Program-made: the position numbers and the translations under genes
Shown: in pieces, positions 1 to 52,482 of the stretch
How positions within the stretch are numbered: the stretch's first letter is position 1
Layout: every line of letters starts with the position of its first letter
Source: an uncultured bacterium
GTDB lineage: Bacteria > Patescibacteriota > Minisyncoccia > Moranbacterales > GWC2-37-73
Assembly (NCBI GenBank): GCA_903837175.1
Contig: CAILTR010000092.1
Location: 1 to 52,482 of the forward strand
Direction: 5' to 3'
Length of the DNA: 52,482 nt
Notes under the pieces: model-generated
Told to the model about the DNA's origin: nothing
Seen by the model: the letters and a program-made list of their open reading frames with translations, nothing else
Databases searched by the model: none

Positions 1-177
1 AAAAAATCGGGGGCGCGCAAAATGAAAAGAGCAAAGAGTATTTTTCTGTGGTGTGGCGAGCTTGTCGAGCGACGGCGGGGCTGGCTTCCTTATTGGGGGT
101 TTTGCTCAAAAAATATTCGAACATCAATCAAAAAACACCGCTTTGAAACTGAAAAGTGGCATACTAGAAATGGTATC

Positions 178-234
178 GGGGGTTCGCCGTATCATTCGAT
201 ACGGCGCCATGTCGAATGACAAGGCGAATCCCCC
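178..234. repeat. Nested palindrome (hairpin arms within a long hairpin)
   Basis: The arms GGGGGTTCGCC (178-188) and GGCGAATCCCCC (223-234) pair with one bulge. Inside lie two smaller hairpins, GTATC-ATTC-GATAC (189-202) and TGTC-GAAT-GACA (210-221), placed symmetrically about GGCGCC (203-208). The two small loops, ATTC and GAAT, are reverse complements, so the whole is also one imperfect palindrome. The architecture resembles the palindromes at 3580, 18014 and 19903. Confidence 0.75.
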
Positions 235-290
235 CCCCTTCTTTCCTCCAATTAAACTAATAAAGAAAATAAGTAAGCAAGCTAGGTTTC

Positions 291-317
291 ACCGAGGACG
301 GTCCTTGGCTGGGTTTC
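291..317. repeat. Dispersed hairpin repeat (GGACGGTCCT family), copy 1
   Basis: The sequence ACCGAGGACGGTCCTTGGCT followed by GGGTTTC resembles five other intergenic stretches in the window (10611, 12491, 13935, 16623, 16715). The first part folds on itself around CGG; the tail TGGGTTTC or TGGATTTC is shared by most copies. Confidence 0.6.
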
Positions 318-431
318 AAATTAGCGAATAAAAAATATTTTTTGAAAACAAATAAATTTAAATTCGTTATATTTGTTATAAGCGTGATGTAAGCTGTTTT
401 AATTAGTTTCAATAATTATTATTAAAAAAAT

Positions 432-1073
432 ATGAAAAATAAAACTATCATAATTATCGTGGTTGTCTTGCTCGTTGGACTTCTGGGCGGATATGCCATT
501 TCATCTACTATTCCATCATTTTCACAAAAAAATTCACCTGATTTGGTTCAAAAACAAAATGGAATTAGGCAAGAACAACGAAACCAGAACCCGAACCCAA
601 GACCGAATTTGAGCAAGTCTAATTGCTTGGCTGATGAATGTTTGACTGTGAATAATTTTGATTATCCCGCTGGAAGTTTGTCAACTCAAGCAAAAGAGGC
701 TTTGATAGAGGCTATAAATGATGAATACAAAGCCCATGCGCTTTATGAAAAAACCATTGAAAAATTTGGATTAGTAAAACCATTTTCGATGATTATTCGA
801 GCAGAAGAACAGCACATTTCTTCTTTGAAAGCACTTTTTGATAAATATGGAATGGAAATTCCCAAAGACAATTGGGCTGAAAAGGTTTCCGCAGAGGAAA
901 CACTGAAGCAAACATGTCAGTCGGGTGTTGATGCAGAGATTGCCAATGCAAATTTATACAAGGATAAGCTATTGCCAATGATTACTGACTATGAAGATAT
1001 AGCGTTGGTTTTCACGAACCTGATGGACGCATCTCAAGAAAAACATCTTCCAGCTTTTGAACGGTGCAATTAA
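432..1073 (+). CDS. Membrane-anchored ferritin-like protein (DUF2202 type)
   Basis: 213 residues. An N-terminal hydrophobic segment (about residues 4-25) acts as an anchor or signal; a polar N/Q/P-rich linker follows to about residue 65. The rest resembles the DUF2202 ferritin-like four-helix fold: ExxxH at E98-H102 and ExxH at E125-H128, with a later DASQEKHLPAF segment that would supply the matching helix pair. These are candidate metal ligands. The domain therefore probably faces the outside of the cell. The ATG at 432 has no Shine-Dalgarno sequence. It sits 33 bases upstream of the secreted Q-rich protein and the two probably share a transcript ending at 2007-2034. The family assignment is by motif recognition; the metal and reaction are unknown. 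Confidence 0.75.
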   Translation: MKNKTIIIIVVVLLVGLLGGYAISSTIPSFSQKNSPDLVQKQNGIRQEQRNQNPNPRPNLSKSNCLADECLTVNNFDYPAGSLSTQAKEALIEAINDEYKAHALYEKTIEKFGLVKPFSMIIRAEEQHISSLKALFDKYGMEIPKDNWAEKVSAEETLKQTCQSGVDAEIANANLYKDKLLPMITDYEDIALVFTNLMDASQEKHLPAFERCN

Positions 1074-1106
1074 ATTTATAAATAATAATAAACTAACACA
1101 AAAAAC

Positions 1107-1886
1107 ATGAAAAACAAAATTTTAGTGGCAGGAGTAACGATGGCAACCTTTGTTTTGGCTGGCAACGCTTACGCGGTTGGTCAAGGTGGTGTTGGACAAG
1201 GAAGTGGCAGTGGAATACATGAGTCAGGCACGGGGGTTGCTAATCCTGAATTGAAAGAAGAAAGTCAAGGTACTGGCCAAGGATTGCAAGACGGAACAGG
1301 AACGCAAACTCAACAACAAACACAACAAAAGTTGCAGGACGGAACAGGAACAGAAAATCAAGTCAAAAATCAAAACCAAGTGAAAAATCAGGGTGAGACA
1401 ATTCAAATTCAAACTCAAACTAGCGAACAACTAGGAAGTCAAACTGGAAATAAGGCAGTTTCAGCTGTGTCAGGGCAGGGGAAAAGCAAAGTAGCTGATG
1501 CTTTGCAAGAAATTTTGCAGGTGGCAAATAGAAACAGCGGAATTGGTCAACAAGTTAAAGCCATCGCTCAAACTCAAAACCAAAATCAAGAAAAATTAGA
1601 GACAAGCTTGCAAAAAGTTCAAAGTCAAAGTGGTTTTGCTAAATTTTTTGTTGGACCAAATTATGGTGAGATAAACAATGCTAAAAAAATATTAGAACAA
1701 AATCGCGAGCAGATTAAAAAGCTGAACCAAGTCAAGAATCAACTTGCCAGTCAAGGCGATGCGCAAAATTTGACTCAGCAAATTCAAATATTAGAACAGG
1801 CTAATTTGGAAATTGAAAATTCTTTAGGAACAGCGCAAGAAGGATTTAGCTTGTTTGGTTGGATGTTTAGAGCGTTTTCCAATTAA
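1107..1886 (+). CDS. Secreted Q/N-rich low-complexity protein
   Basis: 259 residues with a clear signal peptide (MKNKILVAG... cleavage likely after AYA near residue 23). Residues 25-110 are a G/Q/T/N-rich stretch with repeats of LQDGTGT and QNQVKNQ. Residues 125-240 look helical and are rich in Q, N and K, with heptad-like spacing typical of a coiled coil (QILEQANLEIENSL near the end). No catalytic motif is seen. Similar signal-peptide plus Q-rich proteins are common hypothetical proteins in CPR genomes (from memory, not searched). It follows the ferritin-like gene closely, so an envelope role for the pair is possible, but no function can be given. Confidence 0.7.
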   Translation: MKNKILVAGVTMATFVLAGNAYAVGQGGVGQGSGSGIHESGTGVANPELKEESQGTGQGLQDGTGTQTQQQTQQKLQDGTGTENQVKNQNQVKNQGETIQIQTQTSEQLGSQTGNKAVSAVSGQGKSKVADALQEILQVANRNSGIGQQVKAIAQTQNQNQEKLETSLQKVQSQSGFAKFFVGPNYGEINNAKKILEQNREQIKKLNQVKNQLASQGDAQNLTQQIQILEQANLEIENSLGTAQEGFSLFGWMFRAFSN

Positions 1887-2006
1887 TCGTCTTGAATAAT
1901 TTTTAAATGATTTTAGGTGGAGTGTCACTTTTCAGCTGGCACGAAATTAAGAAGTGAAAAAAGGGAAAAAGGTTTTAGTTTCGTTCGAAAAATATTTCCA
2001 GAATCT

Positions 2007-2034
2007 AAAAACAGCCATCAGTATGGCTGTTTTT
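2007..2034 (+). terminator. Intrinsic terminator after the Q-rich protein gene
   Basis: AACAGCCAT and ATGGCTGTT pair around CAGT and are followed by a T run. It closes the 432-1886 unit. Confidence 0.85.
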
Positions 2035-2101
2035 GCTTTTAGATGGCCGAAATAAGCTTGGGATGGATTTTGGGTAACTTTATAAGGTTTACAAATATTG
2101 A

Positions 2102-2119
2102 CAAACTTTATAAAGTTTG
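2102..2119. repeat. Perfect 18-bp palindrome upstream of the DUF4239-like gene
   Basis: CAAACTTTATAAAGTTTG is its own reverse complement and overlaps a TTGACA-like sequence. It may be an operator, or one of the TTTATAAAG word repeats seen again at 29190-29240. Confidence 0.5.
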
Positions 2120-2261
2120 AGTTGCAAATTTTTTAAAAGCAAGATTGCTTATTTTGATGAGGCTTGTTAAGATTAGACTATTGATTTGACTATTATTTTT
2201 GTGAGATTCTAGAGAGGAAATAAATAAAACTTTTTAATTTTTAGAATGATGTAAATTTATT

Positions 2262-3086
2262 ATGAAAAGCTTAAAAGCATTATTCATTTTGAATAAATTC
2301 AAAAAATTTAAAGTCGCCTCGCGTTGGAAATTGGCGCTCAAAACTGGGCCGTTTGTGTTGGCAATTGTGGCGTGCAAATTCTTGGCCCATTGGTTTGGTT
2401 GGGAATTTTTGTCGCTCAACTCACTTTTCACAGCGATTATCTCAGCTAATATTTTCCTGATTGGTTTTCTGATTTCTGGAACGCTGGTGGACTACAAGGA
2501 AAGTGAAAAATTGCCGGGCGATTTGGCGGCTAGCTTGGAAACTATGGCAGATGAAGGTCTGATTATTTTCAAAAACAAAAAAAGCCAGGAGGCCAAAAAA
2601 TATCTGCAAAAATTGTTGCAATTTAGCGAAGCATTGGTGGCTTGGTTTTACAAAAAAGAAAAAACCACCGACTTGATGAATAAATTGCTGGCCTTTAATG
2701 ATGATTTCCTGGCTTTTGAAAGTCAAACTCAAGCGAATTTTATCGCGCGTCTCAAGCAAGAACAAAATGTCATTCGCAAAATGCTCAATCGCATTCATAC
2801 GATCAGAGAAACTTCTTTCTTGGGAACAGGGTATGCTATTGTAGAAATCATTACTTCAATTTTGGTTTTTGGTTTGGTTTTTATTAAGATGGATCCTTTC
2901 TATGAGAGTGTTTTCTTTGTTTCCTTTGTGAGTTTCATTTTGATTTATATGCTGTATTTTATCAAGGATCTCGATAATCCCTTTGGTTTCAGTGAGGAAG
3001 AGAACCTGGTTGAAGAAGTTTCCCTCAAACCGATTTTAGACACCCGAAAAAGGCTCGAAGCGTATTGTCGAGAAATCGGGGAGTAG
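2262..3086 (+). CDS. Bestrophin-like/DUF4239-type membrane protein
   Basis: 274 residues. Two hydrophobic segments lie near the N-terminus (about 28-45 and 58-76, including FLIGFLISGTLVDY), then a soluble helical middle (80-185), then two more segments (about 192-210 and 217-236) followed by YFIKDLDNPFGF. A short cytosolic tail ends the protein. The layout (two plus two transmembrane helices, and a D-x-D-x-P-F motif right after the last one) matches the DUF4239/bestrophin-like group as remembered; transport activity is not established. Single gene, closed by the hairpin at 3119-3157. Confidence 0.55.
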   Translation: MKSLKALFILNKFKKFKVASRWKLALKTGPFVLAIVACKFLAHWFGWEFLSLNSLFTAIISANIFLIGFLISGTLVDYKESEKLPGDLAASLETMADEGLIIFKNKKSQEAKKYLQKLLQFSEALVAWFYKKEKTTDLMNKLLAFNDDFLAFESQTQANFIARLKQEQNVIRKMLNRIHTIRETSFLGTGYAIVEIITSILVFGLVFIKMDPFYESVFFVSFVSFILIYMLYFIKDLDNPFGFSEEENLVEEVSLKPILDTRKRLEAYCREIGE

Positions 3087-3118
3087 GCATTTTTGCTATA
3101 TGATTTTCAATTTTCTTC

Positions 3119-3160
3119 AACATTGCAAATCAGACCATATGGGTATGATTGCAATGTTTT
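3119..3160 (+). terminator. Terminator-like hairpin
   Basis: AACATTGCAAATCA (3119-3132) pairs with TGATTGCAATGTT (3145-3157) with one bulge and is followed by TTGGTTTT. It lies just after the DUF4239-like gene. Confidence 0.7.
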
Positions 3161-3235
3161 GGTTTTAAAAAGATATTGCAAAAAGTCGCATGCTTAGACT
3201 CTAGAATCTATTGCAATACTTTTTGTTTTAAAATT

Positions 3236-3559
3236 ATGGCAACAAAGCAAGCAACCGTCGATTATATTTTGGATCAGCTGGCCTCACTTGGCGAGGTGAG
3301 TGCGCGCAAAATGTTTGGAGAATACGCGCTCTACTTCGAGGGGAAAGTGGTGGGGCTGATTTGCAATGACACCCTTTTTGTTAAAATCACCGAGGCGGGC
3401 AAGCAATTTGTGGGCGGTCATTATCAAGAAGGCTATGCTTACAAAGGCGCCAAGGCTTCGATGGAAATTTCTGGCGACCTGCTGGAAGATCATCACTGGC
3501 TTTGCGAATTGATTTTGACAACCGCCAGTCAGTTGCCACTGCCGAAGAAGAAAAAATAA
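3236..3559 (+). CDS. TfoX N-terminal domain protein
   Basis: 107 residues from the ATG at 3236; the open frame extends upstream to 3149 but that part is AT-rich leader-like DNA with no family resemblance. The sequence MATKQATVDYILDQL...VSARKMFGEYALYFEGKVVGLI...LFVKIT is a typical TfoX/Sxy N-terminal domain and the whole protein is this one domain, ending in a lysine-rich tail. Sxy/TfoX in proteobacteria activates competence genes; here only the N-domain is present, so a competence role is not shown. No pilus gene is adjacent (the pil cluster starts at 36452). Confidence 0.85.
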   Translation: MATKQATVDYILDQLASLGEVSARKMFGEYALYFEGKVVGLICNDTLFVKITEAGKQFVGGHYQEGYAYKGAKASMEISGDLLEDHHWLCELILTTASQLPLPKKKK

Positions 3560-3579
3560 ATTAACACAACTTACTATTT

Positions 3580-3614
3580 GGGAGCTCAACTCCCATAGGG
3601 GGAGTTGAGCTCCC
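3580..3614. repeat. Nested palindrome GGGAGCTCAACTCCC, copy 1
   Basis: The arms GGGAGCTCAACTCCC (3580-3594) and GGGAGTTGAGCTCCC (3600-3614) are perfect 15-bp complements around the loop ATAGG. Each arm can also fold alone (GGGAG-CTCAA-CTCCC). The same design recurs at 18014-18048 and, with different stem bases, at 19903-19937. All three follow the stop codon of a plus-strand gene, so a 3'-end processing or termination role is possible, although this copy lacks a T run. Confidence 0.9.
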
Positions 3615-3693
3615 TTCGCGCGGCATGGTTGCAAGATGTCCATTCAACCACATAAGGACTTTTTTGAGAAATAATTTTTGTAAGAATAAATTT

Positions 3694-4092
3694 ATGAATG
3701 GCTATACTTGGTACTCGCAACTAATAAAACCAACTTGGTCGCCACCGGCTTGGCTTTTTGGGCCGGTGTGGACTTTTTTATACATTCTGATTTTTATTTC
3801 TTTTGGCAAGGTTTTCTTGATGACCTGGAAAAAAGAGATTGGACTAATGATTGCGTTGCCTTTCGTGCTCAATCTGATTTTCAACTTTGCTTTCACCTCG
3901 CTTCAATTTGGACTCAAAAATAATTATTTGGCAGCTGTTGATATTTTACTTATTCTTGGAACTTTAATTTGGGCTATGCTGGCAATTTATCCTTATGCTT
4001 CTTGGATAACTTATATCCAAATTCCATATCTGCTCTGGGTTTGTTTTGCAACTGTTTTGCAACTGACAATTACGTGGCTCAATAGAGGCTAA
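3694..4092 (+). CDS. TspO/MBR family (tryptophan-rich sensory) protein
   Basis: 132 residues from the ATG at 3694; the longer frame from 3625 is not family-like. Five hydrophobic segments are visible. The family signature WSPPAWLFGPVWTFLY lies near the N-terminus (about residues 14-29), followed by the middle FNFAFTSLQFGLKNNYLAAVDI and the final YIQIPYLLWVCFATVLQLTI. TspO proteins bind porphyrins and other hydrophobic ligands in the membrane and affect stress responses; the ligand here is unknown. Single gene, closed by the hairpin at 4324-4346. Confidence 0.9.
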   Translation: MNGYTWYSQLIKPTWSPPAWLFGPVWTFLYILIFISFGKVFLMTWKKEIGLMIALPFVLNLIFNFAFTSLQFGLKNNYLAAVDILLILGTLIWAMLAIYPYASWITYIQIPYLLWVCFATVLQLTITWLNRG

Positions 4093-4518
4093 GGGCAATA
4101 ACCAAGATACAAGATACAAGATACAAGATACAAGATACAATAACCCTGCCTACCTGCCTATCGGCAGACAGGTCGGCAGACAGGCCGGCAGGCAGGTCGG
4201 CAGACAGGCAAACAAATTTCAAATTCCAAATTCCAATATGCAAAGATACAAACTGTTTGAATATTTGATTTTTGATTATTGAATTTTGTTTGGTGCTTGT
4301 TTCTTAATGTTTGTATTTTGCATAAAAAATACTCTCCGTATTTTTTAGGTTCTTGCCTTTTTGGTCAAAGTTCTTTAGTCTTAGAATATGAATCCGGTAG
4401 TGAGAATTCGAAAAATATTCTTGGCTGGCTACTAGATTAAACAAAAAATAATTTTAAAGACTATTTTATGCAATAGAAGCTTGTTTTGGGCAAAGCCCAT
4501 TCGAATTTCTACTACCGG
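4093..4518. other. Intergenic region with word repeats, a terminator and the dnaG leader
   Basis: 4103-4140 has five runs of ATACAAG-like words. 4144-4210 is GC-rich low-complexity DNA made of CCTGCC/GGCAGACAGG units that can fold back on itself. 4216-4240 is of the AAATTCC word type. The terminator is at 4324-4346. The last part (4392-4520) is flanked by an inverted repeat whose right arm covers the dnaG start. No gene is seen. Confidence 0.6.
4324..4346 (+). terminator. Intrinsic terminator
   Basis: AAAAAATAC and GTATTTTTT pair around TCTCC; it lies downstream of the TspO gene. Confidence 0.75.
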
Positions 4519-4520
4519 AT
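4392..4520 (+). promoter_or_regulatory. Inverted repeat enclosing the dnaG leader and start codon
   Basis: ATCCGGTAGTGAGAATTCG (4392-4410) and CGAATTTCTACTACCGGAT (4502-4520) are near-perfect complements (about 16 of 19). The right arm includes the first two bases of the dnaG ATG (4519-4521). In RNA this would close a 91-base loop and could hide the start codon; in DNA it could be a pair of binding sites. Confidence 0.55.
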
Positions 4521-6336
4521 GAATAACAATGTTGAAGAAATCAAAGCGCGGCTCAATATTGTCGATGTGGTCGGCGAATATGTGAGATTGACTAAAGGCG
4601 GGGCAAACTGGAAAGGTTTGTGTCCTTTTCATAGTGAAAAAAGTCCTTCTTTTATGGTTAATGAGGAAAAACAAATTTTTCATTGTTTTGGTTGTAGCAA
4701 GGGGGGAGACGTTTTCACGTTTGTGCAGGAAATTGAAAGTCTGGATTTTCGAGAAACCTTGAAAATGTTGGCAGAAAAAGCGGGGGTGCAATTGGAAGAA
4801 TATAAGGGAGCTCCCCAGGAAAAAGATCACAAAAAAAGAGTCTTGGAAGCACTGGAACTGGCAACGAAATTTTTTGAAACCCAACTTTGGAAAGGCATGG
4901 GCAGGGAGAAAATCCTGGGCTATTTAAATGAACGTGGCATTAGTGATGATAGTATTCGCAACTTTCGCGTGGGCTTTGCTCCAGCCGGCTGGGATAATAT
5001 TTTAAAATTCTTATTGGAAAGAGGTTTTTCACTCGAAGAAATTTCTAAAACCGGACTACTAGTGCAAAAGAATCCAGATCCTCTAAAAGCTAACAGCTAT
5101 AAGCTAGAAGCTAGTTTCTATGATCGCTTTCGCGATCGAATTATGTTTCCAATTCAAGACGCGATGGGAGTGGTAGTTGGCTATACAGCCCGCGTAGCGC
5201 CAGGGCAAGATGAATCGCAAGCCAAGTATATTAATACCCCGGAAACGCTCGTTTATCATAAGAGTAAGGCGCTGTATGGTCTTTTTTACGCTAAGCAGGC
5301 GATTAAACAGAAAAATTTTACCCTACTGGTCGAAGGTCAAATGGACGTGATTGCTTGTCATCAAGCGGGGCTGACTAATACGGTGGCTGTTTCAGGAACA
5401 GCGCTGACCGGCGAACACGTCACGATTTTAAAAAGATATAGTGATAATGTTAAAATGCTTTTTGATATGGACAGTGCTGGTCGCCAAGCGGCCAAGAAAA
5501 GTGCGGATTTATGCTTCGGCCAAGATGTCAAAGTAAAAATCGTGACGCTTTCGCAAGGTAAGGACGCGGCCGAAGTGGCGCTTAAAGATCCGCAACTTTT
5601 ACTTTCAGCCGTAGCTGGTTCAATAGGCGCGGTGGAAGCTTTTTTTGCGGAGGCTTTAAAAGAATTTGATCAAAGAACCGCCGAAGGCAAAAGAAGTATC
5701 GCCAATAGCGTCCTTTCGCATGTGGCCAATATGCCTAATCAAATCGAGAAAAATTATTGGATTAAGAAACTAGCGCATCAACTGGACGTGGAAGAAAAAG
5801 TCATCAGCGACGTACTAAAGTCATTGACCCCAAGTAGTTTCATTTCGACCGCTGGCAGAAAGGAACCCGAAAAGGAAAGCCTTAAATTCCAAAATCGGGC
5901 TGAAATAGTGCGCGATCTCCTGGCGGGGCTTATCCTGAGTGAGAAGGAGATTTGGAAGGAAACTTTTGAAAAAGTTGGAACTAGCGCTTGGGTGCAGGCG
6001 GATAAGCTCTTGAAATTTTTATTTGAAAAAGGCCCGCAAGTTGATTTTTCCTATGAAAACTTACTCCAGGCAGTTGCGGAAGATCAAAAGAAACGACTTT
6101 CCGAGCTTTATTTCGTGGCTAAATACCGTTTTTCGCAGGATGGGGTGGTGGAATATGCCGGCGAGGAACTTCGTCAGCTAGTAAACGTGCACATCGAGCA
6201 ATACCTAAAAGAATTGCATAAAAACAAACTCCATAGTATCATGAAAGAAATTAAAAGTGCCGAGGAAAGAGGTGATAAGGAGGCGCTTGGTAAGTTAATG
6301 GGCGAGTTTGCAAAGCTTTCCCAAGAAAATAATTAA
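4519..6336 (+). CDS. dnaG: DNA primase DnaG
   Basis: 605 residues from the ATG at 4519; the frame upstream to 4486 is leader. It synthesises RNA primers at the replication fork together with DnaB. The zinc-binding CHC2 domain is visible as C35-x2-H38...C56-x2-C59. The catalytic core carries the Toprim motifs: [16 protein letters not shown] (conserved Glu) and [10 protein letters not shown] (DxD). A C-terminal helicase-binding-like helical region follows. Length and domain order are normal for the family. It is followed 74 bases later by rpoD, the usual dnaG-rpoD pairing; rpsU is not in front. A small terminator-like hairpin (6347-6365) stands between the two genes. Confidence 0.97.
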
Positions 6337-6344
6337 GACAAACA

Positions 6345-6366
6345 CTGGCAATGATGCCGGTTTTTG
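6345..6366 (+). terminator. Terminator-like hairpin between dnaG and rpoD
   Basis: ACTGGCA-ATGA-TGCCGGT followed by TTTT. The stem is short (GGCA/TGCC plus flanking pairs), so it is probably a partial terminator that sets the dnaG to rpoD ratio. The longest open rpoD frame would start inside it (6351), which argues for a later rpoD start. Confidence 0.5.
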
Positions 6367-6410
6367 CTGTTTTTGATAAATTGCTAGTTTCATCATCTTT
6401 ACAAAGAATT

Positions 6411-7907
6411 ATGAAAATGAAAAAAAAGCTTTTAAGAAAAAAAACAGTCAAGCCAAAAGCTGTCAGCAAACCAAAGGCTTTAAAGCAAAAGCCTAAGAAA
6501 GTCGTAGCTAAAAAGCCTATGGCAAAGAAGGTTGTTTTACTTTCCCAGAAAAAGAAAGCTAAGCTGGTAAAAAAAGTTGTTACCCTGAAAAAGAAGAAGC
6601 AAGTTAAGAGTTCTAAAATTAATAAAGCAGCTCAGTCAAAAAAAATAAAAATGAAAATGATTAAAAAAAATTCAAAGAAAATTGTTCCCAAAAAAGCTGC
6701 TCCGCAACCTAAGCCAGTGGTAAAAAAGCCAGTCAAGAAAGATCTTCCAAAGAAAGTTTTGCCAAAAATAAAAAAGGAAACTCCCGTACGGATGGAAGAT
6801 CGAGAGCCTGGCAAGGTGGATATTTTAGCGGAACTAATTTCGCGCGGAAAAGTTCGCGGTTTTGTAACGGAAGATGAGATTATTCACCTAATGCCAGATG
6901 CCGAAGAAGATATTGAAGAGCTGGAAAATTTATATGAAAAATTAGAGACCTCCGGAATTAAGGTAGTAATTTCGGATGATATGTTAAAGATTGATAGCGA
7001 TAAAGAATCGCAAGCTTTTGAGAAAAGTAAAAAAGATAAAAATGCTGATATTAACCTGAGCGAATCGCTGGAGGATAGTTCTTCGGATTTAGTGCAAATG
7101 TATTTGCGTGAAATTGGAAGAGTGCCGTTGCTTAAATTTGAAGATGAGGTGAAACTGGCCAAAGCCAATGAAAAAGGGGACTTAGCGGCTAAGCAGAAAT
7201 TGACTGAAGCTAATTTGCGCCTTGTGGTCAGTATTGCGAAAAAATATGTGGGTCGCTCCCATAACCTTTCTCTACTTGATTTAATTCAAGAAGGTAATAT
7301 TGGGCTTTTCCGCGCCGTAGAAAAATTTGATTATCGTAAGGGCTATAAGTTCTCGACTTATGCTACCTGGTGGATTCGTCAAGCGATTACACGGGCCCTG
7401 GCTGACCAATCACGTACAATTCGCATTCCAGTGCATATGGTGGAAACGATTAATAAATACACTCAAATTACGCGTCGTTTAGTTCAGGAACTCGGGCGCG
7501 AACCTTTGCCGGAGGAAATTGCCGCCGAAATGAATATTGAAGTTGATAAAATTAGACACATCCAAAAAATTTCTCAGGAAACAGTTTCCCTGGAAACTTC
7601 CGTGGGGGATAGCGATGACGATAGCGTGTTGGGCGATTTTATTGAAGACACAGAAACGGTGATGCCTAATCAAGTTGCCTCGCGAAAACTACTAAAAAAT
7701 CATTTTAATGAAGTGCTTCGTGAACTAACTCCGCGCGAGCAAAAGATTTTAAAAATTCGTTTTGGCCTAGAAGATGGCGTGACGCATACCCTGGAAGAAG
7801 TCGGCAAAGAATTTGGCGTAACCCGCGAGCGTATCCGTCAAATCGAAGCCAAGGCGCTGGATAAAATTCGTCAGCACAAGAGTATTGAGAAGTTGAAAGA
7901 CTACTAA
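6411..7907 (+). CDS. rpoD: Primary sigma factor RpoD (sigma-70) with a lysine-rich N-terminal extension
   Basis: 498 residues from the ATG at 6411; ATGs at 6351 and 6417 are alternatives. Residues 1 to about 105 are extremely basic, with KKK/KPK/PKK runs resembling a histone-H1-like tail. A short acidic region-1.1-like domain follows ([20 protein letters not shown]). Then come region 1.2 ([15 protein letters not shown]), region 2 ([12 protein letters not shown]...[13 protein letters not shown]), region 3 ([14 protein letters not shown]) and region 4 with the helix-turn-helix ([20 protein letters not shown]). It directs RNA polymerase to housekeeping promoters. The basic tail could bind DNA or RNA; this is inference. 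Downstream of dnaG, as usual. Confidence 0.96.
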
Positions 7908-8090
7908 ACATCAAACATGGAACACATAACATGGAGCATGTAACATGAGACAGAAAGGAAAAATGTCTAAATCCTAATGTCTAAGGAGGGTAGGCAGCAA
8001 TCAATATACAACATACGACATACAATATACAATATACAATATACAAAATACAAGAGGCAAAATACAAGAGGCAAAATGCAAGAGGCAATA
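7908..8090. repeat. Word-repeat junction (CATGGAACACATAACA, ACAATATAC, ACAAGAGGCAAAAT)
   Basis: Three kinds of near-tandem words follow each other: ACATGGAACACATAACATGG-like units (7915-7948), ACAATAT/ACATAC units (8003-8050) and three ACAAGAGGCAAAAT-like units (8047-8088). The 16-bp word CATGGAACACATAACA recurs inverted at about 43346-43361 in front of pilM. No gene is seen. Confidence 0.6.
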
Positions 8091-8121
8091 AAAATAACCT
8101 TCGGAACGAAGGTTATTTTTT
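8091..8121. terminator. Bidirectional terminator between rpoD and the SDR gene
   Basis: AAAATAACCTTC (8091-8102) pairs with GAAGGTTATTTTT (8108-8120) around GGAAC. There is an A run on the left and a T run on the right, suited to both converging genes. Confidence 0.85.
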
Positions 8122-8147
8122 TAGCTCATATTAAATTTTTTGAGAAA

Positions 8148-8882
8148 CTATTTAATTGTCCAACCGCCATCGACGACAATAACTTGGCCAGTGATGTAAC
8201 TTGATTTTTCTGAAGCTAGGAAAACCACAGCGTTGGCGATATCTTCAGGTTGTCCCATTCTTTGAATTGGAATTCCAGTTAGCATGCCTTTGATTTGGTC
8301 GTCTGGCATTTGGGCGCCTGGGGTTTGGATTGCACCTGGAGCAACGGCGTTAACTGTGATATTTTTTCCAGCAGTTTCTAAAGCTAAAGCCCTGATCATG
8401 CCGTTTACTCCCCCTTTGGTGGCGCAGTAGTGAACCAAGCCGGCAAAGCCTTGAAGAGAAGCAATTGAAGAGATGTTGATAATTCTTCCGCCTTCAGGCA
8501 TCGTTTTTAAAGCTTCTTTCGAGGTCAAAAAAATGCTTTTCAGGTTTACATTCATCACTTTGTCCCAATCAGCTTCTTGCATATTTTCGAAAGGTACAAA
8601 AGGATAAATTCCAGCGTTATTAACTAAAATATCAACCTTGCCAAACTGGGATACGGTTTGACTAAAAAGTTCATTTACTTCATTTGAATTTGAAACATCG
8701 CATTTGACTGCTAGGGATTTAACTCCAAGCTGCGCAACTTCAGCTGCAACTTTCTCAGCATTTTCTTGGTTAATGTCGGTCACCACAATATCATAACCTT
8801 CGTTAGCCATTTCCAAAGCAATACCTCTGCCAATTCCGACCCCAGCTCCAGTGACGATGGCCACTTTGTTTTTTAATTTCAT
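8148..8882 (-). CDS. Short-chain dehydrogenase/reductase (FabG-like)
   Basis: 244 residues from the ATG at 8882; a start at 8903 would add seven residues (MKRKKQK). Classical SDR: the nucleotide-binding motif TGAGVGIGRG near the N-terminus, NNAG in the middle, catalytic Ser in INISSIAS, and the YxxxK pair in YCATKGG. The C-terminus SSYITGQVIVVDGGWTIK is typical of 3-oxoacyl-ACP reductase/glucose dehydrogenase-like members. The substrate cannot be read from the sequence. No fatty-acid synthesis gene is adjacent, so naming it fabG would go too far. It is transcribed alone, convergent with rpoD. Confidence 0.9.
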   Translation of the reverse strand: MKLKNKVAIVTGAGVGIGRGIALEMANEGYDIVVTDINQENAEKVAAEVAQLGVKSLAVKCDVSNSNEVNELFSQTVSQFGKVDILVNNAGIYPFVPFENMQEADWDKVMNVNLKSIFLTSKEALKTMPEGGRIINISSIASLQGFAGLVHYCATKGGVNGMIRALALETAGKNITVNAVAPGAIQTPGAQMPDDQIKGMLTGIPIQRMGQPEDIANAVVFLASEKSSYITGQVIVVDGGWTIK

Positions 8883-8952
8883 TTTTTGTTTTTTTCTTTT
8901 CAAATTGCGCCAAAGCGCCGCTTGAGAAAGATTATTTTAAAACTTAATTAAC

Positions 8953-8985
8953 AAAAAAAGAGGCGGGCTTTCACCCGTCTCTTTT
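8953..8985 (-). terminator. Terminator of the HtrA gene (minus strand)
   Basis: On the plus strand AAAAGAGGCGGG (8956-8967) faces CCCGTCTCTTTT (8974-8985). Read on the minus strand the hairpin is followed by a T run (8953-8959). Confidence 0.8.
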
Positions 8986-9059
8986 ACGACTTTTCTATTC
9001 TAGCACGTTTTTTAGCGTTTGTCTAGGTTCTCGGCTGGCGTATGCTCAAAATTTAAAGG

Positions 9060-10346
9060 TTACTTTTTCCCGAGTGCTATTTTTAAGGCTGCTTCCTGAC
9101 CTTTGTGGTAAATTTTTAAGGTGACTTCATCGCCAGGATTATATTTGGCGATAAGCTCAATTAGCGAAGTTCGCTCCGTTATTTTTTGACCGTTAAGTTC
9201 AAGGATAATATCGTTTTCAACAAGGCCGGCTTTGTCCGCGGGTGAGCCAGGCGTGACGGCAAGCGCAGTCGCATTTTGGCCACGACTAATGAGGGCGCCA
9301 TAATTATAAGGTAGATTATTACTGCTTTTAATAGCGTCATTGATCGGCAGATAACGCACACCTAGGAAAGCACTGGCTTTTTCTTTAATGCTGCCCGTAT
9401 CTCGAACTTGCTCAAAAACATCCTTGGCTTCGTTACCTAATAGCGCGAAGCTAATATTTTCAGCGCTGGCCATGGCGACATTAACTCCGATAACATTACC
9501 CTCAATATCCAACATCGGTCCGCCGGAATTTCCAGGGTTAATGGCAGCGTCACTTTGAATTAAATTTTTTAAACTTTCAGCTGGGCGGGCAAAGCCGCCG
9601 CCAGCGGTGATTGAGCGTGCAAGCCCTGAGATAACGCCCTTGCTGACTGTATTATCGAATTCGCCTAAGGCGTAGCCAATCGTAATAACCGTTTGACCAA
9701 CTTGCAGCTTGCTGGAATCGGAAAAAGTCAAAAAAGGTAAATTATTTTTTTCAATTTTTAAAATGGCTAAGTCGTTATTTGGATCTAGCGCGACTACGCG
9801 GGCTTTTATTTTTTCGCCTCGCTCGCTTTCATTGTTTAGATAAACAGTGTAATCGGCTTCTTTTTCATTGACGACATGCTTATTTGTGACAATAAAGCCG
9901 TCTGGCGAAACTAAAAAACCTGTGCCAGCCCCAATTTTTTGTTCCTGGGTGCCATTTTGACGTTGTTGGGGCATACTGAAAAATTGACCAAATCCTTCTG
10001 GGACTCCAGAAGGTGTGTCGAAATAGGTTTCGAAAGTTGGAACTTGTGCGGAAGCGACAATACTGACGACGGCTGGGGAAGTTTTTTTGACGACTTCGAT
10101 TACTTGCGATTGTTCATCAACAACTTTAATGGGTTGGACATTTTGCGGGACTTCTTTTTTGAAAAAGTCGGTTACGGCTGCAAGGGGATTGGCATGTTTT
10201 TCTGTTTTCCATTGCTGATATTTTTCCACACCAGTGGTCACTGATTTTACACCAAAATAAATAAGGCCTCCGCCCAAAAGGGCAGCAAAGAGGATAAGAC
10301 TAGCGAGGGTTTTTAAAGAGAGGCGATAGTTAGATTTTAGTTGCAT
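9060..10346 (-). CDS. HtrA/DegP-type serine protease with one PDZ domain
   Basis: 428 residues. An N-terminal membrane anchor spans about residues 11-35 and a linker follows, so the protease works outside the membrane. The trypsin-like domain has the full triad: H157 (TNKHVV), D192 (NNDLAIL) and S274 (NPGNSGGPM). A single PDZ domain occupies about residues 330-420 (AVTPGSPADKAGLVENDIIL). Length and order fit DegS/HtrA-like quality-control proteases with one PDZ. A promoter TTGACA-N16-TAAAAT lies upstream on the minus strand (10508-10535), leaving a ~160-base leader. Divergent from the ABC exporter gene. Confidence 0.95.
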   Translation of the reverse strand: MQLKSNYRLSLKTLASLILFAALLGGGLIYFGVKSVTTGVEKYQQWKTEKHANPLAAVTDFFKKEVPQNVQPIKVVDEQSQVIEVVKKTSPAVVSIVASAQVPTFETYFDTPSGVPEGFGQFFSMPQQRQNGTQEQKIGAGTGFLVSPDGFIVTNKHVVNEKEADYTVYLNNESERGEKIKARVVALDPNNDLAILKIEKNNLPFLTFSDSSKLQVGQTVITIGYALGEFDNTVSKGVISGLARSITAGGGFARPAESLKNLIQSDAAINPGNSGGPMLDIEGNVIGVNVAMASAENISFALLGNEAKDVFEQVRDTGSIKEKASAFLGVRYLPINDAIKSSNNLPYNYGALISRGQNATALAVTPGSPADKAGLVENDIILELNGQKITERTSLIELIAKYNPGDEVTLKIYHKGQEAALKIALGKK

Positions 10347-10507
10347 AGTTTTGTTTTTTTAAATTAATTTATAAAATTACGTAGATTACGCATATTAGTC
10401 AGTATAGCCTATTTTTCTATATTAGTAATACTCGTTGGGAATAATTTTTTTTCAAAATTTACCTAGCCGTAGCTACTGATATTTACAAAATAGAAAGGCT
10501 AATTCAT

Positions 10508-10535
10508 ATTTTATAAAAAATATTTTTCTTGTCAA
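10508..10535 (-). promoter_or_regulatory. Promoter of the HtrA gene
   Basis: On the minus strand TTGACA (10530-10535) and TAAAAT (10508-10513) are 16 bases apart, close to the sigma-70 consensus. Confidence 0.7.
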
Positions 10536-10610
10536 GACCGTAAAAGTTTCAAGCAGATAGGTGGCAAAGCATCGAATTGTATAGGTGCTTGGCATCAGAA
10601 CCTAAGTTGA

Positions 10611-10632
10611 TGAGCGTCCTTGACTGGGTTTC
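10611..10632. repeat. Dispersed hairpin repeat, copy 2
   Basis: TGAGCGTCCTTGACTGGGTT followed by TC matches the right half of the GGACGGTCCT family; the left half has diverged. Confidence 0.45.
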
Positions 10633-10668
10633 TGACTAACTATAAAAAGTAGTTGCGGATTAAGTGAG

Positions 10669-10697
10669 TTGTTTAATAGGCCTAAAAATGATATAAA
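10669..10697 (+). promoter_or_regulatory. Promoter of the ABC exporter gene, very short leader
   Basis: TTGTTT (10669-10674), a 17-base spacer and TATAAA (10692-10697); a second -10-like TATAAT overlaps at 10698-10703. The ATG is at 10709, so the transcript would be leaderless or nearly so. Confidence 0.55.
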
Positions 10698-10708
10698 TAT
10701 AATAATTA

Positions 10709-12484
10709 ATGAATAATTTATATCAAATGAATAAAGAAGTTTACAAATTTATATTTCATACTTATGGACGCAATTTTGGACAATGGATAGGTTTTCTTGC
10801 TGAAATGTTTCGAGTAGTTGTTATGCGAGTTTATATTGTCATCGCGATAGCACAAGTTACGGCTAATATTGCTTCAGGAAATTTCGATGCTGCTAAGAAG
10901 TATTCATTTTATTTTTTTATTGCCTATGTGGCAGCTTCTTTGGTGGGTACATTGGGTGAGTTACTCTCTACTCGCGCAGAGAATACTCAGTATGGCAGGT
11001 TGATGCTGAGCTTTTATCAAAAATTAGTAGGCAAGGATATTTCATTTTATCGTGATAACCAAACTGGTTACTTAACAAGTATTTATAGGCAACATTTGGA
11101 TGGTTCATTGCTTTTACTCCGTTTGTTAAGAGGTGAGGCATTGGGGGCTTTTATTTCGCTTATTATTCCACCATTTGTGTTGTTTTTCGCATCTCCGCAA
11201 ATTGGCTTAATCGCTATGACAGTTGTTTTAATCCAATTTATTTATGTAGTGTGGTCTTCTTCTAAGGCCAATAAATATCGTCAACTTTCGCATGAAATAT
11301 TTCGCAAGGTTACGGGTGAAGTTTCTGATGTGATAACGAATATGGTTGCCTTTAAGTCAGGTGGCGTGGAAGATAAGGCTCAAGAACGAATTTTAAAACT
11401 AATAAAACAAGAAACAGCTTCCTTTGGGCTACGACGTAAAACTGTTACCTTGTTGGATTTACCAAGAAATATTATTACAGCCTGTGGCATTACAGCTGCT
11501 GTTTATCTCATTATATCCAAATCTTCTGGTGCGGATCCGCAGTCACTAGGTTTGATTGTGCTGACACTTACATATATGTTTCAAATAATTAGAAGTGTTG
11601 ACATTTTACCCTCATTAGTGATAAACCATGACGATTTAGTTACTAAGGTCTATCCAACTCTAAAGTATTTGAGCAATAATTATGAAGAAATATGCGATCC
11701 AATAAAGCCTAAGAAGTTTTTAATTAAAAATGGGGCAATAGACATTGAGAAAGTTAATTTTAGTTATTCGACAAATTCTGGTAAAGATAAAAGAATATTA
11801 GTTTTCAAAAATCTTACTGTAAAAATAAAAGGTGGTGAACGAATTGGGATTGTCGGGTTAAGCGGAGCAGGCAAGAGCACCTTAGCAAGTCTCTTGCTTC
11901 GATTTGATGAGGTCGATAGTGGTTCAATTAAAATTGATGGAATTGATATTCGCGATGTGCGACAGAATGACCTGCGTAAAAAAATTGCCTATGTTCCGCA
12001 GGAGCCACTCCTTTTTCATCGAAGTGTTAAGGAGAATATTGCTTATTATGATAATAGCGTGAGTGACGCTGAGATTATCTCAGCTGCTAAGGCGGCACAT
12101 GCGCATGAATTTATTGAAAAATTGCCAAACGGATACGATACTATTGTGGGTGAAAGAGGTATTAAATTAAGTGGTGGACAAAAGCAACGCGTGGTAATCG
12201 CTAGAGCCGTTCTTAAAAAGGCGCCAATTATGATTTTTGATGAGGCTACTAGTGCCTTAGATAGTGAAAGCGAACAAATTATCCAAAAGGCCCTACCTGA
12301 AATTATCGGCAAACAGACCGCCATCGTAGTGGCGCATCGCCTAAGCACAGTCGCGGGGCTCGATCGCATTATTGTCATGCATGAAGGAAAAATTATTGAA
12401 TCTGGAAGTCATGAAGAATTGTTAAGCTTAAATGGTCGTTATAGTTCCTTGTGGAAAAAACAAACTTCAGAATTTGTTGCGTAA
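10709..12484 (+). CDS. ABC exporter, fused permease-ATPase (MsbA/lipid or multidrug type)
   Basis: 591 residues, the normal size for a homodimeric half-transporter. Residues 1-330 form the transmembrane domain with about six helices. The ATPase domain starts near 342: Walker A GLSGAGKST (383-391), Q-loop YVPQEP (429-433), signature LSGGQ (487-491), Walker B IMIFDE (507-512) and an H-loop in VVAHRLST. It is expected to export a lipid, peptide or drug; the substrate is not visible. A second ATG at 10730 (MNKEVYK) is a possible alternative, but the promoter spacing favours 10709 as a leaderless start. Transcribed alone, ending at the hairpin 12491-12530. Confidence 0.93.
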   Translation: MNNLYQMNKEVYKFIFHTYGRNFGQWIGFLAEMFRVVVMRVYIVIAIAQVTANIASGNFDAAKKYSFYFFIAYVAASLVGTLGELLSTRAENTQYGRLMLSFYQKLVGKDISFYRDNQTGYLTSIYRQHLDGSLLLLRLLRGEALGAFISLIIPPFVLFFASPQIGLIAMTVVLIQFIYVVWSSSKANKYRQLSHEIFRKVTGEVSDVITNMVAFKSGGVEDKAQERILKLIKQETASFGLRRKTVTLLDLPRNIITACGITAAVYLIISKSSGADPQSLGLIVLTLTYMFQIIRSVDILPSLVINHDDLVTKVYPTLKYLSNNYEEICDPIKPKKFLIKNGAIDIEKVNFSYSTNSGKDKRILVFKNLTVKIKGGERIGIVGLSGAGKSTLASLLLRFDEVDSGSIKIDGIDIRDVRQNDLRKKIAYVPQEPLLFHRSVKENIAYYDNSVSDAEIISAAKAAHAHEFIEKLPNGYDTIVGERGIKLSGGQKQRVVIARAVLKKAPIMIFDEATSALDSESEQIIQKALPEIIGKQTAIVVAHRLSTVAGLDRIIVMHEGKIIESGSHEELLSLNGRYSSLWKKQTSEFVA

Positions 12485-12490
12485 ATGAAG

Positions 12491-12530
12491 CCCGGCTGAG
12501 GAATGTCCGCAGCTGGGTTTCTACTTTTTT
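12491..12530 (+). terminator. Terminator of the ABC exporter gene
   Basis: CCCGGCTG (12491-12498) pairs with CAGCTGGG (12510-12517), with GAA/TTC outside, and a T run follows. The right side ends in CTGGGTTTC, the tail shared by the dispersed hairpin repeat family. Confidence 0.7.
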
Positions 12531-12552
12531 AATTTTAATTATTTTTGAAAAT

Positions 12553-12583
12553 AAAAAAATGCATACTCTTGGAGTAGGCATTT
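12553..12583 (-). terminator. Terminator for the minus-strand membrane protein gene
   Basis: AAATGC-AT-ACTC and GAGT-AG-GCATTT pair around TTG. Read on the minus strand it ends in seven Ts. A second strong GC hairpin (GGCGGTGCTA/TAGCCACCGCC, 12612-12635) lies between it and the gene. Confidence 0.65.
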
Positions 12584-12652
12584 AAGGACGCAGTTATTTT
12601 GTAAAGGTAACGGCGGTGCTAAAATAGCCACCGCCCTTGCTGAAAAGATTTT

Positions 12653-12871
12653 TCAATGCTGGCAGTTTTCGCTTGTAAAATAGTGAGCAAAGGTTGCTAT
12701 CCTCATTAATAAATTTCCGCAGACTTTTCTTAAAAGTACTAAAATTACTCCGAGGAAGTTCATCAGGAAAGAAATCCCTAGGATCAACCCTGCGAGGGCT
12801 TGATCGACGGGAATCTTATAAAAGAAAAGAATAGCGTAGCTAATGAAAACAACTGGAAAGAATAACAGCGA
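12653..12871 (-). pseudogene. In-frame continuation after the stop of the 12872-13858 gene (two membrane segments)
   Basis: After the TAA at 12872-12874 the same frame stays open for 72 codons to a TGA at 12653-12655. The translation is strongly hydrophobic, with two likely transmembrane helices: FFPVVFISYAILFFY, then AGLILGISFLMNFLGVILVL, with the segment KIPVDQ between them. No ATG lies near the start of this stretch (the first in-frame one is in FLMNF), so it reads as the lost C-terminus of the upstream protein rather than a separate gene. Alternatives are readthrough of TAA, or a gene with a non-standard start. Together with the upstream part the protein would have the form 4 TM - soluble domain - 2 TM. 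Confidence 0.5.
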
Positions 12872-13858
12872 TTAAAACTCCATTCTTGAAAGGGTTAACT
12901 CCCATTTAGCGAGAATGAGCTCGGCTTTAGCTAGCTGCGCTAGGAAGTAGGCTTTCGAAAAACTGCGTTCGGAATTATTAGAAAGGACGAAATAAATTTT
13001 ATTATCAAGAAACATGAAACTAAATTCTGGCATTGTATCCATTAGTATGGCCATAATATCCGGGGGTAAAAATTGTCGAATTTCATCTTCAGCGCCAGCT
13101 TCAACAAAAAGAGAAAATGATTTTGAAAAATCTCCTTCTAGCTGGACCGAAAGACCTGGGAAAAGAGTGGGTACCTTAAACGTCTCTCCGAAGGCATCGT
13201 TGCTACTTATAATAAGCATCTTGGGACATTGCTTAAGACAGGTAACTTCAAGCATTGTCGCGCTATAGGAAGCCTCTCGCATCCATTCATAGTCAAAATC
13301 AAAGATTCTAACCGGATAACTTGTTAGCGTTCCAGAAAAAACGTTGCTTAGCTTTAAGTTTTTGCCAAGCGCTTGAAGCTGTTCAGGCAAGCTTGAACTA
13401 TCGCCGCTTACTGCAAAAGAGAACCCTTTCTCGCGAGCCAGTTGCGTTCGGGCATCGTTTTTTGAAGCTTTTTTTACACTAACAAAAAAGAAGATTACCG
13501 CTATTATACTAAACATATCAAGAAAAACCGGAGCCCCCAGATTTCTTGTTAAAACAAAAAGGAAAATATTGGCGCTGACAACTATAATGAAAAAAATTAG
13601 CAGTTTTTTAGTGTAGGGTTTAAAGAGAGCTGTATCTTCTAGCAGCATTTGTTCATACGCAAGGTCTTCTTTTGTTTTTGGTTGGTATCTTAGGATATTG
13701 CGATACAAAAATATCCAAGCGACTGTTCCTAAAATAAGCCCATTGCCTACGCCCTTATAACGGGCGATTATGACGCCTCCCGCAAGACAAAAAAGAAACA
13801 CAAGCAACTTTACAAAAAAACTCGCTCCTTTTTTATCAGGTTGATTTTCTGTTTGCAT
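12872..13858 (-). CDS. Membrane protein with a soluble C-terminal domain, possibly truncated
   Basis: 328 residues. Four hydrophobic segments: about 15-33 and 36-52 (VKLLVFLFCLAGGVI, GLILGTVAWIFLY), then about 85-103 and 110-126. From residue 130 a soluble domain follows with KGFSFAVSGDSSSLPEQL...FDFDYEWMREASYSATMLEV, of a kind seen in CPR hypothetical membrane proteins (DUF3137-like at best, not confirmed). The stop TAA after RMEF is followed in frame by two more hydrophobic helices (12653-12871), which suggests a recent nonsense mutation. A -10 like TATAAT lies on the minus strand at 13890-13895. No function can be assigned. Confidence 0.6.
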   Translation of the reverse strand: MQTENQPDKKGASFFVKLLVFLFCLAGGVIIARYKGVGNGLILGTVAWIFLYRNILRYQPKTKEDLAYEQMLLEDTALFKPYTKKLLIFFIIVVSANIFLFVLTRNLGAPVFLDMFSIIAVIFFFVSVKKASKNDARTQLAREKGFSFAVSGDSSSLPEQLQALGKNLKLSNVFSGTLTSYPVRIFDFDYEWMREASYSATMLEVTCLKQCPKMLIISSNDAFGETFKVPTLFPGLSVQLEGDFSKSFSLFVEAGAEDEIRQFLPPDIMAILMDTMPEFSFMFLDNKIYFVLSNNSERSFSKAYFLAQLAKAELILAKWELTLSRMEF

Positions 13859-13934
13859 AATTTTTTAAAAAATGAAAGCTTAGATTTTCATTATAACATA
13901 AGCTGTCTTTCGCTTGGGATAGTAACTGAAAATT

Positions 13935-13965
13935 AGCCCAGGACGGTCCTCGACTAATTCCAGGA
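13935..13965. repeat. Dispersed hairpin repeat, copy 4
   Basis: AGCCCAGGACGGTCCTCGAC followed by TAATTC; AGCCCAGGA and TCCTCGACT pair imperfectly around CGG. It lies just upstream of the tRNA-Asn promoter. Confidence 0.55.
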
Positions 13966-13974
13966 TAGCTACCC

Positions 13975-14002
13975 TTGCCAAACTGGCTCCTTTTGCTATA
14001 AT
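13975..14002 (+). promoter_or_regulatory. Promoter of tRNA-Asn
   Basis: TTGCCA (13975-13980), a 16-base spacer and a perfect TATAAT (13997-14002). The mature tRNA begins 31 bases downstream. Confidence 0.75.
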
Positions 14003-14032
14003 AGCTTCATTGCTTGAAAAAGCATTTTTTAT

Positions 14033-14104
14033 TCCGCGATAGCTCAATGGTAGAGCGAAGGACTGTTAATCCTCAGGTTCTAGGTTCGAATCCTAGTCGC
14101 GGAG
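14033..14104 (+). tRNA. tRNA-Asn (GTT)
   Basis: A 72-base cloverleaf: acceptor TCCGCGA/TCGCGGA with discriminator G, D-stem GCTC/GAGC, anticodon loop CTGTTAA giving GTT, and T-loop TTCGAAT. CCA is not encoded. It has its own promoter and a terminator at 14119-14140. Confidence 0.97.
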
Positions 14105-14118
14105 CATAGATACATTTT

Positions 14119-14140
14119 AAGGCTTAATAAAGCCTTTTTT
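14119..14140 (+). terminator. Terminator of tRNA-Asn
   Basis: AAGGCTT and AAGCCTT pair around AATA, followed by a T run. Confidence 0.8.
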
Positions 14141-14239
14141 ATCTGTTCGAGATTGACAGATTATCCTTTTTCTTATAGGCTGTAATGTCAGTAAAATCTG
14201 ATATTATTTCTTGTAACTTAACAATTTGGAGGTGTCAAA

Positions 14240-15529
14240 ATGAAAATAGCCATCGTATATCCAGAGGTGTATGATATCGCGCGGTTCGGAAAAAAGAGAA
14301 AAGAGTTTCCTCCCTTTGGCGTGCTATATTTGGCGACAGTTGTGAGTGCTCAAAATGGAATGGAAGTGAAGGTTTTTAGTGTGGAATCTGATCAGGAAAT
14401 TTTAGACTTTACAAAGTTTGATGTTGTGGCGTTTAGCATACCATCTTCGGTTACTTATGATATTATCAAGTGCGTTCGTTTCAATAGCGCATATGCAAAG
14501 GATGCTCTCATAATAGCTGGCGGTGTGCATGTGACTATTTTTCCTGAACAAACATTGCGTGACTTAAAAATGCATGCTGTATGCATCGGCAATGGAGAGG
14601 ATGCTATACTTGAGTTATTGTGCGAGAAAGAAACGCGACAATTTTCTCATGTCAAGGGCGTTTGTTGTTTAGTTGATGGCAATACAATCTTCACCGAAAA
14701 ACGACCCTTAAAGAAGAATCTTGATCATCTGCCCGTTATCCCCGCAAGGCATTTATTGCCAGATCCTGATTTCATAATGACAAACAGGCTTTCCAATACG
14801 AATCTGAAAATGACTCACGTTATGATTTGCCAAGGTTGTCCATTTTCATGCAATTTTTGCGCATCACAGCAAAAGCAAATGCAATATCGTTCAGAATGGC
14901 ATATTCGCCAAGAGTTGCAACATTTAAAAGACAGTCATGGAATAGAGGGGTTTGCTGTTGTTGGTGACAACTTTCTTGTTAATAAAAGAAAGGTGCGCAA
15001 GATATGTGAATCCATCAGCAGTCTTAATCTTAAGTGGTCAACTTTATCGCGTGTAGATACCGTGGATTATGACTCTCTTGAGATTATGCATGATGCTGGT
15101 TGTATCGAAATAAAATTTGGTGTCGAGTCGGGAAGTGAGTTAATTTTGAAAGCAATGGGTAAGGGAATATCTGTGAATCAAATTTACAACACAATCAAAA
15201 TGACGCATTCCGTCGGCATCAAGGTGAAAGCTTTCATCATACACGGATATCCGGGTGAGAATATGGAAACAACACAAGAAACAATAGCTATACTGGACAA
15301 TCTATCTGATATGATAGAGAGAGTATCGCTATTTCGCTTCGTGCCTCTTCCGGGGAGTCGTGTCTATGATCAAGCGAAAGAAAATCGCCTACTTGTCACA
15401 GGAAATAATTGGAATAATTGTCATATTTACCATAATCCAAATCATTGGTGGGGAGATAAGGATGATTTTGCGGTTATAGAGGAATCTTATCAACAACTGG
15501 ATAAATTTATCTTCGAAAAATGGGGATAA
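14240..15529 (+). CDS. B12-binding domain radical SAM protein
   Basis: 429 residues. The N-terminal part (1-140) resembles a B12-binding Rossmann domain (DVVAFSIPSS, DALIIAGGVHVTIFP, HAVCIGNGED). The radical SAM core begins near 190 with the cluster motif C200-x3-C204-x2-C207, followed by GVESGSELILKAMGKG and FIIHGYPGE. Such proteins bind a 4Fe-4S cluster and SAM, often with cobalamin, to methylate or rearrange unactivated carbons; the substrate is unknown. The B12 domain has no obvious DxHxxG motif, so cobalamin may bind base-off without the His or not at all. A strong GGAGGT Shine-Dalgarno (14229-14234), rare in this window, fixes the start. A possible promoter is TTGACA (14153) with TATAGG (14174). 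Confidence 0.9.
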   Translation: MKIAIVYPEVYDIARFGKKRKEFPPFGVLYLATVVSAQNGMEVKVFSVESDQEILDFTKFDVVAFSIPSSVTYDIIKCVRFNSAYAKDALIIAGGVHVTIFPEQTLRDLKMHAVCIGNGEDAILELLCEKETRQFSHVKGVCCLVDGNTIFTEKRPLKKNLDHLPVIPARHLLPDPDFIMTNRLSNTNLKMTHVMICQGCPFSCNFCASQQKQMQYRSEWHIRQELQHLKDSHGIEGFAVVGDNFLVNKRKVRKICESISSLNLKWSTLSRVDTVDYDSLEIMHDAGCIEIKFGVESGSELILKAMGKGISVNQIYNTIKMTHSVGIKVKAFIIHGYPGENMETTQETIAILDNLSDMIERVSLFRFVPLPGSRVYDQAKENRLLVTGNNWNNCHIYHNPNHWWGDKDDFAVIEESYQQLDKFIFEKWG

Positions 15530-15552
15530 GCCGATTTTTGGATAAACAATTC

Positions 15553-15585
15553 AAAAAAGACCGTTCAAACGAACGGTCTTCATTT
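15553..15585. terminator. Bidirectional terminator
   Basis: AAGACCGTTC (15557-15566) and GAACGGTCTT (15571-15580) around AAAC, with an A run on the left and a T-rich right side. It serves the radical SAM gene and the convergent minus-strand gene. Confidence 0.8.
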
Positions 15586-15598
15586 TATGCAAAGGGGT

Positions 15599-16000
15599 TT
15601 ATTTCCAAAAATTTAACCATCCTAAGTCCACCCAGTGTTGTAGTTCTTCTGCATATGGCAAAGAAGTTGGGAATGGGTTGAGGCAGTAAACGCCTATTTC
15701 TTTGTTAGAATGGGATATCCTATTGAGACCAATTGCAAAAGCAATTTCCGCAAATACTGCAGCGCCAATATAGCCGTCAACGCCATTTTTTTTCATATTT
15801 AAAATAAGCACGATGTCAGATTGCGTCATTTTTTTATAGTGCTGAGTGAACTCTATTTTATAATTAGGTAAAAACTCTCCCGTGAACTGTTTAGGATATT
15901 GAATGACATCATAATCATCCTTTTCCAGTTTTTCCTTCCAATTAATTATATCATCCCAGAAGGCCATGCTTGCGCAAATAGTTATCTTTTTTTGTAGCAT
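15599..16000 (-). CDS. Nucleoside 2-deoxyribosyltransferase-like hypothetical protein
   Basis: 133 residues. The start KKITICASMAFWDDIINWKEKL resembles the opening beta strand and loop of the nucleoside 2-deoxyribosyltransferase/TIR-like fold. The middle SDIVLILNMKKNGVDGYIGAAVFAEIAFAIGL carries the G-x(5)-E-x-x-F-A pattern in which the Glu is the nucleophile in that family. Proteins of this compact type are common in CPR. The substrate is not known, and enzymatic activity is inferred from the fold-like motifs only. Single gene on the minus strand; AT-rich leader, no Shine-Dalgarno. Confidence 0.5.
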   Translation of the reverse strand: MLQKKITICASMAFWDDIINWKEKLEKDDYDVIQYPKQFTGEFLPNYKIEFTQHYKKMTQSDIVLILNMKKNGVDGYIGAAVFAEIAFAIGLNRISHSNKEIGVYCLNPFPTSLPYAEELQHWVDLGWLNFWK

Positions 16001-16146
16001 ATTTGATTATTTATAATTATTAACATTAGTATACACTAATTTCTTATTTTATAAAGTCTTTACATATTTATTAATAATCCCAAAACTGCATAATTCCAAT
16101 TCTTGCATAATATTGACACCATTCAAAGTTCTGAACATATCCACCA

Positions 16147-16291
16147 GCGGAGCCATGTACCGTCTGGTACATGGCGGATCCACCTTATTGTGAGTTCTGT
16201 CATGTATAGTTATGTACCGTCTGGTACATGGCGGAGCCGTATACCAGACGGTATACGGCGGAGCCACCTTATTGTGAGCTCCGTCTTGTAT
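16147..16291. repeat. Tandem array of palindromes (about 2.5 copies of a 60-bp unit)
   Basis: Unit 1 (16147-16206) and unit 2 (16230-16291) share GCGGAGCC, a perfect hairpin, GGCGGA(T/G)CC, then ACCTTATTGTGAG and TGTAT. A partial middle unit lies at 16210-16238. The hairpins are ATGTACC-GTCT-GGTACAT in units 1 and middle, and GTATACC-AGAC-GGTATAC in unit 2, where the loop is inverted and the stem pairs change together. A spurious minus-strand frame runs through the array. The array ends next to a terminator and the GIY-YIG gene. Confidence 0.85.
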
Positions 16292-16293
16292 TC

Positions 16294-16320
16294 AAAAACA
16301 CACCTTGTTGGTGTGTTTTT
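16294..16320 (+). terminator. Terminator-like hairpin before the GIY-YIG gene
   Basis: AAAAACACACC and GGTGTGTTTTT pair around TTGTT. It insulates the GIY-YIG gene from upstream transcription. Confidence 0.7.
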
Positions 16321-16330
16321 GCTTTGTGTG

Positions 16331-16342
16331 TATAATTTAATT
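16331..16342 (+). promoter_or_regulatory. -10 element giving a leaderless GIY-YIG transcript
   Basis: TGTGTATAAT, an extended -10 (TATAAT at 16331-16336), lies only six bases before the ATG at 16343. No good -35 is seen, which fits an extended -10 promoter. Confidence 0.5.
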
Positions 16343-16624
16343 ATGGAAAAAACATATATTTTCTATTATGTGTATGTCTTACTCAGTAAAAATGATGGGA
16401 AATTTTATATTGGCTTCACTGAGGATCTAAAAAGAAGATTCGAGCAACATAATAAGGGGGAAAGTCCTGCAACTAAATGTCGAAGACCATTTGAATTAAT
16501 TTTTTACGAAGCCTATCGCAACAAATATGACGCACTGCGTCGAGAAAAATACTTCAAATCCACCAAGGGCAAAACTACTTTAAATACTATGCTAACGGAA
16601 TTCCTCGAAAATGACCCAAGTTAG
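16343..16624 (+). CDS. Small GIY-YIG domain protein
   Basis: 93 residues, a single GIY-YIG nuclease domain: YYVYVLLSKNDGKFYIGFTE corresponds to the GIY...YIG strands, followed by the conserved Arg (DLKRRFEQHN) and the late Glu in ALRREKYFKS. Stand-alone domains of this UPF0213-like size are frequent in CPR and Bacteroidetes; their DNA substrate is unknown. The longer upstream frame (from 16103) runs through the palindrome array and is not coding. The nearby palindromes are a possible substrate, but this is speculation. A weak terminator (GCACACCAA...TTGGTGC, about 16667-16692) follows. Confidence 0.88.
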   Translation: MEKTYIFYYVYVLLSKNDGKFYIGFTEDLKRRFEQHNKGESPATKCRRPFELIFYEAYRNKYDALRREKYFKSTKGKTTLNTMLTEFLENDPS

Positions 16625-16743
16625 TCGAGAACCGTCCTCGACTGGATTTCGCGCATGGCACGCCAAGCACACCAAGTAGTGTTTTTTTGGTGCAATACCG
16701 AATTAACTGGGTTTTAGTTGAGAACGGTCCTCGCCTGGATTTC
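16623..16743. repeat. Two copies of the dispersed GGACGGTCCT hairpin repeat (copies 5 and 6)
   Basis: Copy 5: AGTCGAG-AACCGTC-CTCGACT (16623-16643) followed by GGATTTC, with a perfect 7-bp stem. Copy 6: TAGTTGAGAACGGTCCTCGC (16715-16734) followed by CTGGATTTC. The two lie 70 bases apart in the same orientation, between the GIY-YIG and GH18-like genes. Confidence 0.7.
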
Positions 16744-16767
16744 ATATCATTAGCCCTGCCATTCTTT

Positions 16768-16795
16768 TTGAGTAGCTTTAAAATGGTGCTAAAAT
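16768..16795 (+). promoter_or_regulatory. Promoter of the GH18-like gene, leaderless
   Basis: TTGAGT (16768-16773), a 16-base spacer and TAAAAT (16790-16795); the ATG is at 16802. Confidence 0.5.
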
Positions 16796-16801
16796 TAAAA
16801 C

Positions 16802-18004
16802 ATGAGGAAAAACAAGCTAAAAATTATTTTTTTCTGCGCAAGTCTGGCGCTAATGGCGGGCGGGTTTTTTTGGCTGGCGCAATGGGAAAAACCTTGGCAA
16901 AAAGTTGAAAATAAAAGTGTTGAAAATAAAGTAGTTAATGCTGAAAAAGAAAAAGTTGAAATTGTCGCTGAAAAAACGGCGCCAGCTTTTTTGGTGGCAG
17001 GCTGGATCCCGTATTGGGCTAAGAGTGCGGGGGTTGCTTCCCTGCAAGGAAAGCTAAATTTATTTTCCCAGCTTAACCTTTTTGCTTTTAGCGTTGATGC
17101 GCGCGGGGAGCTTGTGGATACGTTAAAGCTTGACCTGGCTCCGTGGCCACAGCTTTTGCTTGACGCTCAAAAGGAAAAAATTAAAATTATCCCGACGATT
17201 CTTTGGGGTGATAGTGTGGCGATGCATCAAATATTTGCCGACGCTGGCCTCCGCGAAAAGCATGCTGACAAGGTTGTAAAAATGTTGACCCAGTATAATT
17301 TTACGGGCGTAGACCTTGACTATGAAGGTAAAGACATCGCAGATCGCGACAATTTTTCTTTGTTTTTGCAAACGCTACATGAAAAATTAAAAGCTGCGCC
17401 AGCGAAAACTTTAAGTTGTACCATTGAAGCGCGCACCCAGGATGAGCCCCCGGTTGGGTTTACTGGCGTGCGAGCGATGAGTTGGGCTAATGATTTTGCG
17501 GCCCTGAATAATTTTTGCGATAGCATAACGCTGATGGCGTATGATCAAGTTTTTCAAATTCAGCGCGCTAAAGTTTTCGAAGATAGGAGCTTGACCCTCA
17601 GTGCGCCTAACGCTGAAAATGCCTGGGTTGAAAAAAATATTGAGTATGCGCTGCGCTTTATCGCGCCAGAAAAATTAATCCTAGGCGTCTCAACTTATGG
17701 TTGGGAATTTCGGGTGGAAAAAATTGTCGAAGGTTATCGTTATAGTCGAGTTAGAAGTCTTAGTTATCCAGATGCCATGGTTTTGGCTGCTTCGGTCGGT
17801 GCAATTCCAACGCGAACCACTGGCGGAGAACTAGCTTTTACTTATCAAGCTACTGGTGGACAGTATCTGGTAACTGTCGATGACGCCCAAACGGTCAGCG
17901 ATAAAATTACCCTAGCTAAAAAATTCAAAATCAAAGGAATTAGTTTGTTTAAACTTGATGGCCTTACGGATCCAAAACTTTTTGAGGTGTTAGCGGGGAA
18001 GTAA
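16802..18004 (+). CDS. Secreted glycoside hydrolase family 18-like protein (YaaH/chitinase fold)
   Basis: 400 residues. The N-terminal signal or anchor is KIIFFCASLALMAGGFFWLA (about 8-27), then a charged linker to residue 60. The GH18-like barrel begins at FLVAGWIPYW (63-72). The catalytic motif DxDxE is present as GVDLDYE (169-175) with E175 as the likely acid, followed by ITLMAYDQ and LILGVSTYGWEF in the expected order. It resembles spore-germination YaaH/YdhD-type cortex hydrolases more than true chitinases, so peptidoglycan is a plausible substrate (inference). No LysM repeat is visible. Closed by the nested palindrome at 18014-18048. Confidence 0.88.
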   Translation: MRKNKLKIIFFCASLALMAGGFFWLAQWEKPWQKVENKSVENKVVNAEKEKVEIVAEKTAPAFLVAGWIPYWAKSAGVASLQGKLNLFSQLNLFAFSVDARGELVDTLKLDLAPWPQLLLDAQKEKIKIIPTILWGDSVAMHQIFADAGLREKHADKVVKMLTQYNFTGVDLDYEGKDIADRDNFSLFLQTLHEKLKAAPAKTLSCTIEARTQDEPPVGFTGVRAMSWANDFAALNNFCDSITLMAYDQVFQIQRAKVFEDRSLTLSAPNAENAWVEKNIEYALRFIAPEKLILGVSTYGWEFRVEKIVEGYRYSRVRSLSYPDAMVLAASVGAIPTRTTGGELAFTYQATGGQYLVTVDDAQTVSDKITLAKKFKIKGISLFKLDGLTDPKLFEVLAGK

Positions 18005-18013
18005 ATGAGTTTT

Positions 18014-18048
18014 GGGAGCTCAACTCCCATGAGGGGAGTTGAGCTCCC
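18014..18048. repeat. Nested palindrome GGGAGCTCAACTCCC, copy 2
   Basis: Arms at 18014-18028 and 18034-18048 are identical to copy 1 (3580-3614); the loop is ATGAG instead of ATAGG. This copy is followed by TTTTT and could terminate the GH18-like gene. Confidence 0.9.
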
Positions 18049-18143
18049 TTTTTATGGTGGAGTGAATTATGCAGTTTAAAATATTTTAAGTTATTTTTTG
18101 TATTATATAATTGAATGCATAACATTTTAATTTTTTCAAAGAT

Positions 18144-18302
18144 ATGAAAAAAGAAACTTTTAGAAAAATTGATAAAGAGGTTGAGGCTCGTCAGCATTTT
18201 CAACTTACGCGTCCGCCGAGAATGGAAGGCAAAGTCAAAAATGCGATGATGAATCCTGTCAAAAAGCCCAAGTCGGTGAAAAATGAAATGAAAGGAAAAT
18301 AG
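18144..18302 (+). CDS. Small basic hypothetical protein (52 residues)
   Basis: The frame from the ATG at 18144 reads MKKETFRKIDKEVEARQHF..., is rich in K/R/E and ends in a TAG that lies inside a terminator hairpin. A -10-like TATAAT is about 30 bases upstream (around 18108). The N-terminal third is helical and charged; the rest (LTRPPRMEGKVKN, PVKKPKSV) is basic and proline-containing, suggestive of nucleic-acid or ribosome binding. No family is recognised. Having its own promoter, terminator and clean codon usage supports a real gene. Confidence 0.55.
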   Translation: MKKETFRKIDKEVEARQHFQLTRPPRMEGKVKNAMMNPVKKPKSVKNEMKGK

Positions 18303-18323
18303 CCCGCTAGTGAGCTATTTTTT
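18297..18323 (+). terminator. Terminator overlapping the stop of the 52-residue gene
   Basis: AAATAGC and GCTATTT pair around CCGCTAGTGA and a T run follows. Confidence 0.7.
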
Positions 18324-18331
18324 AAAGGCGC

Positions 18332-18359
18332 TTGCATAAATAGAAGCGTTTGGTATCAT
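18332..18359 (+). promoter_or_regulatory. Promoter of purD
   Basis: TTGCAT (18332-18337), a 16-base spacer and TATCAT (18354-18359). Confidence 0.5.
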
Positions 18360-18460
18360 AAAGAACCGCCTTTTTTGGCGATTGCATTTTAACAACAAGC
18401 AGAAAAAAGAAAAATTTTTCTCTAATATTTTTTATCAACAACTAATTTGTGGGGAGAGTT

Positions 18461-19783
18461 ATGACACCTAAATCTTTGAATGTTTTGATTATTGGAAACG
18501 GTGCCCGTGAACATGCTATGGCATATTATGCGGAGCTGAGCCCGCGGGTGAAAAAAGTTTTTGTCGCACCAGGCAATGGCGGAACTGCCATGATGGATGG
18601 CAAGGTCAGCAACGTTGCCATTGCGGCAACTGATATAAACGCATTGCTTCAATTTGCCTTGGAAAGCAGTGTCGACTTGACCGTTATTGGTCCTGAGCAA
18701 CCACTTGAACTCGGGATTGTGGATTTATTCCGCAAAGCGGGAAAAAAAATCGTCGGACCTACGCAGGCGGCAGCCAAACTCGAAACCAACAAGGGTTACG
18801 CTAAGATGTTTATGGACGGTAATAGTATTCCAACGGCTTCTTTCGGGATTTTTTACCGTGCTGTTGATGCAATGGAGTATATTTCTGCACCAAATTTTAA
18901 ATTTCCAGCAGTTATTAAGGCAAGCGGTTTGTGCGCCGGAAAAGGGGTTTTTATTACTCTCAACAGGGAACAGGCATTTAAGGCAATCAAAGATCTTTTT
19001 AAGGACCGTATTTTTGGGGCTGCCGGAGACAAAGTTGTTATTGAGGAATTTTTGCTGGGTCAGGAGGCGAGCATCTTTGCATTGGTAGCCGAAGAGGGAG
19101 AGACCTACAAGCTCTTTGCAGCGGCTCAGGATCATAAGCGCATCGGCAATGGCGATACCGGTAAAAATACTGGCGGGATGGGAGCTTATGCACCCGCACC
19201 AGTTGTTACTCCTGAAGTTATGCGTAAGGTTGAGGAAAGAATCATTCAACCTACGCTTAAGGGCATGAGAGATGAGGGCAGCCCTTACACTGGTTTTCTG
19301 TATATCGGTCTGATGATCGACGAAAATGGAGATCCAAGTGTGGTTGAGTATAATGCACGCATGGGTGATCCAGAGACTCAGGTGGTACTTCCGCTACTTA
19401 AGAGTGACTTTGTTGAGGCTCTTTGGGCCAGTGTGGGTGGTACGCTTGCGGATGCGCCCTGGGAAATGAAGGAAAAGACATCAGTAATGGCTATCGTGAT
19501 TGCAGCCACAGGCTATCCGGATGAGTATGAAACTGGGAAAGCTGTTAAAGTCCCAGGCTGGGTTGAATCTTTTCCAGCTTCTTTCCTTTTCCATGCTGGA
19601 ACAAGATTTGAAGGCGGGAAAATTTTAACGGCAGGTGGGCGGGTTCTTTCTGTAATGGCCATAGGTACAAGTCTTGGCGATAGCATTTTTCGTGCGTATG
19701 AGCTTGCTGAAGTGATTAGCTTTGAAGGTGGCGGTTCATACTATCGTAAAGATATCGGCACCAAAGGCCTTGAAAGAAAGTAA
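18461..19783 (+). CDS. purD: Phosphoribosylamine-glycine ligase (GAR synthetase) PurD
   Basis: 440 residues from the ATG at 18461, which has the Shine-Dalgarno-like GGGGAGAG just upstream; a GTG at 18449 is an alternative. ATP-grasp enzyme joining glycine to phosphoribosylamine in the second step of purine synthesis. Visible marks are the N-terminal LIIGNGAREHA, VIGPEQPLELGIVD, the ATP-grasp stretch FPAVIKASGLCAGKGVF, DHKRIGNGDTGKNTGGMGAY, and the metal-binding end EYNARMGDPETQVVLPLL. No other early purine gene (purF, purM, purL) lies here; purC-like is at 23336. Codon use is somewhat more GC-rich than its neighbours, which hints at transfer. Its own promoter and terminator. Confidence 0.97.
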   Translation: MTPKSLNVLIIGNGAREHAMAYYAELSPRVKKVFVAPGNGGTAMMDGKVSNVAIAATDINALLQFALESSVDLTVIGPEQPLELGIVDLFRKAGKKIVGPTQAAAKLETNKGYAKMFMDGNSIPTASFGIFYRAVDAMEYISAPNFKFPAVIKASGLCAGKGVFITLNREQAFKAIKDLFKDRIFGAAGDKVVIEEFLLGQEASIFALVAEEGETYKLFAAAQDHKRIGNGDTGKNTGGMGAYAPAPVVTPEVMRKVEERIIQPTLKGMRDEGSPYTGFLYIGLMIDENGDPSVVEYNARMGDPETQVVLPLLKSDFVEALWASVGGTLADAPWEMKEKTSVMAIVIAATGYPDEYETGKAVKVPGWVESFPASFLFHAGTRFEGGKILTAGGRVLSVMAIGTSLGDSIFRAYELAEVISFEGGGSYYRKDIGTKGLERK

Positions 19784-19810
19784 CTGTCTAAAGAGTTTTT
19801 TCAATTTAAA

Positions 19811-19850
19811 AAATCCCATACACTAAACGGAGGCGTATGGGATTTAATTT
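19811..19850 (+). terminator. Terminator of purD
   Basis: AAATCCCATAC (19811-19821) pairs with GTATGGGATTT (19835-19845), followed by AATTTT. Confidence 0.85.
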
Positions 19851-19902
19851 TGTCAATTTTTACATTTTACGGAATCAATTTAATTAGTGGTGGAAAGACG
19901 TT

Positions 19903-19937
19903 GGAGGCTCGACCTCCATTAGGGAGGTCGAGCCTCC
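19903..19937. repeat. Nested palindrome GGAGGCTCGACCTCC (covarying relative of copies 1 and 2)
   Basis: Arms GGAGGCTCGACCTCC (19903-19917) and GGAGGTCGAGCCTCC (19923-19937) around ATTAG. Relative to copies 1-2 both the outer and the inner stems changed together (GGGAG/CTCCC to GGAGG/CCTCC) while the design of a 15-base arm, 5-base loop and 15-base arm is kept. Confidence 0.9.
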
Positions 19938-20052
19938 TTTAAACTAACAGTGATTTGTTTGATTTGGGATTAGACCGAAAAAATGCAAAGATTTATTATA
20001 AAACTCTTTCTATGCTAAAATTAAAAAGTCAGCTATTTTTTAAGAATCATTC

Positions 20053-20478
20053 ATGAAAAAATTCTTTCTTGCAACTACTTTGACTTTTGGTTTAAATTTC
20101 GTTTGGGAAGTTGCCCAGTCTTTTTTGTATGCTCCGCATTATCAGGGTCTTGGGCAATTAATTAGTGTGCATCTTTGGGCAAGCCTGGGGGACGTCGTGA
20201 TGGTAGCGGTTATTTTAAGCGTAGCCGAAGTTGTTTCAGGGCGGATTTCAAAAAACAAAAATAAAAAGCTTGAGTTATTGAGCATAATTTTTTTCGGTTT
20301 TCTGCTGGCGGTAGCGGTGGAAAAATACGCTTTAGTAAATTCAATGTGGGCCTATAATTCTTTAATGCCCGTACTGCCCTGGCTAAAGGTTGGGCTGACG
20401 CCCGTGCTTCAACTGATGCTGATTCCAATAGTCACTTGGATTTTTTTAAAAAATCAGCTAAAATATAAAAGTAATTAA
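20053..20478 (+). CDS. Small integral membrane protein, unknown function
   Basis: 141 residues with four hydrophobic segments (about 4-25, 37-60, 76-94 and 108-133). The start LTFGLNFVWEVAQSFLYAPHYQGL and the end LPWLKVGLTPVLQLMLIPIVTW are the most distinctive parts; no known family is recognised with confidence. Followed after 13 bases by another membrane protein gene, so the two probably form an operon. No RBS is evident. Function unknown. Confidence 0.65.
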   Translation: MKKFFLATTLTFGLNFVWEVAQSFLYAPHYQGLGQLISVHLWASLGDVVMVAVILSVAEVVSGRISKNKNKKLELLSIIFFGFLLAVAVEKYALVNSMWAYNSLMPVLPWLKVGLTPVLQLMLIPIVTWIFLKNQLKYKSN

Positions 20479-20491
20479 AATTAAAAAACCT

Positions 20492-20857
20492 ATGCTTAAG
20501 AAAAAAACAAAGAAAAAAAGTACGGTTAAATTAGCGAAGAAAAATGAAAAGGTAGCTAAGCTAAATCTGAAAAAAATAATTTATGTTATTTTAACGATCT
20601 TTCTTGGAAAAATGCTGGCCTTTATTGTTTTCGAAATAATCTCATTGAACTTCGTTAGCGCGTTAGTTAGCGCTGACTTGCCAGTGGAATATAACCATAT
20701 ATTTGGTTTAGTTTATAGTCCGCTTTCGCCTTATCTTTTCTGGATTTTTATTGCCCTCGGTGCGGTTAGCGGTTTTTTTGTGGGACTGGCTTGGTGGCGG
20801 ATTATTTATATCGAGCATCGTCATTGGCGAAATAAAAAAGTTTCGCTTAAAAAATAG
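20492..20857 (+). CDS. Small membrane protein with a lysine-rich head, unknown function
   Basis: 121 residues. Residues 1-30 are very basic (KKKTKKKSTVKLAKKNEK), then two hydrophobic segments (about 31-56 and 80-104) flank a short loop, and the C-terminus is again basic (RHWRNKKVSLKK). By the positive-inside rule both ends would be cytosolic. It is the second gene of a probable two-gene operon. No homologue is recognised. Confidence 0.6.
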   Translation: MLKKKTKKKSTVKLAKKNEKVAKLNLKKIIYVILTIFLGKMLAFIVFEIISLNFVSALVSADLPVEYNHIFGLVYSPLSPYLFWIFIALGAVSGFFVGLAWWRIIYIEHRHWRNKKVSLKK

Positions 20858-20862
20858 CGTAG

Positions 20863-20892
20863 TTGCTTTTTTCTAAGTGGCTGTGGTATAGT
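20863..20892 (+). promoter_or_regulatory. Promoter of the SAM riboswitch-metK transcript
   Basis: TTGCTT (20863-20868), an 18-base spacer and TATAGT (20887-20892); the aptamer begins about 18 bases downstream. Confidence 0.65.
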
Positions 20893-20910
20893 TAAAAAAC
20901 AATTGAATAA

Positions 20911-21067
20911 TTTATCCAGAGTGATGGTAGAGCGCTGGCTCGACGACCCATCCGGCAACCGCCTTGAATGACTTTCAAGGAAAGGTGCCCCTTCCAGCTC
21001 GAACGCCTAGGGCTTTCGAGAAAAGATAAATGGTCGACTATCTCTTTTCTCGTAAAAGGGATTTTTT
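20911..21067 (+). ncRNA. SAM riboswitch (SAM-I/SAM-IV superfamily) with expression platform, controlling metK
   Basis: The aptamer has the family marks: TTTATCCAGAG at the 5' side, CGACGACCCATCCGGCAACC in the core, and GATAAA (21025-21030) closing P1 with TTTATC (20911-20916). The expression platform is complete. An antiterminator pairs CGAGAAAAGATA (21017-21028), which takes the 3' strand of P1, with TATCTCTTTTCTCG (21039-21052). A terminator pairs TCTCTTTT (21041-21048) with AAAAGGGA (21054-21061), followed by six Ts. SAM binding would stabilise P1, free the terminator and switch metK off. The core has features of both SAM-I and SAM-IV types; the exact subclass is not settled by eye. Confidence 0.9.
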
Positions 21068-21123
21068 GTTTGTTTTGTCTTCGCGATCATTTCTGTACTC
21101 GGAAATGCGTGGCGATCCAGAGC

Positions 21124-21320
21124 AGTGCAATATAGTTTTTAGAAACTAAGTCAGAAATTTTTACTTCGCTTGTTTACTTTTTAGGACACGCTCTTGGTCG
21201 GGAACTATAACCAATCGCTCAGAATTCGCTGTCGCTCATAATGGTCTAAAAAGTAAACAAGCTTGTAAAAATTCAGAGATAATTTTTTAGTTAGAGACGC
21301 TAAATGGGCGTATAACTCAG
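21124..21320. mobile_element. MITE-like palindromic element, copy A
   Basis: The core 21141-21282 matches the reverse complement of 28125-28264 almost base for base in three blocks: 40 bases around TTTTTACTTCGCTTGTTTAC, the identical ATTCGCTGTCGCTCATA, and AAACAAGC...AAAAATT. Its own arms CTTGTTTACTTTTTAG and CTAAAAAGTAAACAAG, with TTTTTAC/GTAAAAA outside, form a stem of about 23 pairs around a 60-base centre. It lies between the metK riboswitch and metK, so it is transcribed as part of the leader. No protein is encoded. Confidence 0.7.
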
Positions 21321-21329
21321 CAACACCCT

Positions 21330-21364
21330 GGATTGCTTCTCCGCCCAGGGCGGATCGCAATGAC
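21330..21364. repeat. Short GTCATTGCGA...GAAGCAATCC type palindrome
   Basis: GGATTGCTTCTCCGCCC faces GGGCGGATCGCAATGAC with imperfect pairing (GATTGC/GCAAT outside, CCGCC/GGCGG inside). Elements with these ends are widespread in bacterial intergenic DNA (from memory). It lies in the metK leader next to MITE copy A. Confidence 0.5.
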
Positions 21365-21453
21365 ACACAAAAAATAAAAAAGTAAGAGCGTTTAAAAGAT
21401 AAATAAGTGTAAGCAAGAAAATAATTAAAATAATTTTTTAAAAATATAAACAT

Positions 21454-22497
21454 ATGTATAAACCAAAAACCTACACCGTCGAAAGCGTCACCTCGGGTCA
21501 TCCGGATAAAGTTTGCGATCAAATTTCGGATGCCATTTTGGATGAGTGTTTAAGGCAGGATCCAGCCAGTCGAGTAGCAGTTGAAACTTTCGGTGGCCAC
21601 GGCACTTTGCTAATCGGCGGGGAAGTGACGACGAAAGCGCAAGTTGATTTTGAAAAAATTGCTCGCAGGGTTTATCGAGAAATTGGTTACGACCAAGCCT
21701 TAGAAGTTTTAGTTAAAATCGTTCAGCAGTCACCAGAAATCGCCCAAGGCGTTGATACTGGTGGCGCGGGTGACCAAGGCATTATGTATGGCTACGCTAC
21801 TGACGAAACGAAAGAGTTTATGCCAGCGGCGGTCGTCAAGGTGCACGCCCTCGCAAAAAAGTTAGAGGAGCTTCGCAAAAACGACCCAGCTTTTGCTTGG
21901 CTGCGGCCGGATGGCAAAACGCAAATCAGCGTCCACAATGGCAAAATTTCTGCCGTCTTAGTTAGTTGCCAACACAGCGAGGAAGTCGGCAATGAGCAAA
22001 TTCGGAGGCAAATTATTGACGGCGTCATCAAGCCAATTATTGGAGACATTTCCGACATCGAAATTTTTATTAACCCGACTGGAAAATTTGCCCAAGGTGG
22101 TTTCGAAGCTGATACAGGGCTGACAGGGCGTAAAATCATGGTTGATACTTATTGCGGACTCGTTCCCCACGGCGGGGGAGCATTTTCTGGCAAGGATGCG
22201 ACCAAGGTTGACCGCAGTGCCGCCTATATGGCCCGCTACGTCGCCAAACAACTGGTTGCCAGAGGACTAGCTAAAGAATGTTTAGTTTCAGTAGCTTACG
22301 CGATTGGTAAAGCCGAACCGCTCATGGTTGAAGCTATCAATGAGAAAGGTGAGAGCTTGGCAGAAATTGTTAAAAAAGAATTTGATTTTCGCCCCCAAGC
22401 CATCATCAAAACCCTTGATCTACGCAAGCCAATTTTCCAAGCTACCGCCACCTATGGACATTTTGGCAAAGAAGGTTTGCCCTGGGAAAAAATCTAA
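21454..22497 (+). CDS. metK: S-adenosylmethionine synthetase MetK, short form
   Basis: 347 residues, about 35-45 shorter than the usual 380-400, the loss being spread over loops and the C-terminus. It makes SAM from methionine and ATP. Family motifs present: TSGHPDKVCDQISDAILD at the N-terminus, the GAGDQGIMYGYA loop, DTYCGLVPHGGG and GAFSGKDATKVDRSAAYMAR, and the late GHFGKEGLPWEK. All catalytic segments known to me are kept, so it should be active. It is preceded by a SAM riboswitch and a 390-base leader holding a MITE-like element. It heads the SAM/nucleotide segment that ends with ahcY. Confidence 0.96.
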   Translation: MYKPKTYTVESVTSGHPDKVCDQISDAILDECLRQDPASRVAVETFGGHGTLLIGGEVTTKAQVDFEKIARRVYREIGYDQALEVLVKIVQQSPEIAQGVDTGGAGDQGIMYGYATDETKEFMPAAVVKVHALAKKLEELRKNDPAFAWLRPDGKTQISVHNGKISAVLVSCQHSEEVGNEQIRRQIIDGVIKPIIGDISDIEIFINPTGKFAQGGFEADTGLTGRKIMVDTYCGLVPHGGGAFSGKDATKVDRSAAYMARYVAKQLVARGLAKECLVSVAYAIGKAEPLMVEAINEKGESLAEIVKKEFDFRPQAIIKTLDLRKPIFQATATYGHFGKEGLPWEKI

Positions 22498-22520
22498 AAG
22501 CAAAAAAATATTTTCAAACC

Positions 22521-22558
22521 AAGAAAAAGAGTTGACACCAGCTCTTTTTCTTGCTTTT
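22521..22558 (+). terminator. Terminator of metK
   Basis: AAGAAAAAGAG (22521-22531) pairs with CTCTTTTTCTT (22542-22552) and is followed by GCTTTT. Confidence 0.85.
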
Positions 22559-22616
22559 ATGAGGGTAATCTCAATTTTGAGATGTCTGCTTTTTTAATAA
22601 TTTAAATGTTTCAGCC

Positions 22617-23183
22617 ATGCTTGACGTTTTCAAAATAACCGGCGCCCTGCTCGATGGCCATTTCAGGCTGACCTCCGGTCGCCACAGCAATGCCTACTTT
22701 CAGTGCGCAAAGGTACTGCAGCACCCGGAACACCTGACGGCGGTATGCAGCAAAATTGCAGAGCATTTTACCGGCAAGGGAGTCGAAACGGTCATCTCTC
22801 CGGCCATTGGCGGGATCGTTGTCGGAACAGAGGTTGGACGGCAGCTCGGTGTCAAAACCATCTTTGCTGAACGCAAGGAGGACGTCATGACCATCCGGCG
22901 CGGCTTCACGCTGGAACCCGATGAACGGGTACTGGTTATCGAGGACGTCATCACCACCGGTGGATCGGTAGCCGAAGTGATTGATCTCATCAAGAGCGCA
23001 GGAGCATCACTTGTCGGGGTCGGCTCGGTTGTTGACCGCAGCAACGGGCGCGTGAAGCTTGCTGACGACCATTTTTCAGTCCTTTCGATGGAGGTGATAA
23101 GCTATACTCCTGAAGAGTGCCCTCTCTGCAAGGAGGGATTGCCAATTGACACTCCCGGAAGCCGGGCAAATTCGCAGAGCTGA
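22617..23183 (+). CDS. pyrE: Orotate phosphoribosyltransferase PyrE, GC-rich and probably acquired
   Basis: 188 residues. It transfers PRPP's ribose phosphate to orotate, giving OMP, in pyrimidine synthesis. The PRPP-binding signature [13 protein letters not shown] is clear; [20 protein letters not shown] and [30 protein letters not shown] complete the fold. The C-terminal [17 protein letters not shown] is the usual end of bacterial PyrE. The DNA is far richer in G and C (CTGCAGCACCCGGAACACC and the like) than the AT-rich genes around it. The protein looks closest to Chlorobi-type PyrE from memory, so lateral transfer is likely. No other pyrimidine gene is in the window. Its own terminator at 23206-23240. 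Confidence 0.96.
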
Positions 23184-23205
23184 TTTTTTTTGAGTTGTTT
23201 TTTGT

Positions 23206-23240
23206 AAGTCGTGGCGTCCTATGTGAACCACGGCTTTTTT
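23206..23240 (+). terminator. Terminator of pyrE
   Basis: AAGTCGTGG (23206-23214) and CCACGGCTT (23228-23236), followed by a T run. Confidence 0.85.
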
Positions 23241-23335
23241 TCTTGCATTTTTCTGAGGATTTGCTAAGGTAATAGCGAATTAAAGCAACGTCTTTTATCT
23301 CAATCAATGCTTTTTAAAAACAAGGATGGTTTATT

Positions 23336-24610
23336 ATGACAAGAACGTTTTTGTTTGAAGGAAAAACTAAAAAATTTTTTTCAGATGATGGTTATCCTGG
23401 TTTTGTGGTTATTGAAAATAAGGATGATATCACCAAAAATGATGATCCCACGAAAACCCAAATAATGCCTGGCAAGGGAAAACTTGCAACCGACACAACT
23501 TGCGCCGTGTTTCAATTGCTCAAGGATGCGGGAATACCTGTGGCTTATGAAAAGCGCTTAAGCGACACGGAATTTTTAGTACCCCTGGCTGAGGAGATGA
23601 TTTCTTTAGAGGTGATTGCGCGACGCTTTGCAGCTGGAAGTTTCTTAAAGCGTCATCCTGAACTCATCACGACTAGTGGGGTACCGCATCGTTTTCACCA
23701 GCTAAGGTTTGAATTATTTCTCAAAACTACCAACGGCAGAGTTAACAGAAAGGGACTTGAAGACTTTTACGTAAATGCAGATGATCCATTCATCGCGAAT
23801 CCTTATGAGGATGAATGGAATCTTTTCCATTCAAAGAAACCAAACTGGGAGGTTGATGCAAATTTGAAAGTGCCAATTCGCGCAAACACGATCTTGCCGA
23901 AGGGCGTTACGGTTGCTCAAATTGAAAAACTGACTCGTAAAATTTTCTTAGTGCTTGAGAGTGCTTGGGGTCAATTGGGATTTCATTTTGTCGACTTTAA
24001 ACTGGAGTTCTGTTTCCTTAAGGGTGAACTCATGCTTGCTGATGTTCTTGATGCAGATAGTTGGCGTCTGCGGAATGCTGATTGGACCGGTGAGTTTTCC
24101 AAACAGCTTTTCCGCGATGACCAGCCGATGGAAAAAATCGCAGCAAATTATCAGGCAGTAGCTCGTATGGTGCAATTATTCCGAATTCCAAAACAGGCTA
24201 TTGTGATTTGGCGAGAATCCACGAGGGATCAGTTACCTGATTTTCCTGTGGTGCCGGGGGTAGTTTTTGAGGATATGGTTTTCTCTGCTCAAAAATCTCC
24301 AAAGACATGCATGGAAAAGCTGGAGGGATTACTCACGAAATATCCAGAAGGCGGTGTAATCTTGGGAATAACTAATGGCCCTGGTTTAATTCTTTCTGCC
24401 CGGACAAGCTGGCCTTCTATCAATGTTGTGACAACTGTTGGAACTTTTCCTGATGCTGTTTGGAGTAGTTTATGTGTGCCAGGCGGTGCTCCTAGCATGA
24501 CCATGCTATCACCTGATAATGCTGTTCTCGCGGCATTGGACATGCTTAGTTTAAAAAATCCAGCGGTGTATGCTCTTCGCCAACTAGCCATTGAAAAGCT
24601 GGATGTGTGA
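23336..24610 (+). CDS. PAICS-like fusion: SAICAR synthetase (PurC) with a degenerate PurE domain
   Basis: 424 residues, almost exactly the size of animal PAICS. Residues 1-270 are PurC: FEGKTKKFF at the start, EMISLEVIARRFAAGSFLKR (87-106), VDFKLEF and LADVLDADSWRL (234-245). This part should ligate aspartate to CAIR. Residues 285-424 align with the PurE (AIR carboxylase) domain of PAICS: GITNGPGL (344-351), DAVWSSLCVPGG (373-384) and LSPDNAVLAALDML. The PurE nucleotide motif GSTSD is changed to ESTRD (294-298), and the conserved SAHKGP is SAQKSP (317-322), losing the catalytic His. The second activity may therefore be lost. It ends in TGA. An AAGGATGG Shine-Dalgarno-like sequence precedes the ATG. 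Confidence 0.88.
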   Translation: MTRTFLFEGKTKKFFSDDGYPGFVVIENKDDITKNDDPTKTQIMPGKGKLATDTTCAVFQLLKDAGIPVAYEKRLSDTEFLVPLAEEMISLEVIARRFAAGSFLKRHPELITTSGVPHRFHQLRFELFLKTTNGRVNRKGLEDFYVNADDPFIANPYEDEWNLFHSKKPNWEVDANLKVPIRANTILPKGVTVAQIEKLTRKIFLVLESAWGQLGFHFVDFKLEFCFLKGELMLADVLDADSWRLRNADWTGEFSKQLFRDDQPMEKIAANYQAVARMVQLFRIPKQAIVIWRESTRDQLPDFPVVPGVVFEDMVFSAQKSPKTCMEKLEGLLTKYPEGGVILGITNGPGLILSARTSWPSINVVTTVGTFPDAVWSSLCVPGGAPSMTMLSPDNAVLAALDMLSLKNPAVYALRQLAIEKLDV

Positions 24611-24628
24611 AGGTTATTTTCGTTAACT

Positions 24629-24703
24629 CAGTTAAGGTTGCAACGGTGCGACCTTAACTGAAAAACTTCAAAGTCTAACTTTATTAAAGTTTAGGCTTTT
24701 TTT
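24629..24703 (+). terminator. Hairpin plus terminator after the PurC-PurE gene
   Basis: First hairpin: CAGTTAAGGT (24629-24638) with ACCTTAACTG (24651-24660). Second: AAGTCTAACTTT (24671-24682) with AAAGTTTAGGCTT (24686-24698), one bulge, followed by seven Ts. Confidence 0.75.
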
Positions 24704-24753
24704 GATGCTTTTTATTTTAGGATACGGCAGTAGTTGACTTTCAACTGTCCCTG

Positions 24754-24831
24754 AATTATACTTGACTTATCAAGTATAATTTTAACTTTACCCTGTTAAA
24801 TAATGCTAAATTTTTTAAGAAATTCAGCATT
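24754..24831 (+). promoter_or_regulatory. Candidate operators of the MarR regulator
   Basis: AATTATACTTG (24754-24764) and CAAGTATAATT (24771-24781) form a perfect 11-bp inverted repeat around ACTTAT. AATGCT...AGCATT (24802-24831) is a second inverted repeat around an AT-rich centre. MarR-type dimers bind such palindromes near their own promoter; -10-like TATAAT is part of the first repeat (24775-24780). Confidence 0.5.
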
Positions 24832-24934
24832 AAAATTCGAATTGTTGTTTTTCGTAATAGAGATAAACATTAATTTTTAAAAAAATAAAATATTGCCTCC
24901 TAGGCCTGGATTCAAATTTTATTTAACAAGGTAA

Positions 24935-25360
24935 ATGCAAAAAATCAACCAGTCGGTAAATTTTATTTTGGAGCTAGCTAAAACTCAGGCGATGCTGAGT
25001 CGGCGTTTTGATAGTGGCTTGGGCGGCTTGGGCTTGAGCGAATTTATTATTTTGTATTGGCTTAGCGTGGCCAAGGGCGAAAAAATGCGGAGAATTGATT
25101 TGGCTGATAAAGTCGGACTAACCGCCTCAGGGATTACGAGACTCCTGCTACCAATGGAAAAAATTGGCTTGGTCAAAAGTGGGAAGAGGGAAGCTGACGC
25201 GCGGGCGCGCTACGTAATGATCGCAGCTGGCGGGAAGCGGAAACTCGAAGAGGCGCTTGAGCGAATGGAACTTTTATTAAAAGAAATTATCCCAACCGGA
25301 AAAAAAGAAAAAATTCAGGAATTTTCTAAATTACTCGACCAGCTACAAGCTCAAATTTAG
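24935..25360 (+). CDS. MarR-family transcriptional regulator
   Basis: 141 residues, the usual size. A winged helix-turn-helix occupies about residues 30-100: LSEFIILYWLSVAKGEKMRRIDLADKVGLTASGITRLLLPMEKIGLVKSGKREADARARYVMI, read in parts as helix, recognition helix TASGITRLL and wing READARARYV. Helices at both ends would make the dimer. It probably controls itself and perhaps the downstream adenosine kinase and ahcY genes, which lie 57 and 1259 bases further on the same strand. The ligand is not known; no Cys typical of redox sensing is present. Confidence 0.9.
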   Translation: MQKINQSVNFILELAKTQAMLSRRFDSGLGGLGLSEFIILYWLSVAKGEKMRRIDLADKVGLTASGITRLLLPMEKIGLVKSGKREADARARYVMIAAGGKRKLEEALERMELLLKEIIPTGKKEKIQEFSKLLDQLQAQI

Positions 25361-25417
25361 TGTTATAAAAATTTAAGTCATACGCTGTATGCTAGCTTAA
25401 CTTTAACTTAATTAATT

Positions 25418-26434
25418 ATGCCAAAACTAAAAAAAAATAGCAGTAAAAAGCAATGGGATATTATGGGCATCGGCAGTCCCTTGCTTGACGTGGTTATTAA
25501 CATTGAGGAAGAGATGCTGAAAAAACTGAAAATCAAAAAAGGTTCAATGACGCTAATTTCTAAAGAAGAAAGTCAAAAGATTCTTAAAAAATTTTCGCAT
25601 CTTACTCAAACCTTGGCCTTAGGGGGAAGCGCTTCGAATACGATTTTGGGGGCAAGTTTACTTGGTAGCCGCACGGCTTTTTGGGGCGTGGTCGGCAAAG
25701 ATGAATTTGGTAAAACTTACCATGCTGAAATGGAAAAAGAAGGCACGACTGCTCGGCTTGCTTGGCACACAAAGGATCAAACTGGTCACGTGCTAATTTT
25801 AATTACGCCGGATGGGGAAAGGACGATGCTATCTCATCTTGGCGCTTCACTAAACTTTACAAAGAGTCACCTTAATGAAGCTGAAATTGCCAAAAGTAAA
25901 ATCCTGCACATTGAGGCTTACCAGTTAGCAAGACAAGCCTTGCGCAAAACGGTTTTGCACGCTGTTGAAATCGCTAGTGAAAATGGGGCTTTAATTTCAC
26001 TGGATCTTTCGAGCGCCGTTTTAATTAATCAAAATAAAAAACTTTTTAGAAAAATAGTCAGAGAGCACATTGATATTGTTTTTGCTAATGAAGAAGAAGC
26101 GGTTGAATTTTCTGGTGAAAAAGATTCTTTGCAGGCGCTACATAAAATTGCTGAAAGCTGCCAGGTGGCCATAGTAAAGCTTGGCGGAAAGGGGAGCTTG
26201 ATTAAAAAAGGCGGAAAAGTTTTCAAAATTGCGCCACACCGGGTGAAAATGGTTAACACTAATGGCGCCGGGGATATGTACGCGGCTGGGATTTTACACG
26301 GTCTAGTTAATAAGTTAGACTTACAAGAGGCTGGAAAAATGGCTAGTCACGTTTCGGCCCTAGTAGTTGCTAGCGCTAGTGCGCGTTTGGATAAGAAGCA
26401 TTTTGGAAAAATAAGAAAATATAGGAAAAGGTAA
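25418..26434 (+). CDS. Adenosine kinase-like PfkB-family carbohydrate/nucleoside kinase
   Basis: 338 residues. PfkB fold: the N-terminal WDIMGIGSPLLDVVINI, the glycine pair motif in LALGGSASNTILGASLLG (about 67-84), and the catalytic GAGD at 283-286 with D286 as base (VNTNGAGDMYAAGILHG). Length and the N-terminal pattern are those of adenosine kinases and their PfkB relatives. Position directly before ahcY supports adenosine as substrate: it would return the adenosine released from SAH to AMP. Ribokinase or another nucleoside kinase cannot be excluded from the sequence. Basic ends (MPKLKKNSSKK; RKYRKR). Confidence 0.85.
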   Translation: MPKLKKNSSKKQWDIMGIGSPLLDVVINIEEEMLKKLKIKKGSMTLISKEESQKILKKFSHLTQTLALGGSASNTILGASLLGSRTAFWGVVGKDEFGKTYHAEMEKEGTTARLAWHTKDQTGHVLILITPDGERTMLSHLGASLNFTKSHLNEAEIAKSKILHIEAYQLARQALRKTVLHAVEIASENGALISLDLSSAVLINQNKKLFRKIVREHIDIVFANEEEAVEFSGEKDSLQALHKIAESCQVAIVKLGGKGSLIKKGGKVFKIAPHRVKMVNTNGAGDMYAAGILHGLVNKLDLQEAGKMASHVSALVVASASARLDKKHFGKIRKYRKR

Positions 26435-26619
26435 CTGATGTTTTAGGGTATTTATTGAAAATAATTTTAGATTAGAAATAAGGAACGGGGGATATTGGAA
26501 ATAAGATTAAGAAAAAAGAAAAAAGAAAAAGGATTTCCAATTTCTTTTCCTATTTCCGTAGACCTTTGTTACCTATTTCCAGGATAAGGTAGATAATTTC
26601 TTAAAGAAAGTTTAAATAT
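26435..26619. other. Word-repeat junction between the kinase and ahcY
   Basis: Purine-rich and pyrimidine-rich low-complexity words (GGAAATAAG, AAAAAAGAAAAAAG, CCTATTTCC) that are partly complementary; no gene or clear promoter. Confidence 0.45.
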
Positions 26620-28029
26620 ATGCAAACTCAAGATTACAAAATCAAAGACATTAAGTTAGCCGAATATGGGCGCAAGGAAATTATTATTGCGGAAAAAGAA
26701 ATGCCAGGGCTGATGGCGCTACGTAAAAAGTTCAGTAAGCAAAAGCCCTTGAAAGGTGCGCGAATTTTAGGGAGTTTGCATATGACTATTCAAACGGCGG
26801 TTTTAATTGAAACGCTGGTTGCGCTTGGCGCGAAGGTGCGCTGGGTTAGTTGCAATATTTTTTCGACCCAGGATCATGCGGCTGCGGCGATTGCGAAAGC
26901 TGGCGTGCCAGTTTTTGCTTGGAAAGGTGAAACCCTGGAGCAGTACTGGTGGTGCACTGAGCAAGCTTTTAAATTCGAAGGTGGGCTGGGACCAAATTTA
27001 ATTGTTGATGATGGGAGCGACGCGACGCTGATGCTCCATCTGGGCGTTGAGCTTGAAAAGGATCCAAAAATTTTAAAGCAAAGTTTGGCTGGCAAAGGTG
27101 AGGATGAAAGAGAACTCTTGAAAATTTTAGCCAGGATTTATCGGGAGCAGTCGAAATTTTGGAGTAAAATCATTAAAGATCTAAAAGGGGTTTCGGAAGA
27201 AACCACCACCGGTGTGCATCGGCTTTACCAAATGTTTGAGCAGGGTAGGTTGCTTTTTCCCGCAATTAACGTGAACGACTCCGTGACCAAGAGCAAGTTC
27301 GATAATTTATATGGTTGTCGCGAAAGTTTAGCCGATGGCATTAAGCGGGGGACAGATGTGATGGTGGCTGGAAAAGTCGTGGTAGTTTGCGGTTATGGCG
27401 ACGTTGGGAAAGGTTGCGCCCAAAGTATGAAAGGGCTTGGCGCTCGCGTGATTGTGACTGAAGTTGATCCGATCTGCGCTTTGCAGGCAACGATGGAAGG
27501 GTTTGAAGTTAAAACAGTGGAGCAGTCCTTAGCTGAGGCTAATATTTTTGTTACGACCACTGGCAATCGAGACATTATTACGATTGAACATTTAGAAAAA
27601 ATGAAGGACGAAGCTATCGTGTGCAATATTGGGCATTTTGACAACGAAATTCAAGTTGAAAAATTAGAAAAATATAAAGGGATTAAAGAAATTAACATTA
27701 AACCTCAAGTTGATAAATTTATTTTTCCTGACGGGCATGCTATCGTCCTGCTTTCGCGCGGGCGCCTAGTCAATCTTGGTAACGCGACTGGGCATCCTAG
27801 TTTCGTCATGAGTGCGTCTTTCACTAACCAGGTTCTGGCTCAGTTAGAGCTTTGGCAAAAAAAACATGCAATCGGAGTTTATACTTTGCCGAAAAAATTA
27901 GATGAAGAGGTAGCGCGCTTGCATTTAGAAAAACTTGGCGTGACGCTTACCAGGCTTACGAAAAAACAAGCCCAGTATATTAACGTGCCAGTTGAAGGCC
28001 CTTTCAAACAGGAGCGGTATCGGTACTAA
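26620..28029 (+). CDS. ahcY: S-adenosylhomocysteine hydrolase (adenosylhomocysteinase)
   Basis: 469 residues, typical for the bacterial long form. It splits SAH into homocysteine and adenosine with tightly bound NAD, removing the product inhibitor of methyltransferases. Visible motifs: the substrate domain [20 protein letters not shown] and [14 protein letters not shown]; the NAD domain [19 protein letters not shown] and [32 protein letters not shown]; and the C-terminal PFKQERYRY that reaches the NAD of the neighbouring subunit. Last gene of the metK...ahcY segment. MetK, AhcY and the kinase next door make the adenosine half of a SAM cycle; no methionine synthase gene is in the window. Confidence 0.97.
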
Positions 28030-28040
28030 ATAAACCTCGA

Positions 28041-28076
28041 AAGAAAAAATCCACTTCGGTGGATTTTTTCTTTTTT
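28041..28076 (+). terminator. Terminator of ahcY
   Basis: AAGAAAAAATCCAC and GTGGATTTTTTCTT pair around the stable loop TTCG; a T run follows. Confidence 0.92.
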
Positions 28077-28091
28077 GCTCACGCTAAAATG

Positions 28092-28290
28092 GGGTCATGC
28101 GCAATATAAGGTTCTAGTAAAGCGTTACCTCTAAATTTTTGCGAGCTTGTTTGCTCTTTAGGCAATATGAGCGACAGCGAATCTTAGCCCTTGGCCATTA
28201 TTTTCAGCCAAGGAGTGGCTCTGAAAAGTAAACAAGCGAAGTAAAAATTACTAACTTAGTTTCTGGGAACCCTAATTTGCGTATGACCCA
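28092..28290. mobile_element. MITE-like palindromic element, copy B, with terminal inverted repeats and a 7-bp direct repeat
   Basis: Ends GGGTCATGCGCAATATAAGG (from 28092) and CCCTAATTTGCGTATGACCC (to 28289) are imperfect inverted repeats, about 15 of 20 matching. TAAAATG lies directly outside on both sides (28085-28091 and 28291-28297), as expected of a target-site duplication. The core 28125-28264 is the reverse complement of copy A (21141-21282). No protein is encoded. Confidence 0.72.
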
Positions 28291-28445
28291 TAAAATGCTT
28301 TATTTGAGCCAAGAAGTGCCTAAAATGTGGATAAAGTGTTTGACTTGGCCGGATTTTGCTGATAGCCTTAAATCTGCGTCTTTGGAATGCAAAAGCTGAG
28401 CTTTGCAACAAACCCTAAAGACCATTAATTTGTTAAAAATACGCT

Positions 28446-29183
28446 ATGAGTGATCCCTTGCTTTATAGGGGGAAAAAATTGTTGAGATTTTTAAAAAATC
28501 GAAAGCAACGTTTGTTAGGTTGCGTTAGAAAAAATAAATTAATTTTTTTGATGCTTAGTCTAACTAGTGTCGTGTTGGTGGGGAAGGTCCTAATTTTAAA
28601 AACTACGCCTGAGGCCTACGCGGCTATCGGGGAGGAGGCGATTATTAGGCAGTTAAATTCGCCACTACTCGAAAAGAAAAATTTGTTTGGAGCTGGGGAC
28701 TGTAAAAAGCTAACTTTTGATAAGAAAGTAGTTTTTGGAGAAATTACTAAGGCCCAAACAACGGAAATGGAAAGTAAGCTTTTTAATATCGTCGGGGATA
28801 CTCCGATTGCTGAAATGGTGCCCTTCATCGCTAGGCGCGAGAGTAAAGTGGCCGCTTTCTTAGTCGGGATTGCTAAAAAGGAAAGTAGCTTCGGGCTAGC
28901 TTCACCTTCAAAGGGCGGTAGTACCTGTTATAATTACTGGGGCTATAAAGGCACTGGCTCAAGAGGCACCGCCCTAGGCTACAGCTGTTTCGGGAGCGCC
29001 CAAGAGGCAATTCAGATCGTAGGAGACCGCATTGAGGTTTTAGTCGCTAAGGAGCGTAATACGCCAGCCAGGATGGTAGACACCTGGAAATGTGGCCGAA
29101 GTTGCGTGGGTGATCCTGGCGCCCCAAGCTGGGTTTCAACTGTTGGGCTTTACTTTAATAGGATCGTCAGGGTTGAAGGATAG
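28446..29183 (+). CDS. Membrane-anchored murein-hydrolase-like protein (glucosaminidase/lysozyme fold)
   Basis: 245 residues. A basic N-terminal tail (1-30) precedes one membrane segment (about 31-50), so the rest faces outside. Residues 125-235 contain FLVGIAKKESSFGLASPSKGGSTCYNYWGYKG and YSCFGSAQEAIQIVGDRIEVL. This combination of a candidate catalytic Glu (E146 in AKKESSFG) followed by N-x-W-G-x-K-G and a conserved Cys pair is typical of glucosaminidase or lytic transglycosylase-like proteins of CPR. It likely remodels peptidoglycan; the exact bond is not known. Single gene, closed at 29253-29283. Confidence 0.72.
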   Translation: MSDPLLYRGKKLLRFLKNRKQRLLGCVRKNKLIFLMLSLTSVVLVGKVLILKTTPEAYAAIGEEAIIRQLNSPLLEKKNLFGAGDCKKLTFDKKVVFGEITKAQTTEMESKLFNIVGDTPIAEMVPFIARRESKVAAFLVGIAKKESSFGLASPSKGGSTCYNYWGYKGTGSRGTALGYSCFGSAQEAIQIVGDRIEVLVAKERNTPARMVDTWKCGRSCVGDPGAPSWVSTVGLYFNRIVRVEG

Positions 29184-29189
29184 AATTAG

Positions 29190-29240
29190 TTATAAAGTTG
29201 AAAAGTTTATAAAGTTTATAAAGTTTATAACGTTCATAAA
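29190..29240. repeat. GTTTATAAA word repeat
   Basis: Four to five overlapping GTTTATAAA/GTTCATAAA units lie between the hydrolase stop and its terminator. Related words occur at 2079-2125. Confidence 0.6.
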
Positions 29241-29252
29241 GTGAATTGGAAT

Positions 29253-29283
29253 AAAAAAAATCCGCCGAGGGGCGGATTTTTTT
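29253..29283. terminator. Bidirectional terminator between the hydrolase gene and thiI
   Basis: AAAATCCGCC and GGCGGATTTT pair around GAGG, with an A run before and a T run after. Confidence 0.88.
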
Positions 29284-29320
29284 GTTGCTTCAAGTTATGT
29301 TTTCGTAGATTCGTATTAAT

Positions 29321-29367
29321 TCGCCCGCCTGCAACGCTATGCTAAGCGTAGCATTGCGGGCAGGTAG
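29321..29367. repeat. CCTGC-type hairpin downstream of thiI
   Basis: CCTGCAACGCTATGC faces GCGTAGCATTGCGGGCAGG around TAA, pairing with G-T wobbles. It resembles the CCTGCC/GGCAGG block at 4144-4210. Confidence 0.5.
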
Positions 29368-29380
29368 TTTCGTATCGGTT

Positions 29381-30559
29381 TTACAATTTAATTTTTTCAA
29401 CCCCTGCCAAAATTTCACTGACCATTTTAGGGATGTCGAGGACTTTTTCGGCTTCGAGGACGGCGGGGAGTTTGGCCCGAGTTTCGGGTTTCTTGGGCAT
29501 AAGTCGCGTGCAGCAATCATCATGCGCAAGTTTTGAGATATCGTAAGTCCCGATTGCCTTAGCTAGGTTCATGATATCTTCTTTGTCGGTTCCGATGAGC
29601 GGACGAAAAATTGGCAGCTCGCCAGCCTGACTAACTACAAAAATATTTTCTAAAGTTTGCGAAGCAACTTGGCCGATGGAATCGCCAGTGACTAAGGCGA
29701 GGGCTCTTTCTCTCTTGGCTAATTTTTCAGCGACCTTCAGCATTAAGCGACGATAAAAAATAATCCGCAAGGACTCGTGGCAACTCAGCATAATTTCTTT
29801 TTGGGCGTCAGCAAAAGGGACGCAGTATAAAATTCCGGAAGATTGATATTTTTTAAGTACGCGAATAAGATCGGTAACTTTTTCTAAGCTAGCTCGCGAG
29901 GTATAGGGCATCGAGTGAAAATGCACAAAGCGCGTAGTAACCCCTCGGCGCAGGATATTAAAGGCGGCTACCGGCGAATCGAATCCGCCTGACATTAAAA
30001 CTAACGCGCGACCACCAGTGCCAACTGGTAAACCGCCCAGCCCTTTTTGCTTATCCAATGAAACTAACGCGTAGTCATTAATAATTGCCAGGAAACATTC
30101 ACAGTCGGGATCTTTAAGGCTGACCGCTTTTTTTCTCTTAAATTTTTCGAAAAGATAACCACCAACTTCGCGCTGGATTTCTTCGGAGGTCATTGGAAAG
30201 TCCTTGTTCGATCTTTGGCAGGTGACTCGAAAAGTTTGGAAATCTTTTGCCTTAATTAATTCCCAGCAGAAAGCTTTAATTTCTACTAAATCCTGCTTAA
30301 CGCTGTAAGCGAAAGCGTAATTAACAATTCCAAAAGTGTGCGCAAGGGCGCTCTCAACTTCGCTGAGGCTGGTAAGCCCCTTTTGATTAAGTTTAATTAA
30401 AATAGCCCCCGAGATTTTTTTTACAAACTCAAAACTACCTGGAGCAAAAGAGCTTAGTTGGTCCTTGAGGTTTTTAATTAAACGCGCTTCAAAATAATTG
30501 CGATTTTTCCCTTTCAAGGAAATTTCTCCGTAGCGAATTAAGATGTGATTAGCTTGCAT
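29381..30559 (-). CDS. thiI: tRNA 4-thiouridine synthetase ThiI, without rhodanese domain
   Basis: 392 residues. It adenylates U8 of tRNA and inserts sulfur. N-terminal ferredoxin-like region (ILIRYGEISLKGKNRNYFE), THUMP domain to about 170, then the PP-loop ATPase with SGGFDS at 190-195 and LVTGDSIGQVASQTLENIFV. The C-terminus HDDCCTRLMPKKPETRA carries the Cys pair common to the short ThiI form. The rhodanese domain of the E. coli enzyme is absent, as in many Gram-positive and archaeal homologues, so sulfur must come from another donor; no iscS/nifS is adjacent. Single gene, convergent with the hydrolase. Confidence 0.95.
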   Translation of the reverse strand: MQANHILIRYGEISLKGKNRNYFEARLIKNLKDQLSSFAPGSFEFVKKISGAILIKLNQKGLTSLSEVESALAHTFGIVNYAFAYSVKQDLVEIKAFCWELIKAKDFQTFRVTCQRSNKDFPMTSEEIQREVGGYLFEKFKRKKAVSLKDPDCECFLAIINDYALVSLDKQKGLGGLPVGTGGRALVLMSGGFDSPVAAFNILRRGVTTRFVHFHSMPYTSRASLEKVTDLIRVLKKYQSSGILYCVPFADAQKEIMLSCHESLRIIFYRRLMLKVAEKLAKRERALALVTGDSIGQVASQTLENIFVVSQAGELPIFRPLIGTDKEDIMNLAKAIGTYDISKLAHDDCCTRLMPKKPETRAKLPAVLEAEKVLDIPKMVSEILAGVEKIKL

Positions 30560-30690
30560 AATTTTTTACTAGGAGTATCCTGAAGAAGATTAGATTTCTG
30601 ATGCCCGCATGGCTATCTAATATAGATAGCATGAATAAGTCCAAAAGAAAAGCTAGGGTAGGCATGGGTTATTTTTTGGTCCCTAAAAAC

Positions 30691-30727
30691 TAAAAATCCT
30701 AAAGCATGGGGCTTAGGATTTTTAGAA
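30691..30727. terminator. Orphan terminator hairpin
   Basis: TAAAAATCCTAA (30691-30702) and TTAGGATTTTTA (30713-30724) pair perfectly around AGCATGGGGC. It works on either strand; it may end an unrecognised short RNA, since thiI starts at 30559 on the other strand. Confidence 0.7.
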
Positions 30728-30899
30728 AGATTGTAGTTCACAGATAGAATATTTTTTTCAAAAATTGTAAATTGTAATAAAATAATCAGTAATTACCGAC
30801 TGAAATTCGGAAGTTGCGGATAGCCGTAATTTTATTAAAAAATTTTGCTTAAAGGCAACTTGTTGTTTTACAACATTTCAAATTTTATTCCAAAGTACT

Positions 30900-30947
30900 G
30901 CTGGGTTTTTTATTATTAATTACCCAATAATTAATAAAAGCAGTTTT
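30900..30947 (+). terminator. AT-rich terminator-like hairpin
   Basis: CTGCT (30900-30904) and AGCAG (30939-30943) enclose TTTTATTATTAATT and AATTAATAAAA; six Ts follow. It immediately precedes the candidate RNA at 30968. Confidence 0.55.
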
Positions 30948-30967
30948 TTGAATTTTATATACTGTTT

Positions 30968-31101
30968 GCTTATCTGGAACTTGACGTTAAAGAACATGTC
31001 ACCGTATCTGTAAAGATGGTGATAAAGTAATGTTAGCAACTACTAGCAAATAGGTCAAAGATACAGAATATCACGTTTGCCATTAAATGCTTTAGATAAG
31101 C
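30968..31101 (+). ncRNA. Candidate structured RNA (unclassified) upstream of a TrmB-like regulator
   Basis: GCTTATCT (30968-30975) and AGATAAGC (31094-31101) are perfect complements that would close a 134-base domain. Inside is a long hairpin of three aligned stems: AACAT/ATGTT, TCACC/GGTGA and ATCT/AGAT around GTAA (about 30994-31035). A -10-like TATACT lies at 30958-30963, so transcription could begin at the closing stem. It is followed by 70 bases and the leaderless TrmB gene. I recognise no known riboswitch class. It could also be a chance structure in AT-rich DNA. Confidence 0.4.
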
Positions 31102-31138
31102 TTCAAAGTTAATGAAAAAGAATTATTCGTCAATACTA

Positions 31139-31167
31139 TTGACTATATTTTAAATACCTGCTATTCT
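31139..31167 (+). promoter_or_regulatory. Promoter of the TrmB-like gene, leaderless
   Basis: TTGACT (31139-31144), a 17-base spacer and TATTCT (31162-31167). The ATG at 31174 is where transcription should start. Confidence 0.75.
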
Positions 31168-31173
31168 AAAAAT

Positions 31174-31908
31174 ATGGAACTAATAAAACCTCTAAAAGAT
31201 ATTGGACTTAACGATAAGGAAGCGCGTTGTTATCTAGCACTACTTCCGCTTAATCAAGCCACCGCCTATATGGTGGCGCTTCGCAGTGGGGTTAAAAAAC
31301 CTACCGCTTACGTAATTTTGGAAAGCTTAGTTAGCAAGGGCTTTGCCTTGAAAATACCTAGCCAGAAAAAAATTAAATATATGGCGAAATCCCCCGAAGA
31401 ATGTTTTGCTTTCGCTAGCGAAAAAATTAAATTAGCGCAAGAAGCTTTGCCAGCATTGATGGCGATTCGTAATAGTATCAGCGATAAACCTAAAGCTTAT
31501 TACTTTGAAGGGAAGAGTGGTCTCGACTTGATAGATGCGGATATTTTAAAAATTAAGAGCGAAGTTATTGCTTTTACAACTCCACTTTTTGTTATGACTG
31601 AAAATGAAAAAACCAGCAAAGCTTACATTAAAAAAAGAATTGCGACCGGCATTCAGGCCAGAGTGATTGGGCAAGTCTCGGCTGAGGTAGCGGATCTAAA
31701 AAAAATGGACAAAGCTGAATTGCGACAAACTAGAATGTTACCCGCAGAGCTTTTTTCTTCCGAAGTTGAATTGGGTATTTGTGGCGATAAGGTCTACGTC
31801 TCAAATTATAAGAAAAAGTTTGGTCTGATTATCGAAGATAAGGATATTAGCGCAACGCTTAAGAAAATCTTTGAAGTAGTTTGGAATAGCGAAAAAATAG
31901 TGAAATAG
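31174..31908 (+). CDS. TrmB-like transcriptional regulator
   Basis: 244 residues. The N-terminal winged helix (about 1-75: LKDIGLNDKEARCYLALLPLNQATAYMVALRSGVKKPTAYVILESL in part, then IPSQKKIKYMAKSPEE as wing and linker) is of the TrmB/BlaI-like kind, followed by a coiled segment and a C-terminal sensor-like domain (residues 105-240) with YYFEGKSGLDLI and VYVSNYKKKFGLIIED. In archaea TrmB proteins sense sugars; in CPR such proteins are common and unstudied. Position just before a radical SAM gene and behind a possible structured RNA suggests a local regulatory unit. The short form lacks the large sugar-binding domain of archaeal TrmB. Confidence 0.8.
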   Translation: MELIKPLKDIGLNDKEARCYLALLPLNQATAYMVALRSGVKKPTAYVILESLVSKGFALKIPSQKKIKYMAKSPEECFAFASEKIKLAQEALPALMAIRNSISDKPKAYYFEGKSGLDLIDADILKIKSEVIAFTTPLFVMTENEKTSKAYIKKRIATGIQARVIGQVSAEVADLKKMDKAELRQTRMLPAELFSSEVELGICGDKVYVSNYKKKFGLIIEDKDISATLKKIFEVVWNSEKIVK

Positions 31909-32035
31909 CTAGGTGAAATAATTAGGGCTGGTAATCGTATAACTAGTGTGCTATAACTATTTTAATGACACGGCAAGGCGTTTGTCGCGTTTTTATTTTT
32001 GGAGAACATTAACAAAAGAAAAAGTGAGGTGCACA

Positions 32036-33538
32036 GTGGAGCAAGAAAAAAGGATTTTGTTCATCCAGCCCTATGATAGGCCCTGGATGAATCCCAAGTT
32101 TTCTGCCGGTCGTAAAAACTCGCTGCCACCACGGGCAGTTTTCGAAGTAGGGCAGCGGATTCCTCTAGAATACGCGTTTGCCTTTTTGGATGTAAACTTA
32201 CGATCCAAGCAGGAACCGGCTTGGTCGATCGAAAAAATTGTTACTGAAAAAGTAAGGGAGTTCCAGCCGGACTTGATTCTATTAGCTTTCCCGACGTTTG
32301 CGCAAGGAGCGCAAGTTAAGGAAATTATTTTGACGGCTAAGAAAATTAGTCCAGCCGTAAAAATAATTTTAGGTGGGGCGACGCTTAATTTAATTGAGGA
32401 TGCTCCTCGGAGGCGTTGGGATTGGCCAGTGGATGCCTGTTATTGGGGCAATGGGGCTGGGATTACAGAGCTCATCGAGGAAGTTTTGGTCGCTGAGCCA
32501 GGTTGTTTTTTAACAAAATCAGACCCAGCAGGCTCGCTCATCGATGATTATACGCCAGAAGCTTTTTATACCGCTAATAGCCGTTTCGATTTTGATGGCT
32601 ATTTAGCGGAAACAAGAAGCGCGGGAATGAATCCTGGGGCAGTGGTCGAATTGGTTAGAGGGTGCGATCGCCGTTGTAATTATTGCGCTTTTGGGTTAAA
32701 TTCAGTTGCTAAGAGAAGTAGAAAACCTGCCACGGTACTGGCGGAATTTTACTATCTTGCCCAGGAGGGGATTGATTACATTTTAATCATCGATCCAACT
32801 TTTGGCCTGGCAGGAAGCGAGACGGATGAGTTGTTAAATGGGATGATGGTTTTTCATACTAACTATCCTGAAGTGCAATTTGATGTCATGACCTCCTCTG
32901 GGCACCTGACTGCGGAATTTGCTAGAAAATTAAAGGAAGCAAGTTGTGGGCGTTGTGGGCTTGGGTTTGAGACGATGAGTCAAGCTGGGCTGTATTTTTT
33001 AGCAAAGGCTTCAGGGCCAGCTTCAGGGCCGGAGATGGTGAGGAAGGCTGTCCAGAACCTAGTAAAAGCGGGGGTTCAAGTTAGATTGTTTCATATGCTG
33101 ATTCCTGGAGAATTTTCTACTGACACAATCGCTTTTTTATTGGAGCTTGCTGAAAGAAAAGTGGACTTCATCGTCCAAAGTTCTTTCTTGCGACCTTTAC
33201 CAGACAAGGAGGCACAAGAACTTTTCTGGACACAGGATCGGACCATATTTAATCCAGCAAGAGATACAGTCGAACATGTGATGGAGTACCTGCTAATTAA
33301 CATAGCTTTTCCTTCAATGGATCTTACCTTTGAGGATTTTAATTTAAGAGAAGCTATTAAGCAGGCTATTATCGAAAAAAGACCTTTAAAAAGCCTTTTT
33401 TCGCAAAGTTGCAGTGAAGGAAGAATTGTTCTTAAAAGCGGTGAGTATACATTCACCGAATCAAAAACGCACGATCCAATGTGGATGTGCATAAAAAAGG
33501 AGGCGCTATTATGCGAAACGTTCGCGCAGAGTGATTAG
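32036..33538 (+). CDS. B12-binding domain radical SAM protein (second copy type)
   Basis: 500 residues from the GTG at 32036, which has the Shine-Dalgarno GAGGTG at 32026-32031; the frame open from 31946 is leader-like. N-terminal Rossmann-like B12 region (LILLAFPTFAQGAQVKEIIL, IILGGATLNLI), then the radical SAM cluster motif C210-x3-C214-x2-C217. GLGFETMSQAGLYFLAKA and the C-terminal region follow the pattern of B12-radical SAM methyltransferase-like proteins. Only moderate similarity to the first such gene (14240) is visible. Substrate unknown; no biosynthetic genes are next to it. Terminator at 33543-33577. Confidence 0.88.
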   Translation: MEQEKRILFIQPYDRPWMNPKFSAGRKNSLPPRAVFEVGQRIPLEYAFAFLDVNLRSKQEPAWSIEKIVTEKVREFQPDLILLAFPTFAQGAQVKEIILTAKKISPAVKIILGGATLNLIEDAPRRRWDWPVDACYWGNGAGITELIEEVLVAEPGCFLTKSDPAGSLIDDYTPEAFYTANSRFDFDGYLAETRSAGMNPGAVVELVRGCDRRCNYCAFGLNSVAKRSRKPATVLAEFYYLAQEGIDYILIIDPTFGLAGSETDELLNGMMVFHTNYPEVQFDVMTSSGHLTAEFARKLKEASCGRCGLGFETMSQAGLYFLAKASGPASGPEMVRKAVQNLVKAGVQVRLFHMLIPGEFSTDTIAFLLELAERKVDFIVQSSFLRPLPDKEAQELFWTQDRTIFNPARDTVEHVMEYLLINIAFPSMDLTFEDFNLREAIKQAIIEKRPLKSLFSQSCSEGRIVLKSGEYTFTESKTHDPMWMCIKKEALLCETFAQSD

Positions 33539-33542
33539 GGGT

Positions 33543-33577
33543 GGGGCTGGACTTTAATACGTTCAGCCCCCTTTTTT
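33543..33577 (+). terminator. Terminator of the second radical SAM gene
   Basis: GGGGCTG (33543-33549) and CAGCCCC (33564-33570) with a T run after. Confidence 0.85.
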
Positions 33578-33610
33578 ATTGCTTAAAAACTTAATCTGCG
33601 GTACGCTTTA

Positions 33611-33654
33611 CGTTATGAACGTTAGAACGTTAGAACGTTAAAACGTTCATAACG
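33611..33654. repeat. AACGTT-based palindromic word repeat
   Basis: CGTTATGAACGTT (33611-33623) and AACGTTCATAACG (33642-33654) are perfect complements; the loop is two more AGAACGTT units. It lies in front of ychF. Confidence 0.75.
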
Positions 33655-33683
33655 TTAAATTTGATTAACTTTATAACTAACAT

Positions 33684-34745
33684 ATGTCATTACAAATCGG
33701 AATCGTCGGGCTGCCGAATGTGGGGAAAAGTACCCTTTTTAAAGCCTTGACTAAAAATCCAGTGGAAATTAGTAATTACCCGTTCTGCACGATTGAGCCG
33801 AATGTGGGGGTGGTGAAGGTGCCAGACGAGCGCCTTTTAAAGTTGTCGGAAATGTCCCAGACGGAGAAAATTGTGCCGGCCGTGGTGGAATTTGTCGATA
33901 TCGCTGGGATTGTGAAGGGCGCCTCGGAAGGCGAAGGTCTAGGCAATAAATTTTTAGCCAATATCCGGGAAGTTGATGCCATTGCCCAGGTAGTCAGGGT
34001 TTTTAGTGATGATAAAATTACGCATGTCCACAATGCTATTAATCCAGTGGGTGACATCGAAGTGATTAATCTAGAACTTATTTTAGCCGATTTAGATACA
34101 ACGGCTAAGACGCAATTTCGGATCGAGAAAGAGGCCAAGGGCAATAAAAAAGGTGCCGGCAAACAATTAGAAGTAATTGAAAAAATTAAAGTGACGCTGG
34201 AGGCTGGGAAACTGGCTAACGAAACGCCTGACCTAGCAGAAATGCTCAAAGACGAATACGGAAAATTAATCATTCGAGAAATGTCACTGCTAACGCTGAA
34301 ACCATTTTTATATATTTTTAACGTGGCCGATGTTAGCGAAAAACTTTTACCTGAGCTAGAAAATAAAAAACATCTTAAGTTGGACATTAAAATTGAGGAA
34401 GAATTAATTGAAATGACGCAAGAGGAAAAAACTGAAATGGGTTTAGTTTCACATATTGATGATTTAATTGTCGCAGCCTATGATCTTTTAGGTTTGCAAA
34501 CTTTCCTGACGACGGGCAAAATCGAAACGCGCGCTTGGACGATTAAAAAGGGCGCGACCGCGCCGGAAGCGGGGGCAGCTATTCACACGGATTTTCAAGA
34601 AAAATTTATCAGGGCCGATGTCATTGCTTGGGATAAACTTTTAGAAATTGGCTCTTGGGGTAAAGCTAAGGAACTTGGGGCCGTTAAAACCGTCGGGCGT
34701 GATTACGTAATGACGGATGGGGAAGTGGTTGAATTTAAAGTCTAG
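33684..34745 (+). CDS. ychF: Ribosome-binding ATPase YchF (Obg family)
   Basis: 353 residues, close to the usual 363. G1 loop GLPNVGKST near the N-terminus, NYPFCTIEPNVG (switch), G3-type DIAGIVKGASEGEGLGNKFL, and NVAD in place of NKxD, which gives YchF its ATP preference. A coiled-coil insertion follows, and the C-terminal TGS-like domain carries FLTTGKIETRAWTIKKG and HTDFQEKFIRADVI. YchF binds ribosomes and acts in stress and translation quality. Single gene with an ATG just after the AACGTT repeat; closed at 34804-34831. Confidence 0.97.
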   Translation: MSLQIGIVGLPNVGKSTLFKALTKNPVEISNYPFCTIEPNVGVVKVPDERLLKLSEMSQTEKIVPAVVEFVDIAGIVKGASEGEGLGNKFLANIREVDAIAQVVRVFSDDKITHVHNAINPVGDIEVINLELILADLDTTAKTQFRIEKEAKGNKKGAGKQLEVIEKIKVTLEAGKLANETPDLAEMLKDEYGKLIIREMSLLTLKPFLYIFNVADVSEKLLPELENKKHLKLDIKIEEELIEMTQEEKTEMGLVSHIDDLIVAAYDLLGLQTFLTTGKIETRAWTIKKGATAPEAGAAIHTDFQEKFIRADVIAWDKLLEIGSWGKAKELGAVKTVGRDYVMTDGEVVEFKV

Positions 34746-34803
34746 ATCATATAATCAAACTGGCATTTAAACATTTAAACAAAAATACAAAATTCAAAAA
34801 GAT

Positions 34804-34831
34804 AAGCAGCCCCTTCTGGTTGCTTTTTTTG
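34804..34831 (+). terminator. Terminator of ychF
   Basis: AAGCAGCC and GGTTGCTT pair with one G-T around CCTTCT, followed by seven Ts. Confidence 0.8.
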
Positions 34832-34890
34832 AATTGTTTTTTGTGCTATAATATGAATAGTTAGTTAATAAGCTTTACATTCAAATTAAG

Positions 34891-35853
34891 ATGCTTGGAG
34901 CTAAGTTAAAAAAAAGAATTTATAATGAATTTAATTTAAAAAAACAAGCCGAGGAGCTTGGTTTAAAGGTTTGGCAAACTCCCAGTTTCTTATTTATTGT
35001 GATGGGTTTTGTGATTGTGGTAGCGATAGCGGGGGTTTACTTTATTTCCAATAATTATGATTCTCCGGACATTCTAGTTATTAGTGAGTCGGTGGTGGTA
35101 TCAATTCTTTTTATCATTGGAAATTTCATTATTAGTAGTGTTGACCAAGTAGCTAGAGCGAATAAAATGAAAACGGAATTTATTTCGATTGCCTCGCATC
35201 AACTCAAAACTCCAATTGCAGAAATTAATTGGCAAATTGAACTACTACTCTCGAAATTTCCTGGCGGCCTGAGCGAAAAACAGCAACTATTGATTGGCCA
35301 AATTGCTCATTCAAGTCAGAAAATGGCTAGACTGGTGGGTGACCTCCTAGACGTAGCCCACATTGATCAAGGAAAGTTAGCTCTAAATAAAGAGCAGATT
35401 AATTTATGCGATATTATTAATGAGGCGGTTATGAACCAGCGCCCGCTAGCTAGTGCTGCCGAGATTGAGCTGAAATATTTAGGTTCGGCAGTCCCGCTAG
35501 AGGTGTTGGTTGATAGGCGAAGAATTGTGGTTGTTTTGGACAACCTCATTTCAAATGCGATTAAATATACAGGTGAAAAAGGTAGGGTAGAAATCTTGTT
35601 AGAAAAAAAAGATGAGCTTGTCCAGGTATGTATTCGAGATAATGGGGTTGGTATCCCAAGAAATGAGCAAACTGATATCTTTAAAAAGTTTTTCCGTAGT
35701 AACAATAAAATGAAAAATAATACTGAAGGCACTGGGCTTGGATTATATATTGCAAAAAATATTATAGAACAATCGGGAGGTAAGCTCTGGTTTCAATCAA
35801 TTGAGAACACCGGTTCGGAGTTCTTTTTTAGCCTGCCATTAGCTAAAGCTTAA
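34891..35853 (+). CDS. Membrane sensor histidine kinase
   Basis: 320 residues. Two membrane segments (about 32-52 and 63-84) separated by only ten residues, so there is hardly any extracellular sensor; sensing is probably in the membrane. The HisKA dimer domain has the H-box FISIASHQLKTPIAEINW with H103. The ATPase domain shows N-box LDNLISNAIKYT, G1 DNGVGIP, F-box FKKFFRSNNK and G2 GTGLGLYIAK. A -10-like TATAAT lies at about 34847. The receiver gene follows after 85 bases and is the likely partner; pilus genes come next, so pilus or envelope control is possible. Confidence 0.95.
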   Translation: MLGAKLKKRIYNEFNLKKQAEELGLKVWQTPSFLFIVMGFVIVVAIAGVYFISNNYDSPDILVISESVVVSILFIIGNFIISSVDQVARANKMKTEFISIASHQLKTPIAEINWQIELLLSKFPGGLSEKQQLLIGQIAHSSQKMARLVGDLLDVAHIDQGKLALNKEQINLCDIINEAVMNQRPLASAAEIELKYLGSAVPLEVLVDRRRIVVVLDNLISNAIKYTGEKGRVEILLEKKDELVQVCIRDNGVGIPRNEQTDIFKKFFRSNNKMKNNTEGTGLGLYIAKNIIEQSGGKLWFQSIENTGSEFFFSLPLAKA

Positions 35854-35938
35854 TGATAAAGGGTATAAATAAAATTTATTATAGTAAGATTGTCTAGCTT
35901 TTATATTAAAGAGATTCTAATCTTATTTAACAAGCTAA

Positions 35939-36316
35939 ATGGAAAAGAAAAAACTACTTATTGTAGAAGACGATGTGGTTTTAAAAAATTCGCTGGAAGA
36001 ATTTTTAATTGCTGAGGGCTTTGAAGTTTCAAGTGCACTCGATGGCGAAATTGGAGTGGAGAAAGCTTTTGCAGAAAAGCCTGATTTGATTTTATTGGAT
36101 ATTGTCTTGCCTAAAAAAGATGGCTACGAAGTTCTTGCTGAAATTAAGGCTAATCCAGAAACGACCCATATTCCGGTGGTGTTACTGACTAACTTAGGCA
36201 GTATTGCGGATGTAGAAAAAGCCCTAGCCTTAGGCGCGACAACCTATTTAATTAAAGCTGACTATAAGCTTGATGAAATTACTCAGAAAATAAGAGAGAT
36301 TTTGAATCTGAAATAG
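35939..36316 (+). CDS. Single-domain response regulator (CheY-like receiver)
   Basis: 125 residues, receiver domain only. Acidic pair E10-D11-D12 (LLIVEDD), phospho-acceptor D54 (LLDIVLP), the conserved Thr in VVLLTN and the Lys in YLIKADY. There is no DNA-binding output domain, so it acts by protein contact or passes phosphate on. It is next to the kinase at 34891 and just before pilB, which suggests control of the pilus motor (inference). Confidence 0.95.
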   Translation: MEKKKLLIVEDDVVLKNSLEEFLIAEGFEVSSALDGEIGVEKAFAEKPDLILLDIVLPKKDGYEVLAEIKANPETTHIPVVLLTNLGSIADVEKALALGATTYLIKADYKLDEITQKIREILNLK

Positions 36317-36451
36317 GCCCAGGAGGGTTTGTGGAACATAGAATAGGAAATTTCAAATTTCAAATTTCAAATTTCCAATGAAATGCAATAGAAATAAAAT
36401 AGAAATAGCGTAGCAATAAGGGCCAACAAAAAAATAAAAAACACAAACTAA
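36317..36451. repeat. AAATTTCA word repeat before pilB
   Basis: Four AAATTTCA units (36350-36380) followed by AATAGAAATA words. Similar words lie before pilC (38340-38365) and at 4216-4240. No gene is seen. Confidence 0.6.
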
Positions 36452-38200
36452 ATGCAAATAACCAATAAACAACTGAGGGATTTCATCACCGATTCAGGTT
36501 TATTAGAACCGGAAGTGATTGAAGAAAATTTCCAGCAAGCAACCAAGCAGGTCAAAAAGTTAGGTGATTTATTGATGGAAAAAAAGTTAGTCAGTGAGAT
36601 TGATCTTAAGAAATTATATTCATATATTCTTGGGATTCCTTTTGTGAATTTAGAGAAAGAGGTTATCGCAAATGAAATTTTACATATTATTCCAGAACCG
36701 ATTGCGAAAAAATATGGTATTGTGGCCTTTGAAAAAAAAGGGAATGATTTAAAAGTGGCGATGAAAAATCCGGAGGATCTTCAGACGATAGATTTTATTA
36801 GAAAAAAGACCGGTCTGAAGATTATCCCGTGTCTTACGAGCGAAGATAATATTAAAATAGTTCTAAAGCAATATGAAAAAAGCTTAAAAGCTGAATTTGG
36901 TGACCTTATTAGCGATGACTCAGAAAAAATTTCTTCAGATAATTCTGATGATGATTTAGAGAAGATAGCGCAGGACCTTCCAATTGTGCGGATTGTAGAT
37001 ACACTTATTAAGCATGCAATATTGCAGTCTGCTAGTGACATTCACATTGAGCCAGATGAAAAAGAAGTTCGCGTTAGATATCGAATTGATGGAATTTTGC
37101 ATGACGCGATGACTCTGCCAAAGCAAGTCACGGGTGGCCTAATTGCTCGCCTGAAAGTGCTTTCCAGTTTAAAACTCGATGAGCATCGCTTGCCTCAAGA
37201 TGGACGTTTTAAAATTGAAAAAGATGGGTATAAAATTTCTTTTCGGGTTAGTATCTTACCAGTTTTTGAAGGCGAGAAAGTCGTAATGCGTTTACTAGAT
37301 GAAACTTCAAAAGGTTTGACTCTGGAAAAAATGGGTTTATATGGCGATGCCTTGGAGAAAGTTCATCAACATATCAAGCGTCCAAACGGCATGATTTTAG
37401 TAACTGGCCCAACGGGAAGCGGAAAAACTTCAACCTTATATACCGTGATGGATATTTTAAATACTTCAGAGGTTAATATTAGTACCGTTGAGGATCCAGT
37501 GGAGTATCGGATGCCGAGAGTAAATCAAACTCAAATTAATCCTAAAATAGGAATGACTTTTGCAGCCGCGCTGCGCAGTCTTTTGCGTCAAGATCCAGAC
37601 ATTATCATGGTCGGGGAAATTCGAGATGGCGAAACAATGCAGATTGCGATTGAAGCTGCGATGACTGGGCATCTAGTGCTTTCAACTTTGCATACTAATA
37701 GTGCGGCTGGCGCCTTGCCACGCCTTTTAGATATGGGCGCGGAAGCTTTTTTAGTAGCGTCCACCGTCAACATTGTAATCGCCCAACGCTTGGTGCGAAA
37801 ATTATGTAATGATTGCAAGGTCGAATATAATTTTGATCAGGCAACCATCAAAGATTTACAAGCTAGTTTTGAGCTGGCTGAGATTTTAGAAGTGATGAAA
37901 AAAACACCCCAATTAAAGGGGATTGTGAATGAAAAAAGTACTTGGAAAGATATTAAATTTTATAAAGCTAAAGGTTGTGAACAGTGCAATAATGAAGGGT
38001 ATCATGGCAGACAGGGGATTTTTGAGGTGCTAGTTATTGATGAAGAGATTGGCAAGCTAATAACTGCTAGTGCTTCAACGGATGAGATTGAACGAAAAGC
38101 TAAAGAGGAGGGTATGCATAAAATGTATGAAGATGGTTTCATTAAGGCTGCGATGGGCGTAACTTCGATCGAAGAAATAATTAGAGTAACTAAAGAGTAG
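36452..38200 (+). CDS. pilB: Type IV pilus assembly ATPase PilB
   Basis: 582 residues. N-terminal GspE/PilB N-domain (1-150), then the secretion ATPase: LPIVRIVDTLIKHAILQSASDIHIEP, Walker A GPTGSGKT (319-326), Asp box IVGE-type IIMVGEIRDGETM, His box MTGHLVLSTLHTNSA, and a zinc-binding tetracysteine (LCNDC...CEQC). It powers pilus extension from the cytosol. First gene of a nine-gene cluster on the plus strand; no pilT or pilD is in the window. Confidence 0.97.
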   Translation: MQITNKQLRDFITDSGLLEPEVIEENFQQATKQVKKLGDLLMEKKLVSEIDLKKLYSYILGIPFVNLEKEVIANEILHIIPEPIAKKYGIVAFEKKGNDLKVAMKNPEDLQTIDFIRKKTGLKIIPCLTSEDNIKIVLKQYEKSLKAEFGDLISDDSEKISSDNSDDDLEKIAQDLPIVRIVDTLIKHAILQSASDIHIEPDEKEVRVRYRIDGILHDAMTLPKQVTGGLIARLKVLSSLKLDEHRLPQDGRFKIEKDGYKISFRVSILPVFEGEKVVMRLLDETSKGLTLEKMGLYGDALEKVHQHIKRPNGMILVTGPTGSGKTSTLYTVMDILNTSEVNISTVEDPVEYRMPRVNQTQINPKIGMTFAAALRSLLRQDPDIIMVGEIRDGETMQIAIEAAMTGHLVLSTLHTNSAAGALPRLLDMGAEAFLVASTVNIVIAQRLVRKLCNDCKVEYNFDQATIKDLQASFELAEILEVMKKTPQLKGIVNEKSTWKDIKFYKAKGCEQCNNEGYHGRQGIFEVLVIDEEIGKLITASASTDEIERKAKEEGMHKMYEDGFIKAAMGVTSIEEIIRVTKE

Positions 38201-38371
38201 CTATCTCTAAGGGTGGTACTATTGCGGGGAGTGTTTTGAAAGTAGTTTGTTTTTACTTAATGCACCCAAATTTTTAATTTTTAATTTATAATGAAATCTA
38301 AATTTTTTAATTTTAAAAATTTAAACATTGAAAAATTGATTTAAAATTTCAAATTTCAAATTATTTAAGTT
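38201..38371. repeat. AAATTTCA word repeat before pilC
   Basis: AT-rich junction with AAATTTC/AAATTTAAA words (38290-38365). No gene or clear promoter. Confidence 0.45.
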
Positions 38372-39598
38372 ATGCCCAAATATATCTACACTGCTAAAAG
38401 TTATGATGGCCAAACCAAGGGTGGAGAGGTTATCGCTCAGAATGAAAAAGCCCTAGCTGCTCAACTACGGGGGGACGGTTTTTTAGTCACCTCGATAAAG
38501 CTAGTCAGTGAGCAGCAATTTGAAGGTATCGCCAAGGCTAAATTTTTAGATATATTTAATAGTGTTCCCTTGAAAGAAAAAATGGTCTTTGCCAGAAATT
38601 TAAGTGTGATGATTAGCTCAGGATTGACGGTCTCACGCGCCGTGAATAATTTAGCGCTTCAAGTTGAGCATAAGGGTTTCAGGAAAATTTTGGAAGATAT
38701 TTTTAATGAAATGCAAAGTGGGAAAACTCTAAGTGAAGGCTTTGCAAAATATCCTGGGGTTTTTGGCGATCTTTTTATTAATATGGTTAGGGTTGGGGAG
38801 GTGGCTGGTAATCTGGATGAGGTTTTAAAGATAGTTGCAGTTCAACTAGAGAAAGAACATGATCTAAAAGGAAAAGTGAAAGGCGCAATGATTTATCCAG
38901 CGGTTATTATTACGGTCATGCTCGTGATTGGAGTTCTGATGCTGACTTACGTGCTGCCCCAAATGCTGGGAGTATTTAAAGATATGGGCGCTGAGCTTCC
39001 ACCAATGACTAAATTTTTAATTTTGCTTAGTGATACAATGCGAAACAATGGCGTGACGGTAGCAATTGTTTTCATTGGCTTGGCTCTTTTTTTAAGATTT
39101 TTTTTACAACGAGAAGTTGGGAAAAAAGCTTTAAGTTATTTTACGGTGCATGTTCCAGTCTTTAGTCCTATCGTTAAGCAGGTTAATTGCGCTCGTTTTG
39201 CTAGAATTTTTAGTTCGCTTTTAAGAAGTGGAGTTAGTTCGATTGAAGCTTTAAAGATTATTTCTAACACGCTTTCAAATTATTATTACAAACAAGCCTT
39301 TCTGTCTGGGGCAGAAGAAATTCAAAAAGGAATTCCGCTGAGCGAGATTTTAGCCAAGCATCAAGATATTTTTCCACTATTAGTTTCTCAAATCGTGCAG
39401 GTGGGAGAAGAAACTGGAAAAACCGATGTTGTTTTAATTCAGCTAGCCGAATTCTACGAAGATGAGGTTGATCAAGTAACTAAAAATATGTCCTCTATCA
39501 TTGAGCCAATCCTGATGGTTGTGATTGGTGGTGCGGTTGGTTTTTTTGCAGTGGCTATGCTCCAGCCAATGTATAGCATGATGGGTAGTATTAAATAA
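38372..39598 (+). CDS. pilC: Type IV pilus inner-membrane platform protein PilC
   Basis: 408 residues. Two GspF domains: the first contains FARNLSVMISSGLTVSRAVNNL, the second FARIFSSLLRSGVSSIEALKII, with a membrane pair between (YPAVIITVMLVIGVLMLTYVLPQML in part) and a final membrane helix (ILMVVIGGAVGFFAVAMLQPMY in part). Length and order are typical. It carries the pilus base and couples PilB to the pilins. 171 bases after pilB, with AAATTTCA words in the gap. Confidence 0.97.
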   Translation: MPKYIYTAKSYDGQTKGGEVIAQNEKALAAQLRGDGFLVTSIKLVSEQQFEGIAKAKFLDIFNSVPLKEKMVFARNLSVMISSGLTVSRAVNNLALQVEHKGFRKILEDIFNEMQSGKTLSEGFAKYPGVFGDLFINMVRVGEVAGNLDEVLKIVAVQLEKEHDLKGKVKGAMIYPAVIITVMLVIGVLMLTYVLPQMLGVFKDMGAELPPMTKFLILLSDTMRNNGVTVAIVFIGLALFLRFFLQREVGKKALSYFTVHVPVFSPIVKQVNCARFARIFSSLLRSGVSSIEALKIISNTLSNYYYKQAFLSGAEEIQKGIPLSEILAKHQDIFPLLVSQIVQVGEETGKTDVVLIQLAEFYEDEVDQVTKNMSSIIEPILMVVIGGAVGFFAVAMLQPMYSMMGSIK

Positions 39599-39672
39599 GA
39601 AGCATGCAATCATATAATCATTTAAACATTTAAACACGGAAACATTTTGGAGTTTTGTGTTTTTAAGAGGCT
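39599..39672. repeat. TTTAAACA word repeat before the large prepilin gene
   Basis: CATATAATCATTTAAACATT then TAAACACGGAAACA. The same words occur at 34747-34783 behind ychF (ATCATATAATCA...ATTTAAACATTTAAACA). Confidence 0.55.
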
Positions 39673-41043
39673 ATGTCTCTGGAAAAAAAAATAAAAAAAA
39701 ATAAAAAGGCGGGTTTTTCTCTCTTGGAGGTCATGATTAGTATATTTATCATAACGATTGCCTTTTTGAGCTTCTATACGGTTTCTAACTTTGGCACAAG
39801 GTATATTATTGAAGCAAAAAATAGATTAGCGGCAACTGCTTTTGTAAATGAAAAAATGGAGATTATTCGTAATCTTGCTTACGATAAAGTTGGGACCCAA
39901 GGCAGTATTGATATTCCAGGTAATCTTCCGCAGGAGGAAAATGTGACTGCTAATGGCCGTACTTATCAAGTTTCAATAGCGGTTAGATATTTCGATGACC
40001 CTATGGATGGAACTGTAAGCTCGACGCCGGCCGATCTTATTCCAAACGATTATAAAATCGTCGAAGTTAATGTTTCCTGGGTAGATAGCAGTGGTCAGTT
40101 AAAAAGCGTTTCTTCCTCATCCCGCTTTGTGCCTCCAGGGCTGGAGACGAGCGCTGGTGGTTCGCCACTTTCAATTAATGTTATTGATGGAGAAACCTTA
40201 CTGCCAATTTCACAAGCGGTTGTTAATATTAAAAACACCATTGTTTCACCTCAAATCAACGATACGATTAAGACTGATGGTGAAGGGCATCTCTTACTTC
40301 CTTCAGCCAGAATTTCAAGTGGCGATAAAGTTACAATAACTAAAAGCAGGTATGAAACAATCGAAACTATGGATTCTTCCGCCACCTTTACTCCGATTTA
40401 TGGTCATATAAATGTGATTGCGGGTTTCTTGAATACCTATAATTATATTCAAAATCGACTGGCCAAGCTAACAGTCAAAGCCGTTGATTATCAAGATAAG
40501 CCAGTTGGAAACATTGGTTTTTCGATTGGTGGCGGAAAAATCATTGGGCATGATAATTTAGGTGGTAGTATTTTTAGCATGGCGGATACTAGTGGAACAA
40601 CTGATTCAATCGAGGGTAAAAAGGAATATGCGGATATCAGTGCAGGTAGTTACCTAATTTCGATGAGTCCAAATGCGCAGTATCAGTTAATTGATTATGA
40701 TCCTTCGGCCACCCCTTATTTTCTTTCCCCAGGTAGCGACTCAACTTACAAATTTCGTTTAGCTGATAAAGATATCAATGCTTTGTTTTTAGAAGTAAAC
40801 AATACTGAAAGTCCGAGTTCTCCAATAGCTGGCGCCAAGGTAACCTTGGTTGCCAATGGGGTGGATGTTTTTACAGATAAATTAAGTTCTTTGCGAGGAG
40901 TGGTTTTTTATCCCGACGGAGCTGAACTTTTACAAGTAGGCACATATACTTTAAAAATTGAAGCCGATGGCTATGATCCTTATGAGGGTCCGGTCCAAAT
41001 TGATAAATTAACTCATGAGATAGTTCAGTTGACGAAAAACTAA
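39673..41043 (+). CDS. Large prepilin-like protein with carboxypeptidase-regulatory/CnaB-like repeats
   Basis: 456 residues. Prepilin peptidase site G14 before F15-S-L-L-E19, followed by a hydrophobic helix (VMISIFIITIAFLSFYTV); E19 is the position +5 Glu. After the pilin-like head (to about 155), three segments resemble carboxypeptidase-regulatory or CnaB-like beta-sandwich repeats: PLSINVIDGETLLPISQAVVNI, LTVKAVDYQDKPVGNIGFSI and LEVNNTESPSSPIAGAKVTLV. A minor pilin carrying stacked beta domains suggests a tip adhesin. The ATG at 39673 lies after a TTTAAACA word repeat. The stop overlaps closely with the next prepilin gene (two bases between). Confidence 0.8.
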   Translation: MSLEKKIKKNKKAGFSLLEVMISIFIITIAFLSFYTVSNFGTRYIIEAKNRLAATAFVNEKMEIIRNLAYDKVGTQGSIDIPGNLPQEENVTANGRTYQVSIAVRYFDDPMDGTVSSTPADLIPNDYKIVEVNVSWVDSSGQLKSVSSSSRFVPPGLETSAGGSPLSINVIDGETLLPISQAVVNIKNTIVSPQINDTIKTDGEGHLLLPSARISSGDKVTITKSRYETIETMDSSATFTPIYGHINVIAGFLNTYNYIQNRLAKLTVKAVDYQDKPVGNIGFSIGGGKIIGHDNLGGSIFSMADTSGTTDSIEGKKEYADISAGSYLISMSPNAQYQLIDYDPSATPYFLSPGSDSTYKFRLADKDINALFLEVNNTESPSSPIAGAKVTLVANGVDVFTDKLSSLRGVVFYPDGAELLQVGTYTLKIEADGYDPYEGPVQIDKLTHEIVQLTKN

Positions 41044-41044
41044 A

Positions 41045-41683
41045 ATGAAAAATAAAAAACTTTTTTTTAGCCAAGGCATGACCCTTGTGGAGACGCTTAT
41101 TGCGATTGCGCTCTTCCTTTTGGCTACCCAGGCTACGGTAACAGTCTTTGCTAGAACCATAAAAACCAAAGCTTATACTTTGGAGATGGGTAGATCTTCT
41201 TTGATTTTATCTCGGAGTATGGGTGACTTAGCTCAATATATTCGTAGGGCCAAACAATCGAGTAATGGTGCTTATCCAATAGTTTCGGCGGATGATAATG
41301 ATTTGGTGCTCTATTCCGATTATAACAAGGATGATATTGTAGAACGCTTGCATGTTTATTTAGCTAATAAAAAAATTTATTTAGGAGTGCGAATCCCTTC
41401 AACTTCTTTCCCTTTTTCTTATGCTTCGGGTGATGGAGAGACTTTTCAATTGGCTGATCATATTATAAATTCAACGGCTGATCCCATGTTTGCTTATTAT
41501 AACGGCGATTACCCTCAAGACACGGTTAATAATCCAGTTAATACTCCCGCAGATGTCTCCGAGATCCGCTTAGTAAGAATGTTTTTAAAGATAAATATTG
41601 ATGAAAATAGAGCTCCAGATAACATCCAGCAGGAGACTTTTGTTGAAATAAGGAATTTAAATGACTATGATAGAATCCACTAA
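41045..41683 (+). CDS. Minor prepilin-like protein (PilW/GspJ type)
   Basis: 212 residues. Prepilin site G11 before M12-T-L-V-E16, hydrophobic helix TLIAIALFLLATQATVTVF. The rest is a mixed alpha/beta pilin body with DNDLVLYSDYNKDDIVERL and a C-terminal VSEIRLVRMFLKINID strand typical of PilW/GspJ-like minor pilins. It lies between the large prepilin and the PilX-like gene with almost no spacing (1 and 3 bases), so the three are translated together. Confidence 0.8.
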   Translation: MKNKKLFFSQGMTLVETLIAIALFLLATQATVTVFARTIKTKAYTLEMGRSSLILSRSMGDLAQYIRRAKQSSNGAYPIVSADDNDLVLYSDYNKDDIVERLHVYLANKKIYLGVRIPSTSFPFSYASGDGETFQLADHIINSTADPMFAYYNGDYPQDTVNNPVNTPADVSEIRLVRMFLKINIDENRAPDNIQQETFVEIRNLNDYDRIH

Positions 41684-41686
41684 ATT

Positions 41687-43240
41687 ATGATTAAATTAAA
41701 TTTCCAACAGCATAAAAAAGGCGGCGCGCTGGTGGCTGTATTAGTTATGGTTGTTATCGTGACTATTATTTTAAGTTCGCTCCTAGTTTATATTACTTCC
41801 CAGCTGAAATTTAGTGAGGACCGAGTTGAGCGGGAGCGCGCCTTTCAAATCGCCGAGGCTGGAGCGTATTATTATCGTTGGTACTTGGCACATGCTATTG
41901 AAGGAAAAACTGCTGCTCAAATTGAGAATTTTTGGCAAAATGGGAATCCTATCGGCATAGACCCTGATCATAAATATACTGCAGAATTTAAGGATCCAGA
42001 TGGGACAGCAGTCGGTCAGTACCAACTAGAGGTTACAGCTCCTGTGGCAGGTTCAACTATTGTTATTGTTAAATCAACTGGCTGGACGTATCGTAATGAT
42101 TCAATTAAGAGAATTGTCCAGGTTAGATTTCGCCGTCCCTCCTGGAGTGAGTTTGTTTTCTTATCTAATAGTTTTATGAATTTTGGCGACCAGGCCACAG
42201 TGTATGGGAAAGTTCATTCTAATGATGGCATCCGCTTTGATGGCAAAGCGTATAATGTGGTTAGCTCTGGCAAGTCACGTTTTGATGATAGCACCTATGG
42301 CGGCAACCGGATGGAATTTGGAGTTCATACCACGACAAATCCGGCCGATGGCGCGGCGCCTGCCTATCCTTGGGCTATTGGAACAGTTCCGTTGCGACCA
42401 GCCGTTTTTGTGGGTGGTCGGCAGTTTCCCGTCCCGGAAGTTAGCTTTACGGGAGTAATGACTGATTTAGGCAATATGAAAACCCAAGCTCAAAATGAGG
42501 GAAAATATTTTGATAACACGGGTTTTGGCAGAAGAATTAATTTAAAAAGTGATGGGACTTTTGATGTTTGTACGGTTAATTCCGCCAACACTAATACGCA
42601 CGCCATAACTAAATACAATGGGATTATCACTGGTGCAACGGGAGCCTATAGTGGTACGAACGGAATTGCTTGTAGTGCTAGTACTTGCTGCACGGGTGCG
42701 GCTTGCCCGTACGTTCAACCCAGTAAATCCGCTAGTGGAAGATGTATTAGCTTAAGTAACTATCCATTAGTTAGCGATAAAGTTATCTTTGTGGAAAACA
42801 ATATTTGGATTGAAGGTACAGTTAATAATAAGCGATTGACAATCGTGGCGGCTAACTTATCGGGAGGCGTAAATAGAGCTGATATTTACGTGGGCATCAG
42901 TAATCAAAATTTACTTTTCAGCGATTACAGTTGCGCTAATACTTTGGGCCTTGTCGCTCAACAGGATATACGCGTGCTGAATGATTGTCCGGATAACTTT
43001 ACTATTGATGCGGCGCTCTTGGCTCAAGAGGGAACAGTCGGAATCGTCAATGGCATGGGTGGAAAATACTCACTGACTTTTAACGGTGCCATCGCTTCTT
43101 ATCTGCAGCCTTATTTCCAGAGTGGTAATAGTGGTTTTTCCGACCGAACTTATAATTTTAATAACAACTTACTTTATTGTCCCCCTGCTTATTTCCCAAC
43201 TGGGACGGAATATTTAATCGACTTATGGGATGAGTTATGA
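41687..43240 (+). CDS. PilX-like pilus-associated protein with a Cys-rich loop
   Basis: 517 residues. The N-terminus KKGGALVAVLVMVVIVTIILSSLLVYI is PilX_N-like: hydrophobic helix, but no position +5 Glu and no clear prepilin motif. A helix follows (ERERAFQIAEAGAYYYRWYL), then a long beta-rich body with VFVGGRQFPVPEVSF, NIWIEGTVNNKRLTIVAANL and GLVAQQDIRVLNDCP, resembling the DUF-type PilX/bactofilin-like repeats of other CPR. A cluster of six Cys in CSASTCCTGAACPY (plus GRCIS) lies near residue 325-345 and could form disulfides or bind metal. Ends in TGA. It likely forms a pilus tip with the two prepilins. Confidence 0.75.
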   Translation: MIKLNFQQHKKGGALVAVLVMVVIVTIILSSLLVYITSQLKFSEDRVERERAFQIAEAGAYYYRWYLAHAIEGKTAAQIENFWQNGNPIGIDPDHKYTAEFKDPDGTAVGQYQLEVTAPVAGSTIVIVKSTGWTYRNDSIKRIVQVRFRRPSWSEFVFLSNSFMNFGDQATVYGKVHSNDGIRFDGKAYNVVSSGKSRFDDSTYGGNRMEFGVHTTTNPADGAAPAYPWAIGTVPLRPAVFVGGRQFPVPEVSFTGVMTDLGNMKTQAQNEGKYFDNTGFGRRINLKSDGTFDVCTVNSANTNTHAITKYNGIITGATGAYSGTNGIACSASTCCTGAACPYVQPSKSASGRCISLSNYPLVSDKVIFVENNIWIEGTVNNKRLTIVAANLSGGVNRADIYVGISNQNLLFSDYSCANTLGLVAQQDIRVLNDCPDNFTIDAALLAQEGTVGIVNGMGGKYSLTFNGAIASYLQPYFQSGNSGFSDRTYNFNNNLLYCPPAYFPTGTEYLIDLWDEL

Positions 43241-43375
43241 AATATTGAAAAAATAGTGTAAAATTAAAAAAGGTAAAAAGCTTAAAGACAAAAAATAAAA
43301 TAAAATAAAATAAAGCAGTGAGTAATATCTAACATTTTTTGTTTTGTGTTATGTGTTCCATGCTTCATGATTAAA

Positions 43376-44461
43376 ATGACTTTTTTAAATAAAAAAATTT
43401 TTAATAGTAGTGCAAGCATTTTTGGCTTGGATTTAAGTGATCTTTCAATCAAGTTGGTTAAACTTGAAGAAAATGGCAAAGAAGATGAATTAGTTAGTTA
43501 TGGAACAGTGCAACTGCCTTTTGGCGCAATTAGTGATGGCGAAATAAAAGAAAAGTCGCAAGTAATTGAGGCTATAAATAAACTCGTTAAAATTTCAGGA
43601 CCTAAAAAAGTAAAAACAAAAAAGGTTATCTGCTCAATTCCAGAGACCAAGGCTTTCCTAAGAATTATTAGCATTCCCAAGATGAGTGAAGAAGAAATTA
43701 GCGAAGCTGTAAAATGGGAAATCGAAGCTAATATCCCATTATCATTAGAACAGGTTTATTACGACTGGCAGATTGTGACCGAATCGCTGAAGATAGAGAA
43801 GAATAAAATAAATCTTTTGGTGGTAGCTGTTTCAAGAATAATTATTGATGAAATTATCTCGGTTATTGAGGAAGCAGGTCTTGATGTTGTTGGGTTAGAG
43901 ATAGAATCAATTTCTCAGGCACGCAGTCTACTTAGCCAAGAAGATTGCAATAAGACAGTTTTAATTGTTGACATCGGGGATCGGCGAACAAGTTTTTCAA
44001 TCGCCAAGGAAGGCGTCTTATGTTTTACGTCAAGCATTCCACTTAGTGGGCAATCTTTAACGGATACTATTGCTAGGGGAATGAGTATTTCCTCTAAGGA
44101 AGCGGAAGAAATAAAATTTAATTATGGGATTGGTAGCGATTTTAAAAATGATGCGTTATTTCAATTAACAAAGCCAATTTTAGAGAATTTTTCTCAAGAA
44201 ATAGAAAAGTCAGCTGATTTTTATTTATCAGGACTTGGCTACTCGAAGAGTATTGACAAGATAATTGTTTGCGGTGGCGGAGCTAATACGAAGGGAATCG
44301 TTCCATATCTATCAAAAAAGCTGGGGCGAGAGATTGAGCTTGGTAATCCTTGGTCTAACGTTAATTTTGGAAAAAAATTGCCACTCATTGAAAAAGGTCA
44401 GGCCGTACAATATTCAACCGCAATAGGTTTAGCTTTAAGGGGAATTCAATATGAAGATTAA
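43376..44461 (+). CDS. pilM: Type IV pilus assembly protein PilM
   Basis: About 361 residues from the ATG at 43376; ATGs at 43346 and 43367 are alternatives, the first lying inside a repeated DNA word and thus unlikely. Actin-like ATPase fold: GLDLSDLSIKLVKLEE at the start, VDIGDRRTSFSIA (phosphate 2), and VCGGGANTKGIVPYL (adenosine motif) at the end. In the middle, SEAVKWEIEANIPLSLEQVYYDWQIV in parts is the typical PilM signature. It anchors PilN in the cytosol. Its last bases overlap the pilN start (44451). Confidence 0.95.
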   Translation: MTFLNKKIFNSSASIFGLDLSDLSIKLVKLEENGKEDELVSYGTVQLPFGAISDGEIKEKSQVIEAINKLVKISGPKKVKTKKVICSIPETKAFLRIISIPKMSEEEISEAVKWEIEANIPLSLEQVYYDWQIVTESLKIEKNKINLLVVAVSRIIIDEIISVIEEAGLDVVGLEIESISQARSLLSQEDCNKTVLIVDIGDRRTSFSIAKEGVLCFTSSIPLSGQSLTDTIARGMSISSKEAEEIKFNYGIGSDFKNDALFQLTKPILENFSQEIEKSADFYLSGLGYSKSIDKIIVCGGGANTKGIVPYLSKKLGREIELGNPWSNVNFGKKLPLIEKGQAVQYSTAIGLALRGIQYED

Positions 44462-45002
44462 TTTGGATTTACTTCCACAAAACAAAAAAAATGAAATAAA
44501 AAAGGAAAAACTCTTCCGCGCTATTTTACATGAAGAGTTCTTATTTATTTTTCCAATGCTGGTGCTAGTTATTATGTTGGCCGGCATTTATAATTTACTG
44601 AGAATTCAGCGCAGTCAAGACTTAGCCTCTTATGAACTCGCCCAAGTTCAGGATCAATATCAACAATTAAATAAATATGATAAAGATTTTAAAAAAATAA
44701 ATGAAGCGACTAGTCTACTACTTGAAATTCAAGCGGGGCATCTGCATTGGTTTCATGTTTTAGAGCGCTTGAGTGCAGATGTGCCAGTGGGGATTAGGGT
44801 AGAAAATTTGGCTACTAAAAATTATAATGTTTATTTAATTGGGCAAGCAAGGTCGCGTGATGGCTTATTGGAATTTAAAGCTAAGTTAGAACAGGATGAT
44901 TGCTTTGAGACTGTTAATGTGCCACTTTCAAACTTGGTAGTTAAGGAAAATGTTGATTTTCAAATGGATTTTTTGGTTAAGCAAAATTGTTTAAGAGAAT
45001 AG
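44451..45002 (+). CDS. pilN: Type IV pilus assembly protein PilN
   Basis: 183 residues. The N-terminus MKINLDLLPQNKK is the conserved PilM-binding peptide (INLLP-like). One membrane segment follows (about 33-50, FIFPMLVLVIMLAGIY), then a periplasmic coiled region and a small ferredoxin-like domain (IRVENLATKNYNVYLIGQA). It overlaps pilM by 11 bases, a sign of translational coupling. Confidence 0.9.
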   Translation: MKINLDLLPQNKKNEIKKEKLFRAILHEEFLFIFPMLVLVIMLAGIYNLLRIQRSQDLASYELAQVQDQYQQLNKYDKDFKKINEATSLLLEIQAGHLHWFHVLERLSADVPVGIRVENLATKNYNVYLIGQARSRDGLLEFKAKLEQDDCFETVNVPLSNLVVKENVDFQMDFLVKQNCLRE

Positions 45003-45031
45003 CTAATAAATTCTAGTAAGTTCATTATTCA

Positions 45032-45712
45032 ATGAAAAAATTTCTAAAAAAACAAAGAGAGTTTATAGCAGTGGCCCTTTTTTTATTGGCGCTTGGAATG
45101 AGCACTTACTTTGTAGTGGTGCCTTTGCTAAAAAAAATTACATTAACAAGAGATGAAATCGAAGAAAATAAGATTAAACAGGAAATAAAAAAACAACGCT
45201 TAGAAGAATTGCCAAAGATAGCTCAGCGCTATACCGAAGTTAGTAGTCAACAGGAAAAATTCGATATTTTATTGGAAAAGCAACAGGCAGTGGTTCTAAT
45301 AGAGCGCCTAGAAAGCCTCGCTCAAGATACTAACAATAAAATTCAAATTGTAGTGGTGCCCTCAGACACTGAGCCAAAAAAAGCAACAAGTAAAACTGCG
45401 CCCAAAGTGGTGTCATTGGCGGATGCGCTACCTAAGCAGGAATATTTAAAATTAAAAATTACCCTAGCTGGTGATTACGGCGGAGCCTTTAAATTTATAC
45501 ATGGTCTGGAGTCTTTGGATTACTATGCTGATACTATCGAAATTAGTATGGGCAACATAACTGGTAATGATCAGGCCACATCATCTGCCAGTGGGGGCCC
45601 TGATGCTAGTAGTCCTTTTGGCGCACAAGTTGCTAGGAATCCTGAGTTAGTGGTCTCGGATAGCGGTCATTTAGAGACAGTCTTAACGGTAGTTTTTTAT
45701 AGTAAAGATTAA
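45032..45712 (+). CDS. pilO: Type IV pilus assembly protein PilO
   Basis: 226 residues. Membrane segment near residues 11-33 (FIAVALFLLALGMSTYFVVVPLL), coiled coil to about 95, then a PilO-like domain (LKLKITLAGDYGGAFKFIHGLESLDYYADTIEI in parts). A Ser/Ala/Gly-rich linker (ATSSASGGPDASSPF) near the end. Position right after pilN fits. No PilP or PilQ follows, as expected for a single-membrane cell. Confidence 0.88.
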   Translation: MKKFLKKQREFIAVALFLLALGMSTYFVVVPLLKKITLTRDEIEENKIKQEIKKQRLEELPKIAQRYTEVSSQQEKFDILLEKQQAVVLIERLESLAQDTNNKIQIVVVPSDTEPKKATSKTAPKVVSLADALPKQEYLKLKITLAGDYGGAFKFIHGLESLDYYADTIEISMGNITGNDQATSSASGGPDASSPFGAQVARNPELVVSDSGHLETVLTVVFYSKD

Positions 45713-45716
45713 TTAT

Positions 45717-46034
45717 ATGCAATTAAAAATAGGCGGCGAATTTAATAGTGCGAAAATAATTTCAAAATTGGGACTTTTTTGGAAAAAAGTTTACATTGTT
45801 TTATTTTTCGGTTTACTGCTTGGAACTATCGGCTTTAGTCTGTATATTTGGAATCAAAATATAATCGTCTCTACTTGGAACGCTGAGCGAAAACAACAGT
45901 TTATCAAAACGCAAGAGCGGGGAGTTGTGCTTAATGAAGATAAATATAAAAAAGCCCTCGAGGTTGTCGAAAAAAGAAAACAAGACTTTTCCAATTCGCC
46001 TGAGGCGGGCAAGGATTTTTTCAAGGCGGATTAA
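45717..46034 (+). CDS. Small single-pass membrane protein at the end of the pil cluster
   Basis: 105 residues, three bases after pilO. One membrane helix (about 24-47, VYIVLFFGLLLGTIGFSLYIW), then a charged helical tail with KYKKALEVVEKRKQDF. No known family is recognised. Position and size suggest a partner of PilN/PilO, but this is inference. The cluster ends at the terminator 46061-46088. Confidence 0.65.
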   Translation: MQLKIGGEFNSAKIISKLGLFWKKVYIVLFFGLLLGTIGFSLYIWNQNIIVSTWNAERKQQFIKTQERGVVLNEDKYKKALEVVEKRKQDFSNSPEAGKDFFKAD

Positions 46035-46060
46035 ATAAGCTTGATTATTTTAGGCAATAA

Positions 46061-46090
46061 AAAAACTTCAACTAGAGTTGAAGTTTTTAT
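46061..46090. terminator. Bidirectional terminator after the pil cluster
   Basis: AAAAACTTCAACT and AGTTGAAGTTTTT pair around AG. It also overlaps the stop of the minus-strand zinc-finger-like frame (46087-46089). Confidence 0.9.
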
Positions 46091-46191
46091 TTGTGCGCGT
46101 GGCGGGACAGCTTTCGAACTTTTGAGTGGTTGGGGGACTTGCCTGATCCAGACACGATTTTGAAGCAGGTAGGGCAGTTGTTGGCTTTAAT
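46087..46191 (-). other. Zinc-finger-like 34-codon frame following the stop of the 46192-46449 gene
   Basis: In frame after the TAG at 46192-46194, the sequence reads IKANNCPTCFKIV... then SPNHSKVRKLSRHAHK and a TAA. The CxxC (codons 6-9) followed by H22, H31 and H33 looks like a small zinc-binding module with a basic helix. There is no ATG, GTG or TTG start before CPTC; ATT is the first codon after the stop. It is either the lost tail of the upstream protein, a product of readthrough, or a decayed or unconventional small gene. Confidence 0.4.
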
Positions 46192-46449
46192 CTAATTTGT
46201 GCTTTCGTTATTGGACTGGGGCTCTTTTTCAACTCCGCCAAAAGCTATATATAAAAAACCCTTCCAAAGTCCAACCATGATAGCCCAGTAAATTGCAAAT
46301 CCCAATACAATATCAAATACGATAAAAATGTTTATTTCTTCTTTTGTGTAAAAAGCAGAAATTAGAACCATTGTCTGCACAATCCAAAAGAATACCTTTG
46401 CGCCTCTGAAATACCACTTTTTTTCTAAATCTGCTTTCTTTATTGGCAT
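46192..46449 (-). CDS. Small two-helix membrane protein, unknown function
   Basis: 85 residues. Basic head (MPIKKADLEKKWY), two hydrophobic segments (about 17-33 and 41-62) and a charged tail (EKEPQSNNESTN). No family recognised. Followed in frame, after the TAG, by a zinc-finger-like stretch (46087-46191). It is the last of four minus-strand genes starting at 49283, although the 90-base gap to the previous gene leaves room for its own promoter. Confidence 0.55.
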   Translation of the reverse strand: MPIKKADLEKKWYFRGAKVFFWIVQTMVLISAFYTKEEINIFIVFDIVLGFAIYWAIMVGLWKGFLYIAFGGVEKEPQSNNESTN

Positions 46450-46539
46450 AGTCTTGTTCTTAGGTTTTATTAATTTAATTTTGTCGTTTATTCTTAACTT
46501 TCTTTAATTATACTTATCGGAAGCCAAAGTTATTTTTGG

Positions 46540-46905
46540 CTAGTTTTGGGGGTATCTTTTATAACAATTATTCTCATTTTCCTTGGCTCGCTTATTATTA
46601 TCATCAACCATATAACTTAAATCCGCATTGCTTATTTTTCCAGCTTTTTGCATTTCAGCAAAGCCCAAATTGGTGTTTAATTGATTTTTTCTATTTTTTT
46701 CTAAACACTCACTTAAATTAACTACCCTGGCTTCTTTTTCTTGTGAGCGTATTTCTTGTTCTTGCTTTTGTTGTTCAACTCTTCCTTTTTCCTTTTGAGG
46801 TAAAAATATAACCAGATAATAGGCAATTGATAAAGCAATAATTAAAGCCCCTGCAATGATGCTAATTTTAAATACTTTGTCTAATTTTGTAGATTGTTTC
46901 TCCAT
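46540..46905 (-). CDS. Small membrane-anchored coiled-coil protein, unknown function
   Basis: 121 residues. One membrane helix (about 14-31, IAGALIIALSIAYYLVIF in part), then a highly charged helix rich in Q, E, K and R (EKGRVEQQKQEQEIRSQEKEA in part) and a polar tail with two Cys (SECLEK, NNCYKRY). It lies four bases after the SecD-head/transglutaminase gene and is probably cotranscribed with it. No family recognised. Confidence 0.6.
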   Translation of the reverse strand: MEKQSTKLDKVFKISIIAGALIIALSIAYYLVIFLPQKEKGRVEQQKQEQEIRSQEKEARVVNLSECLEKNRKNQLNTNLGFAEMQKAGKISNADLSYMVDDNNKRAKENENNCYKRYPQN

Positions 46906-46909
46906 ATTA

Positions 46910-48712
46910 TTATTGGTAAAAACTTCTTAAAAGATTATTGTATTTAGTGTTCAACTGGTTACGGGTTGCAATTTTATTATTGAAGTCTTTTCTGTCTTTT
47001 TCAAAATTAGAGTATGTTTTTTTATATTTAGAGTACAAGCTGTTATAGTCATTATATGCACTAGCATCACTACTCTTAGCTAGTTTGTTTAGTCTTTCCA
47101 CCATTTTGCCAATTTCTGCATCACGATCTTTCAAGTCATTTCTGGAATCATTAAGTTCGCGATCCATGCTTCTAATGGTAGTAATAAGACTAGCTAATTC
47201 CTTTTGAGTATTGAAGGTATCTATTACTCCAGTATAGGATAGTCCGTCAATTTTATTTAAAATTTCTATTTTTCCAAGAGGGCTGTAATCACTCTCGGTA
47301 GAATCATTTGAAAAATCGGTAAGTTCTATTTTTGAAGTAGCTGTTCCAAACTCTTTTGAGAGACTTGGGGTAGCCCCTATTTTATTTCCAAGGCTTGTTG
47401 TTTCAATAAAACAATATCCTGAATCATAATTGGAATACTCTACAGGACATTTTACTCCAATTGCCATATGATTATCTGCTGGATCTGGAAAAAGAAAAAT
47501 TGAAACGCCATAGCCCAAATCTTTCAGTAATGAATAAGCCAAATAGCTTTTATCTTGGCAGACCCCCTTGTTTCCATATAAAACTTCATAAGGATAGGTA
47601 ATCTTTTCTGAATACCCGCCGAGGCCTGCTTTTCTGTTGTTAAATTTCTCGGTATCGTATGGAATTGTTTGAACAAAGGTTGATACTAGCTCAACTAACT
47701 GATTTTCGTTAAGCTTGTTTTTTTCGCCAATATTTTTCAATGATTGAGCAAGCTCGTTTATTGTTTTGTCATCAGTATTTCCATTGATAAACATCTCGTT
47801 TGTTTTCTCTAGTTCTCCAATCATGGATTCGCCATTAAAGTTACTTTGGGCAGGAAGAGAATTGTAAAATTTATAATAGGAATCATACAGTTTTTCATGT
47901 AAGGTGTGGCCTTTTCCTTTATATCTCCAATCAAATGTTACTGTTTTTTCTCCTTCTGGGGCTGGAATTATAGTGTTGTCAGTTCCTGTTTTTGTGTTAA
48001 TTTTATCTACCCTCCAATAACCACCATCCATTTTTGTCATTATCAAATCAAAGCCATTATTATTGCCTGTCTTTATAATAGTTATTGTTGCACCATCTTT
48101 ATCTGTTATGCTTTTTCTTATTTTGAATCCATTTAGCATGCTAATCTTTTCTTCGCTAATCGAATCAACAATTAATTTGACTCTATTAGCATCCTGACCA
48201 GAAATAACAGCCTCACCATTCGTTATTTCAGTCTGGACAACTGGATCAATAACCAAAATACCATTCAAGAAAATAGCCAACTTTTTGTTAATGTTTCTTT
48301 TGGTAATTTCTGCAAAAAGCTCGGTGCCTTTGTCATTAAATTTTAATGAAACTTCAGGACTAGCAGTCCCATTATTTGAGTATGTCGTTGAAACATCCTT
48401 TAGATATTTTCCAGAAAGCCCTGTCGAAATATACACTTCCGCGTCCTTACTCTTTTCGGGATTCTCCTCTTTAATTTCAAGTATGGAGGTATTCATGCTA
48501 TCAATCCACTCCCGAGATTGTGCCGGAGATTCACCAAAATTTTCAGCAACACTTTCTATATTGAGATACTTTTCAACTTTTGCGTTCTCATTTTTTACAA
48601 TTGCATTTCTGAGTTCATATAAAGAATATTCAGGTGTACCAGTGAAATAGTAAACAAACCCAGCAGACACAACCAATAGAAGAATGATTATGCTAGCGGT
48701 TATTTTTAGCAT
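46910..48712 (-). CDS. Envelope protein joining a SecD P1-head-like domain to a transglutaminase-like domain
   Basis: 600 residues from the ATG at 48712; this start is one base after the stop of the upstream gene, and the frame beyond it to 48793 is not family-like. One N-terminal membrane anchor (3-23). Residues 30-80 resemble a DUF4878-type helix region. Residues 93-190 match the periplasmic head of SecD/SecDF: TGLSGKYLKDV, VSLKFNDKGTELFAEITKRN, LAIFLNGILVIDPVVQTEIT, GEAVISGQ. Residues 335-440 are transglutaminase-like with the triad positions C385 (KGVCQDKS), H415 (ADNHMAIG) and E437 (CFIETTS) in place of Asp. A long coiled coil (500-600) ends the protein. It is presumably extracytoplasmic; the substrate is unknown. 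Confidence 0.75.
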   Translation of the reverse strand: MLKITASIIILLLVVSAGFVYYFTGTPEYSLYELRNAIVKNENAKVEKYLNIESVAENFGESPAQSREWIDSMNTSILEIKEENPEKSKDAEVYISTGLSGKYLKDVSTTYSNNGTASPEVSLKFNDKGTELFAEITKRNINKKLAIFLNGILVIDPVVQTEITNGEAVISGQDANRVKLIVDSISEEKISMLNGFKIRKSITDKDGATITIIKTGNNNGFDLIMTKMDGGYWRVDKINTKTGTDNTIIPAPEGEKTVTFDWRYKGKGHTLHEKLYDSYYKFYNSLPAQSNFNGESMIGELEKTNEMFINGNTDDKTINELAQSLKNIGEKNKLNENQLVELVSTFVQTIPYDTEKFNNRKAGLGGYSEKITYPYEVLYGNKGVCQDKSYLAYSLLKDLGYGVSIFLFPDPADNHMAIGVKCPVEYSNYDSGYCFIETTSLGNKIGATPSLSKEFGTATSKIELTDFSNDSTESDYSPLGKIEILNKIDGLSYTGVIDTFNTQKELASLITTIRSMDRELNDSRNDLKDRDAEIGKMVERLNKLAKSSDASAYNDYNSLYSKYKKTYSNFEKDRKDFNNKIATRNQLNTKYNNLLRSFYQ

Positions 48713-48713
48713 T

Positions 48714-49283
48714 TTAATTCTTTCTTTTTTTTTCTCTTTTTTGATAAAGAAAATAAATATAAAATAATATTGACAGTATCGGAAGAAACACACTTGCCAA
48801 TGTGGCTATTTTAGTGTTCATGCTCAATAGCTTTGCCAACTTTCTACAGTAATAAATACCAAGAATCCAAATGTAAAATAGCAACGAGGAAATTGTCACA
48901 CCTATCATATTAACATTCGCAATGTTTGTATGTAACTGAATACCCCCGTTTCCAGTTTTATAAGAAACAAAATAAACCAGTGCTCCGCCTAAAGCCCAAA
49001 ATAAAAAGAGGAATGAAGGTAATGTTATGTCTTCTTTTCTTCTAATCAAAAAATAAACCGCTGTTATGATAGACAAACAACCGAAACCAAGCACAATTCT
49101 CCATAAATTCACATTGCCAATTGATGCTTTTTCTACAACAGTAAGATTGTTAGCATCTATTAAAAAAGGGTTGCAAATAATAAGGAACACAAAAGACAAA
49201 AACAATGCCCGAAAGAAAGCTGACACATTTTTTTTAAATCTACCACCTTTTATTGGTTGTTCTAACGCTTTAGGTTTATCCAT
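48714..49283 (-). CDS. Membrane protein with five to six helices, unknown function
   Basis: 189 residues. Hydrophobic segments near 25-42, 58-78, 87-105, 122-142 and 158-180; the last is followed by the basic tail KREKKRKN. The ATG at 49283 is downstream of a minus-strand promoter candidate (49389-49416). Its stop is one base before the start of the SecD-head/transglutaminase gene, so the two are coupled and probably work together. No family recognised. Confidence 0.6.
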   Translation of the reverse strand: MDKPKALEQPIKGGRFKKNVSAFFRALFLSFVFLIICNPFLIDANNLTVVEKASIGNVNLWRIVLGFGCLSIITAVYFLIRRKEDITLPSFLFLFWALGGALVYFVSYKTGNGGIQLHTNIANVNMIGVTISSLLFYIWILGIYYCRKLAKLLSMNTKIATLASVFLPILSILFYIYFLYQKREKKRKN

Positions 49284-49592
49284 ATTATTAAATAAGAAAT
49301 AAAAAAACAGCCAAAAAGAGGGCTGGGATGGTGAGGATTTTTTTGTTGAATTTTCCTTGATTTTTCATATCAATCTTAATTTAGTTCTAATTTAGCACCT
49401 TTCTTGATAATAGCAAGCTTTTGCGGGTTACAAAAAAGAACAACTGGAATCACCCCGTAGGGGATTTTAACGTTAATTTGAATATGGAAACAAGTGAATA
49501 ATAGCATTGAATAGAAAAAATTCAATTATCCTCATGTGCTCGAGGTTCTAAACTTTGTTTCTATTTATAATGTTGGGATAATGATAATTTTT
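49284..49592. other. Intergenic region: promoter of the minus-strand envelope operon and two hairpins
   Basis: A minus-strand terminator-like hairpin CAGCC/GGCTG with a T run (49301-49325), the promoter candidate TTGCTA-N16-TAAATT (minus, 49389-49416), and a hairpin AATC-a-CCCC-GTA-GGGGATT with four Ts (about 49450-49470). No gene is seen. Confidence 0.5.
49389..49416 (-). promoter_or_regulatory. Promoter candidate of the envelope operon
   Basis: On the minus strand TTGCTA (49411-49416) and TAAATT (49389-49394) are 16 bases apart, about 106 bases before the ATG at 49283. Confidence 0.45.
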
Positions 49593-50267
49593 TTAAAAAT
49601 CGAATTTTTTAATCATTGCTTGTAGCCAGCCCATTGTTTTCCAATAAAATTCAGATTTTAACACGCGCAATTGAATGCAGCCTTTATAGTCCGGATTCTT
49701 TTTTATTTTATGAATAGTTTGCTTGTAAATAGTTTTTTGAAATTGATTGACGGGAATGTTTGTAATCTCTGACCAAAATTTTTCGCATTTTTCATGGGCG
49801 TACAATTTGTGTGTATACAGACGAATTTTTATTTTTTCTTTTGGAACTTTGTGAATTTCTGTTAGCCAGCGCATCATTGCTCGAATTGCGTGTGGATCGG
49901 AATTTGTAAATTGAAACTGTTGTGTTTTCTTGTTTCCCTCTCCCCAATAAAGAGTTAGCCCTAACAAAAAAAGTGAATTTTTTGAGAGGATGACGTATTC
50001 CTTTTCCGCCAGTGCAAAGAGCTTGTTTATTTTTTCTAATCTTTGTTCTTTCTTTGTCCAGGCAGACTTAAGGCGGGCATTGTTGGTAATATTTGCAATA
50101 TTTTTCTCAAGTTTTTCTTTTTGGCTTGAGCTAAGTTTAATGTTTTTTAACCAGCCAGACAAAGTGCTTTTTGAAAGGTTGGGAATATGGCTTTGTATTT
50201 CTCTGTACGTCTTGCCTTGGATGCGTAATTTTATTGATTTGTTTTTATCTTCAAGTCGAAGTTTCAT
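49593..50267 (-). CDS. Helix-turn-helix protein with endonuclease-like or DUF body, CPR type
   Basis: 224 residues from the ATG at 50267. The longer frame to 50387 runs into the tRNA-Arg gene and is rejected. Residues 1-50 form a resolvase-like helix-turn-helix (DKNKSIKLRIQGKTYREIQS, then LSKSTLSGWLKN). A coiled basic segment follows (NARLKSAWTKKEQRLEKINK), then a domain with LYWGEGNKKTQQFQFTNSDP and FWSEITNIPVNQFQKTIYK that resembles LAGLIDADG-like or related CPR proteins. The GEGxK...TNSDP pattern is a common mark of this hypothetical family. It may act on DNA; nothing more can be said. Confidence 0.7.
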   Translation of the reverse strand: MKLRLEDKNKSIKLRIQGKTYREIQSHIPNLSKSTLSGWLKNIKLSSSQKEKLEKNIANITNNARLKSAWTKKEQRLEKINKLFALAEKEYVILSKNSLFLLGLTLYWGEGNKKTQQFQFTNSDPHAIRAMMRWLTEIHKVPKEKIKIRLYTHKLYAHEKCEKFWSEITNIPVNQFQKTIYKQTIHKIKKNPDYKGCIQLRVLKSEFYWKTMGWLQAMIKKFDF

Positions 50268-50360
50268 GATTGTGAACTCGCGATTGTTTATTTTTTTAGT
50301 ATAACACAGGGGTTCATATGTAGCAATAAAAAAACCGACTTTCATCGGATTTTTTCTTTG

Positions 50361-50433
50361 TGCGCTCGGCAGGACTCGAACCTGCAACCCCTTGATCCGA
50401 AGTCAAGTGCTCTATCCTTTGAGCTACGAACGC
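50361..50433 (-). tRNA. tRNA-Arg (TCG)
   Basis: 73 bases: acceptor GCGTTCG/CGAGCGC with discriminator A, D-stem GCTC/GAGC, anticodon loop CTTCGGA giving TCG, T-loop TTCGAGT. CCA is not encoded. Third gene downstream of a minus-strand tRNA cluster. Confidence 0.96.
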
Positions 50434-50469
50434 AGTTTAGTTGATGTGAAATTTTCTAAAACAAAACTG

Positions 50470-50542
50470 GGCGGGCACAGGGAATTGAACCCTGATTCTC
50501 GGTACCACAAACCGATGTCTTAACCGTTAGACGATGCTCGCC
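50470..50542 (-). tRNA. tRNA-His (GTG)
   Basis: Anticodon loop TTGTGGT in stem TCGGT/ACCGA gives GTG. The tRNA-His hallmark G-1:C73 is encoded. The acceptor is GCGAGCA/TGCCCGC, with one A4:C69 mismatch. D-stem GTCT/AGAC; T-loop TTCAATT. Confidence 0.93.
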
Positions 50543-50650
50543 ATATAGAAAATGTAAAATGTAAATCTCAAAATGAAAAATTAAAAAAGTCGTGAACGAA
50601 GTGAACACCAATATTTTAAATTTTGATTTTTAAATTTTAAACTATCTCCG

Positions 50651-50722
50651 TACCCCCACCAGGAATCGAACCTAGATCTTCAGCTTAGAAGGCTATTGCT
50701 CTATCCGTTGAGCTATGGGGGC
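50651..50722 (-). tRNA. tRNA-Arg (TCT)
   Basis: Acceptor GCCCCCA/TGGGGGT (G1:U72 wobble) with discriminator A, D-stem GCTC/GAGC, anticodon loop CTTCTAA giving TCT, T-loop TTCGATT. CCA not encoded. The anticodon stem has one mismatch at its outer pair. Confidence 0.93.
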
Positions 50723-50747
50723 AATTTCCTCTCCTTGCGAAAGGTGG

Positions 50748-50820
50748 TGGGTTATGCAGGATTCGAACCTGCGACCATTGGCTTAAGAGGCCACTGCTCT
50801 ACCAACTGAGCTAATAACCC
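50748..50820 (-). tRNA. tRNA-Lys (CTT)
   Basis: Acceptor GGGTTAT/ATAACCC with discriminator A, D-stem GCTC/GAGC, anticodon loop CTCTTAA giving CTT, T-loop TTCGAAT. CCA not encoded. First of four tRNA genes transcribed on the minus strand. Confidence 0.96.
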
Positions 50821-50871
50821 ATTTTTTTAATAACTAGTCAAGCGTAACACTTTATTTTGCGCTCGTCAATG

Positions 50872-52191
50872 TTAGGGCTTTGCCTTGGCGGTTGCTTTGG
50901 CCATGTCACTTAAGGTTTTTTTATAATTTTTCCATTCCTCCTCTGACCAATTGGATGGCTTGACGCTTAGGGTTGGTCCACCTGGGTGCGGGTACTTATA
51001 AGGAGAGGCGTAAGAACTATTAAAAACATCTTTAATAATTTCTTTCCCATCTTTATCTACAACAAGTTGGGTAAAGGAGGCTTTTAAAGCTCCATCCGGT
51101 TGTCTTTCGGTAATAGTGGGCCCATCAACACTAGTTTTTCTACCATCATCGGTGCCGTAAAAACTAAAGGTGAGCACTGTTCCGACAATTTTTGTTTGAA
51201 TAAGAATGTAACTAGGGGTGTTATTAAGAAAGCGCAGGTCTGGGCGCGGGATATAAACGGTCGAATCCATGCCTTGCGGGTTATAATAGGAAACAGGGTA
51301 AGCATGATTTTTACGGGCTGTAATTTTGAGTCCGGAAAAAATGGCGGCCCGAAAAGCAGTGGTCGAAACTTGGCAAATTCCGCCTCCGAATTCTGGCTCT
51401 GTGACTCCTTGCTTGATGACTAATTCAGGGAGGTAACCATGCTCCGCGTCAACTTCACCCAAGAAAGAAACGAAAGAAAATTCTTCGCCTGGCTTAATTA
51501 AAACTCCATTGTAGCGTTCAGTCGCAACTTTGATATTGTGAATTCGATTAGCCGGGGAACCTTTGAAATTAGAAGTTCCTTCGCCGATAACCGAAGATAT
51601 CCCAAGGTTATTCACTTCGCCGTAATTTATTTCTGGTTTTTTTAAATCATAACGAAGAGCTATTTTTTCTGAGGTTGGCTGGGTTGTTACGGCAAGAAGA
51701 AGTGTTTCGAGATTATTATCAATATCTAGCGTTAGCCCATCTTGAGCTTCGGCAAAGGTGGTTACTTTGCCGTCGGTTACGGTGAACTTGGCATCCACTG
51801 GATCACGGTTAACTTTTCTGGCTAAATCTTCGAGATAAGCTTTGACGGCCTCCCGGTCAGCTATGGCTTGAGAAACTAATTTAAGATGTCTGTTGGCGTT
51901 TATGGATAAACTAAAATCGCAAAAGCTTTTACTGACTGGGCAATAAGTTATATTTTCAAATTCAGTTTTATAAATCGGTGAAAATTCTAAGTTTGATTTC
52001 TGGGTGATCCATTTGCTAGTAGTGTCACTAGAAATTTCTTCAGTGTATTGATCGACGGAAACTGTTAAAGTTTTTATTGGATCGGCACCACCAATAGCCG
52101 CTGGCGTTTTGTCTGCTGCGGCTGAAACTGGGGTGGTTATTGTGGTCAAAAAAAATACCACAAAAAAACAAAGAGATTGTTTGGTATTCAT
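50872..52191 (-). CDS. VanW-family cell-surface protein with a PG-binding-4-like domain
   Basis: 439 residues. Signal peptide (about 1-24, LCFFVVFFLTTITTPVSAAA), then a PG_binding_4-like region (about 120-200, FTVTDGKVTTFAEAQDGLTLDID in part). The VanW domain follows: KPGEEFSFVSFLGEVDAEHGY, VTEPEFGGGICQVSTTAFRA (in part), HAYPVSYYNPQGMDSTVY and LRFLNNTPSYILIQT. VanW proteins occur in vancomycin-resistance clusters and widely in Gram-positive bacteria and CPR, but their reaction is unknown. No van or resistance gene is near. The C-terminus has a proline/lysine-rich tail. Upstream of the tRNA cluster on the same strand. Confidence 0.92.
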   Translation of the reverse strand: MNTKQSLCFFVVFFLTTITTPVSAAADKTPAAIGGADPIKTLTVSVDQYTEEISSDTTSKWITQKSNLEFSPIYKTEFENITYCPVSKSFCDFSLSINANRHLKLVSQAIADREAVKAYLEDLARKVNRDPVDAKFTVTDGKVTTFAEAQDGLTLDIDNNLETLLLAVTTQPTSEKIALRYDLKKPEINYGEVNNLGISSVIGEGTSNFKGSPANRIHNIKVATERYNGVLIKPGEEFSFVSFLGEVDAEHGYLPELVIKQGVTEPEFGGGICQVSTTAFRAAIFSGLKITARKNHAYPVSYYNPQGMDSTVYIPRPDLRFLNNTPSYILIQTKIVGTVLTFSFYGTDDGRKTSVDGPTITERQPDGALKASFTQLVVDKDGKEIIKDVFNSSYASPYKYPHPGGPTLSVKPSNWSEEEWKNYKKTLSDMAKATAKAKP

Positions 52192-52254
52192 ACTTTTAAG
52201 TATACTTTAGTTCTCGCTGAGTCACAAGAGAAGACCTTAAAAAAGAAAGCCAAT

Positions 52255-52482
52255 TGAACTGTACCCCAAAAAGTAGACACGAAAGTGTCTACTTTTTGTT
52301 ATCTGCTAGAATGTAATTAATTAACAAACAACTACATGAAGAAAAAATGTTCACAAAAGAGGAAATCAAGGAGTTATTAAGTAATGAGAATGTTACAAAA
52401 TGCAGCGAGAAAGCAATTTCTTACAGTAAGGCATTTAAAATTGAAGCAGTAAGGCTTTACAATGAGGACGGTTTTGGATCTA
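52255..52482 (+). mobile_element. Left end of an IS3-type insertion sequence (cut by the window edge)
   Basis: TGAACTGTACCCCAAAAAGT is of the form seen at IS3-family (IS150/ISL-like) ends. It is followed by a perfect hairpin AAAAAGTAGACAC-GAAA-GTGTCTACTTTTT (52268-52297), which could stop transcription entering from outside. An extended -10 TGCTAGAAT (52304-52312) precedes the transposase frame. The right end lies outside. Confidence 0.75.
52347..52482 (+). CDS. IS3-family transposase OrfA, N-terminal part (runs off the window)
   Basis: The frame from the ATG at 52347 reads MFTKEEIKELLSNENVTKCS and continues SYSKAFKIEAVRLYNEDGFGS at the window end. KAFKIEAVRLYNEDG is the start of the OrfA helix-turn-helix (transposase_8 type) that binds the IS ends. 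Only about 45 codons are visible. OrfB with the DDE domain would follow, usually by frameshift. An alternative start at 52336 gives only a short frame and is rejected. Confidence 0.8.
   Translation, partial: MFTKEEIKELLSNENVTKCSEKAISYSKAFKIEAVRLYNEDGFGS

Follow-up and report, generated by a model that had tools for sequence, protein, structure and literature searches.

A SecD P1 head joined to a transglutaminase-like domain in a membrane-anchored protein of a Moranbacteria bacterium

Closest described systems and architecture of the fusion protein

The P1 head of SecD and SecDF (PF22599; PDB accession numbers: 3aqo, 3aqp, 5yhf) is critical in SecDF-aided translocation, and the extended form of SecDF is thought to handle the precursor (PMC9508474). 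Another relevant group is the transglutaminase-like superfamily, in which DUF553 (PF04473) is family 3 of the 1999 definition, as cited in PMC10318531. In CPR bacteria, the CPR-C4 protease is a cysteine protease with a fold related to this superfamily (PMC9108980). By description, its triad is Cys-His-Leu(carbonyl) and it carries no SecD head; in the protein family analyzed here, Glu occupies the presumed third position.

The window, a 52,482-nucleotide stretch of DNA from a tiny-genome CPR/Moranbacteria bacterium, encodes a 600-residue protein that the original prediction had described as a SecD P1 head-like segment followed by a transglutaminase-like domain and a long coiled coil. This architecture held up: the open reading frame spans exactly the predicted positions and strand (Table 1), both Pfam domains score above their cut-offs, and the coiled coil is present and conserved. 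From the N-terminus, the protein consists of a transmembrane (TM) anchor, a helical module, the SecD P1 head, a predicted four-strand segment, the transglutaminase-like domain and the coiled coil, and the TM helix is expected to adopt an N-in/C-out orientation. In comparison to the DUF553 superfamily, the fusion adds the SecD head, the helical module and the long coiled coil.

Table 1. Positions of the fusion gene, its domains and its surroundings in the window
Feature	Position	Strand	Basis or remark
Native terminator and degenerate tRNA-Arg 3' end copy, att-like left edge (suggestive)	46054..46119	.	
Accessory island, about 4.2 kb	46100..50322	.	absent in sister genome G001
Membrane protein, 85 aa, island gene	46192..46449	minus	ORF, hydropathy
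Anchored helical protein, 121 aa, island gene	46540..46905	minus	not conserved beside fusion
Fusion ORF, 600 aa from ATG	46910..48712	minus	ORF call, Pfam, second instance
C-terminal coiled coil, residues 500-600	46913..47215	minus	common to headless family
Transglutaminase-like (DUF553) domain, residues 258-460	47333..47941	minus	Pfam, family alignment, model comparison
E437, presumed third catalytic residue	47402..47404	minus	33/34, Q in one outlier
C422 and C434, candidate disulfide on outer face	47411..47449	minus	both invariant 34/34
H415, presumed catalytic His	47468..47470	minus	invariant 34/34
C385, presumed nucleophile	47558..47560	minus	invariant 34/34
Q348, candidate oxyanion-hole residue	47669..47671	minus	invariant 34/34
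Four-strand segment (predicted), residues 195-245	47978..48130	minus	low-confidence model
SecD P1 head, residues 93-173	48194..48436	minus	Pfam, PDB match, conserved columns
Helical N-terminal module, residues 27-90	48443..48634	minus	weak DUF2939 likeness, below cut-off
Single TM helix, residues 2-23 (inside hydrophobic segment 1-27)	48644..48709	minus	hydropathy
Membrane protein, 189 aa, about 5 hydrophobic segments	48714..49283	minus	homolog of N-terminal 190 residues of fused G055 protein
A9 run just before stop of 189-aa membrane protein	48725..48733	minus	+1 shift joins frames as in G055
HTH-like protein, about 224 aa, island gene	49593..50267	minus	start inferred
tRNA-Arg(tcg), right edge of island, last gene of four-tRNA array	50360..50433	minus	

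The ordinary relatives of this protein are TM, transglutaminase-like and coiled-coil proteins of about 390-440 aa that form a widespread "headless" family. Moranbacteria-type members (L002, L040, L041, L042, L033) share the transglutaminase-like domain and coiled coil with the fusion at 30-48% overall identity, and differ from it by lacking both the head and the fused membrane part (see below). One of them, L002, is a 395-aa paralog on another contig of the same genome (36% identity over residues 258-596), and the headless proteins closest to the fusion come from another family of the order, f10.

Around the head, residues 19-59 of the fusion resemble DUF2939 with an E-value of 0.01, under the cut-off and over the N-terminal half only. 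The E-value improved to 0.0017 once the head was excised from the query, with a match still below the cut-off and confined to the N-terminal half, and none of the relatives matched DUF2939 above the cut-off. In the model, residues 27-90 and 195-245 possibly belong to a single DUF2939/NTF2-like module that the inserted head interrupts; because the pTM of this model is 0.32, we treat this reading as a lead only.

The P1 head and the transglutaminase-like domain

The original prediction placed SecD P1 head homology at residues 93-190. The homology is borne out by the Pfam match to SecDF_P1_head (PF22599; residues 91-174, E = 2.1e-17; bit score 63.5, cut-off 27), by NCBIfam SecD/SecDF models that match this stretch with E-values of 1e-12 to 1e-13, and by matches to the Thermus thermophilus SecDF structures 3aqo and 3aqp (E about 1e-9 to 1e-8; 3aqo, 1.2e-9), while the likeness ends at residue 173. 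Compared to SecD heads from within the order, identity is 49-59%, and it is 49% to the head of the true SecD of this genome. Conservation in 80% or more of 42 SecD heads defined 46 SecD-conserved columns. Overall, 27 of the 46 columns are retained in the window protein, and within residues 97-172 it has 26 of 31, including the motifs TGLxGK and EITNGEAVI; past residue 173 nearly all conserved columns are gone, including GALPVP of the P1 base. As the likeness is kept through residue 172 and lost after 173, a sharply bounded piece of SecD was taken.

The remainder of SecD is missing. The P1 base model PF21760 (SecD_1st) has no Pfam match in the fusion protein and the post-head GALPVP strand is lost; models of the GG motif and the RND-type 6-TM domain (Sec_GG, SecD_SecF_C) likewise found no matches, whereas the real SecD of this genome has both. 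With base, GG motif and channel absent and the head joined to an enzyme domain, the fusion is not a SecD member. Plasmid records gave 28 matches to the head, and wherever a gene name lay under the match it was secD.

Superposition on SecDF, proposed earlier as a check on the head, was partly informative. The structure predictions ran on alignments of two rows each, and the head model is itself poor (pTM 0.32, pLDDT 42); within it, the segment aligns in register with SecDF residues 152-250 (Z 4.0, 87 residues, 23% identity).

In the presumed catalytic domain, DUF553 matches residues 319-421 (E = 9.4e-6; bit score 25.6, cut-off 20.5). With E-values of up to 1 accepted, 34/34 family members match DUF553 and 31/34 match Transglut_core. 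The residues C385, H415 and E437 lie where the original prediction located them. In the alignment of 34 members, C385 and H415 are invariant together with Q348, C422 and C434, and E437 is kept in 33. As the Cys, His and third polar residue of the transglutaminase-like superfamily occur in order in the fusion protein, its sequence assigns it to this superfamily. Comparison of the domain to the PDB by sequence gave no match, and a Foldseek search with the model alone returned nothing significant. The model (pTM 0.56, pLDDT 52) places the Cys directly before a helix and the His and Glu on following strands, with secondary structure in the transglutaminase order. The longest VIA-align matches of this low-confidence model, covering most of its length, included TglA, a TGase, TG3, FXIII, PNGase and TgpA, with Z-scores of about 5-6.5 that are only supportive.

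The Glu in place of Asp had been considered odd, a point that we do not uphold: the Glu is kept family-wide, it recurs in the ETT motif of a distant relative (L143), and according to a review, the third residue in papain-like enzymes is usually Asn, Gln, Asp or Glu (PMC10318531). Glu at the third position is a normal papain-like variant. The distant relative is a 602-aa protein (L143:2203-4011) with a TolA-like coiled stretch, then a transglutaminase-like domain (GDCEDTS, GHMAVGV, YYYIETT), then Cys-rich repeats.

Genomic setting, recurrence and origin

We found the full architecture once more, in genome G055 (family f10, same order), in a protein that is 53% identical end to end. The fusion therefore occurs in 2 of the 131 genomes of the order, and the class sample (384) and phylum sample (380) contained only SecD or headless transglutaminase-like proteins; a literature search found no paper on the pairing of a SecD head with a transglutaminase-like domain, in agreement with its predicted rarity. 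The pairing is new within a known enzyme superfamily, and neither part is new. Recurrence in a second genome takes the architecture well beyond chance, and a second full-length instance in another family rules out an assembly chimera. Downstream of the G055 fusion lies a PemK/MazF-like toxin gene (L035:6834-7241; name read from sequence).

The fusion gene had been proposed to be coupled to a membrane protein gene upstream and a small anchored coiled-coil protein gene downstream. The upstream half of this proposal stands, as in G055 the membrane protein and the fusion are joined in frame as one 793-aa ORF. The downstream 121-aa protein has patchy relatives only, and in G055 it does not occur next to the fusion. 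A conserved three-gene operon is not supported, and the upstream membrane protein is the only conserved partner. In the window, TAA-A-ATG parts the two genes. The frame of the 600-aa protein is open upstream of its ATG, and by direct reading the G055 sequence fits this upstream frame gap-free from the start Met to a GTPEY motif. The split at the A9 run may be genuine, reflect slippage or stem from an error in the sequence.

The fusion gene lies on an island beside a tRNA gene. On its flanks, PilM-like and VanW proteins share 85-89% identity with those of the same-genus sister genome G001, which rules out contig contamination, and in G001 both flanks abut without the 4.2-kb insert. The GC content of the island genes is 31-34% versus 38-41% around them. 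In a tree of the transglutaminase-like domain, the window protein groups with that of G055 (95/97), then with other f10 proteins, apart from its own family's f1 copies. A low-GC, tRNA-side island absent from the sister genome, together with this branching, makes horizontal gain of the fusion gene probable, and it is the plainest reading. Scans of viral contigs for relatives found none. In two other sister genomes, G003 (L118) and G005 (L119), the same hotspot holds unrelated genes: radical-SAM-like and TrmB-like in the former, response-regulator-like and diguanylate-cyclase-like in the latter, all names being read from sequence.

Proposed function

From the domains, their conservation, the second instance, the membrane-protein fusion, the island and the f10 branching, we infer a membrane-anchored, extracytoplasmic papain/transglutaminase-like cysteine enzyme, a reading to which we give a probability of roughly 45%. 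The SecD P1 head, gained between the TM anchor and the catalytic domain, would bind polypeptide that is unfolded or has just been exported and would present the bound chain to the Cys-His-Glu site, which would most likely hydrolyze peptide bonds and possibly act as an acyl-transferring crosslinker. The coiled coil may form an oligomer or tie the enzyme to a partner. The membrane part of the enzyme would be the upstream membrane protein, which belongs to the same polypeptide in the G055 relative. The gene would be accessory, imported on the tRNA-side island from another Moranbacteria-type family. We count against this reading the pLDDT of the two models (52 and 42), the fast-evolving head and a headless family that works without it. 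The function suggested in the original prediction was an envelope complex that may hold or process exported proteins.

Several of these points bear on a rather unlikely alternative, in which the head binds no polypeptide and is a mere structural spacer or dimerisation module on an elaborated headless surface enzyme. The heads of the two fusions are 42% identical compared to 66% for the transglutaminase-like domains, and the G055 head keeps fewer SecD-conserved positions than the window head and lacks many of them, which could mean that SecD-like binding has been lost; the wide spread of the headless family fits the same idea. The 26 of 31 conserved columns in the window head, with both motifs intact, instead suggest retained function.

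We consider it quite improbable that the protein is a true transglutaminase that crosslinks surface or pilus proteins. Its fold family, envelope anchor and coiled coil would suit such a role, and in the window genome the gene adjoins a pilM/N/O-like operon; however, this operon is on the opposite strand, convergent with the fusion gene, the gene is an island insertion that G001 lacks next to the same operon, and the headless paralog maps to a different contig. Moreover, many bacterial members of the transglutaminase-like superfamily are hydrolases.

Less likely again is co-translocational processing at the Sec exit, not described before, in which the SecD head, anchored to the membrane through the fused multi-TM part, would grip emerging chains and feed them to the built-in cysteine protease or transglutaminase. 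Least likely is a conflict function as cell-surface-anchored weapon or defence cargo of the island. It is favored by the tRNA-Arg edge, by an empty site or different genes at this position in sister genomes, by the lower GC content and by a weak PADLOC match to PDC-S55 at the anchor. On the other side, there is neither an immunity gene nor a delivery signal, no defence model scored convincingly, and the gene family is widely carried in headless form.

In this protein, the P1 head occurs outside SecD as a portable module with sharp bounds and is coupled to a presumed enzyme. If the head still binds unfolded chains, this binding could be examined in a small protein that lacks the translocation motor, and the fusion would be a case of enzyme recruitment to proteins that have just been exported.

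A separate pairing, on which a literature search found no paper, occurs in the SecD proteins of the order themselves. In the SecD of this genome (L003:865-2538; genome G000, contig C50) and in others (L021-L032), a PpiC-type rotamase lies within P1 just before the head, matched in the former by PF13616 with an E-value of 4.4e-26.
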